A stretch of DNA of 64,000 nucleotides from Flavobacteriales bacterium. Its GTDB lineage: Bacteria > Bacteroidota > Bacteroidia > Flavobacteriales_D > Sanyastnellaceae. The stretch is taken from positions 1-64,000 of the forward strand of contig PKEB01000016.1 of NCBI GenBank assembly GCA_002863125.1, given 5' to 3'. Made by a program: the position numbers and the translations under genes. Each line of letters starts with the position of its first letter. Position 1 is the stretch's first letter. Under the pieces are notes generated by a model. It had not been told where the DNA came from. It ran no database searches and saw nothing but the letters and a program-made list of their open reading frames with translations. Positions 1-64,000 of the stretch are shown in pieces.

Positions 1-377
1 GTCTGTTCGACCCAAAAATCATACGGCGCAGAGAACACGGCCACATCCCCGTCGACGCGAACGTCGGCCTCCCAGGTGCGTTCGAGGTAGGCGGGACCGG
101 GTTGGCCCAAACGCGACGTGAACGCGCCGCCACTCAGGTTGACGGTCCGCCAGGTGCCCGTGGAATCGGCACCCCAACGTTGGAAGTTGGCATCGGGAAG
201 GATGACCGCAGCGAGCATCGTGCTGTCGTGTGCGGCCAGCCCGTCGAAGGTATGTTGAACCACTGCGCGGACGGCATCTGCATCGGGAGTAACCGGAGCA
301 GATGGGGCAGGACGATCCACGTTGGTCGAGCACGAAACCAGAGCGGAGAGCAGGGCGATGAGGGAAATTCGTTTCAT
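1..377 (-). CDS. Partial secreted lipoprotein, NTF2/SnoaL-like (3' end outside window)
   Basis: An open reverse frame begins MKRISLIALLSALVSC, a short lipoprotein signal ending in the lipobox LVSC, and continues without a stop to the left edge. After a Pro/Ser-rich linker the sequence reads VRAVVQHTFDGLAAHD, which resembles the first helix of SnoaL/DUF4440-type NTF2-fold proteins. This is followed by a strand-like region containing TWRTVNLSGG. The likely location is the periplasm or outer membrane, anchored by lipid. An in-frame ATG six codons upstream (position 395) is possible, but the ATG at 377 starts the signal peptide cleanly. The fold is an inference, and no substrate can be named. Confidence 0.6.
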   Translation of the reverse strand, partial: MKRISLIALLSALVSCSTNVDRPAPSAPVTPDADAVRAVVQHTFDGLAAHDSTMLAAVILPDANFQRWGADSTGTWRTVNLSGGAFTSRLGQPGPAYLERTWEADVRVDGDVAVFSAPYDFWVEQ

Positions 378-508
378 GCGTGCGAAGAAACGCATCTTAC
401 ATTTTTATGACAGTGACGTTTATCACAAATGTCTGTAAATAAGTAAAATTGCCACGCCTCATATGCGGAAAATGTAGGACCAACTTGACGGCATTAAAAA
501 CTATCACC

Positions 509-1171
509 ATGAAAAGATTTATAGCTCTTTTTTCAGCGGCAATGTTGATTGCTGCATACTCAGTCGCCACGGCCCAAGAATCGGCCGAAAAAGAATTTGC
601 TTCGTATGGAGTAGGAGTGGGGATTAGCCCCTTTGGACCTTCTTTGAACCTGACGTACAACGTCGATGCGAAAAACACAATCAGTATCGGCATTGGCGGT
701 GCACCGGAAAGTGATGTACCAGATGGGTTGTTGCCTAATTTCGACCCACTCTTGCTGGGCAACGCCGCTGCTTCAGGTTCATCTACTTGGATGGGTGTAT
801 TCTGGCGCCACCGACCCTTCGAAAATCAAAACATCGGCTTCAATGTCGGAATGGCTTCTGGACAGATTGAAAACAACCTGACGGCCGACGGCTTTCACGA
901 GGGTGAAAGCGTTTCGTTCAGCGTGAATTACACGGAGAATCCGGTCATGTACTTTGGGTTGAACTATGGTGGCAAGCCTGTTAAAGGTTTCCAGGTAGGG
1001 TTCGACCTCGGTGTGTTGTCAACTGGAGGAGCAGACATTCAATACACCGGGGAAGCGGAGGAACTCGCAGAACATGGCGATGAAATCGCAGAACAAATGG
1101 CAGAGATTAAGGAAAAATTTGCTTGGACTATGCTTCCAAACTTTCAATTGACAGTTAGCTACGGATTTTAA
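509..1171 (+). CDS. Outer-membrane beta-barrel-like protein of unknown function
   Basis: The product is about 220 residues. It starts MKRFIALFSAAMLIAA, a signal peptide that likely ends near the AQE motif around residue 22. The rest alternates short hydrophobic and polar stretches (FGVGVGISPFGPSLNLTYN-like strands) and ends in an aromatic residue (TVSYGF), as outer-membrane barrels do. An acidic, helical insert rich in Glu (EELAEHGDEIAEQMAEIKE) lies before the last strand. The open frame extends 20 codons upstream, but the ATG at 509 is where the signal peptide begins. A strong terminator follows, so the gene appears monocistronic. I do not recognise a specific family. Confidence 0.65.
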   Translation: MKRFIALFSAAMLIAAYSVATAQESAEKEFASYGVGVGISPFGPSLNLTYNVDAKNTISIGIGGAPESDVPDGLLPNFDPLLLGNAAASGSSTWMGVFWRHRPFENQNIGFNVGMASGQIENNLTADGFHEGESVSFSVNYTENPVMYFGLNYGGKPVKGFQVGFDLGVLSTGGADIQYTGEAEELAEHGDEIAEQMAEIKEKFAWTMLPNFQLTVSYGF

Positions 1172-1200
1172 GCAGGATTTAAATTCGTTGGTTTAGTAGA

Positions 1201-1231
1201 CCCCCGGCGCAGCGGTGCTGGGGGTTTTTTT
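1201..1231 (+). terminator. Rho-independent terminator after the beta-barrel gene
   Basis: A 10-bp stem with GU pairs (CCCCCGGCGC, loop AGCG, GTGCTGGGGG) is followed by seven T residues. It lies 30 bases after the stop codon at 1171 and just before the converging DUF2805 gene. Confidence 0.85.
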
Positions 1232-1242
1232 ATTCCTGCTCG

Positions 1243-1527
1243 TTACCCCTTCTGGTTGGTACTTTTAAATCGCTTGATGTCCCCGCTTCGGGTGCTCTGG
1301 TGCTTGGTAGAGCGGCCTTTGACGCGCTTGCGCCACATGTGAAAGGAACTGCGCTTCATGTGCTTGCGCATGATGGCCCGGACCTGGTTTTCCTTCAGCT
1401 CATACTGCATCTCAATCGCCTCGAACGGCGTGCGGTCTTCCCACGCCATTTCGATGATGCGATCAATGACCTCAGGGTCGAGGTCGTTTCCGTCGTTTTT
1501 GAAGTTGTCCGGTTCGATGGGCAGCAT
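1243..1527 (-). CDS. DUF2805 / TIGR03643 family protein
   Basis: This is a small basic protein of 94 residues. The core, roughly residues 17-65, carries PEVIDRIIEMAWEDRTPFEA and then the basic helix QVRAIMRKHMKRSSFHMWRKR, which are signatures of the DUF2805/TIGR03643 family found in Bacteroidota and cyanobacteria. The helix-turn-helix-like arrangement of acidic and basic helices suggests nucleic-acid binding, but no function is established for the family. The C-terminus is Lys/Arg/Ser-rich and low in complexity. It is the last gene of a reverse-strand run that also holds the 59-residue membrane protein and the phenol-MetA-type porin. Confidence 0.85.
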   Translation of the reverse strand: MLPIEPDNFKNDGNDLDPEVIDRIIEMAWEDRTPFEAIEMQYELKENQVRAIMRKHMKRSSFHMWRKRVKGRSTKHQSTRSGDIKRFKSTNQKG

Positions 1528-1569
1528 GGGAGGTTATTTAACCCATGAACTGGGGCGGAGGTTCTCGCC

Positions 1570-1749
1570 TTACTGTTTTGCACGCACTAACGCCACGGCC
1601 CAGAGCAACAGCCCCAACACGAGAACCACTGCACCTGCGTTGAATACCGCCTCTGCACCCATCAGCTGATTCAATTTGAAGGTGATGCCGGTGACCACAA
1701 GGGCGAGGCCGACTAAACTCAAGATGCGGGGAATGCGTACAGATGCCAT
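1570..1749 (-). CDS. Small two-helix membrane protein (59 aa)
   Basis: A short ORF reads MASVRIPRILSLVGLALVV, then TGITFKLNQLMGAEAVFNAG, then a second hydrophobic stretch VVLVLGLLLWAVALV, ending RAKQ. Two transmembrane segments (about residues 9-24 and 38-54) are joined by a loop containing FKLNQLMGAE. The spacing of Gly, FK and G-A residues recalls the N-terminal hairpin of the gliding/T9SS motor protein GldL, but the protein is far too short to be GldL and that likeness is only an impression. It sits 9 bases after the upstream gene and 42 before the DUF2805 gene, so it is probably co-transcribed with both. Confidence 0.6.
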   Translation of the reverse strand: MASVRIPRILSLVGLALVVTGITFKLNQLMGAEAVFNAGAVVLVLGLLLWAVALVRAKQ

Positions 1750-1758
1750 AGGAGGTGT

Positions 1759-2502
1759 TTAAGGGAAAGTTGGAGTAGGTAAGATACGACGGCAGTAGCC
1801 AAAGGTGAACCGAAAGGCATCATTGTTCAGCGATTGTTCGATTCCCACACTGACCTGGGCAATTTCATCGACATTGAGAATCCCACCTGCATGCAGCCGT
1901 ATGCCCCCAACCGTTTGCCACACCGGCTCAACAAATACTGTCCAGCCCTGCCATCCCACCTGGCGCGCAACGGCTCCGGCGATTATCATTTCGGTGGAGT
2001 CCGCACCCCAGCGAACGCCCCAGTTGGCCCGAGCCGACCATCGGTTTGCATCTGTCCATTCTGCACAGATCCGATGCCGTGAGGGGACACGAGTGCTCGA
2101 GGTAATCCGGTTGAGGTTCGCCTCCAGTTCCGACACCCAAGCGACCCGAAACCGATCGGCATCCGGAACGATGTTCCATTTGATGCCACCCCGGGCTTCC
2201 TCTGCTTCCCCCAACGATTGGGAAAACCGTGCGCCAACCCGCACCTCAAGCCGCTCTCGAAACCCGTATCGAATGACGCCTACCGGCACTGCATAGCTGA
2301 ATGTTTCGGCTTCTTCACCGTCTGGTGTTTCCCACTGGAGCCAGCCGCCGGCTTCGATTTGCGTCGAACCCCACGGCACGGTTCCTGCTGAATGCGCAGC
2401 AAAGGGTTGTTCGGCATCGATAGCGCTTTGACCCGTCGAAATGGAAGCAAAGGCGAGAGAGGCTAAGCCGTAGAAGATTCGATTTAACCGATTGAAAATC
2501 AT
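1759..2502 (-). CDS. Phenol MetA-type outer-membrane transporter family protein
   Basis: The product is about 247 residues. The chosen start, MIFNRLNRIFYGLASLAF at 2502, begins a signal peptide ending near STGQ. The open frame runs 19 codons further but would overlap the divergent gene. The mature N-terminus (TVPWGSTQIEAGGWLQWE), followed by a YGFRERLEVRVGARFS segment, matches the Bacteroidota 'transporter' family (Phenol_MetA_deg-like beta-barrels). In that family a Pro-x-Gly-x-x-Gln-Ile-Glu motif opens the barrel. It ends in alternating strands, as barrels do. The substrate is unknown. It leads a probable three-gene reverse-strand operon. Confidence 0.65.
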   Translation of the reverse strand: MIFNRLNRIFYGLASLAFASISTGQSAIDAEQPFAAHSAGTVPWGSTQIEAGGWLQWETPDGEEAETFSYAVPVGVIRYGFRERLEVRVGARFSQSLGEAEEARGGIKWNIVPDADRFRVAWVSELEANLNRITSSTRVPSRHRICAEWTDANRWSARANWGVRWGADSTEMIIAGAVARQVGWQGWTVFVEPVWQTVGGIRLHAGGILNVDEIAQVSVGIEQSLNNDAFRFTFGYCRRILPTPTFP

Positions 2503-2539
2503 TGAATAAAGCGCAACCTTTTGGATAGAGTTACGTAAA

Positions 2540-2547
2540 CAAAAGTA
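2540..2547 (-). promoter_or_regulatory. Candidate -7 box for the outer-membrane transporter gene
   Basis: Read on the reverse strand this is TACTTTTG, an exact match to the Bacteroidota -7 consensus TAnnTTTG. It lies 37 bases upstream of the ATG at 2502. No clear TTG was found at the expected -33 spacing. The box overlaps the first codon of the divergent gene at 2547. Confidence 0.35.
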
Positions 2548-2855
2548 TGATGAGTTCAACGTTTTTCCTTTTGATGTTGGGGGTCATTACCCTCATTTAC
2601 GGTCCCAAAGCAGTGCAATACCAAATGCGAATCACCAAACGATGGAAGGTGTATTGGCGTTTGGTTAATCGGTCGAAAGCGGCATTGCGTAACGGCGATC
2701 AGCAGCTGAGTCAACAACTGCGCAACCTCTCCAAAGGACACCTCACTAAAGTGTTGCAGATGCAACGCCGCCGTCGTTTGGTGGCAGCGTTGTCAATGCT
2801 GTTGGTGGGTGGACTCTACGGTGCGATGAATGCAATGGGCCTCATCGCCCTCTGA
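2547..2855 (+). CDS. Small membrane protein of unknown function (102 aa)
   Basis: One hydrophobic helix lies at residues 3-20 (STFFLLMLGVITLIYG) and a second at about 80-100 (ALSMLLVGGLYGAMNAMG). Between them is a strongly basic, Gln-rich cytoplasmic-looking middle section (QYQMRITKRWKVYWRLVNRS and QMQRRRRL). This charge pattern predicts both termini outside the cytoplasm. Two ATG codons stand in tandem at 2547 and 2550. It is divergent from the transporter gene and 9 bases from the converging DUF4249 gene. I do not recognise a family. Confidence 0.55.
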   Translation: MMSSTFFLLMLGVITLIYGPKAVQYQMRITKRWKVYWRLVNRSKAALRNGDQQLSQQLRNLSKGHLTKVLQMQRRRRLVAALSMLLVGGLYGAMNAMGLIAL

Positions 2856-2863
2856 CGGACTCC

Positions 2864-3832
2864 TTATTCAAAAGAAAGGATGAGGGTGCTGCTCGTGTAT
2901 AGCCCAAAGCACCCATACCCACTGCTGACGTTACTGTACGCCAGTACCGGCTCCGTGAACAGCGGGCCGCCGGAGGGATTATTAATCAAATCTAGGCGCT
3001 TGTAATACTGCGCCATTTCGGCTGAAATGGCGCACACCTCGAGCACGATCGGTTCGGCCGATATTACCTCCAATTCTGGACCCCAAGCTTCTTGGTAGAG
3101 TTCGAACGGCAGGCTGTTCAGCGCCTCCACGGCATCGATGTCCTGAATCAGGTACCCGCGGCAGGGCTGGTTCCACTCGATGCGCGGATCGTCCTCCACG
3201 CGGGGGTTGAGCACGACGTATCCGTCGTATTCCGCTTCTTCTTCCTCCTCAAAGTCATCCCAATTGAAGGATTTCTGTGCTCTGACCAAGAAGTAGTCTG
3301 CGGCATCCGAGCGGTCGGGAAGGGTGAGGGTGAAGTCGATGGTTCGCGCTACGTACGCGTCCTCAGATTCCTCTTCCTCCAAGAATTCATCCTCCACAAT
3401 GGCGGTGTACGCATAGGCGTAGCTTCCCGTGCTGTCGATGCGCGGGGGCATAACCTGCGCAGCGGTCACCGTCTCGAATTCGGGAGCCTCCACCGTGAGC
3501 GTCCAGTTTCCGTCCTCCAGTTCCACATCGGTCAATACATGTCCCAAGCCTTGTACCCAATCGGCTTCGCCGCCCCACGTGATGCTGTTTCCAGCAGCGT
3601 TTTCGAGGGTGTAAACGGCTTCTTTGATCCGCTTGCTACCGATGGAGTCGAGAATGCCGGCGGAGGAGTGGGCTCGGGCCACAATGGTGTCCGCTATAGG
3701 CCGGGCCATGAAGGTCACGGCGATCTGCGGATCATGCTCCGGAAAGTCGATGTCGCGCACCACGCCTTCACTCAGTTTGTCGCAACCGGTGGTTCCAAGT
3801 ATGAGGGACAGAAGGAAAAGAAGCTGCTTCAT
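2864..3832 (-). CDS. DUF4249 family lipoprotein
   Basis: The 322-residue product begins MKQLLFLLSLILGTTGCDK, a lipoprotein signal with the Cys near residue 17. The mature part has repeated Ig-like strand patterns (VTFMARPIADTIVARAHSSA, then a VYTLEN segment), a 'DGNWTLTVEAPEF' strand typical of DUF4249, and a very acidic linker (FLEEEESEDAYV, DDFEEEEEAEYDG). DUF4249 proteins are regularly encoded directly after a TonB-dependent receptor in Bacteroidota and are thought to be its surface-exposed partner. Here the gap to the receptor is 4 bases, so the two are almost certainly co-transcribed. The substrate is unknown. Confidence 0.8.
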   Translation of the reverse strand: MKQLLFLLSLILGTTGCDKLSEGVVRDIDFPEHDPQIAVTFMARPIADTIVARAHSSAGILDSIGSKRIKEAVYTLENAAGNSITWGGEADWVQGLGHVLTDVELEDGNWTLTVEAPEFETVTAAQVMPPRIDSTGSYAYAYTAIVEDEFLEEEESEDAYVARTIDFTLTLPDRSDAADYFLVRAQKSFNWDDFEEEEEAEYDGYVVLNPRVEDDPRIEWNQPCRGYLIQDIDAVEALNSLPFELYQEAWGPELEVISAEPIVLEVCAISAEMAQYYKRLDLINNPSGGPLFTEPVLAYSNVSSGYGCFGLYTSSTLILSFE

Positions 3833-3836
3833 GGGA

Positions 3837-6221
3837 TCAGAATTCTGCGCGCCACGCGATGGATGGGATGATGGGGAAAATGCCGTACTCCCGAATGGTT
3901 CGGGATCCGTCCTCGTTTACGTCGACCAAGGAGAAAAACGGATTCAGGTTGTTGTACAGGTTGTACACGCTGAAAATCCACGACCGCTCATAGTGTTTCT
4001 CGGTTTTCAGGAAGGTCAGCGAGACGTCTGCCCGGTGGTATGGACTCGTTCGGTAGGCGTTTTTGGCGCTTGGGATTTCGACGTCGAATCCATTGAGCGC
4101 AGGTGTATACCCCGTAAAACTGGAGGGTACAAATGCCCGGAACGTCGATTCGGGCAACGTGAGGGCGCGGCCCGTGCCGTACACCCATGTCGCCGAGAAG
4201 TCAATCTGGTCGGAGAACCGGTGCATGAGTACCACCGAGGCGTCGTGGCGCCGGTCGTAGGTGTACGGGAACCAATTTCCGCTGTTGATTTCATCGAATT
4301 GCCGCTCAGCCCAGCTCAAGGTGTACCCGATCCATCCAGTTGTGCGGCCTTGCTTTTTCTGAAAGAGGAATTCAAAACCGTAAGCAGTCCCGATGCCCTG
4401 CGTGACTTGTTCTTCCCAGTTGGCATTGACCGTGTTGCTGAAACTCGCGCCCTCCCGGTAGCTCAACAGGCCGTCCATGAATTTGTAATAGCCCTCTACG
4501 CTGCATTCGATTTCTCCGAACGTTTTGGCCCATCCCGCCGCCCATTGCTGGCTGGACTGGGGGTCCACTTGGTCCGTCGCCGGCACCCACAGGTCAGTGG
4601 GTAGGGCGAGTCCTTCGTTCGTCAGGAGGTGGACAAATTGGTTCATTCGGGCATACGAGACTTTAAGCGCACCACCATTTAGAAGACGGAAATTGAGGGC
4701 GACCCTCGGCTGCAATGAGGTGAAGGATGTGCCATTGACTTGGAGCCGCGCACCGTGGAGTCCGATGTTGGCGCGGAACTGATCGGAGACGCGAATCTCG
4801 TCCTCGATGTATAGGAATCGTTCCGTCGATCGCACTTGCTCTGCCCCAAGTGTCGTGTCGATGCCGGGAAATTCTTGGCCAAATTCTGCTTGAAACGTCG
4901 TGGCCCCCGGATTGAACCGGTGCAAGGTCAGATTTCCACCGAAACGCAGGTAGTGCTTGTTGTTGAGCGCATAATTGAAGTCCATGCGCGCCGTATGATC
5001 CACAATGCCGCTGCGGTACAAACTGTTAAACCGCTGGGTCGTGGAATCGCTGGCCGTGTTTTCCGTTACTGAAAATTCAATGCCCGTGTTGAAGGAGTAT
5101 TCGCTGCGGGTCACCGTGAGGTTGGAGAACAACTTGGGCGTCCATTCGTGGTTCCAGCGGGCCGCCGCGACGCTATTAAACCAATCCAAACCGAAATCAA
5201 TTGAGGACTGAGATACGCCGAACCTTTCCGTCGAGGCCAGCCCAAAATCATCCTTCCCGTTGAAGAAACTCAGGTAGACGCGGTCGCGCTTACCCACCCG
5301 CCAATTGACCTTCCCGTTGAGGTCGTAGAAGAAATAGCGGGGGTCGGTTGTGATGTCCGGGTTTTGTTTGTTGATAGAAGCGATAATCGGGTTGACAATC
5401 AGGTCGATGTACGTGCGGCGTCCACTCAACATGAACGAGGCCTTGTCTTCAATAATGGGACCTTCCACCATGAATTTCGAAGCGAGGATGGAGACGTTCG
5501 CCGTGCCGTGTACCTCCTTCATGTTCCCGTCTTTCATGTTTACCTCGAGCACCGATGAAAGCCGCCCGCCGAAGCGCGCGGGGAATCCGCCCTTGGTGAT
5601 GGTCATTTGCTTGACGGCATCGGAGTTGAACACCGAGAAGAAACCAAACAGGTGGCTTACGCTGTACAGTGGCACACCGTCGAGGATGATGAGGTTTTGG
5701 TCGGGGCTGCCACCGCGCACATACAGACCAGACGTTCCCTCGCCACCCGATTGAACCCCCGGCATGAGCTGGAGGCTCTTCAACAGGTCGACTTCGCCGC
5801 CGATGGCCGGCAATCGCCGCACTTGGTCCATGGGAATTTCCATTTTGGACATCTGCACCTGGTCTTCGATGCGGTTGAAGGCTTCTCCGGTGACGACGGC
5901 CTCATCAATGGCAATCCCTGCACTCAATTTAAAATCCAATTTCAGGTCGCCGCTCAACTCGATTTCGTAGGTCTGCGGGGTGTATCCGATGTAGGACACG
6001 GTAAGCTGGTGGGTGCCGGTAGGCAAGGCAATGGAGTAAAATCCATACGCATTCGTACCCGTTCCCGCCTGAACCGATTCGCACCAAAGTGTTGCCCCGA
6101 GGAGCATCTCACCGTTGGCGGCATCTTCGATGTAACCGCTGAGTTGGTGGGTTTGGGCTTGGGCCCCAACCGCCACCAAGGCAAGAAATGACAAAACAAG
6201 GACGCTGAAGAGGTGATTCAC
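3837..6221 (-). CDS. TonB-dependent receptor with carboxypeptidase-regulatory N-terminus
   Basis: The 794-residue product starts at a GTG codon (NHLFSVLVLSFLALVAVGAQ signal) and has no in-frame ATG nearby. Residues about 25-105 form a CarboxypepD-regulatory-like domain (LSGYIEDAANGEMLLGATLW, YIGYTPQTYEIEL). The plug domain follows with the GLYVRGGSPDQNLIILDGVP motif and PARFGGRLSSVLEV, then a 22-strand-type barrel ending in an aromatic residue (SIAWRAEF). It imports a substrate through the outer membrane using TonB energy. The paired DUF4249 lipoprotein is likely its accessory. The substrate cannot be read from the sequence. It is divergent from the Kelch gene with only 38 bases between the two starts. 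Confidence 0.9.
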   Translation of the reverse strand: MNHLFSVLVLSFLALVAVGAQAQTHQLSGYIEDAANGEMLLGATLWCESVQAGTGTNAYGFYSIALPTGTHQLTVSYIGYTPQTYEIELSGDLKLDFKLSAGIAIDEAVVTGEAFNRIEDQVQMSKMEIPMDQVRRLPAIGGEVDLLKSLQLMPGVQSGGEGTSGLYVRGGSPDQNLIILDGVPLYSVSHLFGFFSVFNSDAVKQMTITKGGFPARFGGRLSSVLEVNMKDGNMKEVHGTANVSILASKFMVEGPIIEDKASFMLSGRRTYIDLIVNPIIASINKQNPDITTDPRYFFYDLNGKVNWRVGKRDRVYLSFFNGKDDFGLASTERFGVSQSSIDFGLDWFNSVAAARWNHEWTPKLFSNLTVTRSEYSFNTGIEFSVTENTASDSTTQRFNSLYRSGIVDHTARMDFNYALNNKHYLRFGGNLTLHRFNPGATTFQAEFGQEFPGIDTTLGAEQVRSTERFLYIEDEIRVSDQFRANIGLHGARLQVNGTSFTSLQPRVALNFRLLNGGALKVSYARMNQFVHLLTNEGLALPTDLWVPATDQVDPQSSQQWAAGWAKTFGEIECSVEGYYKFMDGLLSYREGASFSNTVNANWEEQVTQGIGTAYGFEFLFQKKQGRTTGWIGYTLSWAERQFDEINSGNWFPYTYDRRHDASVVLMHRFSDQIDFSATWVYGTGRALTLPESTFRAFVPSSFTGYTPALNGFDVEIPSAKNAYRTSPYHRADVSLTFLKTEKHYERSWIFSVYNLYNNLNPFFSLVDVNEDGSRTIREYGIFPIIPSIAWRAEF

Positions 6222-6225
6222 GGAA

Positions 6226-6255
6226 CCAAGGTACAGGGAATCTCCTGTAACTTGC
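6226..6255. promoter_or_regulatory. Back-to-back -7 boxes around a TACAGG-N6-CCTGTA inverted repeat
   Basis: Between two divergent starts (GTG at 6221, ATG at 6260) lie TACCTTGG on the reverse strand (6233 to 6226) and TAACTTGC on the forward strand (6248-6255). Each ends four bases before its start codon. The inverted repeat TACAGG (6232-6237) and CCTGTA (6244-6249) with a 6-base spacer overlaps the TA of both boxes. The boxes are imperfect matches to TAnnTTTG and no -33 TTG is present at the right distance, so promoter activity is inferred. Confidence 0.4.
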
Positions 6256-6259
6256 GTCC

Positions 6260-8146
6260 ATGACCTCTATGAAATCGCTTGCCCTCGGCCTCGGCGTCCT
6301 GTATTGGTGCGCGCCAATTTCTTCCCAAGTATGGACGGAAGTAGCCCCGCTTCCGGACGGATTTGTTTCCAACCACAGCTACGGTTTTGCCCTCAACGGT
6401 AGAGGCTACCTCGTGGCCGGTGAATCCACAAGCGGGTATACCGATGCGATGTACGAGTATGACCCAGTGGCCGACGCCTGGACGGCACTGCCAGATTTTC
6501 CCGGCGCAGCCCGAGGCTACACCATCGGTGACCAATGGAATGGGCAGGCGTGGATGGGATTCGGCTTGAGCAATTCAGGCTACCTCAATGACCTGTGGAT
6601 GTACGATCCGGCGACTGGGGAGTGGACGGAGAAGGCTTCCTGCCCCTGTACACCGCGCACCCACCCGGCCTTCATCGCAGAGGCCGGCAAAGTCTTCGTC
6701 GGACTGGGTGGAGGCCCCAATGGGGACATGGACGATTGGTGGGAGTACGACATGGTGACCGATTCTTGGAGTCAGAAGCCGGATTTCCCCGCGAGCGAGC
6801 GGCACCACCCGTACCAATTTGGCATCGACGGTATGATCTATGTAGGCTTCGGCCACAACGGCCCGAACATCTACAACGAGATGTACCGCTACAATCCGTC
6901 CACCGAACAATGGACCGAGGTGGCTACCCTGCCCGCCGAAGGCCGCGTAGCCGGCACGCAGTTTTCCTATGCGGGCAAAGGCTACGCGCTCAGCGGTGAC
7001 GGCGATGACCACAGTTCCATGGACGAAGGGGAATTCTGGCAGTACGACCCGGCATCGGACGACTGGTTCCAGTTGTCTTCGCACCCGGGCATGTCGCGCT
7101 GGGCTCCGGCCTCGTTTGTCTTGAACGATGAGGTGTACCTGGTCAACGGGATGAGCTACGATCCGGGTACGTTTGATTACATGGAGACCAATTGGAAATT
7201 GGCGATGCAGCCGGCATTCGCAAACGACGTCGCCGTCACGGCCTACCTCGGCGAAACCGACATTTGCGCGGGTGACGAAACCCCCATCACGGTGCAACTG
7301 ACCAACATGGGCAGCGCATCGTTCGCCGCCAGCAGTGCACTCGGCTTGACGGTGGTCATGGAAATCGATGGTGAGCAGGTTTTGAGTTCGGACTGGACAG
7401 GCGAATTGGATACGTACCAGACAGCTGAATTCACCTTGGGTTCCTATGCGTTCGATGCCGATACCGAATTCACGGTTCGGGCTCTAGCTGCGGATGAAAA
7501 TGTGGTCAACGACGCGATCCCAGCCGAAGTCTCGGTGTCTGAATCTGCCACCTCACAATGGCTTATTACCTTACTCACCGACAGCTGGGGTGAGGAAACC
7601 GGTTGGGAAGTCCGTAATTCGTTCGGGCTCATCGTCGGGATCGGCCTGCCAGGCAGCTACGAAAGTGAAACCCTGTACGAGATCCCCCTCGAACTCACCG
7701 GCACCGGATGCTTCACCTTCAAGCTCACTGACGAATACGGTGACGGCATGAACGGCGCTACCTGGGGAGGTTCCAATGGGACGTGCACGGTCCAGTCTTT
7801 GGACGACACCGGCTCGCCCATGAACACCTTCTTCGACTACGACGGGACATATGCCTTCGATGAGGTTATCACATTAGTTAGTGTGAGTTCTACCTCCGGC
7901 ATTGCCGATGTAGCTCCACGATTGCGGGTGTTTCCCAACCCAGCAGCGGACGGCCCGATTTGGGTAGAAGCGGCCGATCACTTTGATCGTTGGTACGTCT
8001 TCAGTAGCACCGGATCCTTACTAGATGAAGGCCCTTGGCAAGGGGCGACCATGGCACTACCAGCGAATGCGTGGCCTGCGGGACCATTGGTCATTATCTT
8101 GACAGGTGAAGCCGGGCGCGCAACTCTGCCCGTGGTAAAGCGCTGA
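6260..8146 (+). CDS. Secreted Kelch-repeat protein with T9SS type A sorting domain
   Basis: The 628-residue product has a signal MKSLALGLGVLYWCAPISS starting at residue 4, so the ATG at 6269 is an alternative start. Residues about 25-315 contain Kelch-type repeats with the recurrent YDP...W pattern (MYEYDPVADAWTALPDFP, WMYDPATGEWTEKASCP, MYRYNPSTEQWTEVATLP, WQYDPASDDWFQL), which form a beta-propeller. A CARDB-like Ig region (about 320-420) and a domain with WLITLLTDSWGEETGW and FKLTDEYGDGMNG follow. The C-terminus LRVFPNPAADGPIWVEA is a T9SS type A sorting domain, so the protein is exported and attached to the cell surface. Its ligand is unknown. Confidence 0.85.
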   Translation: MTSMKSLALGLGVLYWCAPISSQVWTEVAPLPDGFVSNHSYGFALNGRGYLVAGESTSGYTDAMYEYDPVADAWTALPDFPGAARGYTIGDQWNGQAWMGFGLSNSGYLNDLWMYDPATGEWTEKASCPCTPRTHPAFIAEAGKVFVGLGGGPNGDMDDWWEYDMVTDSWSQKPDFPASERHHPYQFGIDGMIYVGFGHNGPNIYNEMYRYNPSTEQWTEVATLPAEGRVAGTQFSYAGKGYALSGDGDDHSSMDEGEFWQYDPASDDWFQLSSHPGMSRWAPASFVLNDEVYLVNGMSYDPGTFDYMETNWKLAMQPAFANDVAVTAYLGETDICAGDETPITVQLTNMGSASFAASSALGLTVVMEIDGEQVLSSDWTGELDTYQTAEFTLGSYAFDADTEFTVRALAADENVVNDAIPAEVSVSESATSQWLITLLTDSWGEETGWEVRNSFGLIVGIGLPGSYESETLYEIPLELTGTGCFTFKLTDEYGDGMNGATWGGSNGTCTVQSLDDTGSPMNTFFDYDGTYAFDEVITLVSVSSTSGIADVAPRLRVFPNPAADGPIWVEAADHFDRWYVFSSTGSLLDEGPWQGATMALPANAWPAGPLVIILTGEAGRATLPVVKR

Positions 8147-8149
8147 ATC

Positions 8150-11100
8150 CTAGCGGATCATGTGAACATGCCCTTGAAATCGAAAAAGCGCTGGTGACAA
8201 AGGGTTGTCTTCATCGGGAAATTCCACCTTGATTCTCCAGTGATACACGTTGCTGCGCGTGAAATATCCCGAGTAATCTGAAGAGGAAGGGTCTGCCTCC
8301 ACCTGCCCGAACCATCCCGTTTCTGGATCGTCCGTGGCGAAGATGATATCGCCCCACCTGTTGAAGATTTCCAATTGATAGCTGTCCGGTTCGCAGCCTA
8401 GAACGGGCTTGAACAAATCGTTGGCACCGTCGTTATCCGGCGTGAACGCATTGGGTACGTATACCGGACACTCGCAGTAATCCAACTTCACTTCGAAGGA
8501 TTTGTTAAGTGTATCGCAGGCATTGGCCAGCGTCACTTCATAAATTCCTTGACGTTCAATCCGAATGGCCGGTGTGGTTTCGCCGTTGCTCCAGCTGTAA
8601 CCGATGGGAAACAGGTTGTCCGGGTTTTCGGCACTAACGACCACGGATTCGCCTTCGCAGAACGACAGCGGTTCCACGATATCGACGAACAGATCGGCGG
8701 CACGGTCCACCGTGACTTCGTCCGTCCACAAGCAGCCGTTCCAGTTCACCAGAGCGGTGTAGGTGCCGGGTGCATTAGTGGTCAGGGTGGGTTCGTAGTG
8801 CGCGAGGTTCCAGCTGAATGTCGCACCCTCTGGCAACGGGTAGATATAAAGATATGCTTCCTCATCCGGGCAGAGCATTTGGTCCGCCCCAAGGTCAAAA
8901 ACCGGCAAGGCTTGAATGTCTAAGGTGACGGCATCGGTGGACGAGCAGCCGTTCTCGGTAACGGTGACGCTGTACGTTCCGGCTGTTGAAACCTCGAGGG
9001 AGGGAGCGTCCGTACCAGTGGACCAAGCGGTCGCATCGGCTGCGGGCAGGCCGGTGTTGAGTAACAAGCTTTCCCCGTCGCAAATGGTCTGATCCGCACC
9101 CAAATCGAAGACTGGAACAGGCACGTTTTGGATGGTCACACTAGTCTCATAGAGGCAACCTTGAACAGGGGTGACCAAGGTGTATGTGCCGGGGCTGTAT
9201 ATCCACGTGCCGGAACCGGTATCGCCGTGGCTCCATTGGTATTCCGGCGCCCCAACATTGGCGGCTAGCCAAGTGCTGTCGCCTTCGCAGAGTGGGAGCG
9301 ATGCCGGTAAGCCCGTGTTGAACACCGGCGCATAGTCGATTACGATGGTGTCGCGCTCCACGCACGCACCTACGGTGACCTCGGCGATGACGGTGGCGTC
9401 CTCATTGAGCACAGTCCAGCTCGGGCCGTTGCCTTCCGGACTTCCGTTGATCCACCATTCCGTTTCTGCGGCCGTGTATCCACTCGCCAGTACGACGGCT
9501 TCACCGTCGCAGGCGACGGCATCTGGGCCGAGGGAGATGCCGGTATTGGCGGAAGGGTTCACCGTTACTTCATCGGTAAAAACGCAGCCGTCAATGGCCA
9601 ATTCGACGCTGTAGGAGCCAGAGCTGTTCACCCATAGCGCTGGCACGTCAACGCCGTTGTTCCAGGTGTAGTCATCGGCTCCGGACGCAGCCACCAGCAA
9701 CAGGCTGTCGTTCAAGCACAAATCCAAGGCATCCGGCAAGCCACCGTCAAAGAAGGGTACGTGGGTGACTTCCACCGTATCCCGTTCGACGCATGCCCCG
9801 ATGCTGATTTCAGCGATCACCAGGTCAGCTTCGGCATTGACCGTGGTGGTCGCGGCCTGGTTGCCGCTGGCATCGCCGCCGCTAATCCATGTTGTAGCAC
9901 TTGCGGGGTACCCGCTGGCAAAGGTCACGGATTCGAACGCGCACAGCAGCACATCGGCGCCAAGGTCCACGCCTTGATTCGGCGAATATTCGACATCGAG
10001 GTCGTACGTATACGCACAATTCGGTGTAGTGATTTGAACGCTGTAGTTCCCAGTTTGGCTGACGTCAAGGGCATTGGCCGTTGTTCCATCATTCCACAAC
10101 CACGATACGGTTCCACTGGACCAACCCTCATCAACCGCTGCCAAGGTTTCCACCTCGTCCAAGCAGAGCACCACGGGGTCTTCTTCCCATGTGACCGCAT
10201 AGGTGGGGTGGTGACTGAGTTGAATCTCGTCGCTCGCAGTACACCCCGAGAGCTCCCATTCCAACGTGAGCGTTCCAGTCTCAGCCGTGGTGTAGGTCGC
10301 TGTGCCAGGAAGACTATTCCAAGCAAACGACAGGTTGGGGTCAAAGCTGGAGTAATCAAAGCTGACCGATTCGTATGGACAGGTGGTCTGATCGTCACCG
10401 AGGCTGATCTCGGGAAGGGTGACGCCGATGACGTCAACGCTTTCAGTTGCCGTGCAACCGCTGGCGGTTTCTTCCAACGTTAAAGTATATGTTCCAGGGG
10501 CATTCGCGGTGAAGGTTTCGCCCGTGCTGCCATCATCCCATACGCCTGTGATTCCCGATGGCCAAGGGCCGCTGTTTAATTCGATGGCGTTGCCATCGCA
10601 AACGATTGTATCGAGGGGAAGATTTGTTTCTGGGAGTGCGGAAACACTGACTTCCACATCAAGAGTGAATTCATCCTCGCATACGTCCTCGTATGTGACG
10701 GTGTAGGTTTGGCTCTGGTCCAAGGTGGCAATTACCGTGTTGCCATTGGTGCTAGACAAGCCAGTTGATGGTGACCAGACGGGATTGAGCGCATGATCCG
10801 ATAGTGTCAATTCTACAGGCTCACCTGCGCACACGGCAGCCGCTGGTGCGATGACCTCTTCCACTACCTCCCAGTTGGCATTGCAAACACGGTGCAGATT
10901 ATCGAGCCCGCCGGTCGCCGCAGTGAATCCCCACTTTACTTCGTTTGTGCCGATGATCCCTTCGATATCGACTACTTCAGATAACCGTTCCACGCAATTC
11001 CAATACACTTTCATCATTTGCGTGCTAGCATTGTAGGTTACCCGAAGGGCGTATTCAGTATTGTTTTCGATATTACCGAAAGAGGCCAATGCAGGAACGG

Positions 11101-11575
11101 GACCAGCTAGCGCATTCCCAGAATTGTGGTTGACCGCTCCATCACGGTGGATGGCGAGGTGATCGTACCAGGGATCTCCATGGTTGTTACCTTGGTAGGT
11201 ATCCATTTGAACACCAATACTTGGTTCAATTCTTGTTGCGGCATTTCCACCGTACCCCATTCTTCCACCGTTTCCTCCTAGAACAGACGCATCCGAACTC
11301 CGAATTACAAATACCATTCCATCCGCGCCGCTGTTATTCGTTCCGAGATACACATCTGCAGTCATCTCCCAGCTCTCAGACACATCGACGGTCCCAAAGT
11401 ACCAGACTGAACCACGTTGATTATTGGAATTATTCGTTAGGCGGTAACAGCCACCTCCGAGGTTTTGTGCATCCCCGTGCGTTATGCCCAATTGCGCTGA
11501 ACTGGTCAAAGTTGAGGTGGTGAGAGTGAGGCAGAAGAGCGCCCGAATTAACAACTTGATTGCAGTGCAATTCAT
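8150..11575 (-). CDS. Giant surface adhesin: L-type lectin domain, Ig-like repeats, T9SS type B (gliding-motility) C-terminus
   Basis: The 1141-residue product has a signal at residues 1-27. Residues about 28-245 form an L-type (legume-like) lectin domain with SGADGMVFVIRSSDAS and IGVQMDTYQGNNHGDPWYDH. About ten PKD/Ig-like units of 70-75 residues follow, each with a 'C.GE...L' start and a 'G.Y.V.....GC' end. The last 95 residues (VPNAFTPDNDGANDLFKPVL, LEIFNRWGDIIFATDDP) are the gliding motility-associated CHU_C/TIGR04131 domain, which targets proteins to the T9SS with type B sorting. The lectin domain suggests carbohydrate or surface binding. The gene converges on the Kelch gene with a 3-base gap. 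Confidence 0.88.
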   Translation of the reverse strand: MNCTAIKLLIRALFCLTLTTSTLTSSAQLGITHGDAQNLGGGCYRLTNNSNNQRGSVWYFGTVDVSESWEMTADVYLGTNNSGADGMVFVIRSSDASVLGGNGGRMGYGGNAATRIEPSIGVQMDTYQGNNHGDPWYDHLAIHRDGAVNHNSGNALAGPVPALASFGNIENNTEYALRVTYNASTQMMKVYWNCVERLSEVVDIEGIIGTNEVKWGFTAATGGLDNLHRVCNANWEVVEEVIAPAAAVCAGEPVELTLSDHALNPVWSPSTGLSSTNGNTVIATLDQSQTYTVTYEDVCEDEFTLDVEVSVSALPETNLPLDTIVCDGNAIELNSGPWPSGITGVWDDGSTGETFTANAPGTYTLTLEETASGCTATESVDVIGVTLPEISLGDDQTTCPYESVSFDYSSFDPNLSFAWNSLPGTATYTTAETGTLTLEWELSGCTASDEIQLSHHPTYAVTWEEDPVVLCLDEVETLAAVDEGWSSGTVSWLWNDGTTANALDVSQTGNYSVQITTPNCAYTYDLDVEYSPNQGVDLGADVLLCAFESVTFASGYPASATTWISGGDASGNQAATTTVNAEADLVIAEISIGACVERDTVEVTHVPFFDGGLPDALDLCLNDSLLLVAASGADDYTWNNGVDVPALWVNSSGSYSVELAIDGCVFTDEVTVNPSANTGISLGPDAVACDGEAVVLASGYTAAETEWWINGSPEGNGPSWTVLNEDATVIAEVTVGACVERDTIVIDYAPVFNTGLPASLPLCEGDSTWLAANVGAPEYQWSHGDTGSGTWIYSPGTYTLVTPVQGCLYETSVTIQNVPVPVFDLGADQTICDGESLLLNTGLPAADATAWSTGTDAPSLEVSTAGTYSVTVTENGCSSTDAVTLDIQALPVFDLGADQMLCPDEEAYLYIYPLPEGATFSWNLAHYEPTLTTNAPGTYTALVNWNGCLWTDEVTVDRAADLFVDIVEPLSFCEGESVVVSAENPDNLFPIGYSWSNGETTPAIRIERQGIYEVTLANACDTLNKSFEVKLDYCECPVYVPNAFTPDNDGANDLFKPVLGCEPDSYQLEIFNRWGDIIFATDDPETGWFGQVEADPSSSDYSGYFTRSNVYHWRIKVEFPDEDNPLSPALFRFQGHVHMIR
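9290..10200 (-). repeat. 143-codon super-repeat inside the lectin adhesin
   Basis: Two Ig-like unit types alternate within the adhesin with a 429-base period. The anchor VGACVERDT recurs, with its DNA at 9354 and at 9783. Each copy is preceded by an 'LG.D...C...V..ASGY' unit and followed by an 'F..GLP..L.LC..DS..L' unit. The match is clear in protein but diverged in DNA, so the duplication is not recent. Confidence 0.6.
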
Positions 11576-11748
11576 GCTGCAATTTCGTCATTTTCATGCA
11601 ATTCCTCATCTGCGACCATCCGTGGGAATTTTCAGCCCTTTGGAGCATAAATCAACCTTGGTCGCTTTTCGAATCAGGCGAATTATTTTCGATGTCAGTT
11701 TCTGTCGAGAATTGGAAGCGGCGCGAGCGGTTAATGTGGAGTTGCACG

Positions 11749-11779
11749 TTGGCTGGTTGGGTATCTTGCGCTAATTTTC
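11749..11779 (+). promoter_or_regulatory. Promoter for the SDR/CPBP/epimerase operon
   Basis: TTGG at 11749-11752 and TAATTTTC at 11772-11779 are separated by 19-20 bases, as in the Bacteroidota consensus TTTG-N19-TAnnTTTG. The -7 box ends 10 bases before the ATG at 11790, so the 5' leader would be at most a few bases. Confidence 0.55.
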
Positions 11780-11789
11780 GGCCATCTTT

Positions 11790-12599
11790 ATGGAACAACA
11801 TACCCCATGGGCCCTCGTGACTGGAGCAGCCTCCGGCCTCGGCGCCTCATTTTTGAAGGGATTGGCCCGACGTGGTTACAACATCGTAGGCGTATCCAAA
11901 CCCGGAGACAATGTGGCCGAAGTAGCGCAGCTCATCGCCCAGGAGCACGACGTCCAATCGCTCGGCATCGATATGAACTTAGCTCAAGATGGTTGTGCCA
12001 CTGCACTGAAGGAGGAAGTGGAGGATGCCGGCATTCACGTTGATTTCTTGGTGAACAACGTTGGTGTTGGAGGGACGTCGGAGTTCATTCATTCACGGCC
12101 AGAAGACAACCGATTGATGATGAATTTGAACATGCAAACCACCGTTTCCATCTGCCAGGCATTTCTGCCCGATATGGCCAAAAGACGAGCAGGATATGTT
12201 CTCAACGTATCGAGTATGGCGGCCAATTTTGCCATGCCATACAAAAGTATTTACAGTGCTTCAAAAGCTTTCGTTCGGACATTTACCATTGGAATTCGCG
12301 GGGAGATGAAGCCCTTAGGAGTCACGGTGAGCGTGGTGCAACCGGGCGCTATGTTGACCAATCCGTTGGTGATTGAGCAGTTGCGCTACGGGTCCGCGAT
12401 GGCTCGAGTCAGCGCCATGCATCCCGATGAGGTAGCGGAATTAGCACTGGATGGCACGATGCGCGACAAAGCTGTCATCGTACCCGGCATCAAAAACTGG
12501 TTGACCCTTGGGATGCTTCGTGTTTTCCCACGCCCGCTGAAATCGGCCTTGGCGATTTTCAATTACGTTCGGACCCGAGAGAAATCCAACGGACAATGA
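11790..12599 (+). CDS. SDR family NAD(P)-dependent oxidoreductase
   Basis: This 269-residue protein is a classical short-chain dehydrogenase. The Rossmann glycine motif TGAASGLGASF is at residues 12-22, the NNVGVGG motif lies around residue 89, and the catalytic Ser...Tyr-x-x-x-Lys reads as VSSMAANFAMPYKSIYSASK with YSASK about residue 155. Substrate specificity cannot be told. The C-terminus (LRVFPRPLKSALAIFNYV) is hydrophobic and basic, which may mean membrane association and a lipid-like substrate. It starts just after a promoter-like element, and its stop overlaps the next start (ATGA), implying translational coupling with the CPBP protein and the epimerase. Confidence 0.88.
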   Translation: MEQHTPWALVTGAASGLGASFLKGLARRGYNIVGVSKPGDNVAEVAQLIAQEHDVQSLGIDMNLAQDGCATALKEEVEDAGIHVDFLVNNVGVGGTSEFIHSRPEDNRLMMNLNMQTTVSICQAFLPDMAKRRAGYVLNVSSMAANFAMPYKSIYSASKAFVRTFTIGIRGEMKPLGVTVSVVQPGAMLTNPLVIEQLRYGSAMARVSAMHPDEVAELALDGTMRDKAVIVPGIKNWLTLGMLRVFPRPLKSALAIFNYVRTREKSNGQ

Positions 12600-13324
12600 T
12601 GCATTTTATCCCATCCCTTTCTCCAGAAGACGCTCAATCCGTCGTGCCGTTGGGAGTGGCTTTAATTGGATTCCTGCTGTTTTGGTTCACCTTTCATTCT
12701 GAGGCTTTGCGTCGGACGTTTCACACCCGCATGGATCACGACCAGGCCTGTCTATGGCACATCTTTACTGCCAAGGCTTGGGGATTTGTGACCATGGGCG
12801 TTCTACCTGCGGTGGTACTCCATCAAGCCATTGGGTGGGGGCCGGAAGCATTGGGGCTGGCGTGGCCGGCAGCGCACAATGCATTGATTTGGAAATGGAC
12901 CTTTGGGCTGGGAGCCGTGGTCATTGGTGTGGCCGCACTGGGCGCGCGAAAGTTTGACCCTCAATATCCGCAAGTACAAGCCCGGGAATGGAGCGGGTCG
13001 ATGATGGCCGTGAATTGGCTCGGTTGGGCGCTGTACCTCGCTGGATATGAGTTCTTGTTCCGAGGCGTACTGCTGTTTCCACTGGTCGAGGTGTTGGGTG
13101 CGTGGCCAGCGGTGGCCATCAACACGGCGCTGTATTCAGCGACGCACGTGCCCAAAGGACGGGATGAGGCCATCGGCGCCATCCCGTTGGGTTTCCTCTT
13201 ATGTTGGGTGACCTTGCAAACGGAAAGTCTGTGGCCGGCAACGTTGGTTCATATTTTCATGGCTTGGACCAACACCACCGCTCGCTTTATGCGTCACCCT
13301 GAAATGAAATGGAAGGGCCAATGA
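12596..13324 (+). CDS. CPBP (Rce1-like) intramembrane protease family protein
   Basis: The 242-residue product has about seven hydrophobic helices. The CPBP motif 1 region reads GYEFLFRGVLLFPL, so the usual EExxxR pair appears as Tyr-Glu with the first Glu replaced. Motif 2 is seen as NTALYSATHVPKG with the conserved His, and motif 3 as ATLVHIFMAWTN. CPBP proteins act in the membrane as proteases or as immunity/maturation factors. The start overlaps the SDR stop by four bases and its own stop overlaps the next start, so the three form a coupled unit. Loss of the first motif Glu makes protease activity less certain. Confidence 0.8.
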   Translation: MMHFIPSLSPEDAQSVVPLGVALIGFLLFWFTFHSEALRRTFHTRMDHDQACLWHIFTAKAWGFVTMGVLPAVVLHQAIGWGPEALGLAWPAAHNALIWKWTFGLGAVVIGVAALGARKFDPQYPQVQAREWSGSMMAVNWLGWALYLAGYEFLFRGVLLFPLVEVLGAWPAVAINTALYSATHVPKGRDEAIGAIPLGFLLCWVTLQTESLWPATLVHIFMAWTNTTARFMRHPEMKWKGQ

Positions 13325-14310
13325 AGGTGGCGATTACAGGTGGAACGGGCTTCATCGGAGCCCACCTGATTCGCGCTTTGCTGGATGCAGGTCACAATGT
13401 GCGCGCCGTGGTACGCAACCCCGACCGCGCCCGGCGATTGGAGTCATGGGGCGTAGAACTAGCGGTGGCAGAACTATCCGACCGGGAGGCGCTGCAAACG
13501 GCGCTTAGTGGTTGCCAACAGCTGTACCACATGGCGGCTTGTGCCACCGTTTGGGAACGGCAGTCCGAGACGTACTTCAACGTCAATGCACACGGTACGG
13601 ACAATGTCCTGCGCGCCGCAAAGTGTGCGGGGGTGGAACGGGTGGTTGTCACGTCGAGCGGTGGGGTCATGGGCCCTTCTGTGTCCGGCGTCGTTTCCGA
13701 GGAAAAACCCCGCGATTTGAACTACTTCAATGCCTACGAGGCCTCAAAAGCCGCTTCAGATTTGGTGGTATTGCGGCATGTGCTTGAGGAGGGAATGCAT
13801 GCGGTGTTGGTGAGCCCTACGCGCGTGTTCGGACCGTATTTGTGGGGAGAGCCGGCGTCGGTGTCGCTTATGATCAAACGGTACATCAACGGCAACTGGC
13901 GTCTCATCCCCGGCGGGCGGCATTGGAAAGGCAATTATGTGGACGTTCAAGATGTAGTCCAAGGTCACATCAACGCCATGGAACGCGGCCGTTCGGGGAG
14001 CAATTACATGCTGGCAGGCCACAACGTCACGTACGGAGAATTTTTCGATACGCTCGCGGAGGTGAGTGGGCAAAAGCACGCCATGGTTGTGGCGCCCATC
14101 TGGCTCCAGATGGGTTTCGCTCGGGTGCACGCTGCCCTGGCCAAGCTCCGCGGTAAACGCCCTGATTTGACCACGGAATGGGTGCGCCGGGGCAACTACC
14201 ATTGGGAAGTGTCCCCCACGCGCTCCCTCCAAGAACTCGGTGTACGTTTGACGCCATTCAAGGAATCCTTGCAGCGAACGGTAGAAGCTTTTCGCTCATC
14301 AAAACAGTAA
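13321..14310 (+). CDS. NAD-dependent epimerase/dehydratase (extended SDR, HpnA/dihydroflavonol-reductase-like)
   Basis: The product starts MKVAITGGTGFIGAHLI with the NAD-binding GGTGFIG at residues 7-13. The catalytic YEASK motif is at about residue 140, preceded by the Ser-rich VTSSGGVMG strand. FGPYLWGEP and GNYVDVQDVVQGH are typical of the HpnA / dihydroflavonol-4-reductase-like branch of extended SDRs. I chose the ATG at 13321 because it overlaps the CPBP stop as ATGA and starts directly at the Rossmann strand; an ATG four codons earlier also exists. The substrate is unknown: this branch acts on sugar nucleotides, steroid-like or aldehyde substrates. Confidence 0.85.
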   Translation: MKVAITGGTGFIGAHLIRALLDAGHNVRAVVRNPDRARRLESWGVELAVAELSDREALQTALSGCQQLYHMAACATVWERQSETYFNVNAHGTDNVLRAAKCAGVERVVVTSSGGVMGPSVSGVVSEEKPRDLNYFNAYEASKAASDLVVLRHVLEEGMHAVLVSPTRVFGPYLWGEPASVSLMIKRYINGNWRLIPGGRHWKGNYVDVQDVVQGHINAMERGRSGSNYMLAGHNVTYGEFFDTLAEVSGQKHAMVVAPIWLQMGFARVHAALAKLRGKRPDLTTEWVRRGNYHWEVSPTRSLQELGVRLTPFKESLQRTVEAFRSSKQ

Positions 14311-14328
14311 ATAATTTAATTCTTCGCC

Positions 14329-15372
14329 ATGCGTCCCATCATTCTGCTTCTTGCTGCCTTACTGTCGGTCAGCTTCTGTTCAGCTCAATCAACTGTTTCT
14401 CCTGAAGAGGAAACGCCCTCGTATGTTCGGCTTGTGATGTTCGATGGCAGTTCCCGCATGGGAGAGCTGATTGAATCAAGCGATTCAGAGATTGTTATCG
14501 AAACCATTCAGCTAGGCGTTGTACGGGTGCCCAAGTATTTGGTGAAAGGCATGACAACATTGGCTGCCCGAGAATACGAGCAATTGGTCCTGGCGTTTGA
14601 AGGACGCGAACTGGCCCTGAATCCGCAGTCAAGCCGCTACTTCTTCGCGCCTTCGGGTATTCAACTCCGGCAAGGCGATGGGTATTTTCAATCGAACATT
14701 GCGCTGAATTCGGTGAGTTTTGGGGTGACCGAAAACATCACCATTGGCGGACTCCTTTCGTTAGCGGGAGCAGGCGGTTCGGTCAAAATCGGAAAGCAGT
14801 TGAGTCCAGATACCTACGCATCATTCGGCGGCATCGGTTTCATGGATTACTACGGTAATTTCGATCGACCCATTGGGTTGGTATTTGCCAACATGACGTG
14901 GGGAACAGAGGACCGTAACGTCACCGTCAACATCGGCACAGGCACCAAAATAGAAGACGGTTTGGGCGAGGTTTTCGCGTACACCTTGGACTCCACGGAA
15001 TATGTTTGGGATCCCGGTCAGTACTACTACTCGTACAATATATCGGAATACGACCAAGAGTGGGTCCGTCCTTTGCTGGTGAACATCAGCGCAATGAATC
15101 GCATTTCAGAAAACCGCTGGTTCATCACGGAGAACTACTGGGTGCAAAATCTGCGGTACTCCACCCGAATTACGGGCGCGAGCCTTATCTCTTCGTATGT
15201 GCCCGTCGATAACGGTTTTAATCCCCAGTCCGATGGGTTTGCCATCCTCTCGATGGGCATCCGCAACCTGAGCACGCGCAACGGTTGGCTGTGGGATTAT
15301 GGCATGGTGGGTGTGCTGGGCGGAGACTTTGGGTTTGCGGCGCCGTGGGTGTCGGCGACCTTGGCCTTTTAG
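14329..15372 (+). CDS. Secreted/outer-membrane protein of unknown function
   Basis: The 347-residue product has a signal peptide MRPIILLLAALLSVSFCSAQ. Residues about 30-75 form a small beta domain (YVRLVMFDGSSRMGELIESS, VVRVPKYLVKGM) resembling an Sm-like or barrel strand pair. The remainder is rich in amphipathic strands (SVSFGVTENITIGGLLSLAG, GNVTVNIGTG-like stretches) and ends SATLAF, suggesting an outer-membrane barrel. It lies 18 bases after the epimerase gene and is probably read through from that operon. I do not recognise a named family. Confidence 0.6.
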   Translation: MRPIILLLAALLSVSFCSAQSTVSPEEETPSYVRLVMFDGSSRMGELIESSDSEIVIETIQLGVVRVPKYLVKGMTTLAAREYEQLVLAFEGRELALNPQSSRYFFAPSGIQLRQGDGYFQSNIALNSVSFGVTENITIGGLLSLAGAGGSVKIGKQLSPDTYASFGGIGFMDYYGNFDRPIGLVFANMTWGTEDRNVTVNIGTGTKIEDGLGEVFAYTLDSTEYVWDPGQYYYSYNISEYDQEWVRPLLVNISAMNRISENRWFITENYWVQNLRYSTRITGASLISSYVPVDNGFNPQSDGFAILSMGIRNLSTRNGWLWDYGMVGVLGGDFGFAAPWVSATLAF

Positions 15373-15473
15373 CGGTTAAGCGCTCATTCGACGTACAGAG
15401 AGAGAAGATTTCCAACCCCGCCGCAAGTAAAAGAGGGAATAACTCTATACATTTCGTCTCTAAATTAATTGCA

Positions 15474-16634
15474 ATGCGATACCTTACCCTTACCCTAGCG
15501 GCTTTGGTGTTTACCACTGTCAACGCCCAAAACGTTCAGCGCGAAAGCATTCAGGTGGAATACATTAGCCGCCCAAGCGAACCCCTTGCAGACGGTGTGA
15601 CCACATACAACGTGATGGTCAAACAGTCGTATCGCGATCAGTTCGAAGCGGAACTTCAGCAGTGGGAGATCGACACCCAACTGGCACAAGAGACCTACGC
15701 AGCCGAGATGGAGGCCTATAACGCCAAAGGCACCGGTGCAAAGATTTTGGAACGCGCACTACTTGATGAGAAGAAGCCGCAACTCATTCTCCCTCGAAAG
15801 CCGATGGCAATGGAGCGTGTGTTTGAGCCTGGCCTCATAAGCTCCAAGATTATTATGGAAGGGATGACCCGAATGGAAGGTGGCGCCAAGGTTACCATCG
15901 AAATTATGAACTATGAAGCCTCTGATCCGGAGGATGGTCGGCGGGAGTCAAGGGATAAAGACGGTAACGTCTCGTATAAGTACTACCGGACTATGAAATA
16001 CCGTCAGCCGATTCGATTTACGCTGGAGCTTCCCGACGGATCCATAGTTATCGATGAAGTGCTAACATCTTCAGAGGATTTCACGAACTATACTTCGGAC
16101 AAGTACACGAGTAAGTCAGCCTTGAATAAGGCGTGGGATCCAATGGCAGTTAACAATCGATTAAGCGAGATGTCTGTGGAGGCGGGCTGCATAGCTATAA
16201 AGAGCATCCTAAACAATCGGTTCTGCTTCTCGAAAAAGATTCGTCCCATGACCATTTACCATGCCAAGACGAAGAAGAAGGTGGATTACACGGACTTGAA
16301 CAACGCCGCATTGGACATGAAAATGGCCATGGAGAAATACATCGACAGGCCAGAAGAAGCGGCGGCAGGTATCCTTACGTGTGTTGCGGTTTGGGAGCAG
16401 GTACTGACCGAAGCCGATTTTGAGAACAAAAAGGCCCGCATCAACCGCAAAATGGCAGGGCTGCTCTACCTCAACCTCATCAACGCCAACATCTGGCTCG
16501 AGGATTACGATCGGGTAGACGCATTGTTCGATGAGATGCGCCGCCTCGACACCAAGAAAAGCGCCGAAGGCACAGCCGACGGGTTGGACACCTTCTCAGA
16601 TGACCAGCGCCGCCGGAAGGAAATCAATTCTTGA
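15474..16634 (+). CDS. Secreted protein of unknown function (386 aa)
   Basis: The start MRYLTLTLAALVFTTVNAQN is a clear signal peptide; the frame is open for 63 codons upstream, but that part overlaps the previous gene and is not protein-like. The mature part opens with a strand (SIQVEYISRPSEPL) and a charged helix (YRDQFEAELQQWEIDTQLAQ). It contains a predicted beta domain (IRFTLELPDGSIVIDEVLT) and a C-terminal mostly helical region of alternating charged and hydrophobic residues. A possible -7 box, TACATTTC (15448-15455), lies 18 bases before the start. It converges with the CotH gene. No family recognised. Confidence 0.6.
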   Translation: MRYLTLTLAALVFTTVNAQNVQRESIQVEYISRPSEPLADGVTTYNVMVKQSYRDQFEAELQQWEIDTQLAQETYAAEMEAYNAKGTGAKILERALLDEKKPQLILPRKPMAMERVFEPGLISSKIIMEGMTRMEGGAKVTIEIMNYEASDPEDGRRESRDKDGNVSYKYYRTMKYRQPIRFTLELPDGSIVIDEVLTSSEDFTNYTSDKYTSKSALNKAWDPMAVNNRLSEMSVEAGCIAIKSILNNRFCFSKKIRPMTIYHAKTKKKVDYTDLNNAALDMKMAMEKYIDRPEEAAAGILTCVAVWEQVLTEADFENKKARINRKMAGLLYLNLINANIWLEDYDRVDALFDEMRRLDTKKSAEGTADGLDTFSDDQRRRKEINS

Positions 16635-16647
16635 TCCCACTGGCGAA

Positions 16648-19600
16648 TCAGCCGCCGCGCTGAACGATTAACTTTTCTCGGATTGGCCCGGAGTGCACGA
16701 TGTAAATGCCTTCGGGCCAATTTCGTAGGTCGAGTGTGGCGATGCCGTCGGCTCCAGCCGTTGTGGTTTGGACGAGTTCCCCATGCGCACTGAAGGCGCG
16801 CACTGTGGCGCCGGGTTGGACCTGGATGAACGCCCGTTCATGGGCCGGATTCGGGTAAATGGTTGGCCGGCTGGCTTCCACCGCCTCCAATGCCATGGTG
16901 CCAAGCCCCTCCACATACGTTTCTCCTGCCATAACGCTGCAGCCATCAAAGTACACCGTTGCCGAGTAATTTCCGGAGAATTCTGGCCACCAGCTGGGCC
17001 CTACGCCCACCGTGACGCCATCCAAGTGCCACGCGATGGAATCGGCATAAGGCACGTTGCTTGTAGTCACTGATAAACCCGCATCGCCGGCGTCAACAGT
17101 AGCGCTCGCGTCCTCCGGGCAGGGGACGAAATGCGCTTGGTACAGGTCGTCCGTGAACAGCGGGATGGTGTTCAGCTTGATGAATTGCTCCATTTCTCCG
17201 CTGGCGATGTGCTGGTTGGTTTCCCATTTTTCAAAAAGGTAGCCGGGCTGAGCGACGGCTTCAATTTCGACGGGAACGTTTTCGAAATAGATCCCGTCCC
17301 ACGGCAGTGGACCGGGCGTGATTGTATTGATGCGCACTAAACCAGACATCGTGGGGACCACATCCAGCGTGCATTCGTAAGGGTTGGGTAAATTAAAACT
17401 CTGCATCAGGTGGTTGCGCGACGTATTCACCCTGCTTTGGTTGTGGGTCACCATCGCATTGATGCTGTTCAGCCACGACCCCATTGATGGCGGTGAATCC
17501 CACCGATTGATGTGGTGGGGCATGGCCGTTTCGATGGCGTCAACTGCAATGTTGGTCTCGACGGAAAAGGCCCACGGCTGAAAAATAGTGTTCACTAGGT
17601 CAGCATACCGGTTGATGAAGCGCCTCTGGAAAGGAGCGTTGTTCAAGACGTGGTCGAACAACTCACTGTGTACGCTGGGGAATCCGGGGTTGCGTGCCGA
17701 TTCGATGTAATTGTCATAGATGCTGCCGCCAAAGAAGCCAAACCCTGCATCGGTGTCGTAAAGTAAATAGGTCCAGCGGCCCTCGGGGGAGGGACGGAAA
17801 ACCTTGACGTTGTTCAGGCCCCAAGCGATGCCCATCCAATCCATATTTTGGATGTACGTCTCAAAAACAAAGTAATCAATGTAATTATCGACGTCGAAAA
17901 GCGATTCAAACAAAGGCAGGAAGGATAAACTCATCGTCGAGGTGGACTGCAACACGTTAATGTCCGTGTAGAAGGCATCGTCGGACCCTGCTAGCGATCC
18001 TTGGGGACCGATGAGATCCACGTCATCCGTCGACACGTCATAGTCGTAGGCGATACTGTGTTCGTCGTACTTCTCACGTGCACCGTACAACCCCCAGTAT
18101 TCACCGTTCAAGTAGAGGTGGGCAGGTTGCCAAGCGCCTGCCACATTTTGGGTTTGCATCGCAATGCGGTTGATCAAGGCATCCTGCATTTTGGTCGCCC
18201 AGCTGTGCTGCCCGCCGTTCCGCAAGTTTATGTTGTTGAAGGTGACGCTTTCGGGCTTGTCGGGAAACAGCGGCCACTCCAGGTTGCCGGTGTATTCGTT
18301 TTTGAAATCTAACCGGAACGATCGCTGTGGCTCCGCGCGCGACCAGCCGCCGTGGATTTCGAGGTCCATGTTTTCGCGCAGCTGCAGCGTACCGTCGGCA
18401 TCAAAAAACTGCATGCGGGCGAACCGGGACCAGGGCTCCCAGAAGTTGGCGCCGAAGTGGGGGTAATCGTTCGCCGCATTGGGTCCCATGACGTAGATGC
18501 CGGTATTCCAATCCCAGAGGTCGGCTTCGTTCACGAGGATGGAGAACGTCGGAATGTCCGGATCAAATTCATCGATGATGTAGACCTCATCTTGCACATC
18601 GCTCGGCAATTCTTCGTTCCCGTCGTCCCAGACCCGAACGCTCAAGCAGGTGGTCGCATCGAAGACCAAGCCACCATCAGGAAAGACGGGGGACGAATCA
18701 GTGGGGAGGTCGCCGTTGGTGGTGTAGCGTGCTGTGTAGCCCGCTGTTGCCCCCGCAATACCTACCGCGAGTTCACCGTCGTACCAGCCCGAAGGAACGG
18801 TTAGACTCGGTGCAGAAGCGATGCCGGAATAGCACATCGTTCCTTGGTTGGCTTCACCCGGGGTGGGCGCGTCGAAAATGCACCAGTCCTCGGTCTCGCC
18901 CTCGAGGCGTCCCACCGAGTACCCTGCTTCCAGGTCGGGGTGGATCGGCAGGGCATCGACCACGTCGCCATCTGCATTTCTGAGCACGACGGACTCGCCG
19001 GTGCTGAGCTGGAACGGCACGTGGCAGTACCCTTCAAATTCCGGCCACCACGTTGGCGGCTGCGACCAGGCTTCGAGCTCGCCGTCCTTTCGAGTCAATC
19101 CCAAAAACGGACGGATGCTCAAGTCCGATGATTCCGCATTGAAGTTGTGCACTTGAACCGAAAACACGTTGGTACCCTCGACCAGCCAAGGCTCGAATTC
19201 TTCGGCATTCCAAATCCACTGCTCGGGTTGACCGCCACTGTACAACACCGCTTCGATGTACGAAGTGGCAAAATCTCCGGCGACGCCCGCGACGCCCGCC
19301 ATGTTGGACGAACGGGCGATTTCAATGCCATTCAAAAAAGCGATAAATCCGTCGTCGTAGTCGATTCCAAGGGACAAGTATCCGTAATCTTCGGTGGCTG
19401 CCACATCGAATTCTTTCCGCAGGAAGATGCAGTCGGCATTGGGAACGATGGTCACATCGTCGTTGTCTCCGTATCCAAAACCACCCGCTCCGGTGAACCA
19501 AGCGGAGGCATCAAAACCCGGTAACCGCCAGTCGTTGGCAAAGGGGGGCGTCGGCACGACGTACTGCCATTGATCACCCTCAACGGCCGGACAGCGCCAG

Positions 19601-19899
19601 TTTTCGGGCAAGTAGGTGCGGTCTTCGCCGGAAGCGAGGATCAGTAGTCTCTCACCGGCATCTAAGGTGATGTTCGGCAACGGCACCGTGCCGCCCGTTC
19701 CGAAACCGTCATTGAGCGTAAAACCGCCCAATTCGATCGCTTGCCCGCCGTCGTTTCGCAGCTCAATCCAATCCGATGCATCGCCTTGGTTGTCGGTGAC
19801 ACCATTGTGGGCAGATACTTCCGAAATGACGAATTGTGCGCCTGCCGCGTGCGCCGTCAGCAAGCCAGTAGACACCAGTAAAATCCTCAGCCATTGCAT
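16648..19899 (-). CDS. Secreted CotH-kinase-type protein with lamin-tail domain and T9SS type A sorting domain
   Basis: The product is 1083 residues, with start at MQWLRILLVSTGLL (signal). A lamin-tail-like domain opens the mature protein (FVISEVSAHNGVTD, DWIELRNDGG, LDAGERLLILASG). A beta-rich domain with ISLGIDYDD-like strands and a second lamin-tail fragment (LSTGESVVLRNADGDVV) follow. The CotH domain covers about residues 450-850, with LYLNGEYWGLYGAREKYDE and the metal-binding-like YLLYDTDAGFG. CotH domains are atypical protein kinases best known from spore coats. The C-terminus (PTIYPNPAHERAFIQVQP) is a T9SS type A sorting domain. It is divergent from the PqqB-like gene. Confidence 0.85.
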   Translation of the reverse strand: MQWLRILLVSTGLLTAHAAGAQFVISEVSAHNGVTDNQGDASDWIELRNDGGQAIELGGFTLNDGFGTGGTVPLPNITLDAGERLLILASGEDRTYLPENWRCPAVEGDQWQYVVPTPPFANDWRLPGFDASAWFTGAGGFGYGDNDDVTIVPNADCIFLRKEFDVAATEDYGYLSLGIDYDDGFIAFLNGIEIARSSNMAGVAGVAGDFATSYIEAVLYSGGQPEQWIWNAEEFEPWLVEGTNVFSVQVHNFNAESSDLSIRPFLGLTRKDGELEAWSQPPTWWPEFEGYCHVPFQLSTGESVVLRNADGDVVDALPIHPDLEAGYSVGRLEGETEDWCIFDAPTPGEANQGTMCYSGIASAPSLTVPSGWYDGELAVGIAGATAGYTARYTTNGDLPTDSSPVFPDGGLVFDATTCLSVRVWDDGNEELPSDVQDEVYIIDEFDPDIPTFSILVNEADLWDWNTGIYVMGPNAANDYPHFGANFWEPWSRFARMQFFDADGTLQLRENMDLEIHGGWSRAEPQRSFRLDFKNEYTGNLEWPLFPDKPESVTFNNINLRNGGQHSWATKMQDALINRIAMQTQNVAGAWQPAHLYLNGEYWGLYGAREKYDEHSIAYDYDVSTDDVDLIGPQGSLAGSDDAFYTDINVLQSTSTMSLSFLPLFESLFDVDNYIDYFVFETYIQNMDWMGIAWGLNNVKVFRPSPEGRWTYLLYDTDAGFGFFGGSIYDNYIESARNPGFPSVHSELFDHVLNNAPFQRRFINRYADLVNTIFQPWAFSVETNIAVDAIETAMPHHINRWDSPPSMGSWLNSINAMVTHNQSRVNTSRNHLMQSFNLPNPYECTLDVVPTMSGLVRINTITPGPLPWDGIYFENVPVEIEAVAQPGYLFEKWETNQHIASGEMEQFIKLNTIPLFTDDLYQAHFVPCPEDASATVDAGDAGLSVTTSNVPYADSIAWHLDGVTVGVGPSWWPEFSGNYSATVYFDGCSVMAGETYVEGLGTMALEAVEASRPTIYPNPAHERAFIQVQPGATVRAFSAHGELVQTTTAGADGIATLDLRNWPEGIYIVHSGPIREKLIVQRGG

Positions 19900-19903
19900 G
19901 GAA

Positions 19904-19911
19904 GAAAGATA
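19904..19911 (-). promoter_or_regulatory. -7 box four bases from the CotH start
   Basis: Read in reverse this is TATCTTTC followed by TTCC and the ATG at 19899. It matches TAnnTTTG except for the last base. A transcript starting at the usual distance would begin at or next to the start codon. No -33 TTG is visible at 19 bases. Confidence 0.4.
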
Positions 19912-19998
19912 CGTCGTACGTGGACTGGATTGGAGGTGGGAGTCGAGTTTTGGGAACATCCAGGTGTGTAGGGTTGTCACACACGACCATTAACTTGG

Positions 19999-20006
19999 TA
20001 TTTTCA
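19999..20006 (+). promoter_or_regulatory. Candidate -7 box for the PqqB-like gene
   Basis: TATTTTCA is followed by five bases and then the ATG at 20012. A TTG at 19974-19976 lies 22 bases upstream, slightly longer than the usual 19-20 spacing. Confidence 0.35.
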
Positions 20007-20011
20007 GCCCC

Positions 20012-20977
20012 ATGCATCGCTTTCAAATCGTGGTCGTTCTTTCGTTGTTGGTTTTCAGCCTGCCTGCTTGTTTTGATGGGTCAGCAGAACGCGAAGCATA
20101 CCCCGTCGATGGGCCGATGCTGCAGGTGTTGGGAACCCTTCAGGACGGCGGTGCGCCCCACATCGGGTGCAACCGGCCGTGCTGCCGCAACCTGTTTTTG
20201 CGGCCGGCGACGGACCGGAAAGTCGTGTGCCTGGGAGTGACAGACACCAACGCGGACGGTGAACGTGTCGGGGCCATGTTCGAGGCGACCCCAGACTTTC
20301 CATCTCAGCTCCAGGCATTCCAATCCGCCCAGGACATCCCGCTCGACCGGTTGTCCGTGTTTTTGACCCATGCCCACATCGGCCACTACAGCGGGTTGAT
20401 GTTCCTGGGGCGCGAAGCGTTGGGGGCCAACAATGTGGACGTTTGGACCATGCCCCGTTTCCGGGAATTCTTGACCACGAACGGTCCGTGGAGCCAGTTG
20501 GTGGAGTTGGGGAACATCCGGTTGAACAGCCTGACCGAGCTGCAGCACGTATCGATTGGTGAATCCGTTCGGGTCGTGCCCCTTCGCGTCCCGCACCGGG
20601 ATGAATACTCCGAAACCGTGGGTTACCGAATCGAAGGTCCGCGCAAGGCGGCCTTATTCATTCCGGACATCAACAAATGGGAGCTGTGGGAGCGTGCCCT
20701 CGAGGAGGAGTTGGCGAAGGTGGATTACGCTTTCCTCGATGCGACGTTTTACGATGCAGAGGAGGTGGGGTACCGCGACATGGCGGAAATCCCGCATCCG
20801 TTCATGGTGGAGACCATGCAGCGTCTTGCGGGGTTGCCGTCATCCGAAAAATCCAAGGTGCATTTCATTCACCTCAACCACACCAATCCGTGCCTGGACA
20901 CCACGTCACAGGCGTACCGGACGGTGATCGGTTCCGGCTTTAACGCGGCGCGCTTTGGACAAACCCTCCCTTTGTGA
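20012..20977 (+). CDS. PqqB-like MBL-fold metallo-hydrolase, lipoprotein-like signal
   Basis: The 321-residue product has a signal MHRFQIVVVLSLLVFSLPAC that ends in a possible lipobox Cys. The mature protein begins LQVLGTLQDGGAPHIGC followed by NRPCC, matching the 'LG...GG.P....C.C' N-terminus of PqqB. The metallo-beta-lactamase metal motif appears as FLTHAHIGHYSGL (T-H-x-H-x-G-H); later metal ligands sit in VPHRDEYSETVGY, FLDATFYD and FIHLNHTNPCLD. PqqB is thought to hydroxylate or oxidise the PqqA peptide in PQQ synthesis. No other pqq gene lies nearby, and this one looks exported, so it is best called PqqB-like with unknown substrate. Confidence 0.8.
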   Translation: MHRFQIVVVLSLLVFSLPACFDGSAEREAYPVDGPMLQVLGTLQDGGAPHIGCNRPCCRNLFLRPATDRKVVCLGVTDTNADGERVGAMFEATPDFPSQLQAFQSAQDIPLDRLSVFLTHAHIGHYSGLMFLGREALGANNVDVWTMPRFREFLTTNGPWSQLVELGNIRLNSLTELQHVSIGESVRVVPLRVPHRDEYSETVGYRIEGPRKAALFIPDINKWELWERALEEELAKVDYAFLDATFYDAEEVGYRDMAEIPHPFMVETMQRLAGLPSSEKSKVHFIHLNHTNPCLDTTSQAYRTVIGSGFNAARFGQTLPL

Positions 20978-21034
20978 GGTCAGTGTTTTAATTGCCTTGC
21001 ATTTTTTTTAATTTGGAGCGCAATTCAAGACGCT

Positions 21035-22546
21035 GTGAATCAATGGTATAATCGGTTGGTGTTGGCATTCATTGGGGTGATGCTCCTGGTGAATCCACAG
21101 GTGACCTTTGGGCAATCCATCAGCGATTGCGAGGGGGCCATCACATTGTGTGGCGATTTTTACACCGAGACTGAGGCCTCATTCAACACAGGCGCGGTGT
21201 ACGAGTACACCGGCATCTGCAACCAAAGCCTCGAGCAAAGCAGCGTTTGGTACACGTTCACGGTCCAAGCAGACGGAATGTTGAGTTTCATCATTGATCC
21301 GCTGAACCCCATGGACGATTACGACTGGGGCTTGTTCGACATCACCTCAGGGGGGTGCGAAGGCATCGGCTCGCAATTGCTGTCACCGGAGGTGGGTTGC
21401 AATTCGTATGGCGTTGCACCGCCGGAGCCCAACGGTGCCACGGGCATCTCCACAGCCAACGGCGGAACCGGTAATTCAAACGGTCCGGGGAACTTGAACG
21501 GCCCGCCGTTCAATGCAGATCTGCCGGTTGAGGCGGGAGAGACGTATGCCTTGGTCGTGATGAATTGGACCAATTCCTTGGAGGGGTATGCCATCGATTT
21601 TGGCCAATCCACAGCGAGTTTGTACGACGAGGCATCCCCCTCCATTGATAGCGTGGAGGTGATGAATTGCGAGAATACTGCTTTGCGCGTGTTCCTGAGT
21701 GAATTTGTGGACGATGCGACGGTGACCGTGGAAGATTTTGAACTCATTGGCCCGACTGGATTGGTGCACGACTTTTCCACGGTAACGGCTGTCAATCCGG
21801 TCAATGGATTCAACCAGGTCTTGGAACTGGATGTGGCTGACCCCATTGAAATTTCAGGCCTCTACGAACTCCACATCACAAGCGAAGCTGCTTCCATTTT
21901 GGATGCTTGCGGAAACGTGGGAGAAGGGTTCATTGGCGTGGAACTTACGGTGTTAGAACCGCCGTTGGGGTGGGATGCCATCGAGGTCCTCGTTTGTCCT
22001 GACGATGCCGCCAACCTGTCGGTGAATTCCGTGGTTCAGCAGCCGGAAAACACCCCCTACACATACGTTTGGTCGTGGGACATGGCCGGCGCACCCGTCG
22101 TCGGTACAGGGCCCTGGCTGGAGAGCCTGGGCGATGGCTACTACGAAGTGGTAATGGCGACAGCTCCGGCGTGTTTTTCAGCCGCAGGAGCGTTCCAAGT
22201 GGTAACGGAGGAATGCAGTTTGACCATCCCCAATGTCATTACGCCGCTCAACGGCGATGCGGTGAACAACGCCTTCCTCGTGGATGGGCTGGATGCATAC
22301 CCCGGCAGCTCGATCCGCATCTACAACCGGTGGGGCGACTTGCTGTTTTCCTCCAACGATTTTGGGGCCACAGCTGGATGGGACCCCAGCGCCGAGGAGG
22401 CGGCTGAAGGCACGTACTACTACGAGTTGAGCATCCTCCGCGGGCAGGACGAACTCAGTGTCATCACCCTCGAGGGCGAAACGCTGTACCCGCCGAACGG
22501 CGATCCGGTGCTCGCGCTGACCGGTTCATTCAGTTTGCTGCGCTGA
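21035..22546 (+). CDS. Secreted adhesin-like protein with T9SS type B sorting domain
   Basis: The 503-residue product starts at GTG (21035); the nearby ATG is out of frame. The signal NQWYNRLVLAFIGVMLLV is followed by a PPC/adhesin-like domain, about residues 30-195. Its ITLCGDFYTETEASFNTG, SSVWYTFTVQADGMLSFII and DYDWGLFDIT motifs are common at the N-terminus of Bacteroidota surface proteins. An Ig-like strand region follows. The last 95 residues (LTIPNVITPLNGDAVNNAFL, IRIYNRWGDLLFSSNDFG) form the gliding-motility-associated TIGR04131 C-terminal domain. It converges with the phospholipase-D-like gene with one base between stops. Confidence 0.82.
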   Translation: MNQWYNRLVLAFIGVMLLVNPQVTFGQSISDCEGAITLCGDFYTETEASFNTGAVYEYTGICNQSLEQSSVWYTFTVQADGMLSFIIDPLNPMDDYDWGLFDITSGGCEGIGSQLLSPEVGCNSYGVAPPEPNGATGISTANGGTGNSNGPGNLNGPPFNADLPVEAGETYALVVMNWTNSLEGYAIDFGQSTASLYDEASPSIDSVEVMNCENTALRVFLSEFVDDATVTVEDFELIGPTGLVHDFSTVTAVNPVNGFNQVLELDVADPIEISGLYELHITSEAASILDACGNVGEGFIGVELTVLEPPLGWDAIEVLVCPDDAANLSVNSVVQQPENTPYTYVWSWDMAGAPVVGTGPWLESLGDGYYEVVMATAPACFSAAGAFQVVTEECSLTIPNVITPLNGDAVNNAFLVDGLDAYPGSSIRIYNRWGDLLFSSNDFGATAGWDPSAEEAAEGTYYYELSILRGQDELSVITLEGETLYPPNGDPVLALTGSFSLLR

Positions 22547-22547
22547 A

Positions 22548-24734
22548 TCAGCGAACGACCAACCGCGCAGGCAGGCTTTCGCCGCACTGCACGAGGTAAA
22601 TCCCTGGATTCAAGTGGCCGATGTCGAGGCGTGTGGTCTGCGCCGTGATCTGGCGCTCCAACACCAAACGGCCACTCGCGTCCCGCAGCTGGAGCCATGC
22701 GCCTGTTGCGTCCTCCATCGCTACAGTCAGTTGATCTGCCGCTGGGTTCGGATACAGGGTGCATACTGTTTGCATTGTCGCCGCTTCGGTGATGCCGACG
22801 CCCATGCCGTTCAACAATCCAGTGAATTCTTGGTAGTACAGGTTTGCCACGCGTTCGTCGTGAATGACCAGCGTGTTCTCGTCATTGGTTGTCTCGGCCG
22901 TGGTGGACCAGTTGTGCGAACCGGTGACAACCGTCGGATCGGAAAGGGCTTGGCTGTGGTCGACAATGGCGTATTTGTGGTGTAGCTGGCCGGAGATGCC
23001 TTGGTGCGAGTAAATCTCAATGCCCGCATCGAGCAATGTTTCGTATTCCGAGCCGGTGTCGTTGATGTTCTCCATCGCACCGACCGGATTGATGAACAAG
23101 CTCGATCCTGCGTCCACAACGGCCGCCCCCAAGTCATTTCGCGTAAAGCTCAATACAGCGAAATTCAGGTCGTAGTCTGTTGACTCGATGGCGTCGAGGA
23201 TGGCAGAAGTCGTTCCGTCGGTGGGTGAGAAGTACAACTCCACGGGGCTGCCGCCAATAAGGAAGCGACGAGGCGTGTTGATGGACTTGGATGCGCCGAA
23301 CTTAGCGTTGGCCGGGTCAGGCTCCATACCCGTAGATCCCCACATCTCTTCGAATTCCAAGGTGTACGCACGGGCCAAACTCTGATCGCCCAAGATGATG
23401 ACGTTGTTGGGATCGGTGTTGAGGTTGCCGGTGGTGAAGTTCGTCGAACCGGTGAGGACGAAGGCGTTCTGAGCGTCGTCGCGATCGCCCACGATAAACT
23501 TGTTGTGCATGCCGCTGCCCATGCCGTCGGTGCGGAAGTGGATGGGCATGCTGTCATCGATGGCGCTCAAGCCCAAATTGGCATTCTGTCCTTCGGCGAT
23601 GTAACGCACCTGTACGCCGTTGGCGATGGCCGTGTTGATGGCTTGTTCGATGGCGGAGTTGTTGATGTTGTAAGCCGCAATGTCCAGCGTGTTTTGGGCC
23701 GAAGTGATGTAGGCCGCGATGGTATCGTTGGTGTTGGTGCCCAAGGCTTGGGCCTGCTCAATGGTCGCAACGCTGTTGTCCACCTGGGTGGTGAAGTAGG
23801 CGCGGATGTAACCAGGCGACTCCGAAACGGTCGCGTACGGGCGGATGGTCGAAGCGGTCGAATCTTCGCCCGCAATGGAAATAACGCGGGCGTAATAAAT
23901 GGTGCCTGGCTCGAGGCCTTCCACGGTCACTTGGTGTTCCAAGACTTGCATGTCATCGACCACCTCCATGCCGAGGTCGGGAGTGAGCCCATACTCCACG
24001 TGTGAATCACCTAGCACGTCTGTGTTCCACACGAGATCGAAGCTGGTGGTGGTGATGTTGATTTGGTCCACTTGCGTGCTCAAGTTGATGGCAGACGTGG
24101 GTACGAGGTCCCCGCTGCCGCGTGGAAGCAGCTGGTAACCGCCCACCCCGTCGAACGTAAACTGGGAAACCACGCCGTAGAGGTCTACTTCGCCTGCGGG
24201 CAGCACCTGCCCAACGAGTTCGTTGTCATTGCGCACGTAGATGATGCCGTCCTCGCCAGCGGCTGAAAAGCTGAACGTGCTGTTGCCGGTGATCATGGTG
24301 CCGCCGTTGGTGAACACGACGTCCGGGATGTACGCCAACTCACCTTCCATGCTTTCGTTCATATCGTTCGGCGTGATGGTCTGGAAAGCAGGCAATTCGT
24401 TGCCGGTTGAAAGGACCGTGACATCGGTGATGCCATCGGGGCCGACCTCGAGGAGTCCGTTGTACTCGCTGAGCGCTCCCGTCATGGTCAATTCGTCGCC
24501 GGGCTGCGGTTCGGGCCAACCGTTTTGCGTCCATTGCCCACCGGGGTACAACGCGATGCCGGCGGTCTCATCTTGGAGATAGCGCACGATGCCGAGGTTG
24601 CCGTCGGAGGTCACGATGCCCGTGACGGTGACGGTTTGACCGACGCTGTAGTTGGTGCGCGCGTCGAGGATGTCCGTTTGGCCCCAAGCGGTGAATGCCG
24701 CGAGGCAGAGGAGGGAGGTCAGGAGGTTTTTCAT
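22548..24734 (-). CDS. Secreted phospholipase-D-superfamily enzyme with OB-fold, FnIII and T9SS sorting domain
   Basis: The 728-residue product has a signal MKNLLTSLLCLAAFTAWGQ. Residues about 20-215 form two YhcR-type OB-fold segments (VGQTVTVTGIVTSDGNLGIV, GDELTMTGALSEYNGLLEV). An FnIII domain follows (about 225-315; FDLVWNTDVLGDSHVEYGLT, VEGLEPGTIYYARVIS). Two PLD catalytic HxK motifs are intact: MHNKFIVGD near residue 411 and LHHKYAIVDHS near 584, each followed by a 'VLTGSTNF' or 'VVTGSHNW' motif. The C-terminus (LYPNPAADQLTVAM) is a T9SS type A sorting domain. OB-fold plus PLD suggests an extracellular nuclease or phosphodiesterase. It is the last gene of an operon with a lamin-tail protein and a TonB receptor. 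Confidence 0.85.
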   Translation of the reverse strand: MKNLLTSLLCLAAFTAWGQTDILDARTNYSVGQTVTVTGIVTSDGNLGIVRYLQDETAGIALYPGGQWTQNGWPEPQPGDELTMTGALSEYNGLLEVGPDGITDVTVLSTGNELPAFQTITPNDMNESMEGELAYIPDVVFTNGGTMITGNSTFSFSAAGEDGIIYVRNDNELVGQVLPAGEVDLYGVVSQFTFDGVGGYQLLPRGSGDLVPTSAINLSTQVDQINITTTSFDLVWNTDVLGDSHVEYGLTPDLGMEVVDDMQVLEHQVTVEGLEPGTIYYARVISIAGEDSTASTIRPYATVSESPGYIRAYFTTQVDNSVATIEQAQALGTNTNDTIAAYITSAQNTLDIAAYNINNSAIEQAINTAIANGVQVRYIAEGQNANLGLSAIDDSMPIHFRTDGMGSGMHNKFIVGDRDDAQNAFVLTGSTNFTTGNLNTDPNNVIILGDQSLARAYTLEFEEMWGSTGMEPDPANAKFGASKSINTPRRFLIGGSPVELYFSPTDGTTSAILDAIESTDYDLNFAVLSFTRNDLGAAVVDAGSSLFINPVGAMENINDTGSEYETLLDAGIEIYSHQGISGQLHHKYAIVDHSQALSDPTVVTGSHNWSTTAETTNDENTLVIHDERVANLYYQEFTGLLNGMGVGITEAATMQTVCTLYPNPAADQLTVAMEDATGAWLQLRDASGRLVLERQITAQTTRLDIGHLNPGIYLVQCGESLPARLVVR

Positions 24735-24745
24735 GCGGTTATGCG

Positions 24746-27595
24746 TTAGAATCGGATGCGGATACTGAGGTTGGTGCGGAAGCCGTAGCCCATGTATACA
24801 CTGGCCGATCCGGCATCGAAGTTGTTTTCACTGAAGGCGTATTTGCGGTCGGGATCGGTGAAGTACCACTCGCCGTACGCATCGTTGTTTTGGGCGTTGC
24901 TCAGGTAAACGGCATTCAAAATGTTGAACGCGCTCAGGCGCACGTCCATGTTCGTCTCGTTCACGGTGAAGTTGTAACCGGCGTGGAGGTCGAGGAGGCC
25001 GTACGTCGGAATTTGCCACGACTGGCGGCCCTCGTTTTCGCCGTTCAAGCTGAAGGGGTCAAAATCCGCATAGTGGCGGCTGAACACCGTGTAGCGTGGC
25101 TTGATGTAGATGTTCTTGTAGCTGTACTTCAACGAAACGCTGTACTGACTTTGTGGCGAATCGCCTACCGATACGCCTTCTGCGTTGTACTGCACCACGG
25201 CCGGATTGCCCTCGGCATCGATGTAAGGGAGGTTGCTGTCGTCATCCAGCAGCACGAGGCTGTCCTCGGAGCTGGTCCAGCGCCAGTCGCCCAGGCTGAT
25301 GTACCCTTCTATGGTCAGCGACGGGTGCACCCGCCAAGCGACATCGGTTTCAATTCCTTTGTGCAGTGCGCTCATCGAGTTCACGTTGGCGCGAACGATG
25401 TCGCCTTCGACGGTTTCGAAGCGAAGCAGCGATTGCAACGGGCGGTTTTGCCAATCCGTGTAGTAGGCGTTGACGTTCACGCTGAACGGGAACTTGCTGT
25501 AGCTGTAGCCCCATTCCACGGAGTTGATTCGCTCGTTTTCGGTGTTCTCGACGAAGTTGTTGTTGAAGTCCACTACGTTGCGGAAGACCGGCGTTCGGTT
25601 GAGGTGACCGAGGTTGACAAAAGTATTGGCGTACTCGCTCAAGTTGTAGTTGCCGCCGGTCTTGATGGTGTACCCTGGAATCCACTTCCAGCCGCTCGTC
25701 GTGAACTGACCGTCTTCCTGCAGATCCGCGAAATAATCCACGCTCTTATATCCTTGGGTCACGGCGCTGACATTCAAGAAGGCGTTCCACAGATACCCTT
25801 TGTATTCGAGCAAGGCAAAGGCGCCGCCCCAACGCACAAACGCATCGTTGTGGTAGCCGATTTTGTCCCCGACAAAGCGCATGTTGGTCGAGGCGTTTGC
25901 ATTGCGGGTATCTACGAAGTAATCCCCACCGAGCAGATCAAAGACCTCAGCGTAGTGTTCGCCTTGGTACGTGCGGAAATCAACCCCGCCCGACAGGGTC
26001 AACGACTCCGACGTTTCGTGGCGGAAGGTGGAGAGCACACCGTACCAGTAGTGGTTGTTGAAGAGTTTGCGCAGGATGCGCCCGGACTTCAACAAAGAGT
26101 CGCTGTACGTTGGATCGATGGGCGGGCCGAACAGGCCACCGATGGTGTTCGAGTTGTAAAACTTCTGAAAGTCGACTTGCCCATCGGGTGTGTAGTCACC
26201 ACCGCCGAGGCTGTTTTCGAGTCGCGTGCCCCCGCCGTAGCCGTAACTCGCGTAGGCCATGTTAGAAATGTACAGCTTGTCCGAAACGCGCCAACTGTGC
26301 CGCAAGGAGAAGAGGGGCTTGTGGTACTTGTTCTGGCGCTCGTACAAGACCTCGTTGTTGAGCATACCCCAGTGCACGTTGTAGTTATCGCCGTAGCTCA
26401 CGAGGCCGGTCGTATCGATGAAGTCCGTGGCGGAGACTTCTTCCTCGAAGTCGTCGGCAGAGCTGTAACCGTACAAGGCGTTCAGGCTGTCGTAGGCGGC
26501 CAGCTCTTCTTGTTGCAACAAGGTACCGTCATTGAAGATGGCATCGTAGGCAACGCTGTATCCGCGCAACCGCTCGTAGTCCGCCTCACTGCCCGTGAAC
26601 AGGGATCGCGCAAAGTTCTTGTTGTGGGTGGCAATGCGCTGCTGGTAGCCGCGGGAGGCATTCTCTGAAGGCGAACCGGTGGCGCTGATGGAAAGTGTAT
26701 GGTTCCCGAGGGCCTTTTGGATTTTCACGTAGTAGAAAAAGGCCCGGTTGTAGTCCTGCTGGAAGTAGCCTTGGCGGTTTTGGAAGCTGCCGGCGAGGGT
26801 GTAGCCCCAGCCGCCGTCGAGCCGGCCGGAGGTGTGGCCGAGGGACGTTCGGGTGAAACCGAAGCTGCCGACCTCTTGCTTGACCGACGTCTTGCGCGAA
26901 GATTCAATGCCGGAGGTGACGATGTTGACGGTTCCACCGATGGCAGGCAAGGCGAGCTTGGAGGCGCCGAGGCCGCGCTGGACCTGCATGGTTTGGGTCA
27001 CCAAATCCAACCCAAACCAGTTGTTCCAGAATACCGCCCCGCTCTCCATATCGTTGACGGGAATGCCGTCGACCAACACCGAGACGTTCCGCTGCTTGAA
27101 GCCGCGGATGGAAATCGATGGGCCGTTGTCGTCCGATCCCGCTTGGGTGGCATATACGCCGGGGGTGCTGTTCAGGATCATGGGGATGGGCTGCGAGCCC
27201 AATTCCTCCTGGATCTGAACGGGTTTGATGTTAGAGAAAGCGACAGGCGTCTCGCGCTCAATGGCCACATCGGCAATGACCTCGGCTTCTTGCAAGACGA
27301 TGGTGCTCAGCTTAAAGTTGGCCTGAACCAACGCCCGATCCACCTGGACCGAACGGGTCTGGCTCTCGTAGCCGATGTACTGCACCGTGATGTCGTAGGT
27401 ACCGTAGGGCAGGTCCAACGTGTATGCACCATCGAAATCAGTGGCGACGCCGGTGCCGTTCACCAGCACGCTTGCTTGGATCAGGGCCTCTCCGGTAATG
27501 GCATCCGACACCACACCGGTGATTTTACCGGTTTGCGCCCATGCCGTTGCGCTCAGCCAGAGGGCCAAGCCTGCAATCGCCAATCGCTTCATCAA
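24746..27595 (-). CDS. TonB-dependent receptor (SusC/CirA-like) with carboxypeptidase-regulatory domain
   Basis: The 949-residue product has a signal MMKRLAIAGLALWLSATAWA. Residues about 22-100 form a CarboxypepD-regulatory-like domain (ITGVVSDAITGEALIQASVL, VQYIGYESQTRSV). The plug has ISIRGFKQRNVSVLVDGIPV and GASKLALPAIGGTVNIVTSG. A long barrel rich in Tyr/Trp strands follows, ending in YGFRTNLSIRIRF. It sits between the lamin-tail gene (4 bases upstream) and the PLD gene (11 bases downstream), so it likely imports something released by these exoproteins. Phosphate-containing or nucleotide fragments would fit, but this is inference. Confidence 0.88.
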   Translation of the reverse strand: MMKRLAIAGLALWLSATAWAQTGKITGVVSDAITGEALIQASVLVNGTGVATDFDGAYTLDLPYGTYDITVQYIGYESQTRSVQVDRALVQANFKLSTIVLQEAEVIADVAIERETPVAFSNIKPVQIQEELGSQPIPMILNSTPGVYATQAGSDDNGPSISIRGFKQRNVSVLVDGIPVNDMESGAVFWNNWFGLDLVTQTMQVQRGLGASKLALPAIGGTVNIVTSGIESSRKTSVKQEVGSFGFTRTSLGHTSGRLDGGWGYTLAGSFQNRQGYFQQDYNRAFFYYVKIQKALGNHTLSISATGSPSENASRGYQQRIATHNKNFARSLFTGSEADYERLRGYSVAYDAIFNDGTLLQQEELAAYDSLNALYGYSSADDFEEEVSATDFIDTTGLVSYGDNYNVHWGMLNNEVLYERQNKYHKPLFSLRHSWRVSDKLYISNMAYASYGYGGGTRLENSLGGGDYTPDGQVDFQKFYNSNTIGGLFGPPIDPTYSDSLLKSGRILRKLFNNHYWYGVLSTFRHETSESLTLSGGVDFRTYQGEHYAEVFDLLGGDYFVDTRNANASTNMRFVGDKIGYHNDAFVRWGGAFALLEYKGYLWNAFLNVSAVTQGYKSVDYFADLQEDGQFTTSGWKWIPGYTIKTGGNYNLSEYANTFVNLGHLNRTPVFRNVVDFNNNFVENTENERINSVEWGYSYSKFPFSVNVNAYYTDWQNRPLQSLLRFETVEGDIVRANVNSMSALHKGIETDVAWRVHPSLTIEGYISLGDWRWTSSEDSLVLLDDDSNLPYIDAEGNPAVVQYNAEGVSVGDSPQSQYSVSLKYSYKNIYIKPRYTVFSRHYADFDPFSLNGENEGRQSWQIPTYGLLDLHAGYNFTVNETNMDVRLSAFNILNAVYLSNAQNNDAYGEWYFTDPDRKYAFSENNFDAGSASVYMGYGFRTNLSIRIRF

Positions 27596-27599
27596 CTAT

Positions 27600-28523
27600 T
27601 TATTGAATCACCACGCGGTGCGCGAAGGTGCGCCCTTCGGTGAGGTGAATGTTCACGAAGTAGGTTCCGCTCGCGAGGTCGGTCAACGCGAACTCCCGCA
27701 CTGCTTGCGCCATATTCTCATCGCGAAGCACCTGACCCGTAGCCGAGAATACAGTGATGCGCTCGATGGCTTCAGTGGCCGAAAGGGTCAAATTGCCGTT
27801 GGCAGAAGGATTGGGGAATACAGCGGTTTCAACGGCTGGCAACTCTTCCAATTCGTTCGGACTGCAGGCGCAGCTGTGCATGCCGAGGCCGTCCCAGGTG
27901 TTCACGAGGAGCGTATCCCACTCGAGGAAGGTGTTAAAGCTGACAGGTGGTACTGTCACACCGCCCATTACATCGTACTTGCGGCGAAGGGTGTGGTTGG
28001 AAGTCAACCAAGCTGCGCCATCACCGATGTCGATGTACCCGTTCACTTCATCGTTCGTCCAAGCCACGCCGGGATTCTCACCGGGCTTGCCGAAGATGTC
28101 CACCACAGTGGTTTCGTTTTTCACCAAGACCAAGGCGTCGTTGCCGTTCATGTAGGTCGGTGCTGGGTAGGGATTGTCCAATTGATCCGCGTATGCCTGC
28201 ATCGCGGGATCGCAAGCCGGTGAAGTCGCGCCACCGCCCAAGTCCACGTCTTCGGTTTGGCCATTGACCAACACCCACGTGCCGTGGGGTTCGATGGTGC
28301 CGATGAGGTCGGTCCAATCCGTTGCAGTTCCTTCCCCGTTGCTCCAGCGCTGTAGCTGGTATGCTGAGAGGTCGATGGCTTCGCCGGTGGGGTTATAAAA
28401 CTCCACGCCTTTGTTGTTGCCCGTGCCTTCGCAGTACTCGGAAATGAAGATTTCAGTGCATTGCGCTTGCACCAGAGCGGGCAGGGTCACGGCCAATGCC
28501 AATTGGAGGAAAGTGAATCGCAT
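27600..28523 (-). CDS. Secreted lamin-tail-domain protein with T9SS type A sorting domain
   Basis: The product is 307 residues with start at MRFTFLQLALAVTLPALVQA. The frame continues 88 codons upstream, but that part is antisense to the MmcQ-like gene. Residues about 24-100 form a lamin-tail domain (IFISEYCEGTGNNKGVEFYN, IDLSAYQLQRWSNG, TIEPHGTWVLVNG). A second half with DALVLVKNETTVVDIFGKPG and the 'RRKYDV' type motif is typical of lamin-tail exoproteins and exonuclease-linked domains. The C-terminus (VFPNPSANGNLTLSA, SGTYFVNIHL) is the T9SS type A sorting domain. First gene of the operon with the TonB receptor and PLD enzyme. Confidence 0.82.
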   Translation of the reverse strand: MRFTFLQLALAVTLPALVQAQCTEIFISEYCEGTGNNKGVEFYNPTGEAIDLSAYQLQRWSNGEGTATDWTDLIGTIEPHGTWVLVNGQTEDVDLGGGATSPACDPAMQAYADQLDNPYPAPTYMNGNDALVLVKNETTVVDIFGKPGENPGVAWTNDEVNGYIDIGDGAAWLTSNHTLRRKYDVMGGVTVPPVSFNTFLEWDTLLVNTWDGLGMHSCACSPNELEELPAVETAVFPNPSANGNLTLSATEAIERITVFSATGQVLRDENMAQAVREFALTDLASGTYFVNIHLTEGRTFAHRVVIQ

Positions 28524-28578
28524 GTGATTTGGTGTTTGTGAAAATCGTTGCAATTTAACCGGGAATTGGCCAAAATCG

Positions 28579-28947
28579 ATGAGAACAATTGAGTTTGAAG
28601 AGGTGCGGGACCGTTGCCTGTCCAAAGCCCACGTCACCGAGGAATTTCCCTTTGACGAAAACACCTGCGTGTGGAAGGTGGCGGGCAAGGTGTTTGCCTT
28701 GGCAGATATAGATGCGTTCGACGGTGTTACGCTCAAATGCGATCCCGAATACGCGGTGGAATTGCGCGAACAACACTCGGGCATCATCGGCGGCTACCAC
28801 GCCAACAAAAAGCACTGGAATACCGTCCAGTCGGAAGCCGATGTTCCACGTGCATTGGTCCTCGACTTGATTGACCACAGCTACGAACGGGTGGTCGCGG
28901 GTTTTTCACAAAAACAACGCAAGGCGCTCGGATTGCAAGGGCATTGA
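28579..28947 (+). CDS. MmcQ/YjbR family DNA-binding-fold protein
   Basis: This 122-residue protein has the compact YjbR/MmcQ fold. Seen in the sequence are an acidic start (RTIEFEEVRDRCLSKAHVTE), the FPFDENTCVWKVAGKVFAL strand pair, LKCDPEYAVELREQHSGI, and the family-typical YHANKKHWNTVQ helix-turn. The role of the family is unclear; the fold is related to double-wing DNA-binding domains and one member sits with phage or toxin genes. Here it starts an operon that continues 13 bases later with the symporter. Confidence 0.88.
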   Translation: MRTIEFEEVRDRCLSKAHVTEEFPFDENTCVWKVAGKVFALADIDAFDGVTLKCDPEYAVELREQHSGIIGGYHANKKHWNTVQSEADVPRALVLDLIDHSYERVVAGFSQKQRKALGLQGH

Positions 28948-28960
28948 TTATCCTTGTTGC

Positions 28961-30724
28961 ATGGAGATTGCAGCACTCGATTGGGCCATCATTGGCGCAT
29001 ACTTTTTGTTGGCCCTCGGCGTCGGCATCTGGGCATCGCGGGTCGTCGGAAACTCGGCAGCGGGTTTTTTTCTTGCCGGCCGCAACATGCCCTGGTGGCT
29101 GCTGGGCATCAGCATGGTCGCGACCACGTTCTCGACCGACACCCCCAACCTTGTCACCGGTCTTGTTCGGGAGCAAGGCGTGAGCGGCAACTGGGGATGG
29201 TGGGCCTTTTTGCTCACCGGCATGCTCACCGTTTTCGTTTACGCTCGGCTGTGGCGCCGATCGGGCGTGATGACGGACATTGAATTTTATGAGCTGCGAT
29301 ATGGCGGCAAACCCGCTGCTGTGTTGCGCGGGTTTCGGGCGTTGTACTTGGGGCTGGTCTTCAATGTGCTCGTGATGGGGACCGTTTCGCTTGCCGCCAT
29401 CAAATTGGGCGGCATTTTGCTGGGCTGGCCCGGCTGGCTGACCCTGCTTGTCACCGGCGCCATCACCTTGTTGTACAGCACACTCGGCGGATTGCGGGCG
29501 GTCATTCTCACCGACTTCGTGCAGTTCATCTTGGCCATGATTGGCTCGGTTTGGGCCTGCTGGTACATCCTGAACTTGGATGCGGTAGGGGGATTGGATG
29601 CGCTGTTGGCCCACGCGGACGTCGCCTCCAAAACAAGCATGTTCCCCGCCATGGACGACCCGGCCCAATGGGTGCCGATCCTCCTCGTACCCCTCGCGGT
29701 GCAGTGGTGGGCGAGCTATTACCCCGGCGCCGAACCTGGCGGGGGCGGCTACATCGCGCAACGCATGTTCAGTGCCAAGGACGAGAGCCATGCGGTGGGG
29801 GCCACGCTGCTGTTCAATGTGGCGCACTACGCCCTGCGCCCGTGGCCGTGGATTTTGATCGCCTTGGCGTCGATTGTGGTGTTCCCCACGCTGGCGGATT
29901 TACAGGCGGCGTTCCCCAACATTCCTGCGGACAAAATTGGCCACGACCTGGCCTACCCGGCCATGCTCTCCTTGCTGCCTGCGGGACTCTTGGGCTTGGT
30001 CGCGGCATCGCTGCTGGCCGCCTTCATGAGCACGATGTCCACCCAGCTCAACCTCGGTGCGAGCTACTTGGTCAACGACTTTTGGGTGCGCTTCATTCGA
30101 CCGGATGCTACCGATGCGGAGCAGGTGCGTGCGGGCCGATTGGCGACCGTGGTTTCGTTGATGCTCGGCAGCGGGCTCGGTTTGCTGCTGACGGATGCTG
30201 GACAAGCCTTCAACCTGCTGTTGCTCATCGGCGCCGGCACCGGCGGCCTGTTCATCCTGCGCTGGTTTTGGTGGCGCATCAATGCGTGGACCGAGTTGGT
30301 GGCGATGGGCGGCTCGTTGGTTGTTGCGGGGTATTTCACCTTCGTTCACGACGGCTTGGACATTGTTGAGCTGGCCGCCCACGAGAAACTGATCTGGGGT
30401 TCCTTGCTTACCACCTTGGTGTGGGTAGTGGCCACCTATTTGACGCCCCCCGAGTCGGAAAAGACCTTGAGTTCGTTCGTAGCAAAAGTCAACCCCGGCG
30501 GTCCGGGATGGAAACGCTGGGCCACAGCAGAAGCAACTGCTCCTTGGCCCGTTCCTCGGGGCATCCTCTCCATGGTATTGGGATGCACAGGCGTGTATGC
30601 CGCGCTCATCGCCACGGGATCTTGGTTGTACGGCGACGCATCCGCGGCGATGATCCTGCTGGCGGTGGCAACCGGCAGTGCATGGGGCGTATTTGCCTTG
30701 AACCGAACGCCGGCAACCGCATGA
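28961..30724 (+). CDS. Sodium:solute symporter (SSS family), sugar-type
   Basis: The product is about 587 residues with around 14 transmembrane helices; the start MEIAALDWAIIGAYFLLALG at 28961 lies 13 bases after the MmcQ-like stop. SSS hallmarks include AGFFLAGRNMPWWLLGISM, ATTFSTDTPNLVTG (sodium-site region), the GGLRAVILTDFVQF motif and SLLAAFMSTMSTQLNLGASY. The family couples sodium entry to uptake of sugars, amino acids or vitamins. Its neighbours (sugar kinase, nucleotidyltransferase, hexosaminidase) point to a hexose or N-acetylhexosamine. The stop overlaps the next start as ATGA. Confidence 0.88.
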   Translation: MEIAALDWAIIGAYFLLALGVGIWASRVVGNSAAGFFLAGRNMPWWLLGISMVATTFSTDTPNLVTGLVREQGVSGNWGWWAFLLTGMLTVFVYARLWRRSGVMTDIEFYELRYGGKPAAVLRGFRALYLGLVFNVLVMGTVSLAAIKLGGILLGWPGWLTLLVTGAITLLYSTLGGLRAVILTDFVQFILAMIGSVWACWYILNLDAVGGLDALLAHADVASKTSMFPAMDDPAQWVPILLVPLAVQWWASYYPGAEPGGGGYIAQRMFSAKDESHAVGATLLFNVAHYALRPWPWILIALASIVVFPTLADLQAAFPNIPADKIGHDLAYPAMLSLLPAGLLGLVAASLLAAFMSTMSTQLNLGASYLVNDFWVRFIRPDATDAEQVRAGRLATVVSLMLGSGLGLLLTDAGQAFNLLLLIGAGTGGLFILRWFWWRINAWTELVAMGGSLVVAGYFTFVHDGLDIVELAAHEKLIWGSLLTTLVWVVATYLTPPESEKTLSSFVAKVNPGGPGWKRWATAEATAPWPVPRGILSMVLGCTGVYAALIATGSWLYGDASAAMILLAVATGSAWGVFALNRTPATA

Positions 30725-31767
30725 TTATCAATGCATCAGCGCCGGGCAGGATTTGCTTGTTTGGCGAGCATCAAGATTATTTTGGACTCCCCGTGGTGGC
30801 GGCGGCGATTGATTTGCGCGGCCACATTCGCAGCACTTCCCGGTCGGATCAAACGGTAGAATTGCACCTGCTCGATTTGGATGAGGTCCACACGTGGAAC
30901 TTGGATGAATTGCCCGACCCGGGCCCGCGGGCGTATTGGTTGGCAGCGCTGCACGTCGCTCGCAAGGAGGGATGGCTGCCGGAAAACGGCTGGCGGGCGG
31001 AAGTGACAAGTGCCATTCCGCAACAAGCCGGTGCCAGCAGTTCGAGTGCGCTCACAGCAGCGTGGTGTGCATTGATCGCCACGCGGGCGGGGAAGGCCCT
31101 TGATCGCGAGTGGGTGGCCCATGCGACGTGGCGCGTGGAAGTGGCGTTTTTTGATGAGCCTGGGGGCATGATGGACCAGGTGATGTGCGCCATGGGCGGC
31201 GTGCGAGCGGTCGATTTTCATCCTGCGTTCGCGACGCATCCTTTTGCATGTCCTTCGGGCGAGTGGTTGCTGATCGACTCCGAAGAGCCCAAAGACACGT
31301 TGGGCATTCTTTCCCGCGCCAAGCACCAACGGCTCGAGCTCCTCGAGGAGTGGGGGGCTTCCTTGACTGAAGGGGCATTTCCAGCGCGACCGAAGCAATG
31401 GGACTTGAACGCCCACCGACTCATGGACGCCACGGTCGGCATCCAATCCGTTTCGGCGGACGGCCGCGCTTTGCTTGAAACGGGCGGCGCGTCATGTCAG
31501 GCCATTGGTCAACGGTTGATAGAACACCACCGTTGGTTGTCCGAAGGGATAGATGTATCAACGAAGCGCATTGACGCGTTGCTCAAACAGGCTGCGCAAC
31601 TCGGAGCCTGCGGCGGCAAAATCAACGGTTCCGGCGGCGGTGGAACGGCGTTCGCCGTCTTTCCTGATGGAAAAAGGCAGCCAGCGGTGGACGCTTTCCG
31701 CGCAACAGACGCGCGGGTCATCCCGATTAACTTGGGTGCTGAAGGCGTCCGCATAGAGGTCAATTGA
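30721..31767 (+). CDS. GHMP-family sugar-1-kinase, galactokinase-like
   Basis: The 348-residue product starts MIINASAPGRICLFGEHQ with the galactokinase-type signature GRICLFGEHQDYFG. The ATP-binding motif 2 appears as PQQAGASSSSALTAAW near residue 100 and motif 3 as ACGGKINGSGGGGTAF near residue 300. GHMP sugar kinases phosphorylate the anomeric position (galactose, GalNAc, fucose, arabinose or heptose). The direct neighbour is a nucleotidyltransferase, which could turn the sugar-1-phosphate into an NDP-sugar. It overlaps the symporter gene by four bases. The exact sugar cannot be assigned from the sequence. Confidence 0.87.
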   Translation: MIINASAPGRICLFGEHQDYFGLPVVAAAIDLRGHIRSTSRSDQTVELHLLDLDEVHTWNLDELPDPGPRAYWLAALHVARKEGWLPENGWRAEVTSAIPQQAGASSSSALTAAWCALIATRAGKALDREWVAHATWRVEVAFFDEPGGMMDQVMCAMGGVRAVDFHPAFATHPFACPSGEWLLIDSEEPKDTLGILSRAKHQRLELLEEWGASLTEGAFPARPKQWDLNAHRLMDATVGIQSVSADGRALLETGGASCQAIGQRLIEHHRWLSEGIDVSTKRIDALLKQAAQLGACGGKINGSGGGGTAFAVFPDGKRQPAVDAFRATDARVIPINLGAEGVRIEVN

Positions 31768-31772
31768 GTGAG

Positions 31773-33287
31773 ATGTATGAACTTCGAGGCATGACGTGCA
31801 ATCGGATCATTGTGTTGGCGGCCGGCCGTGCCACGCGCATGCGCACCAGTGCTGCATCGGCGGAGCAAACGCGTTTCGCCCAAGATGCACTCGAGCGGCC
31901 CAAGCCCATGATTCGAGTGGGCCCCAACGGCGAGCCCATGCTGGAGCTCATCCTTGAGCAAGCCCTGCGAGCGGGTTTCACCGAAGCGACCGTGGTCATC
32001 GCCCCCAATGACACCATCACGCCAGCATTTCTGCAGGAATGGGAGGGCCGAGGCCTCGGCATGCGCGTCCAAACAGCGGTACAGCCTGAACCCAAAGGCA
32101 CGGGCCATGCCGTCCAATGCGCGCTGGAGAGTGACCCGGTGCCCTCAGGCGCGATGTGGGTCTTGGCAAACGGCGACAACCTCCCAACCCGGTCCGCCCT
32201 GTCGCGTCTCCGGACGGAAGGTGCGGGGCCGGCTGTGTTGGCCTACGACCGGGATGCCTTGGGCCTGGATCCCGCCAAAACCATGGCGTTCGCCGTGCTC
32301 GAAGGAGACGGGACGACCGTTCACCGCATCACGGAGAAGCCAGACGCGTCAGTCGTTGAACGCTTGGCTGCGAGCGGCTCCGTTCGCGTTTCCATGAATT
32401 ATTTCCGGCTCGACGGCGAGCGCCTCCAGGCGCATTTGGCCGCATTGGCGCCGCATCCGGAACGCGGAGAACTCGAGTTGCCGACGGCGTTGCAGGCGAT
32501 GATGGATGCCGGCACCGGGCTGACCCAAATCAATGCCGCGGAGGAAGTGTTGGATCTGACCCGCATACAAGACGTAGCGGGCGTGCAGGCCGGAATGCAC
32601 CTGCTTGAACCCTTCCAATTGGAGGTGTGCGCGAGTTCGCCGTATGACGTTCGGACAGCTGCCGCAACTGGAGCACAGCGCGTGGAGTTGTGCGCGCATT
32701 GGGAGTGCGGGGGCCTGACGCCAACCGAGGCAGACATCCGCTTGGCGCGCGTCCACGGGTTGCCGGTGCATGCGCTCATCCGTTGCCGGGCGGGGCATTT
32801 TGTCTACTCGGAGGAGGAAAAAGCGCTGATGACGGCGCAGATCGAAGGCTCGTTGGCTGCGGGTGCCACGCGGGTGGTGGTGGGTGCCTTGCAAGCGGAT
32901 GGAACGTGGGACGCACCGCTGTTGGAACGCTGGGTGGGCGACTTTGGAGCTCACCGCATCGTCATTCACCGGGCATTTGATGCCTGCACCGATTGGGAAA
33001 GCGCAGCCGCCGCTTTGGAGGCACTGGGTGTGCGCCGGCTTTTGACAAGCGGCGGCGAACTCCGTGCGTGGGACGGCCGCGATCGGATTCGTCAATTGGT
33101 CGACGGAGGATTTGACGTAACGGTCGGAAGCGGCGTGGTGCCGGAACAGCGCGAGGACTGGATGGCACTCGGCGTCACCCAATTCCATGCCTCGTGCCGG
33201 GAGGTGGACGAACACCCGACGGCCCTGTTTGACGGAAAGTCCAGCAAGGTCAGCGCTGCAGCGGTTCGCCACTGGTTCAACCCCTGA
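31773..33287 (+). CDS. Sugar nucleotidyltransferase fused to a CutC domain
   Basis: The product is about 504 residues. Residues about 8-280 form a nucleotidyltransferase: IIVLAAGRATRMR (P-loop-like G-x-x-T-R-M), the RPKPM lysine, GTGHAVQCAL, LANGDN and ITEKP. Residues about 285-504 form a complete CutC TIM-barrel: LEVCASSPYDV, AQRVELCAHWECGGLTP, IRCRAGHFVYSEEE, RVVVGALQADG, HRAFDAC, RLLTSGG, VTVGSGVV. CutC was named for copper tolerance, but that role is disputed. The kinase upstream would supply sugar-1-phosphate. Starts are possible at TTG 31764 (overlapping the kinase stop), ATG 31773 and ATG 31791; the last is closest to the first strand. Confidence 0.85.
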   Translation: MYELRGMTCNRIIVLAAGRATRMRTSAASAEQTRFAQDALERPKPMIRVGPNGEPMLELILEQALRAGFTEATVVIAPNDTITPAFLQEWEGRGLGMRVQTAVQPEPKGTGHAVQCALESDPVPSGAMWVLANGDNLPTRSALSRLRTEGAGPAVLAYDRDALGLDPAKTMAFAVLEGDGTTVHRITEKPDASVVERLAASGSVRVSMNYFRLDGERLQAHLAALAPHPERGELELPTALQAMMDAGTGLTQINAAEEVLDLTRIQDVAGVQAGMHLLEPFQLEVCASSPYDVRTAAATGAQRVELCAHWECGGLTPTEADIRLARVHGLPVHALIRCRAGHFVYSEEEKALMTAQIEGSLAAGATRVVVGALQADGTWDAPLLERWVGDFGAHRIVIHRAFDACTDWESAAAALEALGVRRLLTSGGELRAWDGRDRIRQLVDGGFDVTVGSGVVPEQREDWMALGVTQFHASCREVDEHPTALFDGKSSKVSAAAVRHWFNP

Positions 33288-33314
33288 TTGCCCGGAGGTG
33301 CGCTATTTTGCACC

Positions 33315-35528
33315 ATGGAAAAACCCCTGCTGTTCTCCGCTTTTGCCCTCTTCTTGGGAGCTTGTGCTCCGGTCGCAGAAACGCCTTCATTGGACCTCAT
33401 TCCGCATCCAACAAGCTGGAATCCCGGGCAAAACACCTGTGCCATCTCCGGAGCGTGGGAACTGGAAGTGCCAGCGGATTGGCAACCGGAACGGGGTTTT
33501 TGGTCGGATTGGCTCACGGCTGATTCGGATGGACAGGAAGCAGAGGCCGTGTCGGTCATCGCAGAGCAGGTGCCCGGTATGGAACCCGAGGCGTACGCGC
33601 TTGCCATTCGACCGGATGGCATCACCATCAAAGCCGGCTCAACGCACGGGGTGTTTCACGGATTGACTACGTTGCGTTCTTTGGCGCTGACGAGTGATGG
33701 CGCCTTGCCGTGCGGAGACCTTGCTGATGCGCCGCGGTTTGCCCACCGAGGATTGCTGCTGGATTGTTGCCGGCATTTCATGGAGCCGGAATTTATCAAG
33801 CGCACGATTGACCTGCTTGCCTTGCACAAAATGAGTGTGCTGCATTGGCACCTAACGGAAGACCAAGGGTGGCGCGTTGAAATTGATGCCTACCCTAAAT
33901 TGACCCAAAAGGGTGCATGGCGGACGGAGGCGGACGGCAGCCAGCACGGCGGGTTTTACAACAAAGAGCAAATCCGCGACATCGTCGCCTACGCAGCCCA
34001 GCGCCACATCGAGGTCATTCCCGAAATCGAACTCCCGGGCCACAGCCGTGCCGCATTGGCCGCCTACCCGTGGTTGGGGTGCACCGGCGAGGCCATGGAG
34101 GTGCCGCATGACTGGGGCGTGTTCAAGGACATCTACTGCGCGGGGCAGGACACGACGTTGGCGTTTTTGAAAACCGTGTTGGACGAAGTGATGGAGCTTT
34201 TTCCTTCTGAATACATCCACATCGGAGGCGATGAGGCGCCCAAAGTGCGGTGGGAGCAATGCCCCAAATGCCGAAAACGCATCGCCGACGAAGGCCTGCA
34301 CGACGCGTATGAATTGCAGTCGTGGTTCATTGGCGAGATCGGTCGGTACCTCGAAGCCCACGGGCGCAAAATGATCGGTTGGGATGAAATCCTCGAAGGC
34401 GGCTTGCCCGACGGGGCGACCGTGCAGTCGTGGCGGGGCATGGACGGCGGTCGCGACGCCGTGGCCATGGGCCATGATGCCATCATGTCGCCGACGTCGC
34501 ATTGCTATTTTGACTACCCCGTGGAATCCACGGACCTCGAGGAGGTCTATGGGTTTGAGCCCGAGCCAGAAGGTCTGGAAGGGAGCGGCCGCATCCTCGG
34601 TGGGGAGTGCAATATGTGGAGCGAACGCGCACCGCAACACCTCGTCGAATCCAAGGTGTATCCACGCCTCGTGGCGATGGCTGAGGTGCTCTGGAGCCCG
34701 CCATCCACCCGCAACTGTCCGGATTTCCAAACGCGCATGGAATCCCATTACACCCGGCTCGATGCCTGGGCTGTGGCGTACGGATGGGAAACGGTTCCCA
34801 TGGCGCTTCAATGGGAGCAGGGCACTGCCCCCAACGGCCTGCGCGTTCAACTCGTTCCGGCCATGTCCGGGGTCGGAGGTACGGGAGAATTTGTGGCTTT
34901 GGGCGGTGAAACAACGGCCCGTGCCATGGGCCTGGAGGCAACCCATGAGATCCAGGGTGAGGGCGAATTGCGGGTGGCGCTGTCGCGCAAAGGCGTATCG
35001 ATGGGCGACCCGTTGGCTTTTCCCCTGGCCGGTCACGTCGGTGCATTTCGACCGGTTGAGTTGGCTCACGAAATCAACGCATACTACCCAGGACGGGGCG
35101 AGCAGGGCTTGGCGGATGGGCGATTGGGCTCAGCGGATTTTCGGGACGGGTCGTGGCAGGCGACGCAGGGCGAGCACATGGGCGTTACCTTGCAGTTGGA
35201 TGCGCTCACCGAAATCGATTCGCTGAGCATGCAGGTGTACCGGTACCAGGATGCTTGGATTTTCCTGCCGGACTCTGTGCGGTTCCAGTGGTCCGCTGAC
35301 GGCGAAAACTGGAACGGTGGGTGGTGGACCCAGCCGTTTGGCACGTCAACCTTCGATCCCAACGACGCCCAGGACGTGCAGCGTTTGGCCCTTCCGGTTG
35401 GAGAGGCGGCGAGTTGGGTGCGGTTCGAAGCCCGCAACCCCGGTCCATGCCCCGAATGGCACGATGCCGCCAGCTCAGCGACGTGGGTATTCTTGGATGA
35501 ATTGGTGGTGCACAGCCAGTCTAAGTAG
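33315..35528 (+). CDS. GH20 beta-N-acetylhexosaminidase, lipoprotein
   Basis: The 737-residue product has the lipoprotein signal MEKPLLFSAFALFLGAC with Cys 17. Residues about 25-125 form the GH20b N-terminal domain (LIPHPTSWNPG, THGVFHGLTTLRSL). The catalytic barrel, about 135-480, has FAHRGLLLDCCRHF, VLHWHLTEDQGWRVEI, EVIPEIELPGHSRA and the Asp-Glu pair in YIHIGGDEAPK. The C-terminal 150 residues look like a discoidin-type domain. The enzyme releases terminal GlcNAc or GalNAc at the cell surface. It is 27 bases downstream of the NTase-CutC gene in the symporter operon. A TATTTTGC box (33304-33311) ends three bases before the ATG and could give it its own promoter. Confidence 0.92.
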   Translation: MEKPLLFSAFALFLGACAPVAETPSLDLIPHPTSWNPGQNTCAISGAWELEVPADWQPERGFWSDWLTADSDGQEAEAVSVIAEQVPGMEPEAYALAIRPDGITIKAGSTHGVFHGLTTLRSLALTSDGALPCGDLADAPRFAHRGLLLDCCRHFMEPEFIKRTIDLLALHKMSVLHWHLTEDQGWRVEIDAYPKLTQKGAWRTEADGSQHGGFYNKEQIRDIVAYAAQRHIEVIPEIELPGHSRAALAAYPWLGCTGEAMEVPHDWGVFKDIYCAGQDTTLAFLKTVLDEVMELFPSEYIHIGGDEAPKVRWEQCPKCRKRIADEGLHDAYELQSWFIGEIGRYLEAHGRKMIGWDEILEGGLPDGATVQSWRGMDGGRDAVAMGHDAIMSPTSHCYFDYPVESTDLEEVYGFEPEPEGLEGSGRILGGECNMWSERAPQHLVESKVYPRLVAMAEVLWSPPSTRNCPDFQTRMESHYTRLDAWAVAYGWETVPMALQWEQGTAPNGLRVQLVPAMSGVGGTGEFVALGGETTARAMGLEATHEIQGEGELRVALSRKGVSMGDPLAFPLAGHVGAFRPVELAHEINAYYPGRGEQGLADGRLGSADFRDGSWQATQGEHMGVTLQLDALTEIDSLSMQVYRYQDAWIFLPDSVRFQWSADGENWNGGWWTQPFGTSTFDPNDAQDVQRLALPVGEAASWVRFEARNPGPCPEWHDAASSATWVFLDELVVHSQSK

Positions 35529-35530
35529 CC

Positions 35531-38500
35531 TTAACACGGCTGTCCCCACACGGTCAACATGCCGAGCAGATCGCCGGTATTGACGTCCCCACTTCCGTCG
35601 AGGTCCAAAACCGGAGAGGCGCCATTGCCCACCACGTCGACGGCCTCGCCGAAGTGGACGAGCAGCAGGAGCAGATCCGGCAGGTTGCGCAATCCGTCCG
35701 AATTGAAGTCACCGGGACACAGGCACGGATAACCTCCGGCTTCAAAACAGTCGGTGCCGAGCAAGGGGAAAGCGTACTGCTCGGCGAGCAAAATGGCGTC
35801 CATGCCCACTACTTCGCCCATGGCCCGACCGGGATAATCATCAATCGGGGGGTGGATGCCGCCCCAAATGCGGGACAACGCACTTTGGTCCGCGGCGTCG
35901 CGGTAGGTGGCCCACTGCAATTCAAAGTCCATGGATGGCCCGTCTTCGAAAACAAGGAATTCATGGGCTTCCACCGGGAACGCGCCCATGCCTCCGGGGA
36001 AAAACGCATCGCCCGTCAAGGCGGTCAAGACCTCCGCAGCTGCTCGGCTGAACGTCGAGTGCCCGCTGACGTAGCCGGCAAACGGCGGTGTGACAAACGT
36101 GGGGCGCTGGTACGGCCACCATTCGCGGGCGCGGATCCAATCCACGCCGGCCCATTGCAACGCGGGCACCCCGATGTAGTCCGGTCCTTTCCAGCAGCGG
36201 ATTTTCATTTCGTACAGGTGCTCGTTTTCAGGTCCACGGAGGTCCACGGGGTCCTCCGGTCCGATTTGTTCGATGTGTCCCGGGATGATGGGCAGGCCCG
36301 CTCCGTGGTAGTTGGGCAGCTCCGGGTCGGTGCATTGTCCGCGGTCAGCCATCCAGCGCAACGCCGACACCGGCCGCACGTAGTCGTGCCATCCTTTGCA
36401 ACTCCACGCAGCGATGGCTGCATCGTGCATGGCGCCCCCCATGGAGAAGTAGGCGATGACGTCCCAATCGAGGGGGGCGAGCGACTCACCGAGGCCGCGC
36501 CATTTGCGTTGCAGTTCAGGTTGGTCGTTGACGTAGTTGAGGAGGGTGAACCAGTGCCCGGGCGGGGTTTCTGAATCCGGACCGTCCGCCCAGTATTCCG
36601 CCAGGACCCGTGTGAAGTCTCCGCGCAAAACCGGTTGGGGCGCATAGGGCTCGCCAGTCACCGGATTGAACGGGTGCCCGGCTTCGACACCTGCGGCGAC
36701 AGGAACGCCATCAACCGCATAGTAATCGCGTGCCTCTTCGATGGTGCCAGGCAAGAACCCATTCCAGCTGAATGCTCCGGGGCCGATGTCCCACACCACG
36801 GAATCGGAAGGGTCGAGGTGGGAGGCCCAGAGGGCGACAAGGGTATGCCCCCATTTGTAATCGCTTTCCAATCCGATTTCTGCGTTTGGATCGATTTGCG
36901 CCGGAGGCCCCGGGTCGTGGTAGACGGTGTAGGTGCTTCCCAGCCGTTCGAACTGTGCAGTGTCTGCCGGCGTCATAGCGAACGGTTGGACGTTGCCCCA
37001 TTCAGGACTGAGGAAGTCGGGGGAAATGTTGGAGCCTTCATTGCCGGATTGATCGATGAACTCGGCCAATTGCAAGGGTTGCCAGCGGTTGGGAAAAAAC
37101 ATATTGGGGTTGCCCGGTTCGTCCATCACCAGGTTCCAATTCATGGGGTTGTAGTAGGTATTCTGGTAATCGATCACTTCGAACGAACCGTCTTGGAATC
37201 CATACGCGATGTACTGTTCCGCGAGGTAATTGCCGAGCGATGCAGCGCGCTCCATCCACGTCCCGTTTGTGTAATCGGTCTCGTGCCAAGCCGTGTCAAA
37301 GCCCAAGGCTTCCATTTGGGTGTCGATGTGTGTGGCGATTCGCTCGGCGCGTGGCGCGTTGGCAAACCGGTGCTGCAGCAACCGGTACACCCCGTAGCTG
37401 ATGCTCAACTGCCGGGCTGCCAGTCGGTCTTCCGCCTCAATCTCGGACACCCCTTCATAAGCACACGTGTAGCTTCCTTGTTGGTTGCCCAAAAGCCACG
37501 GCTGCGCGCCGACAATGGTGTCCTCACCCCAAGCCGCCCACGCGTCGTACATCAGTGCGGAAGTGTGCCACAAGTTCCGTGCGTGGACCGTGGGGCGCGC
37601 CCAGTCGTGGCGAATGCTCAGGAGGGTAGCCTCGTTCCAGATGCGGGCAACGCTGTGGGTCGCCAAGGTCGGGAAATCCGGCAGGGGCTCGCCAGAACAG
37701 TCCAAGCCGGCCGAGGGAAAGAAGCACGTTCCGTCGTCCTCAGTCGCGGCCATTTCGTAGTTGCATGCATCTGCATCGGTGCAGCCGTAGGTCAACCAAG
37801 GTTCTGCACCCGGCTCCAGCACCGCATGGATGCTGTCCGCGGCAAATGGCCCGTGCGTAGAGTATTCCCCGGTGGGCCAGCGCACCACAAGGGAGTCCAC
37901 GCTGGTTGCAGTGCCCAAACCGACATGGACATCGAACGAACTGGAACCGCTGTACCCTTGGCCGCAATGGATTTCGTCGTAGCGGATTTTGCCATCAAAA
38001 TGGACTTCGATGCGCGCCCCAATGGCGGATCGGTTGGAGGTGGTGCCCTCGAGTCGGAAGCCGATGTAGTGCCCGCTTGAGTTGAGGTTTTCCAAGACCT
38101 GGAAACCAGGCTGGGTGGGAGAGCCGCTGGTGGCGATGGCGAGGTCCCAATCCCCGTCACCGTCCAAATCCCCCGCTGCCAGCCCGTAATCGCTGTGGTC
38201 GTGTTCCAGGACCACATCCCCTTCGCTGACCCAAGCGAACGTGGTGTCGCCGAGGCCCCTGTACAGGCGGTTCGACGTAGGCGCGAAGGCGTAGTCATTG
38301 ACGATGTACAGGTCCGATTCTGCGTCGTGGTCGTAGTCGAAAAAGATGCAGCCCCACGTCATGCCTGAATCGTCTACGCCAGCCGCCTCGCCAATGGCGG
38401 TGTAGGTCCCATCGCCGTTGTTCAGGAACAGCTCGCTGGGGTAGAGGTCGGTGATGTAGAGGTCCATCCAGCCGTCGTGGTTGATGTCCGCTGCGTCGAC

Positions 38501-39271
38501 CCCCATGCAATTGCCTTGGTAGTCCAACCCCACGCCCGCGGCGTCTTGCGTGAAGCTGCCTTGGCCGTTGTTGCGAAAAAATTTGTTGACTTGGTTGCCA
38601 TCGTGGGTGACATACAGGTCCACATCGCCGTCGTTGTCCGAATCAAAAAACAGCGCCCCCATGCCAATGCCCGTATCCACCGTTCCCGAGGGAAAGGTGA
38701 CGTTCTCAAAGCCGGCACCTTCGAGGTTGCGCAGCATGGCATTGTGGCTGTTGATGTTCACCACATAGAGGTCCAACCAGCCGTCCCCGTCGATGTCGGC
38801 AGCGTGGAGGCTTCGGCAAGGCCCGGCGTTGCCTGCATTCCAGGCGTCTGTTGCATCGGTAAAGGTGCCGTCGCCGTTGTTGAGGTACAGGCGGTTGGGA
38901 TCCAGGTAATTTCCTGTAATCAGGTCCAGCCAGCCGTCGTTGTTGAAGTCCGCCCAAAGCACCGCGTTGGTCGTGCCGTCATCGGCGACTCCTGCGGGAA
39001 CCGCCACCTCCTCGAATTCCATTCCGCCAAGGTTTCGGAATAAACGGTTGGGTGCAAACTTGGTGCCTACGTAGATGTCTTCCCGTCCGTCGCGGTCAAA
39101 ATCTCCAATCGCGACCGCATGGTGCAGGCCATCGGCGTTCACACCAGCGGCTTCGGAAACGTTCGCGAACAGCCCTTGTCCGGATGCCGACAGACCGAAG
39201 TGTCCGAGGAGCAAACAGCACATCCATGCTTTCCAGGAATGCTTCAACCGGTGGCGTGTAAAGTTGAACAT
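35531..39271 (-). CDS. Giant secreted FG-GAP/ASPIC protein fused to a vanadium haloperoxidase and dockerin-like repeats
   Basis: The 1246-residue product has a signal ending near SASGQ. Residues 35-410 carry seven FG-GAP/VCBS calcium motifs (GDFDRDGREDIYVG, ADIDGDGWLDLYVV, ADINHDGWMDLYIT and others). ASPIC/UnbV follows (about 405-485), then a Cys-rich GCTDADACNYEMAATEDDG. Residues 545-1165 form a vanadium haloperoxidase/PAP2-like domain with all three site motifs: KGWHDYVRP (about 958), YVSGHSTFS (about 1070) and SRIWGGIHPPIDD (about 1130). It ends in two dockerin/EF-hand-like repeats (DFNSDGLRNLPDLL, DLDGSGDVNTGDLLGML) rather than a classic T9SS tail. Such enzymes oxidise halides with peroxide. 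Confidence 0.82.
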   Translation of the reverse strand: MFNFTRHRLKHSWKAWMCCLLLGHFGLSASGQGLFANVSEAAGVNADGLHHAVAIGDFDRDGREDIYVGTKFAPNRLFRNLGGMEFEEVAVPAGVADDGTTNAVLWADFNNDGWLDLITGNYLDPNRLYLNNGDGTFTDATDAWNAGNAGPCRSLHAADIDGDGWLDLYVVNINSHNAMLRNLEGAGFENVTFPSGTVDTGIGMGALFFDSDNDGDVDLYVTHDGNQVNKFFRNNGQGSFTQDAAGVGLDYQGNCMGVDAADINHDGWMDLYITDLYPSELFLNNGDGTYTAIGEAAGVDDSGMTWGCIFFDYDHDAESDLYIVNDYAFAPTSNRLYRGLGDTTFAWVSEGDVVLEHDHSDYGLAAGDLDGDGDWDLAIATSGSPTQPGFQVLENLNSSGHYIGFRLEGTTSNRSAIGARIEVHFDGKIRYDEIHCGQGYSGSSSFDVHVGLGTATSVDSLVVRWPTGEYSTHGPFAADSIHAVLEPGAEPWLTYGCTDADACNYEMAATEDDGTCFFPSAGLDCSGEPLPDFPTLATHSVARIWNEATLLSIRHDWARPTVHARNLWHTSALMYDAWAAWGEDTIVGAQPWLLGNQQGSYTCAYEGVSEIEAEDRLAARQLSISYGVYRLLQHRFANAPRAERIATHIDTQMEALGFDTAWHETDYTNGTWMERAASLGNYLAEQYIAYGFQDGSFEVIDYQNTYYNPMNWNLVMDEPGNPNMFFPNRWQPLQLAEFIDQSGNEGSNISPDFLSPEWGNVQPFAMTPADTAQFERLGSTYTVYHDPGPPAQIDPNAEIGLESDYKWGHTLVALWASHLDPSDSVVWDIGPGAFSWNGFLPGTIEEARDYYAVDGVPVAAGVEAGHPFNPVTGEPYAPQPVLRGDFTRVLAEYWADGPDSETPPGHWFTLLNYVNDQPELQRKWRGLGESLAPLDWDVIAYFSMGGAMHDAAIAAWSCKGWHDYVRPVSALRWMADRGQCTDPELPNYHGAGLPIIPGHIEQIGPEDPVDLRGPENEHLYEMKIRCWKGPDYIGVPALQWAGVDWIRAREWWPYQRPTFVTPPFAGYVSGHSTFSRAAAEVLTALTGDAFFPGGMGAFPVEAHEFLVFEDGPSMDFELQWATYRDAADQSALSRIWGGIHPPIDDYPGRAMGEVVGMDAILLAEQYAFPLLGTDCFEAGGYPCLCPGDFNSDGLRNLPDLLLLLVHFGEAVDVVGNGASPVLDLDGSGDVNTGDLLGMLTVWGQPC

Positions 39272-39281
39272 GAACCGAGGT

Positions 39282-39289
39282 CAAAGGTA
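39282..39289 (-). promoter_or_regulatory. -7 box for the haloperoxidase fusion gene
   Basis: Read in reverse this is TACCTTTG, an exact TAnnTTTG match, ending 10 bases before the ATG at 39271. No good -33 TTG is seen 19-20 bases upstream. Confidence 0.4.
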
Positions 39290-39491
39290 GGTTTGCGTGC
39301 TGTTGGATTTGCGCTTGAGGGGCATGAATGAATTTGAGTCAACGACAACCCGAAACCGCTCTTAACTATAAAATATACAATTTAGTCGACTTATTTGATT
39401 GTTGATGGAAAATATTTATGTAATATAGTGCCGTGTTTTGATGCGAGGTTTGCAGGCGTCGTTGTCGAAATACGAGTAGATTGTTAGGGTG

Positions 39492-39515
39492 AAAGGGCGC
39501 AGGGGTGCGCCCTTT
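39492..39515 (+). terminator. Orphan hairpin, possible terminator of an unannotated small RNA
   Basis: AAAGGGCGC (39492-39500) and GCGCCCTTT (39507-39515) form a perfect 9-bp stem with a 6-base loop. The tail CTGTTTCTTT is T-rich on the forward strand only. No forward gene lies upstream within this intergenic region. Confidence 0.45.
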
Positions 39516-39536
39516 CTGTTTCTTTGCCGGCAGCGC

Positions 39537-39566
39537 TTGCGTGCATTGGAATATCTACTATATTTG
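39537..39566 (+). promoter_or_regulatory. rpsT promoter
   Basis: TTG at 39537-39539, exactly 19 bases, then TATATTTG at 39559-39566. This fits the Bacteroidota consensus TTTG-N19-TAnnTTTG. The leader to the ATG at 39601 would be about 30 bases. It is the clearest promoter in the window. Confidence 0.75.
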
Positions 39567-39600
39567 CACCCCCTTATCGGGATAATACAGAAGAAAGCTT

Positions 39601-39852
39601 ATGGCTCATCACAAGTCCTCATTGAAGCGCATCCGCTCTGACCGCAAGAAAGCGGCGCGCAATCGTTACTACCACAAGACAGCGCGTAATGCTGTCCGTG
39701 CACTCCGTGCAACCACTGACGCGAAGAAGGCGGCAGAGATGCTCCCTGTAGTTTCCGCGATGTTGGATAAACTGGCGAAGAACAACGTCATCCACAAGAA
39801 CAAAGCCTCTAACCTCAAATCAAGCCTCGCCACTCACGTAGCGAAGCTCTGA
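39601..39852 (+). CDS. rpsT: 30S ribosomal protein S20
   Basis: This 83-residue, strongly basic helical protein starts [20 protein letters not shown] with the classic S20 N-terminus, and has the conserved [15 protein letters not shown] and the late [16 protein letters not shown] motif. S20 binds 16S rRNA and helps assemble the small ribosomal subunit. It has its own promoter just upstream and a strong terminator 25 bases downstream, so it is transcribed alone. Confidence 0.97.
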
Positions 39853-39876
39853 TTGGGTTCCGATAACATTGAAATT

Positions 39877-39903
39877 AGCCCCCTGAACAAGGGGGCTTTT
39901 TTT
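39877..39903 (+). terminator. Rho-independent terminator of rpsT
   Basis: The stem AGCCCCC / GGGGGCT with loop TGAACAA is followed by a run of seven T residues (the first pairs with the A of the stem). It ends 20 bases before the radC start. Confidence 0.9.
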
Positions 39904-39922
39904 ATGCCCGAAAATCGCATGG

Positions 39923-40597
39923 ATGATGGAGGAGGGAGGCCGAGGGCAGCAGCCGAGGGAGAAAATGTTGTTGACCGGACCGCAGGAATTGAGCGCGGTC
40001 GAGTTGATCGCGGTGCTGTTGGGATCAGGGGTGCAGGGCCATTCCGTTCACGAGGCCGCGCAGGCGTTGCTTGAATTGGTGCAAGGAGACTTGTCAGTGC
40101 TTTCCTCGATTCCACCTTTAGGCATGACGGAAGTCCCCGGCATCGGCCGCGCCAAAGCCCTTCAATTGTCCGCGGCGTTGGAATTGGGTCGGCGCCGGCA
40201 GATGACCGCCCAGCCGTATGATACCTTCATTCGATCATCGGCCGATGTGTTTAATCGGTTCGCCATCCGGTTGTCAGATCTGGGGCACGAGGAGTTCTGG
40301 ATGGTGCTGCTGCGGCGTTCCAATGCGGTCATGGCTGAAGTGATGGTCAGCAAGGGTGGATTGACGGGCACCGTCGCGGATCCGAAACTCATCTTTTCGA
40401 AAGCGCTCGCGATGCGTGCGGCGGGCATCATCGCGGTGCACAATCATCCCTCCGGCAACGTCCGTCCAAGCCGATCCGACCGAGAGCTCACAAAAAACCT
40501 TCAATGGGCGGGCAAAATGTTGGATTGCCCGTTGCTCGACCACTTGATTGTTTCCCGCAACCGTTACTTTAGCTTCGCTGACGAAGGCGAGCTGTAA
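39923..40597 (+). CDS. radC: RadC-family JAB/MPN-domain protein
   Basis: The 224-residue product has the RadC N-terminal helix-hairpin-helix part (PREKMLLTGPQELSAVELIA, then VPGIGRAKALQLSAALELG). The JAB1/MPN domain has the metal motif VHNHPSGNVRPSRSD with its HxH and Asp (about residues 175-190) and the usual LLDHLIVSRNRYFSF end. The true cellular role of RadC is unresolved; the JAB fold suggests a metallopeptidase or nuclease-like activity. Tandem ATGs lie at 39923 and 39926, close behind the rpsT terminator. Confidence 0.93.
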   Translation: MMEEGGRGQQPREKMLLTGPQELSAVELIAVLLGSGVQGHSVHEAAQALLELVQGDLSVLSSIPPLGMTEVPGIGRAKALQLSAALELGRRRQMTAQPYDTFIRSSADVFNRFAIRLSDLGHEEFWMVLLRRSNAVMAEVMVSKGGLTGTVADPKLIFSKALAMRAAGIIAVHNHPSGNVRPSRSDRELTKNLQWAGKMLDCPLLDHLIVSRNRYFSFADEGEL

Positions 40598-40624
40598 TTG
40601 AATGAATTCAAACGTGGTTTTATT

Positions 40625-41731
40625 ATGACAAGGGTTCTTACGGTAATCGGAGCTCGTCCGCAGTGGATGAAGGCAAGTGCGCTCAGTCGTGCCTTGAAAG
40701 ATGCCAAATGGGGGATTGAGGAACGGGTGTTGCACACGGGCCAACATTACTCAGATAATATGGCGGGCAGTTTCGTCAAGGAGTTGGATTTGCCGCGAGC
40801 ACACCATGCGTTGACAGTTTCAACGGATCCTGCAGAACGCATGGGTCAAATGATGGGAGGCATTCAAGCGGCCATTCGAAAGGATCAACCAGCGGCGGTG
40901 TTGCTTTTTGGAGATACAGATTCGACGTTGGCAGGAGCTTGGGCAGCAAGCAGAGAATGCATCCCCGCCGTCCACATCGAAGCTGGTTTGCGTTCATTTG
41001 ATCGCCGCATGCCAGAAGAAATCAATCGGATCCTCACAGATTCTTTAAGCGACCTCTTGTTTTGTCCATCGGAGGCTGCTGTTCGCCTGTTGGCGGATGA
41101 AGGGATTTCGACGGGCGTGCGGAACACGGTTCGGGTTGAGGTGTCAGGAGACCTCATGTTGGATACGGCGAGGTTTTTTGGAGGACAACCGGTGGCGCCA
41201 TCAGCAGACGCCAAATCGGTTCTGCTGACTATGCACCGTCCCTCCAATGTTGACAACCCAGAACGACTTGCAGCGTGGATATCGAACATTGGACAGGCCG
41301 CCAAATCAAGGGGATGGCAGGTGATTTTTCCAGTTCACCCGCGAACAGCCAAAATGGCGGAGATTGCCCTCGGCGCCCGCTGGAAGGAAGTCATGGGGGA
41401 ACAGAACATACAGGTGAAAGAACCAGCCGGTTACCTTCAAATGATCGAATGGCTCAAGCAAGTTCGGCAGGTTTGGACAGACTCAGGAGGGCTGCAGAAA
41501 GAAGCCTATTTTATGCACCGACCGGCTGTCATTCTCCGAAATTCATCTGAATGGACGGAATTACTTGACAGTGGTGTGGCGGCATTGTGTCCTGAAACAA
41601 CTGACCTTCATGATTGTATCGACCGCATGGAAAACCAGATGCAAAGTATGGATTTCAATGTGCCGCTGTACGGGGACGGCAACGCAGCTCAATTCATAGC
41701 ACAGACCTTGTACGATTGGCTAAAGAAGTAG
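40625..41731 (+). CDS. wecB: Non-hydrolysing UDP-N-acetylglucosamine 2-epimerase
   Basis: The 368-residue product starts MTRVLTVIGARPQWMKASAL at 40625; the open frame from a TTG nine codons earlier is less likely. Family motifs seen are LLFGDTDSTLAGAWAA, VHIEAGLRSFDRRMPEEINR, LFCPSEAAVRLL, VLLTMHRPSNVDNPE and TDSGGLQKEAYF. The enzyme interconverts UDP-GlcNAc and UDP-ManNAc for surface polysaccharide. It lies 27 bases after radC and overlaps the start of the polysaccharide-deacetylase-like gene, so the pair probably serves envelope glycan synthesis or modification. Confidence 0.93.
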   Translation: MTRVLTVIGARPQWMKASALSRALKDAKWGIEERVLHTGQHYSDNMAGSFVKELDLPRAHHALTVSTDPAERMGQMMGGIQAAIRKDQPAAVLLFGDTDSTLAGAWAASRECIPAVHIEAGLRSFDRRMPEEINRILTDSLSDLLFCPSEAAVRLLADEGISTGVRNTVRVEVSGDLMLDTARFFGGQPVAPSADAKSVLLTMHRPSNVDNPERLAAWISNIGQAAKSRGWQVIFPVHPRTAKMAEIALGARWKEVMGEQNIQVKEPAGYLQMIEWLKQVRQVWTDSGGLQKEAYFMHRPAVILRNSSEWTELLDSGVAALCPETTDLHDCIDRMENQMQSMDFNVPLYGDGNAAQFIAQTLYDWLKK

Positions 41732-43059
41732 CAATTTGGATTGAAGGGGAACCTAGAACTCCTCGCCATGATTACGTCGCATACATCGTATTCGACGTTG
41801 TCTTGGGTGTTCCGTTTGTTTGGCCGGAGCACCGTGAAGATTGGGCGTCGTTCGAAGGATTGAAAATAGGTTACGCAGCAGAAGAAGTTCCGGAGTCAGA
41901 TGCCTGGATTCCCTCGTCTGGATTCCTGTCGCAAACCGAACTGACACATTCCGGTGTGAATATTTGGTCCGATGGAACCCCAATCCCTTTTTGCTCCTCA
42001 GGCCGATTGCCTTTTGGTGTAGCCGCTGCTAACAGTGATCGATTGCTTTCAGATTGGTGGAGTTGGATTTTCTGGACTGTGACGCGACTGGAAGAACACC
42101 AACCACATTCGGTCCAATTGGACCGAATGAATCGCTTCATTGGCAAACAGTCCATTGCGTACCAGGAAGGATGGCTCCGGCGACCCGAAGTGGAGGCCCG
42201 GATATTGGAATGGGCTGAAACGGTCAAAATCGCACCTGCCAAGGGCACGTACAAAGTGCGTCCCACCATTGACGTTGATAGCGCATATGCATACCTACAC
42301 CGCAGTGCTATTCGGAATGTGGGTTCCATTGCCCGAGATGTGTTCACCGGTCAAGGTCGACGTTTACGGGAACGGTGGAACGTTTGGTTCAACGGACAGC
42401 AGGACCCTTACGATACGTACGATTGGTTGGAGTCCGTCCACCGCCAACACAATGTGCGCGCTACGTTTTTCTTTCTCATGGCGGACCGAGGGGACTATGA
42501 CCGGCCCGTGCACTGGAGTCAACCCGGCATGACAGGGCTCATCCGCAAGATTGCCTCCACTGCAGACATCGGAATCCACCCCGGGGTGGAAGGTCACAAC
42601 GCAGAGGACTCGAGACGGATGTTCGAAGAGATTCAGCGATTGTCGAGGGCGGTTGAAGCCCCGATTGCGCGAGCGCGGCAGCATTATTTGCTTCAGCGTT
42701 GCCCGGCCTCATGGAACCGCTTAGAGGAGGTAGGGATTTCACATGATTACAGCCTAGGCTATGCAGATGTGATTGGTTTTCGCTCGGGGATGTCGCGTCC
42801 TTACAAAGCCTTCGATGCGGTGGCGAACCGCCTACTCGACCTCACCATCCACCCCACGGCAGCCATGGATGCTACATTGAATCGGTATATGGGGCTTTCA
42901 CCTGAGCAAGCCCTGGATGCCCTCGAGCGATTGGCAGATGAAGTGAAGGCAGTAGATGGTGAGCTCACCCTGTTGTGGCACAACGAAACGGTCAGTGAAT
43001 GCAACGAATGGGAGGGGTGGCGTGCGGTGTACGAACAAGTATTTGAACGCGTTTGTTAA
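41716..43059 (+). CDS. Polysaccharide-deacetylase-like protein (Bacteroidota type)
   Basis: The product is about 447 residues. I place the start at TTG 41716, overlapping the epimerase end by 16 bases, because the typical first strand (VAIWIEGEPRTPRHDYVAYI) begins right after it and no ATG is near. The N-terminal half contains IPFCSSGRLPFGVAAA and a small helical region. The NodB-like half has RPTIDVDSAYAYLHR (metal-Asp region), RATFFFLMADRGDYDRPVHW, DIGIHPGVEGHN and SHDYSLGYADVIGFRSGM. It matches the Bacteroidota family annotated as polysaccharide deacetylase family protein. The substrate is probably a cell-surface glycan. Confidence 0.75.
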   Translation: MAKEVAIWIEGEPRTPRHDYVAYIVFDVVLGVPFVWPEHREDWASFEGLKIGYAAEEVPESDAWIPSSGFLSQTELTHSGVNIWSDGTPIPFCSSGRLPFGVAAANSDRLLSDWWSWIFWTVTRLEEHQPHSVQLDRMNRFIGKQSIAYQEGWLRRPEVEARILEWAETVKIAPAKGTYKVRPTIDVDSAYAYLHRSAIRNVGSIARDVFTGQGRRLRERWNVWFNGQQDPYDTYDWLESVHRQHNVRATFFFLMADRGDYDRPVHWSQPGMTGLIRKIASTADIGIHPGVEGHNAEDSRRMFEEIQRLSRAVEAPIARARQHYLLQRCPASWNRLEEVGISHDYSLGYADVIGFRSGMSRPYKAFDAVANRLLDLTIHPTAAMDATLNRYMGLSPEQALDALERLADEVKAVDGELTLLWHNETVSECNEWEGWRAVYEQVFERVC

Positions 43060-43069
43060 ACTGAGAACC

Positions 43070-43723
43070 ATGGTTGCCGACTTTTCTACAACGGACAGCG
43101 TAGTTAATGAATTCGTTGCGGAGCTGCGCGATGCGAGTATTCAACAGGACACATTGCGGTTTCGGTTCAACCTGCGGCGGCTAGGGAGTGCCATGGCCAT
43201 TGAGGTGAGCAAATCCATGCGGTATGCTGCTACTCAGGTCCAGACGCCGTTGGGGACCGCAACGGTAAATCGTTTGGCTCAACAGCCGGTGCTGGCCACC
43301 ATCCTGCGAGCAGGCTTGCCCATGCACCAGGGCGTGGCTGACATCTTTGATCGCGCGGAGCAAGCTTTCGTGTCGGCGTGCCGGAATTACACCGATGAAA
43401 CGCACAGCGCTTTCGAAATTGGTATTGACGCAGTCAGTGCGCCTCCGCTCGATGGCAAGGTCTTGGTGGTATGCGACCCCATGCTTGCCACTGGCGCTTC
43501 TTTGGCTCAAGTGCTCACGGCACTTTTTGCATCCCACGGCACCCCGGCGACGGTGCATGTGCTCGTCGCAATTGCGAGCCAGCAGGGGATTGACCACGTG
43601 CAAAGCCGCCATCCGCAAGCCCATTTGTGGGCAGGAGCAGTGGACGCCAAGTTGAACGATAAAGGCTACATCATTCCTGGATTAGGCGATGCCGGTGACT
43701 TGGCCTTCGGAAACAAATTATGA
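43070..43723 (+). CDS. upp: Uracil phosphoribosyltransferase
   Basis: The 217-residue product starts MVADFSTTDSVVNEFVAELR at 43070. It carries the UPRT motifs ATILRAGLPMHQGV, the PRPP-binding loop VVCDPMLATGASLAQVL and the uracil-binding end YIIPGLGDAGDLAFG. The enzyme converts uracil and PRPP to UMP in pyrimidine salvage. It follows the deacetylase gene by 10 bases and overlaps the next gene by four (ATGA). A YjjG-type pyrimidine nucleotidase two genes downstream fits the same theme. Confidence 0.95.
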   Translation: MVADFSTTDSVVNEFVAELRDASIQQDTLRFRFNLRRLGSAMAIEVSKSMRYAATQVQTPLGTATVNRLAQQPVLATILRAGLPMHQGVADIFDRAEQAFVSACRNYTDETHSAFEIGIDAVSAPPLDGKVLVVCDPMLATGASLAQVLTALFASHGTPATVHVLVAIASQQGIDHVQSRHPQAHLWAGAVDAKLNDKGYIIPGLGDAGDLAFGNKL

Positions 43724-44166
43724 GCATGCCAGGACTCCTTGAAATCGTGCTGTGGATGTTTGGGGCGGTGGTCAAGTTTTTAGTAACGCCATCGCTGATG
43801 ATTGCCCGAGGTTGGAGTTTTTGGTCGACTGTCATCATCACTTCTGCAGGTGCTGCGGTCGGAGTGTGGGTGTTCTTTTACTTCGGCAAATGGATGCTCA
43901 GAAAGTGGTCTGAATTTCGGGGGGAAAAGGAACCCAAACGACCCTTCTTCACGCCCCAACGAAGACGCGTGGTACGATTTCGTAGGCAGTTTGGCATGTG
44001 GGGACTGCTCGCTGTGAGTGGCCTGATTTCTGTTCTCATTGCATCCATTTTGGCGGCTAAATATTACCAACGCAATGAGCGCATGCCATGGATTTTGGTG
44101 CTTGCATTTGTGGTGTGGTCGTTCATCCTGACGGCACTGTCGTTCTGGTTCATAGACATTGGTTGA
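43720..44166 (+). CDS. Four-helix membrane protein of unknown function
   Basis: The 148-residue product has four hydrophobic helices: about residues 4-25 (LLEIVLWMFGAVVKFLVTP), 30-55 (STVIITSAGAAVGVWVFFYF), 88-112 (WGLLAVSGLISVLIASILAA) and 122-146 (ILVLAFVVWSFILTALSFWF). A basic loop KRPFFTPQRRRVVRFRRQ lies between helices two and three and is predicted to be cytoplasmic. Its start overlaps the upp stop. I do not recognise the family. Confidence 0.7.
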   Translation: MSMPGLLEIVLWMFGAVVKFLVTPSLMIARGWSFWSTVIITSAGAAVGVWVFFYFGKWMLRKWSEFRGEKEPKRPFFTPQRRRVVRFRRQFGMWGLLAVSGLISVLIASILAAKYYQRNERMPWILVLAFVVWSFILTALSFWFIDIG

Positions 44167-44185
44167 GGTGATGTACCTTCGGAGC

Positions 44186-44920
44186 ATGTCCACTTCCAAC
44201 GCGCTCGCTGACTTGTTTTTTGACCTCGACCGCACGTTGTGGGATTTTGACCGCAATTCGCGGGAAGCGCTGGAGGAAATTTTTGTGGAGATCGCTCAGC
44301 CCAATTTGCCTCAAGCCAAAACAGCAGCGGAATTCATCCCTGTGTACGAGGCTGAAAACGAGAAATGCTGGAAAGCGTACCGCGAAGGCCGTATCACCAA
44401 AGAAGAACTCCGCCCCCTTCGCTTTCAGAAAGCTGTGGAGGGATTGGGTATTCCGGCATTTGATGGCATGGAAACGTTGGCCGAGGCCATGGGCACTGCC
44501 TATGTCAAGCGGGCGCCTTACCGCACCGCCCTGTTCGATGGCGCCATCGACGTGTGCCGAGCGTTGAAAGCACGCGGGCACCGGATGTTCATTTTGACCA
44601 ATGGGTTTGAAGAGGTGCAGCACATCAAGGTCAACCGAAGCGGACTCGAGCCGTTTTTTGACGGGGTGTTCACGAGCGATGCGCTGGGCTTCAAGAAGCC
44701 GCATCCGAAATGCTTTGCGAAAGGCCTCGCGCTGGCCGATTCGAGCGCAGAACGGGCCGTTATGATTGGTGACGACTGGGAGTGCGATGTGGACGGAGCC
44801 ATTCAAGCGGGATGGGGAGCCATCCATTTCGACCCCCATCAACCGGCGGCACCATCTTCCAACCCGCGCCGAATCAGCGAGCTGTCCGCCTTACTCGATT
44901 TGGATTTCAATCAACGATAA
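44186..44920 (+). CDS. yjjG: YjjG-family HAD pyrimidine nucleotidase
   Basis: The product is about 244 residues. HAD motif I is FFDLDRTLWDFDRNS, motif II is MFILTNGFEEVQH, motif III centres on DALGFKKPHPKCF and motif IV is MIGDDWECDVDGA. The DLDRTLWDF form and the ILTNGF motif are typical of the YjjG/YfnB noncanonical pyrimidine nucleotidases, which dephosphorylate dUMP, dTMP and modified nucleotides. I place the start at ATG 44186 (MSTSNALADLFFDLD); an ATG at 44171 is possible. It overlaps or abuts the membrane-protein gene. Confidence 0.88.
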   Translation: MSTSNALADLFFDLDRTLWDFDRNSREALEEIFVEIAQPNLPQAKTAAEFIPVYEAENEKCWKAYREGRITKEELRPLRFQKAVEGLGIPAFDGMETLAEAMGTAYVKRAPYRTALFDGAIDVCRALKARGHRMFILTNGFEEVQHIKVNRSGLEPFFDGVFTSDALGFKKPHPKCFAKGLALADSSAERAVMIGDDWECDVDGAIQAGWGAIHFDPHQPAAPSSNPRRISELSALLDLDFNQR

Positions 44921-44938
44921 CCCCTAAAGCCTGTTGCC

Positions 44939-45259
44939 ATGGCACAAGAAGAAAAGAAGAAGAAGCTGAACATTGATTTGCCAGAGGAATTGGCATCGGG
45001 TACCTACTCCAACCTTGCCGTCATTACGCACAGCCCGGTGGAGTTCGTGGTGGATTTTGCCCAAGTGATGCCCGGGATGAACCAGGCGCAGGTGCGCAGC
45101 CGCATTATTTTGGCGCCGCATCATGCCAAGCGACTGCTCCACGCGTTGAGCGAAAACGTCAAGCGATTCGAGCAACAGCAGGGCCCCATCCAGCCGCCCA
45201 AGGGTAACCAAGACCCGGCGATGCCATTGACCTTCAGTGGACCCCAAGGGGAAGCGTAA
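44939..45259 (+). CDS. DUF3467 family protein
   Basis: This 106-residue protein begins with a lysine-rich tail (MAQEEKKKKLNIDLPEE) and continues GTYSNLAVITHSPVEFVVDF, the hallmark of DUF3467. MPGMNQAQVRSRIILAPHHA and a helix ALSENVKRFEQQQG follow. DUF3467 proteins are small, widespread and of unknown function. It sits 18 bases after the nucleotidase gene and converges with the dihydroorotase-like gene. Confidence 0.92.
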   Translation: MAQEEKKKKLNIDLPEELASGTYSNLAVITHSPVEFVVDFAQVMPGMNQAQVRSRIILAPHHAKRLLHALSENVKRFEQQQGPIQPPKGNQDPAMPLTFSGPQGEA

Positions 45260-45265
45260 TTCCGC

Positions 45266-46522
45266 TCAACCAAGCAGGGTGCCGAGCACGGCGCCTCGGC
45301 CGGTGAATTCCGTTGTTCGCCCCGCGTACTCGGGCTGATTTTCGGCGGCTGAGACCTTGGTTTCGCTGCCCGCTTGTGCCGGGTGGTACCAGGTCAGGTT
45401 GGCCGCTGCGCCCACGGCGATGTGCGGCACATCCAGTCCCAGCACGGCGCGCGGTCCGGCCGTCAACGCCTGAATGATGGCGCTGTGTGCCTCGGGTGTT
45501 GCCCGCAGACCTGCAAGCGCCACGGGAAAGACCGATTCAATTCCGGCCATCCCGTTGGATGCGAGCATGAATTCCACGTCGTGATGCTCGAGGTCCTCGG
45601 GCCGGTGGTCGGATGCCAGCGCATCAATCGTACCGTCCAGCACTCCTGCGCACAGCGCTTCCCGGTCGGCTGTGGAGCGGAAGGGTGGCACCGTCTTCAG
45701 TGTACCGTCAAAGGCGCTGAGGTCTTCGTCAACGAAGAACAGGTGGTGTGCAGATGTGGCGCACGTCACGGCCAACCCTTCTTTTTTGGCTTCCCGGATC
45801 AAGCTGACGGATTCCGCGGAGCTGATGCAGGAGAAGTGCAGCCTGCCTCCGGTGTAGCGCAAAACATCGAGGTCGCGCTTGATGCGCATGGTTTCAGAGG
45901 CCGTGGGGTTGCCAACGACGCCCATGTGCGTGCTCGTGATGCCTTCGTGCATTTGCGGGTGGGCATTCAGCCCCAATTCCAAGGGGCACGTGATAACGGG
46001 GTGGGGCAGTCCGTGCGTGTATTCCAGTGCGCGGCGCAGCAGCTCAACACTGTTGAGCGGGGCATCGTCCGAGAAGGCAACGGCCCCGGCGTGGGCGAGG
46101 TCGCGCATTTCGGAGATTTGCTTTCCGTCGCGCCCTGTGGAGACGGTTCCCATCGGCAGCAGGTGGGCGCTCAACCCGGCTGAACGCGCGATGAGGTACG
46201 CGATGTTGGATTTGGTATCCGGCACCGGATGCTGGTTCACGTTGAGCACGACGTGGGTGAAACCTCCCGCTTGGGCCGCTCGCAGTCCGTTTTCAAGGCC
46301 TTCTTTCTGCTCAAATCCCGGGTCGGCAAAATCCGCTTGCAGGTCCATCCATCCAATGGAAAGGTGAGCGCCGGGCTCGTTCCATTCGGTGGCTGCTGGA
46401 GCGGATGAAATGGCATCTTGAATGTCGACAATCACGCCGTCTCGGACGAGCACGTCTTTGGTGGTGCCGTCGTGTGGGCCGTTGGGGTCGGTGATGGTTA
46501 CGCCTTTGATGATGGTTTCCAT
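45266..46522 (-). CDS. Dihydroorotase-like protein lacking the HxH metal motif
   Basis: This 418-residue amidohydrolase-fold protein has the dihydroorotase layout (VLVRDGVIVDI, then GWMDLQADFADPGFEQKEGL). The metal-binding HxH expected in the first strand is replaced: the segment reads DLQADF. Other family marks remain, such as EGITSTHMGVVGNP, LHFSCISS, CATSAHHLFFVDE and ALASDHRPEDLEHHD. This matches the Bacteroidota multifunctional-complex-type dihydroorotase group, in which HxH is commonly absent, so catalysis is doubtful. Its start lies inside the last codons of the upstream BatA-type gene (25-base overlap). Confidence 0.85.
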   Translation of the reverse strand: METIIKGVTITDPNGPHDGTTKDVLVRDGVIVDIQDAISSAPAATEWNEPGAHLSIGWMDLQADFADPGFEQKEGLENGLRAAQAGGFTHVVLNVNQHPVPDTKSNIAYLIARSAGLSAHLLPMGTVSTGRDGKQISEMRDLAHAGAVAFSDDAPLNSVELLRRALEYTHGLPHPVITCPLELGLNAHPQMHEGITSTHMGVVGNPTASETMRIKRDLDVLRYTGGRLHFSCISSAESVSLIREAKKEGLAVTCATSAHHLFFVDEDLSAFDGTLKTVPPFRSTADREALCAGVLDGTIDALASDHRPEDLEHHDVEFMLASNGMAGIESVFPVALAGLRATPEAHSAIIQALTAGPRAVLGLDVPHIAVGAAANLTWYHPAQAGSETKVSAAENQPEYAGRTTEFTGRGAVLGTLLG

Positions 46523-48576
46523 AAGCGGAGAAATAAAGTTTCAGCAGCGAGGGCTGCCACAGCAAGGAGGAGCAACGCTTTCCACAAGGGGACACCTTGT
46601 TCCATGCGTTGAATGATTTGAGGCAAAGTAGAGCTTGTTCCAGCGAGGATGCGCATGGATGGCCACGGGAGGGCGTTCCAAGCGTCTTCGAATTCCGTCA
46701 CATCCCATGCGCGGTGATCCGATTCCGCACGGTCTTGGTTCAAGCCGATGGCCGCGACGGGGTTCTCGCCATTGAGCAGGGTGTAATGCCCGGGGGCAAA
46801 TGGCACGCCACTGAGGTTGACTCGGGCGCGTTGGCCCAGTTGGCGCACTTCCGGAAGCCACTGCGTTGCGCGGGTCTCTGAAGTGGCTCCCCACGGTTGG
46901 GCCCCTTCCATGGACCAATTGCTTTCCGGCATCAGCGGTGCCGCAACCGCCCAGGCTTCTGTGACGCCCAATTCCGCTTGATGAATCACGTGCGCGGAGG
47001 AACGCTCAGCAATGCGCAGCATGAGCGGCACCCACAGGGCATGCCGGATCAAATTGGTGGCTTCAGCGGCGGCGCCCGCATTCAATACAAATGCCTGACC
47101 GCGCCCTTTGGGAATGCGCGAGAAGAAGGTGCGGCCCGATTCCGTGGCGGCCAGAACCTCCTCACCAGGAGCTTCCGGTCGATTCCAAATGGATTCAACA
47201 GCCGGCAAGTCGATGCGCTCTGGCGTTTGGTCGAACATGTCCGTAAAAAACGGATGGTCCATCTGCAGATCGCGCACCCGATCTGGTTGGTCCGTCCACG
47301 GAGCAGCCTCAGCCACGCCAAATGCCGTGAGCACCGATGCGTCGGAGGTGCGCGGCGTAGGGATGTAAACGGCGGTTCCGCCTTCCTCAACATAGGAAAG
47401 CAGCGCGTTGTTAAAGCCGGACCCCGAGGCAGGCCAGTCGTTGAGCACGACCACTTGCTGCCTGGCAAAATCGCCCGGATTCCATTGGGTTTGATACGTC
47501 ACCCGGTACAGACCGCCTGCCGTATTGTACGCCCGGCGCAATGCCGTGTTGACCGTTTCTGAATTCCCCGAGGAGAGCACCAGAATGTCGATTTGGTTCA
47601 AGACGTCGTAACCAAAATGCCACCGGTCGTCAAAGCGAATCGGCGCGTCTTCCACTTCGACCGAAGCGGATTGGATGCCGGCCGCTCCATGGGTGAAGCG
47701 CAGCACGGTATCCGTTGGAATGCCCGGGACGAGGTTGAAGGTGCCAATGGCGACCCGTTCGCCGTTGATGCGCAGGTTCATCGGGATTCGGTCGACCGAG
47801 GCCCGGGAGTTGTGTTGCATGCGCACGTGCAGTGCCGCTTGCCGCCCCTCAATGCGCACCGGTTCGTCGAACCACACGGAGTCCACCCAAATGTTCGGGG
47901 TGTTGCCCGCCAGTTCCGGTACAAAAAACCACTGGATCGAAGAATCCGGAGGGGAAGCTTCAGCCGATAGTCCATGCGTTGAGGCTTGCAGGTCGCTGAA
48001 GACGTAGGCCGATGCCCGGCGTCCGTCGGCCTTTCCAAGTTGATTTTCGATGCGTTCGAGCACAGCACCCAAGGGTTGCGTTTGGTGCGAGGGACGAATG
48101 CCTTCAATGCGTTCCACCGCTTGGTCGCGGGTCAAAAACGATTGGTCACGCCCGGAAAACTCGTTCGTGATGACCTGAAATTGGTCGGTTGGTTCGTATT
48201 GCTCGACCACCAGTGCAGCCTTGTTGCGCGCCGACTGAAGAAGCTGGCCTTCCTCACCCATGCCCTCCATGGACAGGCTGTTGTCCACATAAATGGAAAC
48301 GGCATGCCCGGCTGCAGCATCCGTGTCCGCGTCCCCTTCAAACCAGGTGGGCTGGGCAAACGCAACGATGAGGGCGGCAAAGGCCAACAAGCGCAGCAGC
48401 AAGACCCACCAGTGTCGAATTTGCTGGATTGCACGCGCATCGCGCTGGACATCTTTGAGAAAAGCGACTTGTGAAAACCGAACCCGTTTGAACCTCCGGA
48501 AATGCAGGAGGTGGATGGCTATCGGAATAGCCAGTGCACCGAGACCCCAAAGTATTTCTGGATGCACAAATTCCAT
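46498..48576 (-). CDS. BatA-type N-terminal, VWA-like membrane protein
   Basis: The product is 692 residues with start at MEFVHPEILWGLGALAIPIA. The first 90 residues are the BatA/TIGR02226 N-terminus with two membrane segments, ending LLAFAALIVAFAQPTWFEGD. A von Willebrand A-like domain begins at VSIYVDNSLSMEGMGEEG (MIDAS-type DNSLS, about residue 95). A long periplasmic-type part and a final helix (LLLLAVAALAAETLFLRLW) follow. Such proteins are common in Bacteroidota, usually near MoxR/Bat genes, but no MoxR gene is present here. It is co-transcribed with the dihydroorotase-like gene and divergent from TIGR02757. Confidence 0.85.
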   Translation of the reverse strand: MEFVHPEILWGLGALAIPIAIHLLHFRRFKRVRFSQVAFLKDVQRDARAIQQIRHWWVLLLRLLAFAALIVAFAQPTWFEGDADTDAAAGHAVSIYVDNSLSMEGMGEEGQLLQSARNKAALVVEQYEPTDQFQVITNEFSGRDQSFLTRDQAVERIEGIRPSHQTQPLGAVLERIENQLGKADGRRASAYVFSDLQASTHGLSAEASPPDSSIQWFFVPELAGNTPNIWVDSVWFDEPVRIEGRQAALHVRMQHNSRASVDRIPMNLRINGERVAIGTFNLVPGIPTDTVLRFTHGAAGIQSASVEVEDAPIRFDDRWHFGYDVLNQIDILVLSSGNSETVNTALRRAYNTAGGLYRVTYQTQWNPGDFARQQVVVLNDWPASGSGFNNALLSYVEEGGTAVYIPTPRTSDASVLTAFGVAEAAPWTDQPDRVRDLQMDHPFFTDMFDQTPERIDLPAVESIWNRPEAPGEEVLAATESGRTFFSRIPKGRGQAFVLNAGAAAEATNLIRHALWVPLMLRIAERSSAHVIHQAELGVTEAWAVAAPLMPESNWSMEGAQPWGATSETRATQWLPEVRQLGQRARVNLSGVPFAPGHYTLLNGENPVAAIGLNQDRAESDHRAWDVTEFEDAWNALPWPSMRILAGTSSTLPQIIQRMEQGVPLWKALLLLAVAALAAETLFLRLWKPSSKA

Positions 48577-48608
48577 TCTCCGCAAATTTAGCTCCAATTT
48601 TGCGTGCG

Positions 48609-49424
48609 ATGGCGATGCGAGCAGCGAAGGATGAAAAATTGCACGTACCGGATGACCTCCGGGACTTTTTGCTGGAAAAAGCAGCGCTGTACGAGCGCCC
48701 CGACTTCATCCCCGATGACCCCATTGCGGTGCCGCACCGGTTTTCCGACAAAGCGGACATCGAACTTGCCGGATTCATCGCGGCGACCCTCGCTTGGGGG
48801 CAACGCAAGACGATCTTGGCCAGTGCTAGGGCCTTCATGGACCGGTTGGATGGAGCCCCTGGTGACTTCATGAAGCACGCCACCGCTGACGACATCCGCA
48901 CCGCGGCAAAAGGATTCGTTCACCGTACGTTTCAGCCGCGCGACGCTGAACTTTTTCTGCATGCGCTGCAAGCCTTGACCCACGCCTACGGCGGCTTGGA
49001 ATCTGCCTTCGTGCCGGACGGAGCCAACCACAATGCCGAAGCGTGCCTCACCGCGTTCCATGCGCGGTTTTTTGAAGCCGCTGCCCAACGCGGATACGCA
49101 GCAGACCGCACCCGCAAGCACGTCGCTACGCCAGCCCGCGGTTCCGCCGCCAAGCGGTTGAACATGTTCCTGCGGTGGATGGTGCGGCCCAGTCGGCGGG
49201 GCGTCGATTTCGGAATCTGGAACCAAATCGCGCCGAGTCAATTGATGGTGCCCTTGGATGTGCACACGGGCAATGTGGGCCGAAAACTCGGGCTGCTCGA
49301 CCGAAAACAAAACGACTGGAAGGCGGTTGAATTGCTCACGGCTGCCCTGCGCGAAGTGGACCCGGACGATCCGGTTCGCCTTGATTTTGCGTTGTTTGGA
49401 TTGGGCGCCATCGAGCAATTTTGA
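48609..49424 (+). CDS. TIGR02757 family protein (DUF2400)
   Basis: The product is 271 residues. Family marks are RPDFIPDDPIAVPHRFSDKA, IELAGFIAATLAWGQRKTIL, FVHRTFQPRDAELFLHALQA, KRLNMFLRWMVRPSRRGVDF and IWNQIAPSQLMVPLDVHTGN. The DUF2400/TIGR02757 family resembles HhH-type DNA glycosylases in fold, but its role is not established. I use ATG 48609; an ATG two codons later is possible, while upstream open frame overlaps the divergent gene start. The stop overlaps the first codon of the MnmD-Nudix gene (TTGA). Confidence 0.9.
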   Translation: MAMRAAKDEKLHVPDDLRDFLLEKAALYERPDFIPDDPIAVPHRFSDKADIELAGFIAATLAWGQRKTILASARAFMDRLDGAPGDFMKHATADDIRTAAKGFVHRTFQPRDAELFLHALQALTHAYGGLESAFVPDGANHNAEACLTAFHARFFEAAAQRGYAADRTRKHVATPARGSAAKRLNMFLRWMVRPSRRGVDFGIWNQIAPSQLMVPLDVHTGNVGRKLGLLDRKQNDWKAVELLTAALREVDPDDPVRLDFALFGLGAIEQF

Positions 49425-49435
49425 AAGAAGACGTT

Positions 49436-50614
49436 GTGAAACCACCGCGCCGCACATGGAACCGCCGCTTGGCGACGACAAAAGACGGATCGCCCACCTT
49501 GGAAGTGGTCGAGTGGGGCGTCGCGTACCACAGCATTCACGGCGCGCTCACCGAGTCCGAGCACGTCTTCATCGCCCGCGGATTGGAACGGTGGTGGTCG
49601 GAAAACGAGGAAACAACTGAGCGTATGCGCGTCCTTGAGGTGGGATTCGGCACGGGACTCAATGCAGCGCTGGCTTGGCAATGGGCGGAACGTCAAGGGG
49701 TCGCACTTGACTACGTCGGCATCGAACCGCATCCACTCGAACCACATGAGGTTGACGCTTGGGCTGCATCCGGGCTTTCGGAAGACCTTGCATGGCGCCT
49801 GCGTGCGCTGCATGAACAGGCAGGAGGTGCGGACGGGCTCAAGGCTGATGGGTTTTCTGCGCAAATCCTGCACTGCACCCTGCAAGCGTGGAAGGGGAAA
49901 GGCGCGTTTGACGTGTGCTTATTTGACGCATTTGCACCCACGCAACAGCCCGAGCTGTGGGAGGTTGAAATTTTTGAGCGCTTGTTGCCGGGCATGAACC
50001 CCGGCGCGGTGCTGGCCACGTACTGCGCCAAGGGCCAGGTGCGCCGCAACATGGAGCGCGCCGGTTGGAAGGTGGAGCGGCACCCGGGACCTCCGGGCAA
50101 ACGCGAAATGCTCGTGGCATGCAACGTGCCGGTTACCCGATGGAACGTGCGGTGCTACGCGCTGGTCTTGAACCCGGCGCGCACCCACATCCTCGTGGCG
50201 CGCGAGCGGTTCCCCGATGGATCGGTCGGGTGCAAATTTCCCGGTGGTGGCGTGGAGCAGGGCGAGGCGATTGTGGATACGCTGTGGCGGGAGTGTGCCG
50301 AAGAACTGGGTTCAACAGAGGGCCTGACGGGGTTGGGCCATGCCTACACCAATGACTTTTTCGTCCGCAGCGCCTTCCGGGAGGACGAGCAAATCCTCGC
50401 GGTTTACCATTGGATGCAAGCGGATCATGAAGGCATCGCATGGTGGGATGAGAAGCCCGCTGCTGTCGCTGCTTCCGAACCGCTGCTCGAGATGAATTGG
50501 GAAGCCCTTGCGGAGTTGACACCGGACGCCATGCGCTTTCCCATTGACCGGCATGTGGTGGCAAATTTGTCGGAGTGGCTGGCGGCTATCCAATCAAGCC
50601 CAAGCGCTGGTTGA
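49436..50614 (+). CDS. MnmD-type tRNA methyltransferase fused to a Nudix hydrolase
   Basis: The product is about 392 residues from GTG 49436; a TTG at 49421 overlapping the previous stop is the alternative. Residues about 10-215 match the MnmD/DUF752 methyltransferase: AYHSIHGALTESEHVFIARG, LEVGFGTGLNAALAW (SAM-binding), CLFDAFAPTQQPELW and ATYCAKGQVRRNMERAGW. MnmD methylates the wobble uridine side chain in certain tRNAs. Residues about 235-385 form a Nudix domain with an intact Nudix box near residue 268 (GGVEQGEAIVDTLWRECAEE). Most MnmD proteins in this phylum end near 220 residues, so the C-terminal addition is unusual. The last 29 bases overlap the converging gene. Confidence 0.87.
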   Translation: MKPPRRTWNRRLATTKDGSPTLEVVEWGVAYHSIHGALTESEHVFIARGLERWWSENEETTERMRVLEVGFGTGLNAALAWQWAERQGVALDYVGIEPHPLEPHEVDAWAASGLSEDLAWRLRALHEQAGGADGLKADGFSAQILHCTLQAWKGKGAFDVCLFDAFAPTQQPELWEVEIFERLLPGMNPGAVLATYCAKGQVRRNMERAGWKVERHPGPPGKREMLVACNVPVTRWNVRCYALVLNPARTHILVARERFPDGSVGCKFPGGGVEQGEAIVDTLWRECAEELGSTEGLTGLGHAYTNDFFVRSAFREDEQILAVYHWMQADHEGIAWWDEKPAAVAASEPLLEMNWEALAELTPDAMRFPIDRHVVANLSEWLAAIQSSPSAG

Positions 50615-51167
50615 CGCAATCGTCGATGCGCTGATAGAGGTTCGCCGGCGAAAACGTGCGCCACCCGAGTTCACTCAATTCGCCCCCCAGCACGAAGTAG
50701 CTGTCCAGGTCGATGGCCTTCATGTCGTCAATGACGTGCTCTCGGAAGTTCAGGAGGGCAATCCATCCGTCGTCCTCGGTGACTTCATCAAACCATTCTT
50801 CGTAGTAACAATCGTCGCTGAAGTGGAAGTTGAGCACGTTTTCTCCGATAAGGATGTAGCGGTGAATGCCCTCGGCCATCAGCACGTCAATCACCTCGCG
50901 TTTGAGCTGCATGATGTCGTTGTACAGGCAATCGTTCCATTCGCCAATGAACTCAATGATGGCAAAGCGTTCTTCGTAATCGACGAATAAGATTTTGCAA
51001 AACAAGGTGGGCGAGTGGATGGAGTCCCACTGTGGATGGATGAAGTAATTGTAGACTTTGGTTGAGTACTCAAACTCGCTGTAGGTCCGGTCAAAAAAAG
51101 GGCTCCGCGGGTCGTTGCTCGCTACGTAGTGGTTGCGCCACGCGTAATACGGTTCCAGGGTGTGCAT
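50586..51167 (-). CDS. Conserved protein of unknown function (193 aa)
   Basis: This acidic, aromatic-rich soluble protein starts MHTLEPYYAWRNHYVASNDP and contains DPRSPFFDRTYSEFEYSTKV, FAIIEFIGEWNDCLYNDIMQ and GENVLNFHFSDDCYYEEWFD. The pattern of strands and Trp/Tyr residues suggests a compact alpha/beta fold. It reads like a conserved Bacteroidota hypothetical, but I cannot name a family. It is the last gene of a seven-gene reverse cluster, three bases after murQ, and its 3' end overlaps the MnmD-Nudix gene. Confidence 0.7.
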   Translation of the reverse strand: MHTLEPYYAWRNHYVASNDPRSPFFDRTYSEFEYSTKVYNYFIHPQWDSIHSPTLFCKILFVDYEERFAIIEFIGEWNDCLYNDIMQLKREVIDVLMAEGIHRYILIGENVLNFHFSDDCYYEEWFDEVTEDDGWIALLNFREHVIDDMKAIDLDSYFVLGGELSELGWRTFSPANLYQRIDDCVNQRLGLIG

Positions 51168-51170
51168 GGC

Positions 51171-52001
51171 CTATCCTCGTTCGTTCAACTGCGCAATCGA
51201 CGCACGAACGTCGTTGGTCTCCACGAGGGATGCTGCTGCTGCCTCCGCCGAAGCGCCCGTGGCTTCTTGGATCATGCGCACGCCGCGTTCTTGGAGTTTG
51301 GCATTGGAAGGCTTCATGTCCACCATTTTTGAACCCACCACGTGACCGAGTTGGATCATGGCCGTGGTGCTGATCAAATTGAGGATCAACTTGGTGGCCG
51401 TTCCCGCATTCAGTCGGGTGCTGCCCGTGACAAATTCCGGACCGGTCACCGCAACCATTGGATGCTCAGCTGCTTGGACCACGGCTGAATCGGGATTGCA
51501 TGTGATGCAAGCCGTCAGCAGTCCCGCACCCCTGGCCGCCTTCAAGCCGCCCACTACGCATGGCGTCCGTCCCGAAGCGGCGATGCCAACCAGCGTGTCC
51601 TGTGGGGTCGGCTGTGCGGAAGCCAAGTCGAGCCACGCGCCGTCGGGGTCGTCTTCAGCGCCTTCCACTGCTACCCGCAGGGCGCCATCGCCTCCGGCAA
51701 TCCACCCTTGCACCTTGGTGGGATCCACCCCAAACGTTGGCGGACATTCGCTGGCATCGAGCACGCCCAATCGGCCGCTCGTTCCGGCACCGATGTAGAA
51801 AAGCCGTCCGCCCGCTTTCATTCGAGGCACCAAGGCTTCTATGAATTGCTCCACCTGTGGAAGCGCTGCACCGACCGCATCAAACGCCGCTTGCGTTTGC
51901 CCGTGCATGGCCGCGACCAACTCCGGAATGGACTTGGATTCCAGTCCTTGGTGTGGCCCGGATTGTTCGGTGGGTGGAAGGTGGGATTCGTCGGCGTGCA
52001 T
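51171..52001 (-). CDS. murQ: N-acetylmuramic acid 6-phosphate etherase
   Basis: The product is 276 residues from ATG 52001 (MHADESHLPPTEQSGP). SIS-domain motifs include GRLFYIGAGTSGRLGVLDAS, ECPPTFGVDP, GIAASGRTPCVVGGLKAA and VTGPEFVTGSTRLNAGTATK. MurQ cleaves the lactyl ether of MurNAc-6-phosphate to give GlcNAc-6-phosphate in cell-wall recycling. It lies between aroE (32 bases upstream) and the hypothetical gene, in the reverse-strand cluster with DUF368. The upstream ORF extension is poorly conserved in appearance and was left out. Confidence 0.94.
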   Translation of the reverse strand: MHADESHLPPTEQSGPHQGLESKSIPELVAAMHGQTQAAFDAVGAALPQVEQFIEALVPRMKAGGRLFYIGAGTSGRLGVLDASECPPTFGVDPTKVQGWIAGGDGALRVAVEGAEDDPDGAWLDLASAQPTPQDTLVGIAASGRTPCVVGGLKAARGAGLLTACITCNPDSAVVQAAEHPMVAVTGPEFVTGSTRLNAGTATKLILNLISTTAMIQLGHVVGSKMVDMKPSNAKLQERGVRMIQEATGASAEAAAASLVETNDVRASIAQLNERG

Positions 52002-52033
52002 GCAGCTGTAAAAATACGCGGGCGAGGCCGGAA

Positions 52034-52795
52034 TCAAGTGGTTGCATTCCACCATTCCCACGCCGCTTCCGCTTGCGCTATCAACATGGCTTTGCCGTTC
52101 ATTGTTTTGGCGCCCGCCGCTTCAGCACGCTTCAGGAACGCAGTTTGCGCCGGGTTGTACACGAGGTCCACGGCGAGGTGCTCAGGCGTCAACCCGTCCC
52201 AAGGCAAATCGATGCGCGCTTCGGTATTTGGGTAGGTGCCCACCGGGGTGCACTGCACAACCAGTTTGCAGTGCCTGAGGTAGGCGGCATTCAAGGTGTC
52301 GTACCGCATCGCTTCCCATTCAATCGGCGAGCGCGTGACGTGGACGACGTCGATGCCCAGGGATTGCAACCCAAACCGAACGGCCGCCGCGGCGCCTCCG
52401 TTGCCAAGGATCAACGCCCGGTCATGCGCCGAAGTCAAAAAGGGGCGGAGTGATTTCATGAAGCCCTCCGCATCGGTGTTGTGTCCGATCCATCCGTTCG
52501 CGCCGGGCTTGATGGCGTTGACCGCACCGATGGCACGGGCCGTCGGAGTCAAATCTTGCAACAGCGGAATGATGGATTGCTTGTACGGGATGGTCACGTT
52601 GAGTCCCACCAAGGCCGGAGACGCCTCAGCTTCGGTTTGCAACCACTCCCCAAAGCCCTCGAGGTTTGCGCGTTCAAACCGTTCGTACCACGCGTCGTTG
52701 ATGCCCCAAGCTTTGAATCGGTCGGCAAACAGCGCCGGCGATTGGCTGTAGGCCAAGGATCGACCCAGGACACCAAACCGGCGTGTGATGCTCAT
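52034..52795 (-). CDS. aroE: Shikimate dehydrogenase
   Basis: The 253-residue product starts MSITRRFGVLGRSLAYSQSP with the conserved GxSxxHS-like SLAYSQSP. The catalytic Lys is in VGLNVTIPYKQSIIPLLQ, the Asp in HNTDAEGF, the NADP-binding glycine motif is LILGNGGAAAAV, and the C-terminus has VDLVYNPAQTAFLKRA. It reduces 3-dehydroshikimate in aromatic amino acid synthesis. It overlaps the DUF368 gene by four bases (ATGA). Confidence 0.95.
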   Translation of the reverse strand: MSITRRFGVLGRSLAYSQSPALFADRFKAWGINDAWYERFERANLEGFGEWLQTEAEASPALVGLNVTIPYKQSIIPLLQDLTPTARAIGAVNAIKPGANGWIGHNTDAEGFMKSLRPFLTSAHDRALILGNGGAAAAVRFGLQSLGIDVVHVTRSPIEWEAMRYDTLNAAYLRHCKLVVQCTPVGTYPNTEARIDLPWDGLTPEHLAVDLVYNPAQTAFLKRAEAAGAKTMNGKAMLIAQAEAAWEWWNATT

Positions 52796-53691
52796 GTGGC
52801 AAAGCGGTTTCCGAGCCGCTGCATGGCAACGACGAGCCCCGCGCCTGCTGCAGCACAGGCGAGGCAAATGAGCAATTCACCGGAGTCCGGCCAGGCATTC
52901 GTTTGAAGCCACGTTTCACGGCCGTCGCTGTGGGTGTGAAGCAGGAGAGCGTCCTCCTTCCATGGCCAAAGGGCTTGCAAGGAACCCAGCAGCAATCCGG
53001 TCAACATCGCCATGACCTGGTTTCGGGCTTTGGCCAGCAGGGATTTGAGTCCTTTGCTAAACCCCAGCAGTCCACTGATGGCGCCGGCGCCAACCGTGGC
53101 AATGACCACGAGATCCTGCTCTTTCAAGGCCCCGATAATGGCGCCATACACGCCCAGAAGGAGCAAGATGAAACTGCCTGAAATGCCGGGCAGAATCATC
53201 GCACAAGCCGCGATGGCTCCACAGGCAAACAGGTACGCCAAGCTCGGTTCCACCTGAAGCGGCGGCAACGAGCCCACGCCGAATGTGATGGCCGCTCCCG
53301 CAATGAACAGCGCGGCGGTGGGGGCAGTGCGCTGCGTGATTTCGCGGCCGACCAGGGGGATGGAAGCCCCAACCAGCCCGAAGAAAAAGGCGAACAAGGC
53401 CGCTTTGTGGTGTTCCAGTAGGTGGTGCAGCAGGCCGGACAGTGCGAAAATGCTGGTGCCAATTCCAGTGACCAAGGCCACTAGGAAAGGGGCGTTCAAT
53501 GCCCGCAAGACCCCTTGGAAACCTCCGTTTTTCCAGGTGTCAACCAACCCCAATGACACGGCAGAAATCGACTGCAGGAGGTCGTCGTAAACGCCCGTAA
53601 TCAAGGCCACGGTTCCACCGGAAACGCCGGGAACAAGGTCCGCGGCCCCCATGGCCATGCCGCGCAAGAAAATCCCGAGGTGGCGTTTCAT
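52792..53691 (-). CDS. DUF368 membrane protein, probable undecaprenyl-phosphate translocase (PopT-like)
   Basis: The product is 299 residues from ATG 53691 (MKRHLGIFLRGMAMGAADLV), with about nine membrane segments. Two PG(x)SG motifs mark the pseudo-symmetric halves: LVPGVSGGTVALITGVYDDL and MILPGISGSFILLLLGVYGA. DUF368 proteins have been reported as undecaprenyl-phosphate translocases (PopT) that recycle the lipid carrier used for cell wall and surface glycans, which is compatible with murQ two genes away. It overlaps aroE and the rhodanese gene by four bases each. Confidence 0.85.
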   Translation of the reverse strand: MKRHLGIFLRGMAMGAADLVPGVSGGTVALITGVYDDLLQSISAVSLGLVDTWKNGGFQGVLRALNAPFLVALVTGIGTSIFALSGLLHHLLEHHKAALFAFFFGLVGASIPLVGREITQRTAPTAALFIAGAAITFGVGSLPPLQVEPSLAYLFACGAIAACAMILPGISGSFILLLLGVYGAIIGALKEQDLVVIATVGAGAISGLLGFSKGLKSLLAKARNQVMAMLTGLLLGSLQALWPWKEDALLLHTHSDGRETWLQTNAWPDSGELLICLACAAAGAGLVVAMQRLGNRFAT

Positions 53692-54017
53692 CCCACTTCT
53701 TCTTCGGGAGAAAATGCCGCGCACCACGCTGTGATCCCGCCCTTCAAGCTGTAGAGGTTGTCGAACCCATATTTCGTCATCAGCGCACTGACGGTCGCTG
53801 CCGATCGCGCACCGGCGCGGCAATACACCACAACGGGATGCGACCGTGGAATCTCCGCTTGCCGGCTCAGGCAAAACGCCATCGGAATGTGGACTTCCGT
53901 GAGGCGGCTGACCGTCACCTCATAAATTTCGCGGATGTCCAAAAACGAAAAGGCCTGTCCGTCCTGTTTCCATTGCTGGACTTCATGGGGGGTGATGGTA
54001 GGGACGGGAGGCTTCAT
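53688..54017 (-). CDS. Rhodanese-like domain protein (109 aa)
   Basis: A single rhodanese domain fills the protein: FSFLDIREIYEVTVSRLTEV opens it (the conserved DIRE/DVR motif), HIPMAF follows, and the active-site loop is VVVYCRAGARSAATVSAL with the catalytic Cys of YCRAGARSA. It ends LYSLKGGITAW, the standard final motif. It may carry sulfane sulfur; the partner is unknown. Its neighbours are ComA (17 bases upstream) and DUF368 (4-base overlap), and a sulfur role shared with ComA is an attractive guess only. Confidence 0.92.
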   Translation of the reverse strand: MKPPVPTITPHEVQQWKQDGQAFSFLDIREIYEVTVSRLTEVHIPMAFCLSRQAEIPRSHPVVVYCRAGARSAATVSALMTKYGFDNLYSLKGGITAWCAAFSPEEEVG

Positions 54018-54033
54018 GGGTTAGGGCATGGGG

Positions 54034-54840
54034 TTAGTCTTCCTCGACGGTGTCGTTCACGAGGCGTTTGCCTTCCGCCAGCGCATCGGGCAGGTGCTCG
54101 AAGAAGGTGTCTCCGCGCAGCCCGAGCCGCAAACACTCCAGTGGAATCAGGTCGTTCGGTCCGATGTTGCCCAAGTTGACGTTGGCTCCAAACTGACGGA
54201 GGAACCACACCTGTTGAGGTTTTTTCGGTGCTTCCCAGAGGATGTCTTCCAAAGCGACGTTGGCCAAGATGCGCCTAACCAGCTGCACGTGGGCGCTTCC
54301 GTTGGGGCGGTAGATGCCGACGTTGCCGCTTTCGCGGGCTTCTGCGATGACCTTGAAGCTTCCGGCTTGCAACTCGTTGCTCATCATCCGAATCCACTTG
54401 GCCGGACTGATGAGGATGCCTACTTCTTTGGAACCCACTTCGGAGAGCACTTTGTAATTCTTACTGAGCTTGTTGATGAGCTCGCATTTTTCGTCGTGGG
54501 GGATGACCATGGATCCGTCGCTGACTTCCAAGCAGGTGATGCCCAAACTGTCGATGAAGCGCAGGTAGTTGTCGAGTTCGTTGCGGATGTAAAACGCTTC
54601 GAACAAGGTGCCGCCGCAGTAAACGTCAAATCCAGCTTCGTGGTAGCGCTTGACCTTGGCTCCAACGTTGGGGGTGACCAAGGACGTGCCAAAACCGAGC
54701 TTCAACAGGTCAACCAGCTCGCCACCGGTTTCAATGAGGTCCTCGGCTTGCCGGAGGCTCAACCCCTTGTCCATCACCATGGTCAAGCCATTGGTGCGGG
54801 GGCGTGTTGTGCGTTCAGGCAGATGCGAAATTTCGAACAT
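54034..54840 (-). CDS. comA: Phosphosulfolactate synthase (ComA family)
   Basis: The 268-residue TIM-barrel protein has the ComA pattern: GLTMVMDKGLSLRQAEDLIE, VDLLKLGFGTSLVTPNVGAK, FDVYCGGTLFEAFYIRNELD, LEVSDGSMVIPHDEKCELIN and IWEAPKKPQQVWFLRQFGAN-like stretches. ComA adds sulfite to phosphoenolpyruvate to form phosphosulfolactate, the first step of coenzyme M synthesis in archaea. This organism does not make coenzyme M, so the product likely feeds another sulfonate pathway. Note that comA is also the name of unrelated competence genes. It is three bases after the TPR gene. Confidence 0.88.
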   Translation of the reverse strand: MFEISHLPERTTRPRTNGLTMVMDKGLSLRQAEDLIETGGELVDLLKLGFGTSLVTPNVGAKVKRYHEAGFDVYCGGTLFEAFYIRNELDNYLRFIDSLGITCLEVSDGSMVIPHDEKCELINKLSKNYKVLSEVGSKEVGILISPAKWIRMMSNELQAGSFKVIAEARESGNVGIYRPNGSAHVQLVRRILANVALEDILWEAPKKPQQVWFLRQFGANVNLGNIGPNDLIPLECLRLGLRGDTFFEHLPDALAEGKRLVNDTVEED

Positions 54841-54843
54841 TAT

Positions 54844-56256
54844 TTAAGGTTTAAATCGTTCAATCCGTTCGATGTAGCGCGCATCATTGGCAAGCGCAGG
54901 TAAGAAATTCAGGAGAATTTCGGACTGATCAAAGTGGTGTGTCAAAAGGAATTCAAGCAGGTCAAACGCTGCTTTGTGTTGGCCCAAAACGTACAAGCTG
55001 ATGAAGCGTCGGTAGCTTAGGTTCGCAGCTTCTCGAAGTGCAGACAAGCCGTCATCGATGACGAGCAATGCGTCTTCATGGCGACTGGCCAGTTGCAAAT
55101 TATCCACCCGCTCGAGCCAGAGTTCTTCGTGTTGGATGTCCAAGAGCAGCCCCTGGGTGTAAACCTCTTCAGCGCGGTCGTGTTCCTCGCGTTTTTTGAG
55201 GCACGTCGCGAGCAGCAGGTGGTAATCGGCGTGCTTGGGTTCGATTTCCAAGGCTTGCTCGAAGTAAGAACACGCTTCCCCGAGTCGCCCTTGCATGTCC
55301 GCGAGCACGCCCAATCCGACAAACGCATCGGCAAACCGCGGGTCCAGTTTCAAGCTATCGCGGTAGTAGGATTCCGCGCGTTCTAAATCACCGATCCGCT
55401 CGAGGCATTCGCCCATGTAGCACCGCGTGCTGGGCGAGGGGTCTTCAAACGTCAGGGTCTCTTCGTAGGTGTGCAGTGCGTCTTGGTACCGCTCCATAGC
55501 GACCAAGGCCTCCGCTTTCTGGTGGTAGGCGGGACCGAATGCGCTTTCGATGGCAATGGCAAAATCATATGCATCGATGGCTTGGGTGTAGCGCCCACAT
55601 TGCTGGAGCGCATTGCCCATGCTGTACCAGGCGGCAAACGAGTACGGCTGCTTCTCAAGGAACTGCTCGTAGAACGATGCCGCTTGTTTGAATTGTCCGG
55701 TCCGCTCGTAGCAGAAGGCCAGTTCGTAGACGGCCGTCTCGTTCAGGGCGTCCTCCTCCAGGGCTTCGTGCAGGTTGCGGATGGCTTCTTGCCAGGCGCC
55801 CATGTTTTCGTGTTCCAACGAAATGTCAATGCGGATTTCCCGCTTGGCTTCCTTGTCCGCGAAGACCAGGGCGCGTTTGAAACAGTCAATGGACAGCTTG
55901 TGCTCCGACATTTGGCTGTACACCGCGCCGAGGGTAACGAGCACTTCCTCGTTCAGGGGTTCGATTTCCAGTAACTCCTTGAGCAGGGGCACGGCCTTCA
56001 CGCCTTGACCAGAAGCGATGCGAATCTGGGCATGCTTCAGTTTGAGGGCGAGGTTGGTGGGGTACAGTTGGCTCGCGTATCGCGCGACTGCGTGGGCTTT
56101 GCGGATGGATTTCTGCTCGAGGTAATGCTCAATCAGTCCTTCCAGTTCATCCACGTCGAAGAAGGCTTGTTCGCCGTGCTCGACCATCGCCTCGAACTTC
56201 TCAACGAGTCCCTGCAGTGCTGGCTCGCCTCGGTAAGCGCGTCCTTCTTCATTCAT
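54844..56256 (-). CDS. TPR-repeat protein (470 aa)
   Basis: The start is ATG 56256; a TTG one codon upstream also opens the frame. The whole protein is tetratricopeptide repeats, about eleven units, for example EPLNEEVLVTLGAVYSQMSE, AAWYSMGNALQQCGRYTQAI, RFADAFVGLGVLADMQGRLG and HADYHLLLATCLKKREEHDR. No signal peptide is seen, so it is probably cytoplasmic. A -7 box (TAGCTTTG) ends four bases before the ATG. It is the first gene of the seven-gene reverse cluster and probably acts as a scaffold; partners are unknown. Confidence 0.9.
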   Translation of the reverse strand: MNEEGRAYRGEPALQGLVEKFEAMVEHGEQAFFDVDELEGLIEHYLEQKSIRKAHAVARYASQLYPTNLALKLKHAQIRIASGQGVKAVPLLKELLEIEPLNEEVLVTLGAVYSQMSEHKLSIDCFKRALVFADKEAKREIRIDISLEHENMGAWQEAIRNLHEALEEDALNETAVYELAFCYERTGQFKQAASFYEQFLEKQPYSFAAWYSMGNALQQCGRYTQAIDAYDFAIAIESAFGPAYHQKAEALVAMERYQDALHTYEETLTFEDPSPSTRCYMGECLERIGDLERAESYYRDSLKLDPRFADAFVGLGVLADMQGRLGEACSYFEQALEIEPKHADYHLLLATCLKKREEHDRAEEVYTQGLLLDIQHEELWLERVDNLQLASRHEDALLVIDDGLSALREAANLSYRRFISLYVLGQHKAAFDLLEFLLTHHFDQSEILLNFLPALANDARYIERIERFKP

Positions 56257-56260
56257 CAAA

Positions 56261-56268
56261 CAAAGCTA
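56261..56268 (-). promoter_or_regulatory. -7 box four bases from the TPR gene start
   Basis: Read in reverse this is TAGCTTTG, an exact match to TAnnTTTG, followed by TTTG and the ATG at 56256. It implies a leaderless or nearly leaderless mRNA for the whole reverse cluster. No -33 TTG is at the expected spacing. Confidence 0.45.
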
Positions 56269-56355
56269 CTACGGGAAGAGATTCCGGGCTGCATTTCGAA
56301 CACTCCTTTTTTCACATCTGAGGGCAATTCTTTCACGACTCATGCCCAGCCATGG

Positions 56356-56363
56356 TATTTTTG
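56356..56363 (+). promoter_or_regulatory. -7 box four bases from the glmM start
   Basis: TATTTTTG, an exact TAnnTTTG match, is followed by GACC and the ATG at 56368. The -33 region is weak (TTTC about 21 bases upstream). Confidence 0.45.
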
Positions 56364-56367
56364 GACC

Positions 56368-57756
56368 ATGCTCATCACATCCATCTCTGGCATCCGAGGA
56401 ACCATTGGAGGGGCTCCCGGAGAAGGCCTAACGCCTCCCGATATTGTCAAATTTGCCACGGGGTATGCGCGCTGGATCCGTGAGGCGACCGGGCAGCCAC
56501 GGCCCACGGTGGTCGTAGGGCGGGATGCACGTTTGAGCGGAGAGCTCGTTAGGGACCTGCTGGTCGGCACGTTGAACGCCGCCGGTGTAGATGTCGTGGA
56601 TTTGGGCCTGAGCACCACGCCGACAGTGGAGTTGGCGGTCCCTGCGGAGCAAGCCGACGGCGGTATCATTTTGACCGCAAGCCACAACCCGCGGCAATGG
56701 AACGCGTTGAAGTTGTTGGATGCGACCGGTGAGTTTTTGAGTGCTGCGGCAGGAGAGCGGGTGTTGGAACTCGCCAATGCCCCGGCAGAGTATGTCGACG
56801 TGGATGCCATTGGCGGGGTCACTCGACGATCCGATTGGATGGAAAAGCACGTCGCGCACGCCTTGGCCTTGGCCTTGGTGGATGGCGATGCGGTGCGTGC
56901 TCGTGGATTCAAAGTGGCGGTGGATGCCGTCAACTCCAGCGGTGGAATCATTGTGCCGATGCTGTTGGAAGACCTCGGGTGCGAAGTGGTCAAAGTCCAC
57001 TGCGATCCGACGGGCCAGTTTGCCCACAACCCCGAGCCGCTTCCCGCGCACTTGACGGACCTCTGTGAGGCCGTGGTGAAGGAGGGGTGCGACCTCGGAA
57101 TCAGTGTGGATCCCGATGTAGATCGGCTGGCGTTTGTGGGTGAGGATGGAAGTTGGTTCGGAGAGGAATACACCTTGGTGGCCGTCGCCGATTACGTCCT
57201 GAGCAAAACCCCCGGCAACACCGTGAGCAACATGAGCTCAACGCGCGCCCTTCGGCAGGTGACCGAAGCGCGTGGAGGGCAGTACACGGCAAGCGCAGTG
57301 GGCGAGGTCAACGTGGTGAAGGCCATCAAAGACACCGATGCGATCATCGGCGGCGAAGGCAACGGGGGCATCATCTACCCGGCTTCCCATTGCGGGCGTG
57401 ATGCCGTGGTGGGAACGGCGTTGTTTTTGACCCAACTCGCTGAATCGGGCCAGCGTGTGAGCGCACTCCGCAGCACGTACCCGAATTGGTTCATGTCCAA
57501 AGATAAATTGGCCTTGCCGGCGGTTGATGTCGACGCGGCGCTGAAGCAACTGATGGAGGCCCATCCCGAGGCGGAAGTGAACACCGTAGACGGGGTGAAA
57601 TTCGATTTGGAAGAAGGGTGGGTACACTTGCGAAAATCCAACACGGAACCCATCATTCGCGTGTATGCCGAGGCGTCTTCACCCGAGGCGGCATCCGCTT
57701 TGGGCGACCGCTTCAAAAACGAATTGCAAGGCTTCTTGCGCGCTTTGGAGGATTAA
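56368..57756 (+). CDS. glmM: Phosphoglucosamine mutase
   Basis: The product is 462 residues from ATG 56368 (MLITSISGIRGTIGGAPGEG); the frame stays open far upstream but that part is antisense to the TPR gene. Phosphohexomutase signatures are the active-site serine loop IILTASHNPRQWNALK, the metal loop SVDPDVDRLAFVG, the sugar-binding loop GGEGNGGIIYP and the phosphate-binding RKSNTEPIIRVY. It converts glucosamine-6-phosphate to glucosamine-1-phosphate for peptidoglycan precursors; phosphoglucomutase or phosphomannomutase activity cannot be excluded. It is divergent from the TPR gene, with 111 bases between starts. Confidence 0.9.
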   Translation: MLITSISGIRGTIGGAPGEGLTPPDIVKFATGYARWIREATGQPRPTVVVGRDARLSGELVRDLLVGTLNAAGVDVVDLGLSTTPTVELAVPAEQADGGIILTASHNPRQWNALKLLDATGEFLSAAAGERVLELANAPAEYVDVDAIGGVTRRSDWMEKHVAHALALALVDGDAVRARGFKVAVDAVNSSGGIIVPMLLEDLGCEVVKVHCDPTGQFAHNPEPLPAHLTDLCEAVVKEGCDLGISVDPDVDRLAFVGEDGSWFGEEYTLVAVADYVLSKTPGNTVSNMSSTRALRQVTEARGGQYTASAVGEVNVVKAIKDTDAIIGGEGNGGIIYPASHCGRDAVVGTALFLTQLAESGQRVSALRSTYPNWFMSKDKLALPAVDVDAALKQLMEAHPEAEVNTVDGVKFDLEEGWVHLRKSNTEPIIRVYAEASSPEAASALGDRFKNELQGFLRALED

Positions 57757-57794
57757 TCCAAAAAGGTGCATTTTTGCGTTCCTGACCCTGCGCC

Positions 57795-58925
57795 ATGAAC
57801 GTGTACCTCGACAATGCCGCGACGACCGCCGTCGCACCGGAAGTGGTGGAAGCCATGGTACCCGTGCTGCAGGAGTGTTTCGGGAACCCTTCCTCCAGCC
57901 ATGCCGTGGGCCGCAAGTCACGGGTGTTGATTGAACAGAGCCGCCGTCGGGTGGCCAAGCACCTCAAATGCCACCCCAGCTGCATCTATTTCACATCGGG
58001 CGGAACGGAAGCGGACAACCTGGCGCTGCGCGGCGCAGTTCGCGACCTTGGGTGCACCCGCATCATCACATCGGAAGCCGAACACAGTGCCGTCATCAAA
58101 ACCGCTCAATCCCTCGAGCGGAGCGCGGGCACGACCCTGGATTTGGTGCGCCACTTGCCGAACGGCAAAGTGGACCTCGAACACCTCGCAGCGCTGCTGG
58201 CAAAGGGTGGGAAGACCATCGTGAGCCTGATGCATGCCAACAATGAGGTGGCCGTGATCCAGGACTTGGAGCACATCGGCACGATGTGCCGAGAAGCCGG
58301 CGCGTTGTTCCATTCGGATACCGTTCAGACCATGTGCCACTACGCATTCGATTTGGAGGCGTTGCCCGTGGATTTTATCACGTGCTCAGCCCACAAGTTT
58401 CACGGGCCCAAGGGGGTTGGCTTTTTGTACATCCGCAAGGGGGTCAAACTCAAAGGGCAAATTGAAGGGGGAAGCCAGGAACGCGCGGTGCGCGGCGGTA
58501 CAGAGAGCACGCACAACATCGTAGGCCTCGCAGCTGCCATGGATCTGGCGTATACGGACTTGGTGGCACATCAAGACCACGTACGGGCGTTGAAGACCCA
58601 AATGGCCACCGGTTTGACGGAGGCGATTCCCGGCGTCCGGTTCAATGGCGACTCGGACAGTCCTGATGGCCTGTACACTGTATTGAATGTGTCGTTCCCG
58701 CCCCATCCCAAATCGGGCATGGCGCTGTTCCTGCTGGACTTGGAGGGCGTAGCTTGTTCGGGTGGAAGCGCGTGTTCAAGCGGTGCGACGCTGGGATCGC
58801 ACGTGCTGCGCGCGCTCGAATTTCATGATCCGCAGCGGGCGAGTTTGCGGTTTTCGTTTGGTCGGTACAACACGGCCGAGGAGGTGGATTACGCCATTGC
58901 CGCCATCCGTCGGGTCTTCGCGTAA
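57795..58925 (+). CDS. Cysteine desulfurase (NifS/IscS type)
   Basis: This 376-residue PLP enzyme starts MNVYLDNAATTAVAPEVVEA, the class V signature. PLP-binding parts are FTSGGTEADNLALRG, MHANNEVAVIQDLEHIGTMC, HSDTVQTMCHY and the Schiff-base lysine in TCSAHKFHGPKGVGFLYIRK. The persulfide Cys is in GVACSGGSACSSGATLGS. It releases sulfur from cysteine for Fe-S clusters, thiamine or tRNA thiolation. No isc or suf genes adjoin it, so the destination of the sulfur is open. A CATTTTTG box upstream is a weak promoter candidate. Confidence 0.93.
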   Translation: MNVYLDNAATTAVAPEVVEAMVPVLQECFGNPSSSHAVGRKSRVLIEQSRRRVAKHLKCHPSCIYFTSGGTEADNLALRGAVRDLGCTRIITSEAEHSAVIKTAQSLERSAGTTLDLVRHLPNGKVDLEHLAALLAKGGKTIVSLMHANNEVAVIQDLEHIGTMCREAGALFHSDTVQTMCHYAFDLEALPVDFITCSAHKFHGPKGVGFLYIRKGVKLKGQIEGGSQERAVRGGTESTHNIVGLAAAMDLAYTDLVAHQDHVRALKTQMATGLTEAIPGVRFNGDSDSPDGLYTVLNVSFPPHPKSGMALFLLDLEGVACSGGSACSSGATLGSHVLRALEFHDPQRASLRFSFGRYNTAEEVDYAIAAIRRVFA

Positions 58926-59016
58926 GGCAAGCGACCGCATTTTTTCCTTTCGGATTCCGGCTCCAAGGCTTTTTTCATCGCGCTCTTCGGGTTAATTTCG
59001 GACCTCGACCAAATCC

Positions 59017-60558
59017 ATGGCACTTAACGCTGCATTTCGGTGGTTCATCCGCAAGCACATGATGAACATTGAGCGGGTCCGTTCGCGGCCGGTCGAATTG
59101 CAGCGTCACTTATTCAACCGGTTGCTCCTCGAGGGCAAAAGCACGGCATTCGGTGCCGAGCACGGCTTCAGCAGCATGCGCTCCCTCCGCGAATTCCAGC
59201 GCCAAGTGCCCATTCGAACCTACGATGAATTCAAGCCGTACATCCAACGTGCCCAGCAAGGGGAGTTGGGAGTGTTGTGGCCGGGGGAGACGCGTTGGTT
59301 TGCCAAAAGCTCAGGAACGAGTTCCGACCGCAGCAAGTTTTTGCCGGTGACGGAAGCATCGTTGCGGGGGTGCCATTACAAAGGCGGGAAGGACCTCTTG
59401 GCCCTCTTCTGCAATCAGCGGCCCGAAGCGGAGCTTTACGATGGCAAGCACTTGATCCTTGGAGGCTCTTCGGCCTTGCATGATACCGGCTCGGGTGGAT
59501 TCACCGGTGACCTCAGCGCCATCATCGTTCGCAACCTCCCGTTTTGGGTCGAAGCCCGCCGAACCCCAAGCCGGGACATCGCTCTCATGGAGAATTGGGA
59601 GGAAAAGGTGGATGCGCTCGCACGCGCGACCCTTCGAGAAGACGTTCGCATACTGGCGGGCGTGCCGAGTTGGATGCTGGTGGTGGCCAAGCGGGTGTTG
59701 GAGTTGTCGCAGGCAGACGCATTGGGTGAGGTCTGGCCCAACTTGCAGCTGTACATGCACGGCGGCGTGAGCTTTGAGCCGTACCGAGCGGAATTCGACG
59801 CCTTGATCGGGGAGACGCGCCTGCCTTTCGATTGCATTGAAACGTACAACGCGTCGGAGGGCTTTTTCGGATTACAGGACCGGTTGGACGGCGATGACAT
59901 GCTGATGATGCTCGACTATGGCATCTACTTCGAGTTTGTGCCGATGTCGGAGTGGGACTCGGAGTCGCCGCGGGCATTGGAATTGCGCGAATTGGAGGTA
60001 GGTGAGGAGTATGCACTGGTCATTTCGACCAATGCGGGCCTCTGGCGCTATGCGCTCGGGGACGTGGTGCGCATTACAGAGACCCACCCATTCCGCATGC
60101 AGGTGGTCGGGCGTACCACGTCGTATTTGAATGCGTTTGGGGAAGAGGTGATGGTCGCTCAGGCCGAACGGGCGATTGCCGAGGCGAGCACGTTGGCGGA
60201 TGCGCACGTGCGGGACTACACCGCGGCCCCGGTCTTCATGAACCTGGAGGAAACCGGCGCACACGAATGGTGCATCGAATTCAGCAAGCCACCTACAGGC
60301 GGCATGGCGTTGTTCATGGAGTGCTTGGATGCTTCACTGCGTCGTCAGAATTCGGATTACGACGCCAAACGAACCGCGGAGCTCGCCTTGCGGTTCCCCA
60401 TCGGGCATGCGGTGGCAGCCGGGACGTTCGACGGGTGGTTGCAGGCAAAAGGAAAGCTGGGTGGGCAGCACAAGGTGCCGCGGTTGGCCAATGACCGTGC
60501 CATTGTGGACGCGCTGCTGGCAGGGCAAAAGGCTGTGGAGCGGAGCGAATTGGCCTAA
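59017..60558 (+). CDS. GH3 auxin-responsive promoter family protein (acyl-adenylating amidosynthetase-like)
   Basis: This 513-residue protein opens HMMNIERVRSRPVELQRHLF. It has the FAKSSGTSSDRSKFLPVTEA loop (ATP/phosphate binding, as in plant GH3 acyl-acid amido synthetases), the YNASEGFFGLQDRLDGDDM motif, TNAGLWRYALGDVVRITETH and YLNAFGEEVMVAQAERAI. GH3 proteins adenylate a carboxylic acid and join it to an amino acid. Bacterial members are widespread in Bacteroidota but their substrates are unknown. It lies between the cysteine desulfurase and the deoxynucleoside kinase, with no obvious functional link. Confidence 0.9.
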   Translation: MALNAAFRWFIRKHMMNIERVRSRPVELQRHLFNRLLLEGKSTAFGAEHGFSSMRSLREFQRQVPIRTYDEFKPYIQRAQQGELGVLWPGETRWFAKSSGTSSDRSKFLPVTEASLRGCHYKGGKDLLALFCNQRPEAELYDGKHLILGGSSALHDTGSGGFTGDLSAIIVRNLPFWVEARRTPSRDIALMENWEEKVDALARATLREDVRILAGVPSWMLVVAKRVLELSQADALGEVWPNLQLYMHGGVSFEPYRAEFDALIGETRLPFDCIETYNASEGFFGLQDRLDGDDMLMMLDYGIYFEFVPMSEWDSESPRALELRELEVGEEYALVISTNAGLWRYALGDVVRITETHPFRMQVVGRTTSYLNAFGEEVMVAQAERAIAEASTLADAHVRDYTAAPVFMNLEETGAHEWCIEFSKPPTGGMALFMECLDASLRRQNSDYDAKRTAELALRFPIGHAVAAGTFDGWLQAKGKLGGQHKVPRLANDRAIVDALLAGQKAVERSELA

Positions 60559-60592
60559 CAATTCGCCGTTGATTCCATGTGAGGGACCTGTT

Positions 60593-60607
60593 GAAAACCC
60601 GGTTTTC
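60593..60607. promoter_or_regulatory. 15-base palindrome in the -33 region of the deoxynucleoside kinase promoter
   Basis: GAAAACC, one central C, GGTTTTC form a perfect inverted repeat. Nineteen bases after it lies TATTTTGC (60627-60634), a near match to the -7 consensus, so the palindrome would cover the -33 element. No T-run follows, so a terminator is unlikely; an operator is possible. Confidence 0.4.
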
Positions 60608-60655
60608 GTTCCGATGGAAATGGGCCTATTTTGCACCTTCAACGAAGCCAGAATT

Positions 60656-61273
60656 ATGCACATTGCCATCGCCGGAAACATCGGGTCGGGAAAGACTACG
60701 CTGACCACGCTCCTCGCAAAACACTACCGCTACGAGCCTCATTTCGAGCAAGTGGATGACAACCCGTACTTGAATGATTTCTACAAGGACATGCAGCGTT
60801 GGTCGTTCAATTTGCAGGTTTTCTTCCTGCGATCTCGATTCGCTCAACTGGCTGAATTGCAGGAAAGCGGAAAGAAGGTCATCCAGGACCGAACCATCTA
60901 CGAGGACGCGCACATTTTTGCGCCGAACCTGCATGCCATGGGCCTGATGAGTTCGCGTGACTTCCAGAATTACCTCGACCTCTTCCAGTTGATGGAGCGG
61001 TTCATTTCACCGCCGGACCTGATGATCTACTTGCGCGCTTCTGTACCGAAGCTCGTGGAGAACATCCAAAAGCGCGGACGGGACTACGAGGAGGCGATTC
61101 GCTTGGATTACCTCAACCGCCTCAATGAGCGCTACGAAGCGTGGATCAGCACGTACAGCGCTGGCAAGCTGCTCGTGATTGACGTGGACAACAACCGCTT
61201 CCACGAAAACAAAGAGGACCTCGGTGTTGTCATCGAGGGGGTGGATGCCGAGCTGCACGGCTTGTTTGTTTAA
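60656..61273 (+). CDS. Deoxynucleoside kinase
   Basis: The product is 205 residues from ATG 60656 (MHIAIAGNIGSGKTTLTTLL). The Walker A P-loop is GNIGSGKTT, the substrate-binding regions include FNLQVFFLRSRFAQL and QDRTIYEDAHIFA (the conserved E/DR), and the lid region is KRGRDYEEAIRLDYLNRLNE. It phosphorylates deoxyadenosine, deoxyguanosine or related nucleosides for salvage. The palindrome upstream may regulate it. A bidirectional terminator follows. Confidence 0.92.
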   Translation: MHIAIAGNIGSGKTTLTTLLAKHYRYEPHFEQVDDNPYLNDFYKDMQRWSFNLQVFFLRSRFAQLAELQESGKKVIQDRTIYEDAHIFAPNLHAMGLMSSRDFQNYLDLFQLMERFISPPDLMIYLRASVPKLVENIQKRGRDYEEAIRLDYLNRLNERYEAWISTYSAGKLLVIDVDNNRFHENKEDLGVVIEGVDAELHGLFV

Positions 61274-61325
61274 GGCTCAGCGCTTTGGCCCTCACCGCAA
61301 CCTGAATCAGGCGGCGCAAGGCACG

Positions 61326-61356
61326 AAAAAAGGGACTCCAAACGGAGTCCCTTTTT
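61326..61356. terminator. Bidirectional terminator between deoxynucleoside kinase and hppA
   Basis: The hairpin AGGGACTCC / GGAGTCCCT with loop AAAC has a run of A on one side and of T on the other, so it can stop transcription from both converging genes. Confidence 0.9.
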
Positions 61357-61375
61357 CATGGACAGAATGGCCAGC

Positions 61376-63634
61376 TTAGTGCGCTTCGCCTTCTGCGTTG
61401 ATTTCGATTACGTGTGCCGTGGGCTGAGCTTCCTGCGCAACCTGCGCTTCGATTGCTTCACCGTGGCTGTGGCCTTCCTCGCTGCCGTGGCCGCCGAGGA
61501 TGGGGGCGATGACGAGGCCAACCAAGCAGGTCAACTTGATGAGGATGTTCATTGAAGGTCCGCTGGTGTCCTTGAAGGGGTCACCGACCGTGTCACCGGT
61601 TACAGCAGCCTTGTGCGCTTCTGAACCTTTGAAGGTCATCTCACCGTCGATTTCAACACCGGCTTCGAAGGACTTCTTGGCGTTGTCCCATGCACCACCT
61701 GCGTTGTTTTGGAAAATCGCCCACAAGACGCCGCTCACGGCCACACCGGCCATGTAAGCACCCAATGCTTCTGCGCCCATGCCGAATCCAACAATGATTG
61801 GAGCGATGATTGTGATGGCACCGGGCAACATCATTTCACGCAGAGCCGCCTGGGTGGAAATGTCCACGCACTTGCCGTACTCGGGCGTGCCCGTGCCTTC
61901 CATGATGCCGGGAATCTCTTTGAACTGACGGCGTACTTCTTTTACCATTTCCATGGCTGCCTTGCCCACGCTGTTCATGGCCAAAGCTGAGAATACAACG
62001 GGTACCATGCCTCCGATGAAGAGGGCGGCCAAGACTTTCGCTTTGTAAATGTTAATGCCGTCGATGCCCGTGAAGGTGACATAAGCAGCGAACAACGCCA
62101 GGGCTGTCAATGCTGCAGAAGCGATGGCAAAACCTTTACCAATTGCAGCCGTTGTGTTTCCAACCGAATCGAGGATGTCTGTACGCTCACGCACTTCGTC
62201 CGGCAACTCACTCATTTCGGCAATGCCGCCTGCGTTATCCGCAATGGGACCAAACGCGTCGATGGCGAGCTGCATTGCAGTCGTGGCCATCATCGCACAT
62301 GCAGCGATGGCTACGCCGTAGAAACCGGCGAACTCGTATGCGCCCCAGATGGCACCTGCGAAGAGCAGGATGGGGCCGAACGTCGAGATCATGCCCGTTG
62401 CCAGACCAGCGATGATGTTGGTCGCTGCACCGGTTGAAGACTTCTGTACGATGTCCAAGACGGGCTTCTTGCCGAGGCCCGTGTAGTATTCGGTCATGTA
62501 GCTGATGGCACCGCCAACAACCAAACCGACCAATACGGCATAGAAGACTTGGATGCTGCCGAACGTGCGGCTGCCTTCTCCGAAGAACTCCATGGTCAAC
62601 TGGTCGGGGAGCATGGTGTCGATCAAGAAGTAGCAAGCTATAGCTGTGAGCAAAATGCTGCCCCAGTTGCCGCGGTTCAATGCCGCTTGAACTTCTGCCT
62701 CCTTGCCGTCGTTTCCGACGCGAATCACCTGGGCTCCGATGATGGAGAAGATGATGCCGAGTGCAGAGATGACCAAGGGGAGCAACATGGTGGAGATGCC
62801 GTACGTGCTGTAGTCGTAAGAGGCGCCCATGTCACGGATGACGTAGTTGCCAAGTACCATGGCAGCCAAAACCGTGGCGACGTATGAGCCGAACAAGTCA
62901 GCACCCATGCCCGCCACATCACCTACGTTGTCACCAACGTTATCGGCGATTGTCGCTGGATTCCGGGGGTCATCTTCGGGGATGCCCGCCTCGACCTTAC
63001 CTACCAAGTCAGCACCGACGTCCGCGGCCTTCGTGTAAATGCCGCCGCCCACACGGGCAAACAAGGCGATGCTCTCTGCACCGAGTGAGAAACCGGCGAG
63101 GGCTTCCAACAAGATGGTGAAGGACTCCACATTGCCACCGGCGTAATCCACGCCGAGGATGCTGGTTTGGAAAAGCAAGATGAACAAGGCGCTGAGTCCG
63201 AAGACCGCCAAGCCGGCTACGCCCAATCCCATGACCATGCCGCCTGTGAAGCTGACCTTCAAGCCTTCGCTCAAGCTGGAGCGAGCCGCTTGTGTTGTGC
63301 GGACGTTGGCTTGTGTCGCGATGCGCATGCCGATGTTACCGGCCAATGCGGAGAACACCGCGCCGATGACAAAAGCGACGATGATAAACCAGTGGGTGGT
63401 TTCAACCATGCTGGCCACCAAACCGAGCAATGCTCCGGCGATTACCACGAAGATGGCGAGGATGCGGTACTCCGCGCGAAGGAAGGCGAGGGCGCCTTCG
63501 TGAATGTGGTTGGCGATTTCAGCCATTCGGGCTTCGCCGGCGTCTTGCTTGCGAACCCAAGCAGCCTGCACGGCCATGACGAGCAATCCCAAGATGGCGA
63601 TTGCCGGTACTGAATAAAGCAGCGTTTGATCCAT
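61376..63634 (-). CDS. hppA: Membrane-bound pyrophosphatase, probable K+-dependent Na+/H+ pump
   Basis: This 752-residue protein has about 16 membrane helices. The pyrophosphate-binding signature is [20 protein letters not shown] followed by [20 protein letters not shown]; further core sites are [17 protein letters not shown] and [19 protein letters not shown]. The marker position reads [10 protein letters not shown], with Ala where K+-independent enzymes have Lys, so it should be K+-dependent and probably pumps sodium (possibly also protons). The enzyme hydrolyses pyrophosphate and drives ion export. The C-terminus has a short His-rich tail ([12 protein letters not shown]). Confidence 0.95.
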
Positions 63635-63686
63635 AATTGTGTGTGTATGCGCGTGTTCGCGCTGTTGTTTCGGGTTAATTTCCAGC

Positions 63687-64000
63687 TTACGCGACGTAAG
63701 CTACGCTTTTTACGGCCTCCATGATGTCCTTCACTTGCGGAAGAGCCTCGTCGATGAGGGGAGGAGAGAATGCAAAAGGAGTATCGGATTGGCACAACCG
63801 GACGACCGGCGCGTCGAGGTAGTCGAATGCGTTGCGCTGAACACGGTAAGCGACTTCAGAACTGATGCTGGCCACTGGGAAGCTTTCTTCAACGATGACC
63901 AAGCGGTTGGTCTTCTTGATGCTCTCAATGATGGTGTCCAAATCCAGCGGGCGAATGGTCACGAGGTCGATGATTTCAACTTCGATGCCTTCCTTCGCCA
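63687..64000 (-). CDS. pdhB: Pyruvate dehydrogenase E1 component, beta subunit (partial, 5' end outside window)
   Basis: The reverse frame is open to the right edge; the visible C-terminal part reads AKEGIEVEIIDLVTIRPLD and then IIESIKKTNRLVIVEESFPV, the transketolase C-terminal domain of E1-beta subunits. ASISSEVAYRVQRNAFDYLD and VVRLCQSDTPFAFSPPLIDE are typical of PDH beta subunits. With E1 alpha, E2 and E3 it converts pyruvate to acetyl-CoA. Branched-chain 2-oxoacid dehydrogenase beta is the alternative. It lies 52 bases downstream of hppA. Confidence 0.87.
   Translation of the reverse strand, partial: AKEGIEVEIIDLVTIRPLDLDTIIESIKKTNRLVIVEESFPVASISSEVAYRVQRNAFDYLDAPVVRLCQSDTPFAFSPPLIDEALPQVKDIMEAVKSVAYVA

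Follow-up and report, generated by a model that had tools for sequence, protein, structure and literature searches.

A single open reading frame of a Flavobacteriales bacterium joins a sugar nucleotidyltransferase (NTase) to a complete CutC domain, and we consider that it probably encodes a bifunctional cytoplasmic enzyme of N-acetylhexosamine salvage, in which the CutC half is a sugar enzyme and not a copper protein. The frame lies in a 64,000-nucleotide stretch of contig PKEB01000016.1, which is referred to here as the window. CutC spans organisms from bacteria to humans, and its copper name rests on thin evidence. As described below, the proposed role of CutC as an enzyme of glycan catabolism is well supported by genomics, and the link is specifically with the breakdown of N-glycans/GlcNAc-Asn, rather than with sugar metabolism in general.

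Results

The NTase::CutC Fusion Gene

The fusion gene was found at positions 31764-33287 of the forward strand, as an ORF of 507 aa in the form listed. Inspection of the sequence showed that every motif quoted in the original prediction is present, and the Pfam models NTP_transf_3 (PF12804; aa 16-153, 39.6 bits, cut-off 27), NTP_transferase (PF00483; aa 43-255, 35.4 bits, cut-off 21.2) and CutC (PF03932; aa 285-478, 141 bits, cut-off 23.3) all matched the protein, the last over model positions 2-200 of 202. The NTase domain comprises aa 14-270 (31803..32573, + strand) with the motifs LAAG..TRM, RPKPM, GTGHA, NGDN and EKP, and the complete CutC TIM barrel comprises aa 283-507 (32610..33284, + strand). 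The prediction that an NTase is followed by a full CutC domain in one frame was thus borne out. The start proposed with it, position 31773, is an in-frame ATG; however, the ATG at 31791 (MTCNRIIVLAAG) is the likelier start judging from the homologous fusion at locus L039, which begins there (MNCNRLIVLAAG). The fusion contains the only copy of CutC in the window genome.

When 101 genomes of the same family were searched, the full-length fusion was found to be open in 14 of them, 12 from the same genus and two from a sister genus, with identities of 51-100% and ORF lengths of 499-512 aa. The motif residues of the NTase, the CutC domain and the adjacent kinase are intact in conservation alignments. 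Comparison with three relatives gave dN/dS values of 0.06-0.11 in both halves, showing that both domains are maintained by selection. A frameshift joining two separate genes, which had been named beforehand as a possible refutation, or an assembly artefact is ruled out by the 14 intact homologues and by the purifying selection on each half. An apparent triple fusion of kinase, NTase and CutC at L039 (746-aa ORF) was rejected, since the kinase there is read in a different frame and terminates at a stop, giving the same layout as in the window. The NTase::CutC architecture is a new combination of known parts.

The Operon and Its Surroundings

The first gene of the operon (28961..30724, + strand) encodes an SSF (sodium:solute symporter) transporter (PF00474, 119.3 bits), a probable sugar importer, whose position is unchanged in all genus members examined. 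As read from the sequence, its end overlaps by 4 bp (ATGA) the start of a galactokinase-type GHMP sugar kinase gene (30721..31767, + strand; PF00288, PF08544, PF10509), and the stop of the latter sits just ahead of the fusion. Downstream, the gene at 33315..35528 (+ strand) encodes a GH20 beta-N-acetylhexosaminidase (PF00728, 367 bits; PF02838) with a lipoprotein-type signal at the N-terminus (FALFLGAC), and GH20 is the gene immediately 3' of CutC in nearly all loci of the family. The order SSF symporter, GHMP kinase, NTase::CutC and GH20 is kept across the genus. Sister genera carry instead a kinase::NTase fusion (approximately 640 aa, kinase first) and a stand-alone CutC adjoining GH20, and in others the kinase, NTase and CutC are encoded by separate genes. 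Since two different fusions share the NTase, we infer that the kinase, NTase and CutC act together. A promoter scan with the sigma-70 consensus, a poor guide for Bacteroidota, detected nothing above chance.

Approximately 5 kb downstream of the operon and outside the operon proper, a WecB-type UDP-GlcNAc 2-epimerase gene follows RadC (40625..41731, + strand; TIGR00236, 212.1 bits, cut-off 210.15), in a synteny that is kept in the genus; it is a possible consumer of UDP-GlcNAc. Convergent with the operon, and in a neighboring position conserved in the genus, the gene at 35531-39271 (- strand) encodes a 1246-aa protein with FG-GAP repeats and an ASPIC/UnbV domain, together with a region resembling the second helical-bundle domain of vanadium chloroperoxidase, as assigned on the homologue at L038. 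Divergent from the operon, also in conserved synteny, are genes for a TonB-dependent receptor with a carboxypeptidase-like domain (24746-27595, - strand) and for a secreted lamin-tail protein that carries a Por sorting tail (27600-28787, - strand), both families being assigned on the homologues at L048 and L063; this pair is a possible outer-membrane uptake partner of the operon. In some sister genera (e.g., at L048:9767-10507), genes for a Biopterin_H aromatic amino acid hydroxylase and a BD-FAE-type alpha/beta hydrolase adjoin CutC-GH20.

The Kinase and the NTase

In the kinase, the GRICLFGEHQDY signature, the SSS-phosphate loop, a catalytic-type Asp153 and a C-terminal GGGG motif are conserved among 20 family members, and the GHMP N and C domains as well as the galactose-binding signature all scored above the Pfam cut-offs. 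Galactokinases were closest among solved structures, with human GalNAc kinase (2a2c) also matched (E 1e-9). The score against the galactokinase equivalog model TIGR00131 was 68.9 bits, under its cut-off of 226.65, suggesting that the sugar of this kinase need not be galactose. The motif columns of the NTase are conserved over 23 family members, and the curated models closest to it are those of archaeal GlmU and AglF. The scores of 64.7-67.3 bits against archaeal GlmU (TIGR03992, cut-off 292.1) and 37.5 bits against GlmU (TIGR01173, cut-off 366.85) fall below the cut-offs, as did the scores against all the curated equivalog models compared; UTP and HexNAc-1-P are our guesses for the substrates.

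A search of the window genome gave no match for nagB and only a sub-threshold match for nagA. The usual GlcNAc-6-P route looks absent from this genome, and the C1-kinase/NTase route may be the sole entry of GlcNAc.

Structure and Conserved Residues of the CutC Domain

An AlphaFold2 model of the CutC domain of the window had a pLDDT of 95.3 and resembled solved CutC structures with Z scores of 25-31, including 1x7i (Z 31.3, rmsd 1.7 Å, 225 residues) and human 3iwp (Z 31.2). The nearest folds outside CutC were MfnB (MJ1099; Z 19), followed by HPS, HisA and KGPDC (Z 16-17), all of which are enzymes acting on phosphorylated substrates. Residues E5, R24, E26, R58, R60, H120, R121, D124 and H193 (domain numbering) are all found in the window domain and are 97-100% conserved over 187 sequences. 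The near-invariant residues E5, R24, E26, R58, H120, R121, D124, T146-S147-G148, G173/G175 and H193 are placed by the model at the C-terminal ends of the eight strands, where the active site of a TIM barrel is located. The presence of several Arg and His residues, together with the Gly-rich ends of strands 6 and 7, suggests that the substrate of CutC may be anionic, perhaps phosphorylated.

Genes Adjacent to CutC in Other Genomes

The neighbors in 60 CutC regions sampled across Bacteroidota were clustered jointly with those of the window's family. An Asparaginase_2 protein was the most frequent neighbor (32 loci), mostly located directly upstream, and comparison with solved structures identified it as a true glycosylasparaginase (GA), its match to 3ljq (E 9e-110) being far better than that to isoaspartyl peptidases. 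GH20, GH2 beta-mannosidase and GH92 alpha-mannosidase were the next commonest. For a second set, 80 CutC loci from named genomes of several phyla were collected with a narrow CutC profile, and the Pfam families of the immediate neighbors were counted. Asparaginase_2 ranked first upstream (15/65) and GH20 second downstream (6/64), with fucosidase, GH92, GH125, GH85 and GH2 also found among the immediate neighbors in these diverse loci. Among these neighbors (65 upstream, 64 downstream), none of the copper families had as many as two matching members. The tabulation of CutC neighbors, which had been proposed as a check, turned up GA, GH20 and other glycan hydrolases among the recurring genes, and not metal genes.

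Two other gene types were noticed downstream of CutC. A transglutaminase-like domain occurs in 9 of the 64 neighbors, including L173:5914-8526 (Bacteroidetes), and represents a second recurrent context. M81/MlrC-type metallopeptidases appear twice in the downstream tally; the gene after CutC at L216:7047-8516 (Spirochaetales), starting MRVLVGGLHHESDTFNP, may be of this type, as assigned by eye.

An N-glycan gene lies three or fewer genes from CutC in 87/187 loci, with 27 changes of this state along the tree of CutC sequences, indicating that the association does not reflect one inherited event. Adjacency of GA and CutC (within 6 kb) was found in 47/91 CutC-bearing Bacteroidota genomes, representing 11/20 families. 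Genomes of the window's family have GA, though not beside CutC; the window genome carries both GH20, in the operon, and GA, the latter at G000:C6:95273-96220 with a twin-arginine-type start.

Co-Occurrence of CutC with GA and GH20

Among 296 Bacteroidota genomes surveyed, CutC was found in 92, GA in 148 and GH20 in 144. GA was present in 90 of the 92 CutC-bearing genomes (Fisher p 3e-33). When the genomes were divided by gene content, CutC occurred in 89/112 genomes having both GA and GH20, as compared with 1/36 having GA only, 1/32 having GH20 only and 1/116 having neither. The same test counted by genus gave 56/71 versus 2/48 (p 4e-17), and CutC co-varies within single genera (g27 and g85). 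GA and GH20 were found without CutC in 23 genomes.

The survey of 199 Pseudomonadota genomes detected CutC in 31 and GA in nine. CutC was present in 7/9 GA-bearing genomes versus 24/190 others (p 3e-5), and five of the seven GA-CutC pairs were within about 2.5 kb; at L273, the operon that contains CutC also includes GA, GH2, GH92 and an SSF symporter. A GA match was absent in 24 of the 31 CutC-bearing Pseudomonadota genomes. Among 26 CutC-bearing genomes from outside Bacteroidota, a GA match with E no higher than 1e-30 was obtained for 14, of which six (Acidobacteria, Verrucomicrobia and Akkermansia records) were below 1e-100, and no match was found in Chloroflexi J064, the Spirochaete records and most of the Pseudomonadota records. 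An explanation of CutC by GA only was rejected as incomplete outside Bacteroidota, where many CutC genomes have no GA. These genomes, and the 23 Bacteroidota genomes with GA and GH20 and no CutC, show that neither GA chemistry nor N-glycans can be the full explanation.

Discussion

The glycan or sugar-phosphate role put forward for CutC in the original prediction is supported by the neighbor analysis and the phyletic tests, and neither a metal-gene neighborhood nor a frameshift was found to speak against it. According to the pathway that we propose, GH20 would release GlcNAc/GalNAc from (N-linked) glycans outside the cytoplasm, and the SSF symporter would take the released N-acetylhexosamine in. 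The galactokinase-like kinase would then phosphorylate C1 of the imported sugar, and the NTase half would transfer a nucleotide to it, probably UMP, yielding UDP-HexNAc, the substrates of both steps being those that seem most plausible to us. The CutC half is probably a TIM-barrel enzyme of the phosphate-binding type, acting on GlcNAc derived from N-glycans or on a derivative of it. Twin-arginine-type N-termini are present on the GA proteins encoded near CutC but absent from CutC itself, which suggests a cytoplasmic site of action for CutC, following uptake.

GA produces aspartate and 1-amino-GlcNAc, a glycosylamine that decays slowly, and we know of no enzyme assigned to the hydrolysis of 1-amino-GlcNAc or its phosphate. 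Since an enzyme converting 1-amino-GlcNAc to GlcNAc would benefit just those genomes in which GH20 and GA co-occur, our leading guess, and a tentative one, is that CutC removes the amino group of this compound. CutC would then hydrolyze the 1-amino-GlcNAc left by GA (or a PNGase), so that the sugar enters metabolism. It is conceivable, though doubtful, that CutC, from bacteria to humans, fills the gap of a cytoplasmic enzyme in N-glycan core breakdown, for example as the hydrolase of 1-amino-GlcNAc or of its phosphate.

The chief chemical alternative to a 1-amino-GlcNAc hydrolase is a mutarotase or 2-epimerase for N-acetylhexosamines, which would convert the beta-sugar from GH20/GA to the alpha form for the galactokinase-type kinase or interconvert GlcNAc and ManNAc (or their phosphates). 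Such an activity would fit the company of CutC with this kinase and GH20 in the window family, the conserved Glu, Asp and His residues at the strand ends, which suit acid/base chemistry, and the resemblance of the fold to isomerases such as HisA; it would not require GA, in keeping with the GA-less genomes. However, GH20 yields the same beta-GlcNAc with or without GA, and CutC is found in just one of the 32 Bacteroidota genomes having GH20 alone; moreover, known mutarotases have, to our knowledge, folds different from that of CutC. We thus regard a mutarotase or epimerase as rather unlikely. Co-occurrence of CutC with glycan genes can also reflect a shared lifestyle, and CutC might have a general metabolic or repair job and simply travel in large glycan-eating genomes, as its presence without GA and with varied neighbors in Pseudomonadota, Chloroflexi and Spirochaetes would allow. 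Such an indirect association appears improbable to us, as it leaves unexplained the direct adjacency with GA in 11 families, the need for GA and GH20 together, the co-variation inside g27 and g85 and the fusion to a sugar NTase.

Least probable of all, in our judgment, is the annotated role of CutC in copper handling, under which the fusion would add a copper-binding function to a sugar enzyme. In favor of it stand the family annotation and the binding of Cu(I) by human CutC, which is weak, in the micromolar range, and amounts to one ion per monomer; in addition, knock-down of CutC in human cells or the worm leads to higher copper sensitivity with cell copper unchanged; the 2024 review of these data considers a chaperone role unlikely, yet keeps CutC in copper homeostasis given the knock-down sensitivity (PMC11083455). 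The window domain has both Cys7 and Cys28, and over the 187 sequences Cys28 is 97% conserved, whereas Cys7 is just 78% conserved, as compared with 97-100% for the acid, Arg and His residues. Copper genes do not recur beside CutC, and the Cu P1B-ATPase, present in 285 of the 296 Bacteroidota genomes, showed no association with CutC (90/92 with CutC vs. 195/204 without, p 0.51). This ATPase gave no match at E up to 1e-60 in the window genome, which is one of the 11/296 genomes lacking it. In E. coli, the promoter of the sigma-E sRNA MicL, which represses lpp, lies in the cutC region (PMC8216713), and another report credits the copper tolerance caused by cutC overexpression in E. coli to the sigma-E response (PMC6338753). 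From the published data, a copper side effect is neither established nor excluded.

If CutC is an enzyme of sugar breakdown, a widely copied annotation would be corrected and a missing step of glycoprotein sugar catabolism may be supplied. With the fusion and a phyletic distribution of CutC that comes close to demanding both GH20 and GA, a long-standing question of annotation can now be put to a direct biochemical test on a small number of substrates. Should CutC prove to be an N-glycan core enzyme, the copper label would be a mistake, and NTase::CutC would couple this step to UDP-HexNAc salvage. A literature search, outside of which most subscription journals lie, found neither a functional link of CutC with GA or GH20 nor an NTase::CutC fusion. 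Only two papers in that search, both on Xanthomonas genomes, noted cutC (XAC3091) with the nix N-glycan genes and listed the nearby asparaginase XAC3092 as N-glycan related; cutC was labeled there as copper resistance, and a functional link to N-glycans was not drawn (PMC6718126, PMC5700972). The nix cluster is similar to the loci described here in having cutC among N-glycan hydrolases, and differs from the window in having no fusion.

In comparison with the CutC family (1twd/1x7i, 3iwp, 4r9x, 2bdq), the window domain has the whole domain, the fold and the near-invariant residues in common. The solved members are single-domain proteins annotated as copper proteins, whereas the window CutC makes up the C-terminal half of a protein with two domains, encoded in a sugar operon, and its position 59 is occupied by Cys instead of the usual Pro (IRCR vs. 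IRPR). The window NTase shares its fold family and the motifs LAAG..TRM, KPM, GTGHA, GDN and EKP with the GlmU N-domain, TIGR03992, AglF and RmlA; unlike these, it has an insertion of approximately 17 residues between the first two motifs and scores far below the equivalog cut-offs, and, unlike in GlmU, CutC stands where the acetyltransferase half would be. The arrangement of a GHMP kinase and an NTase in series, fused in the sister genera, is reminiscent of the FKP-type kinase/NDP-sugar pyrophosphorylases. In contrast to the FKP type, however, the sister-genus fusion consists of a kinase followed by the NTase in approximately 640 aa, the kinase is galactokinase-like and not fucokinase-like, and in the window genus the fusion partner of the NTase is CutC.
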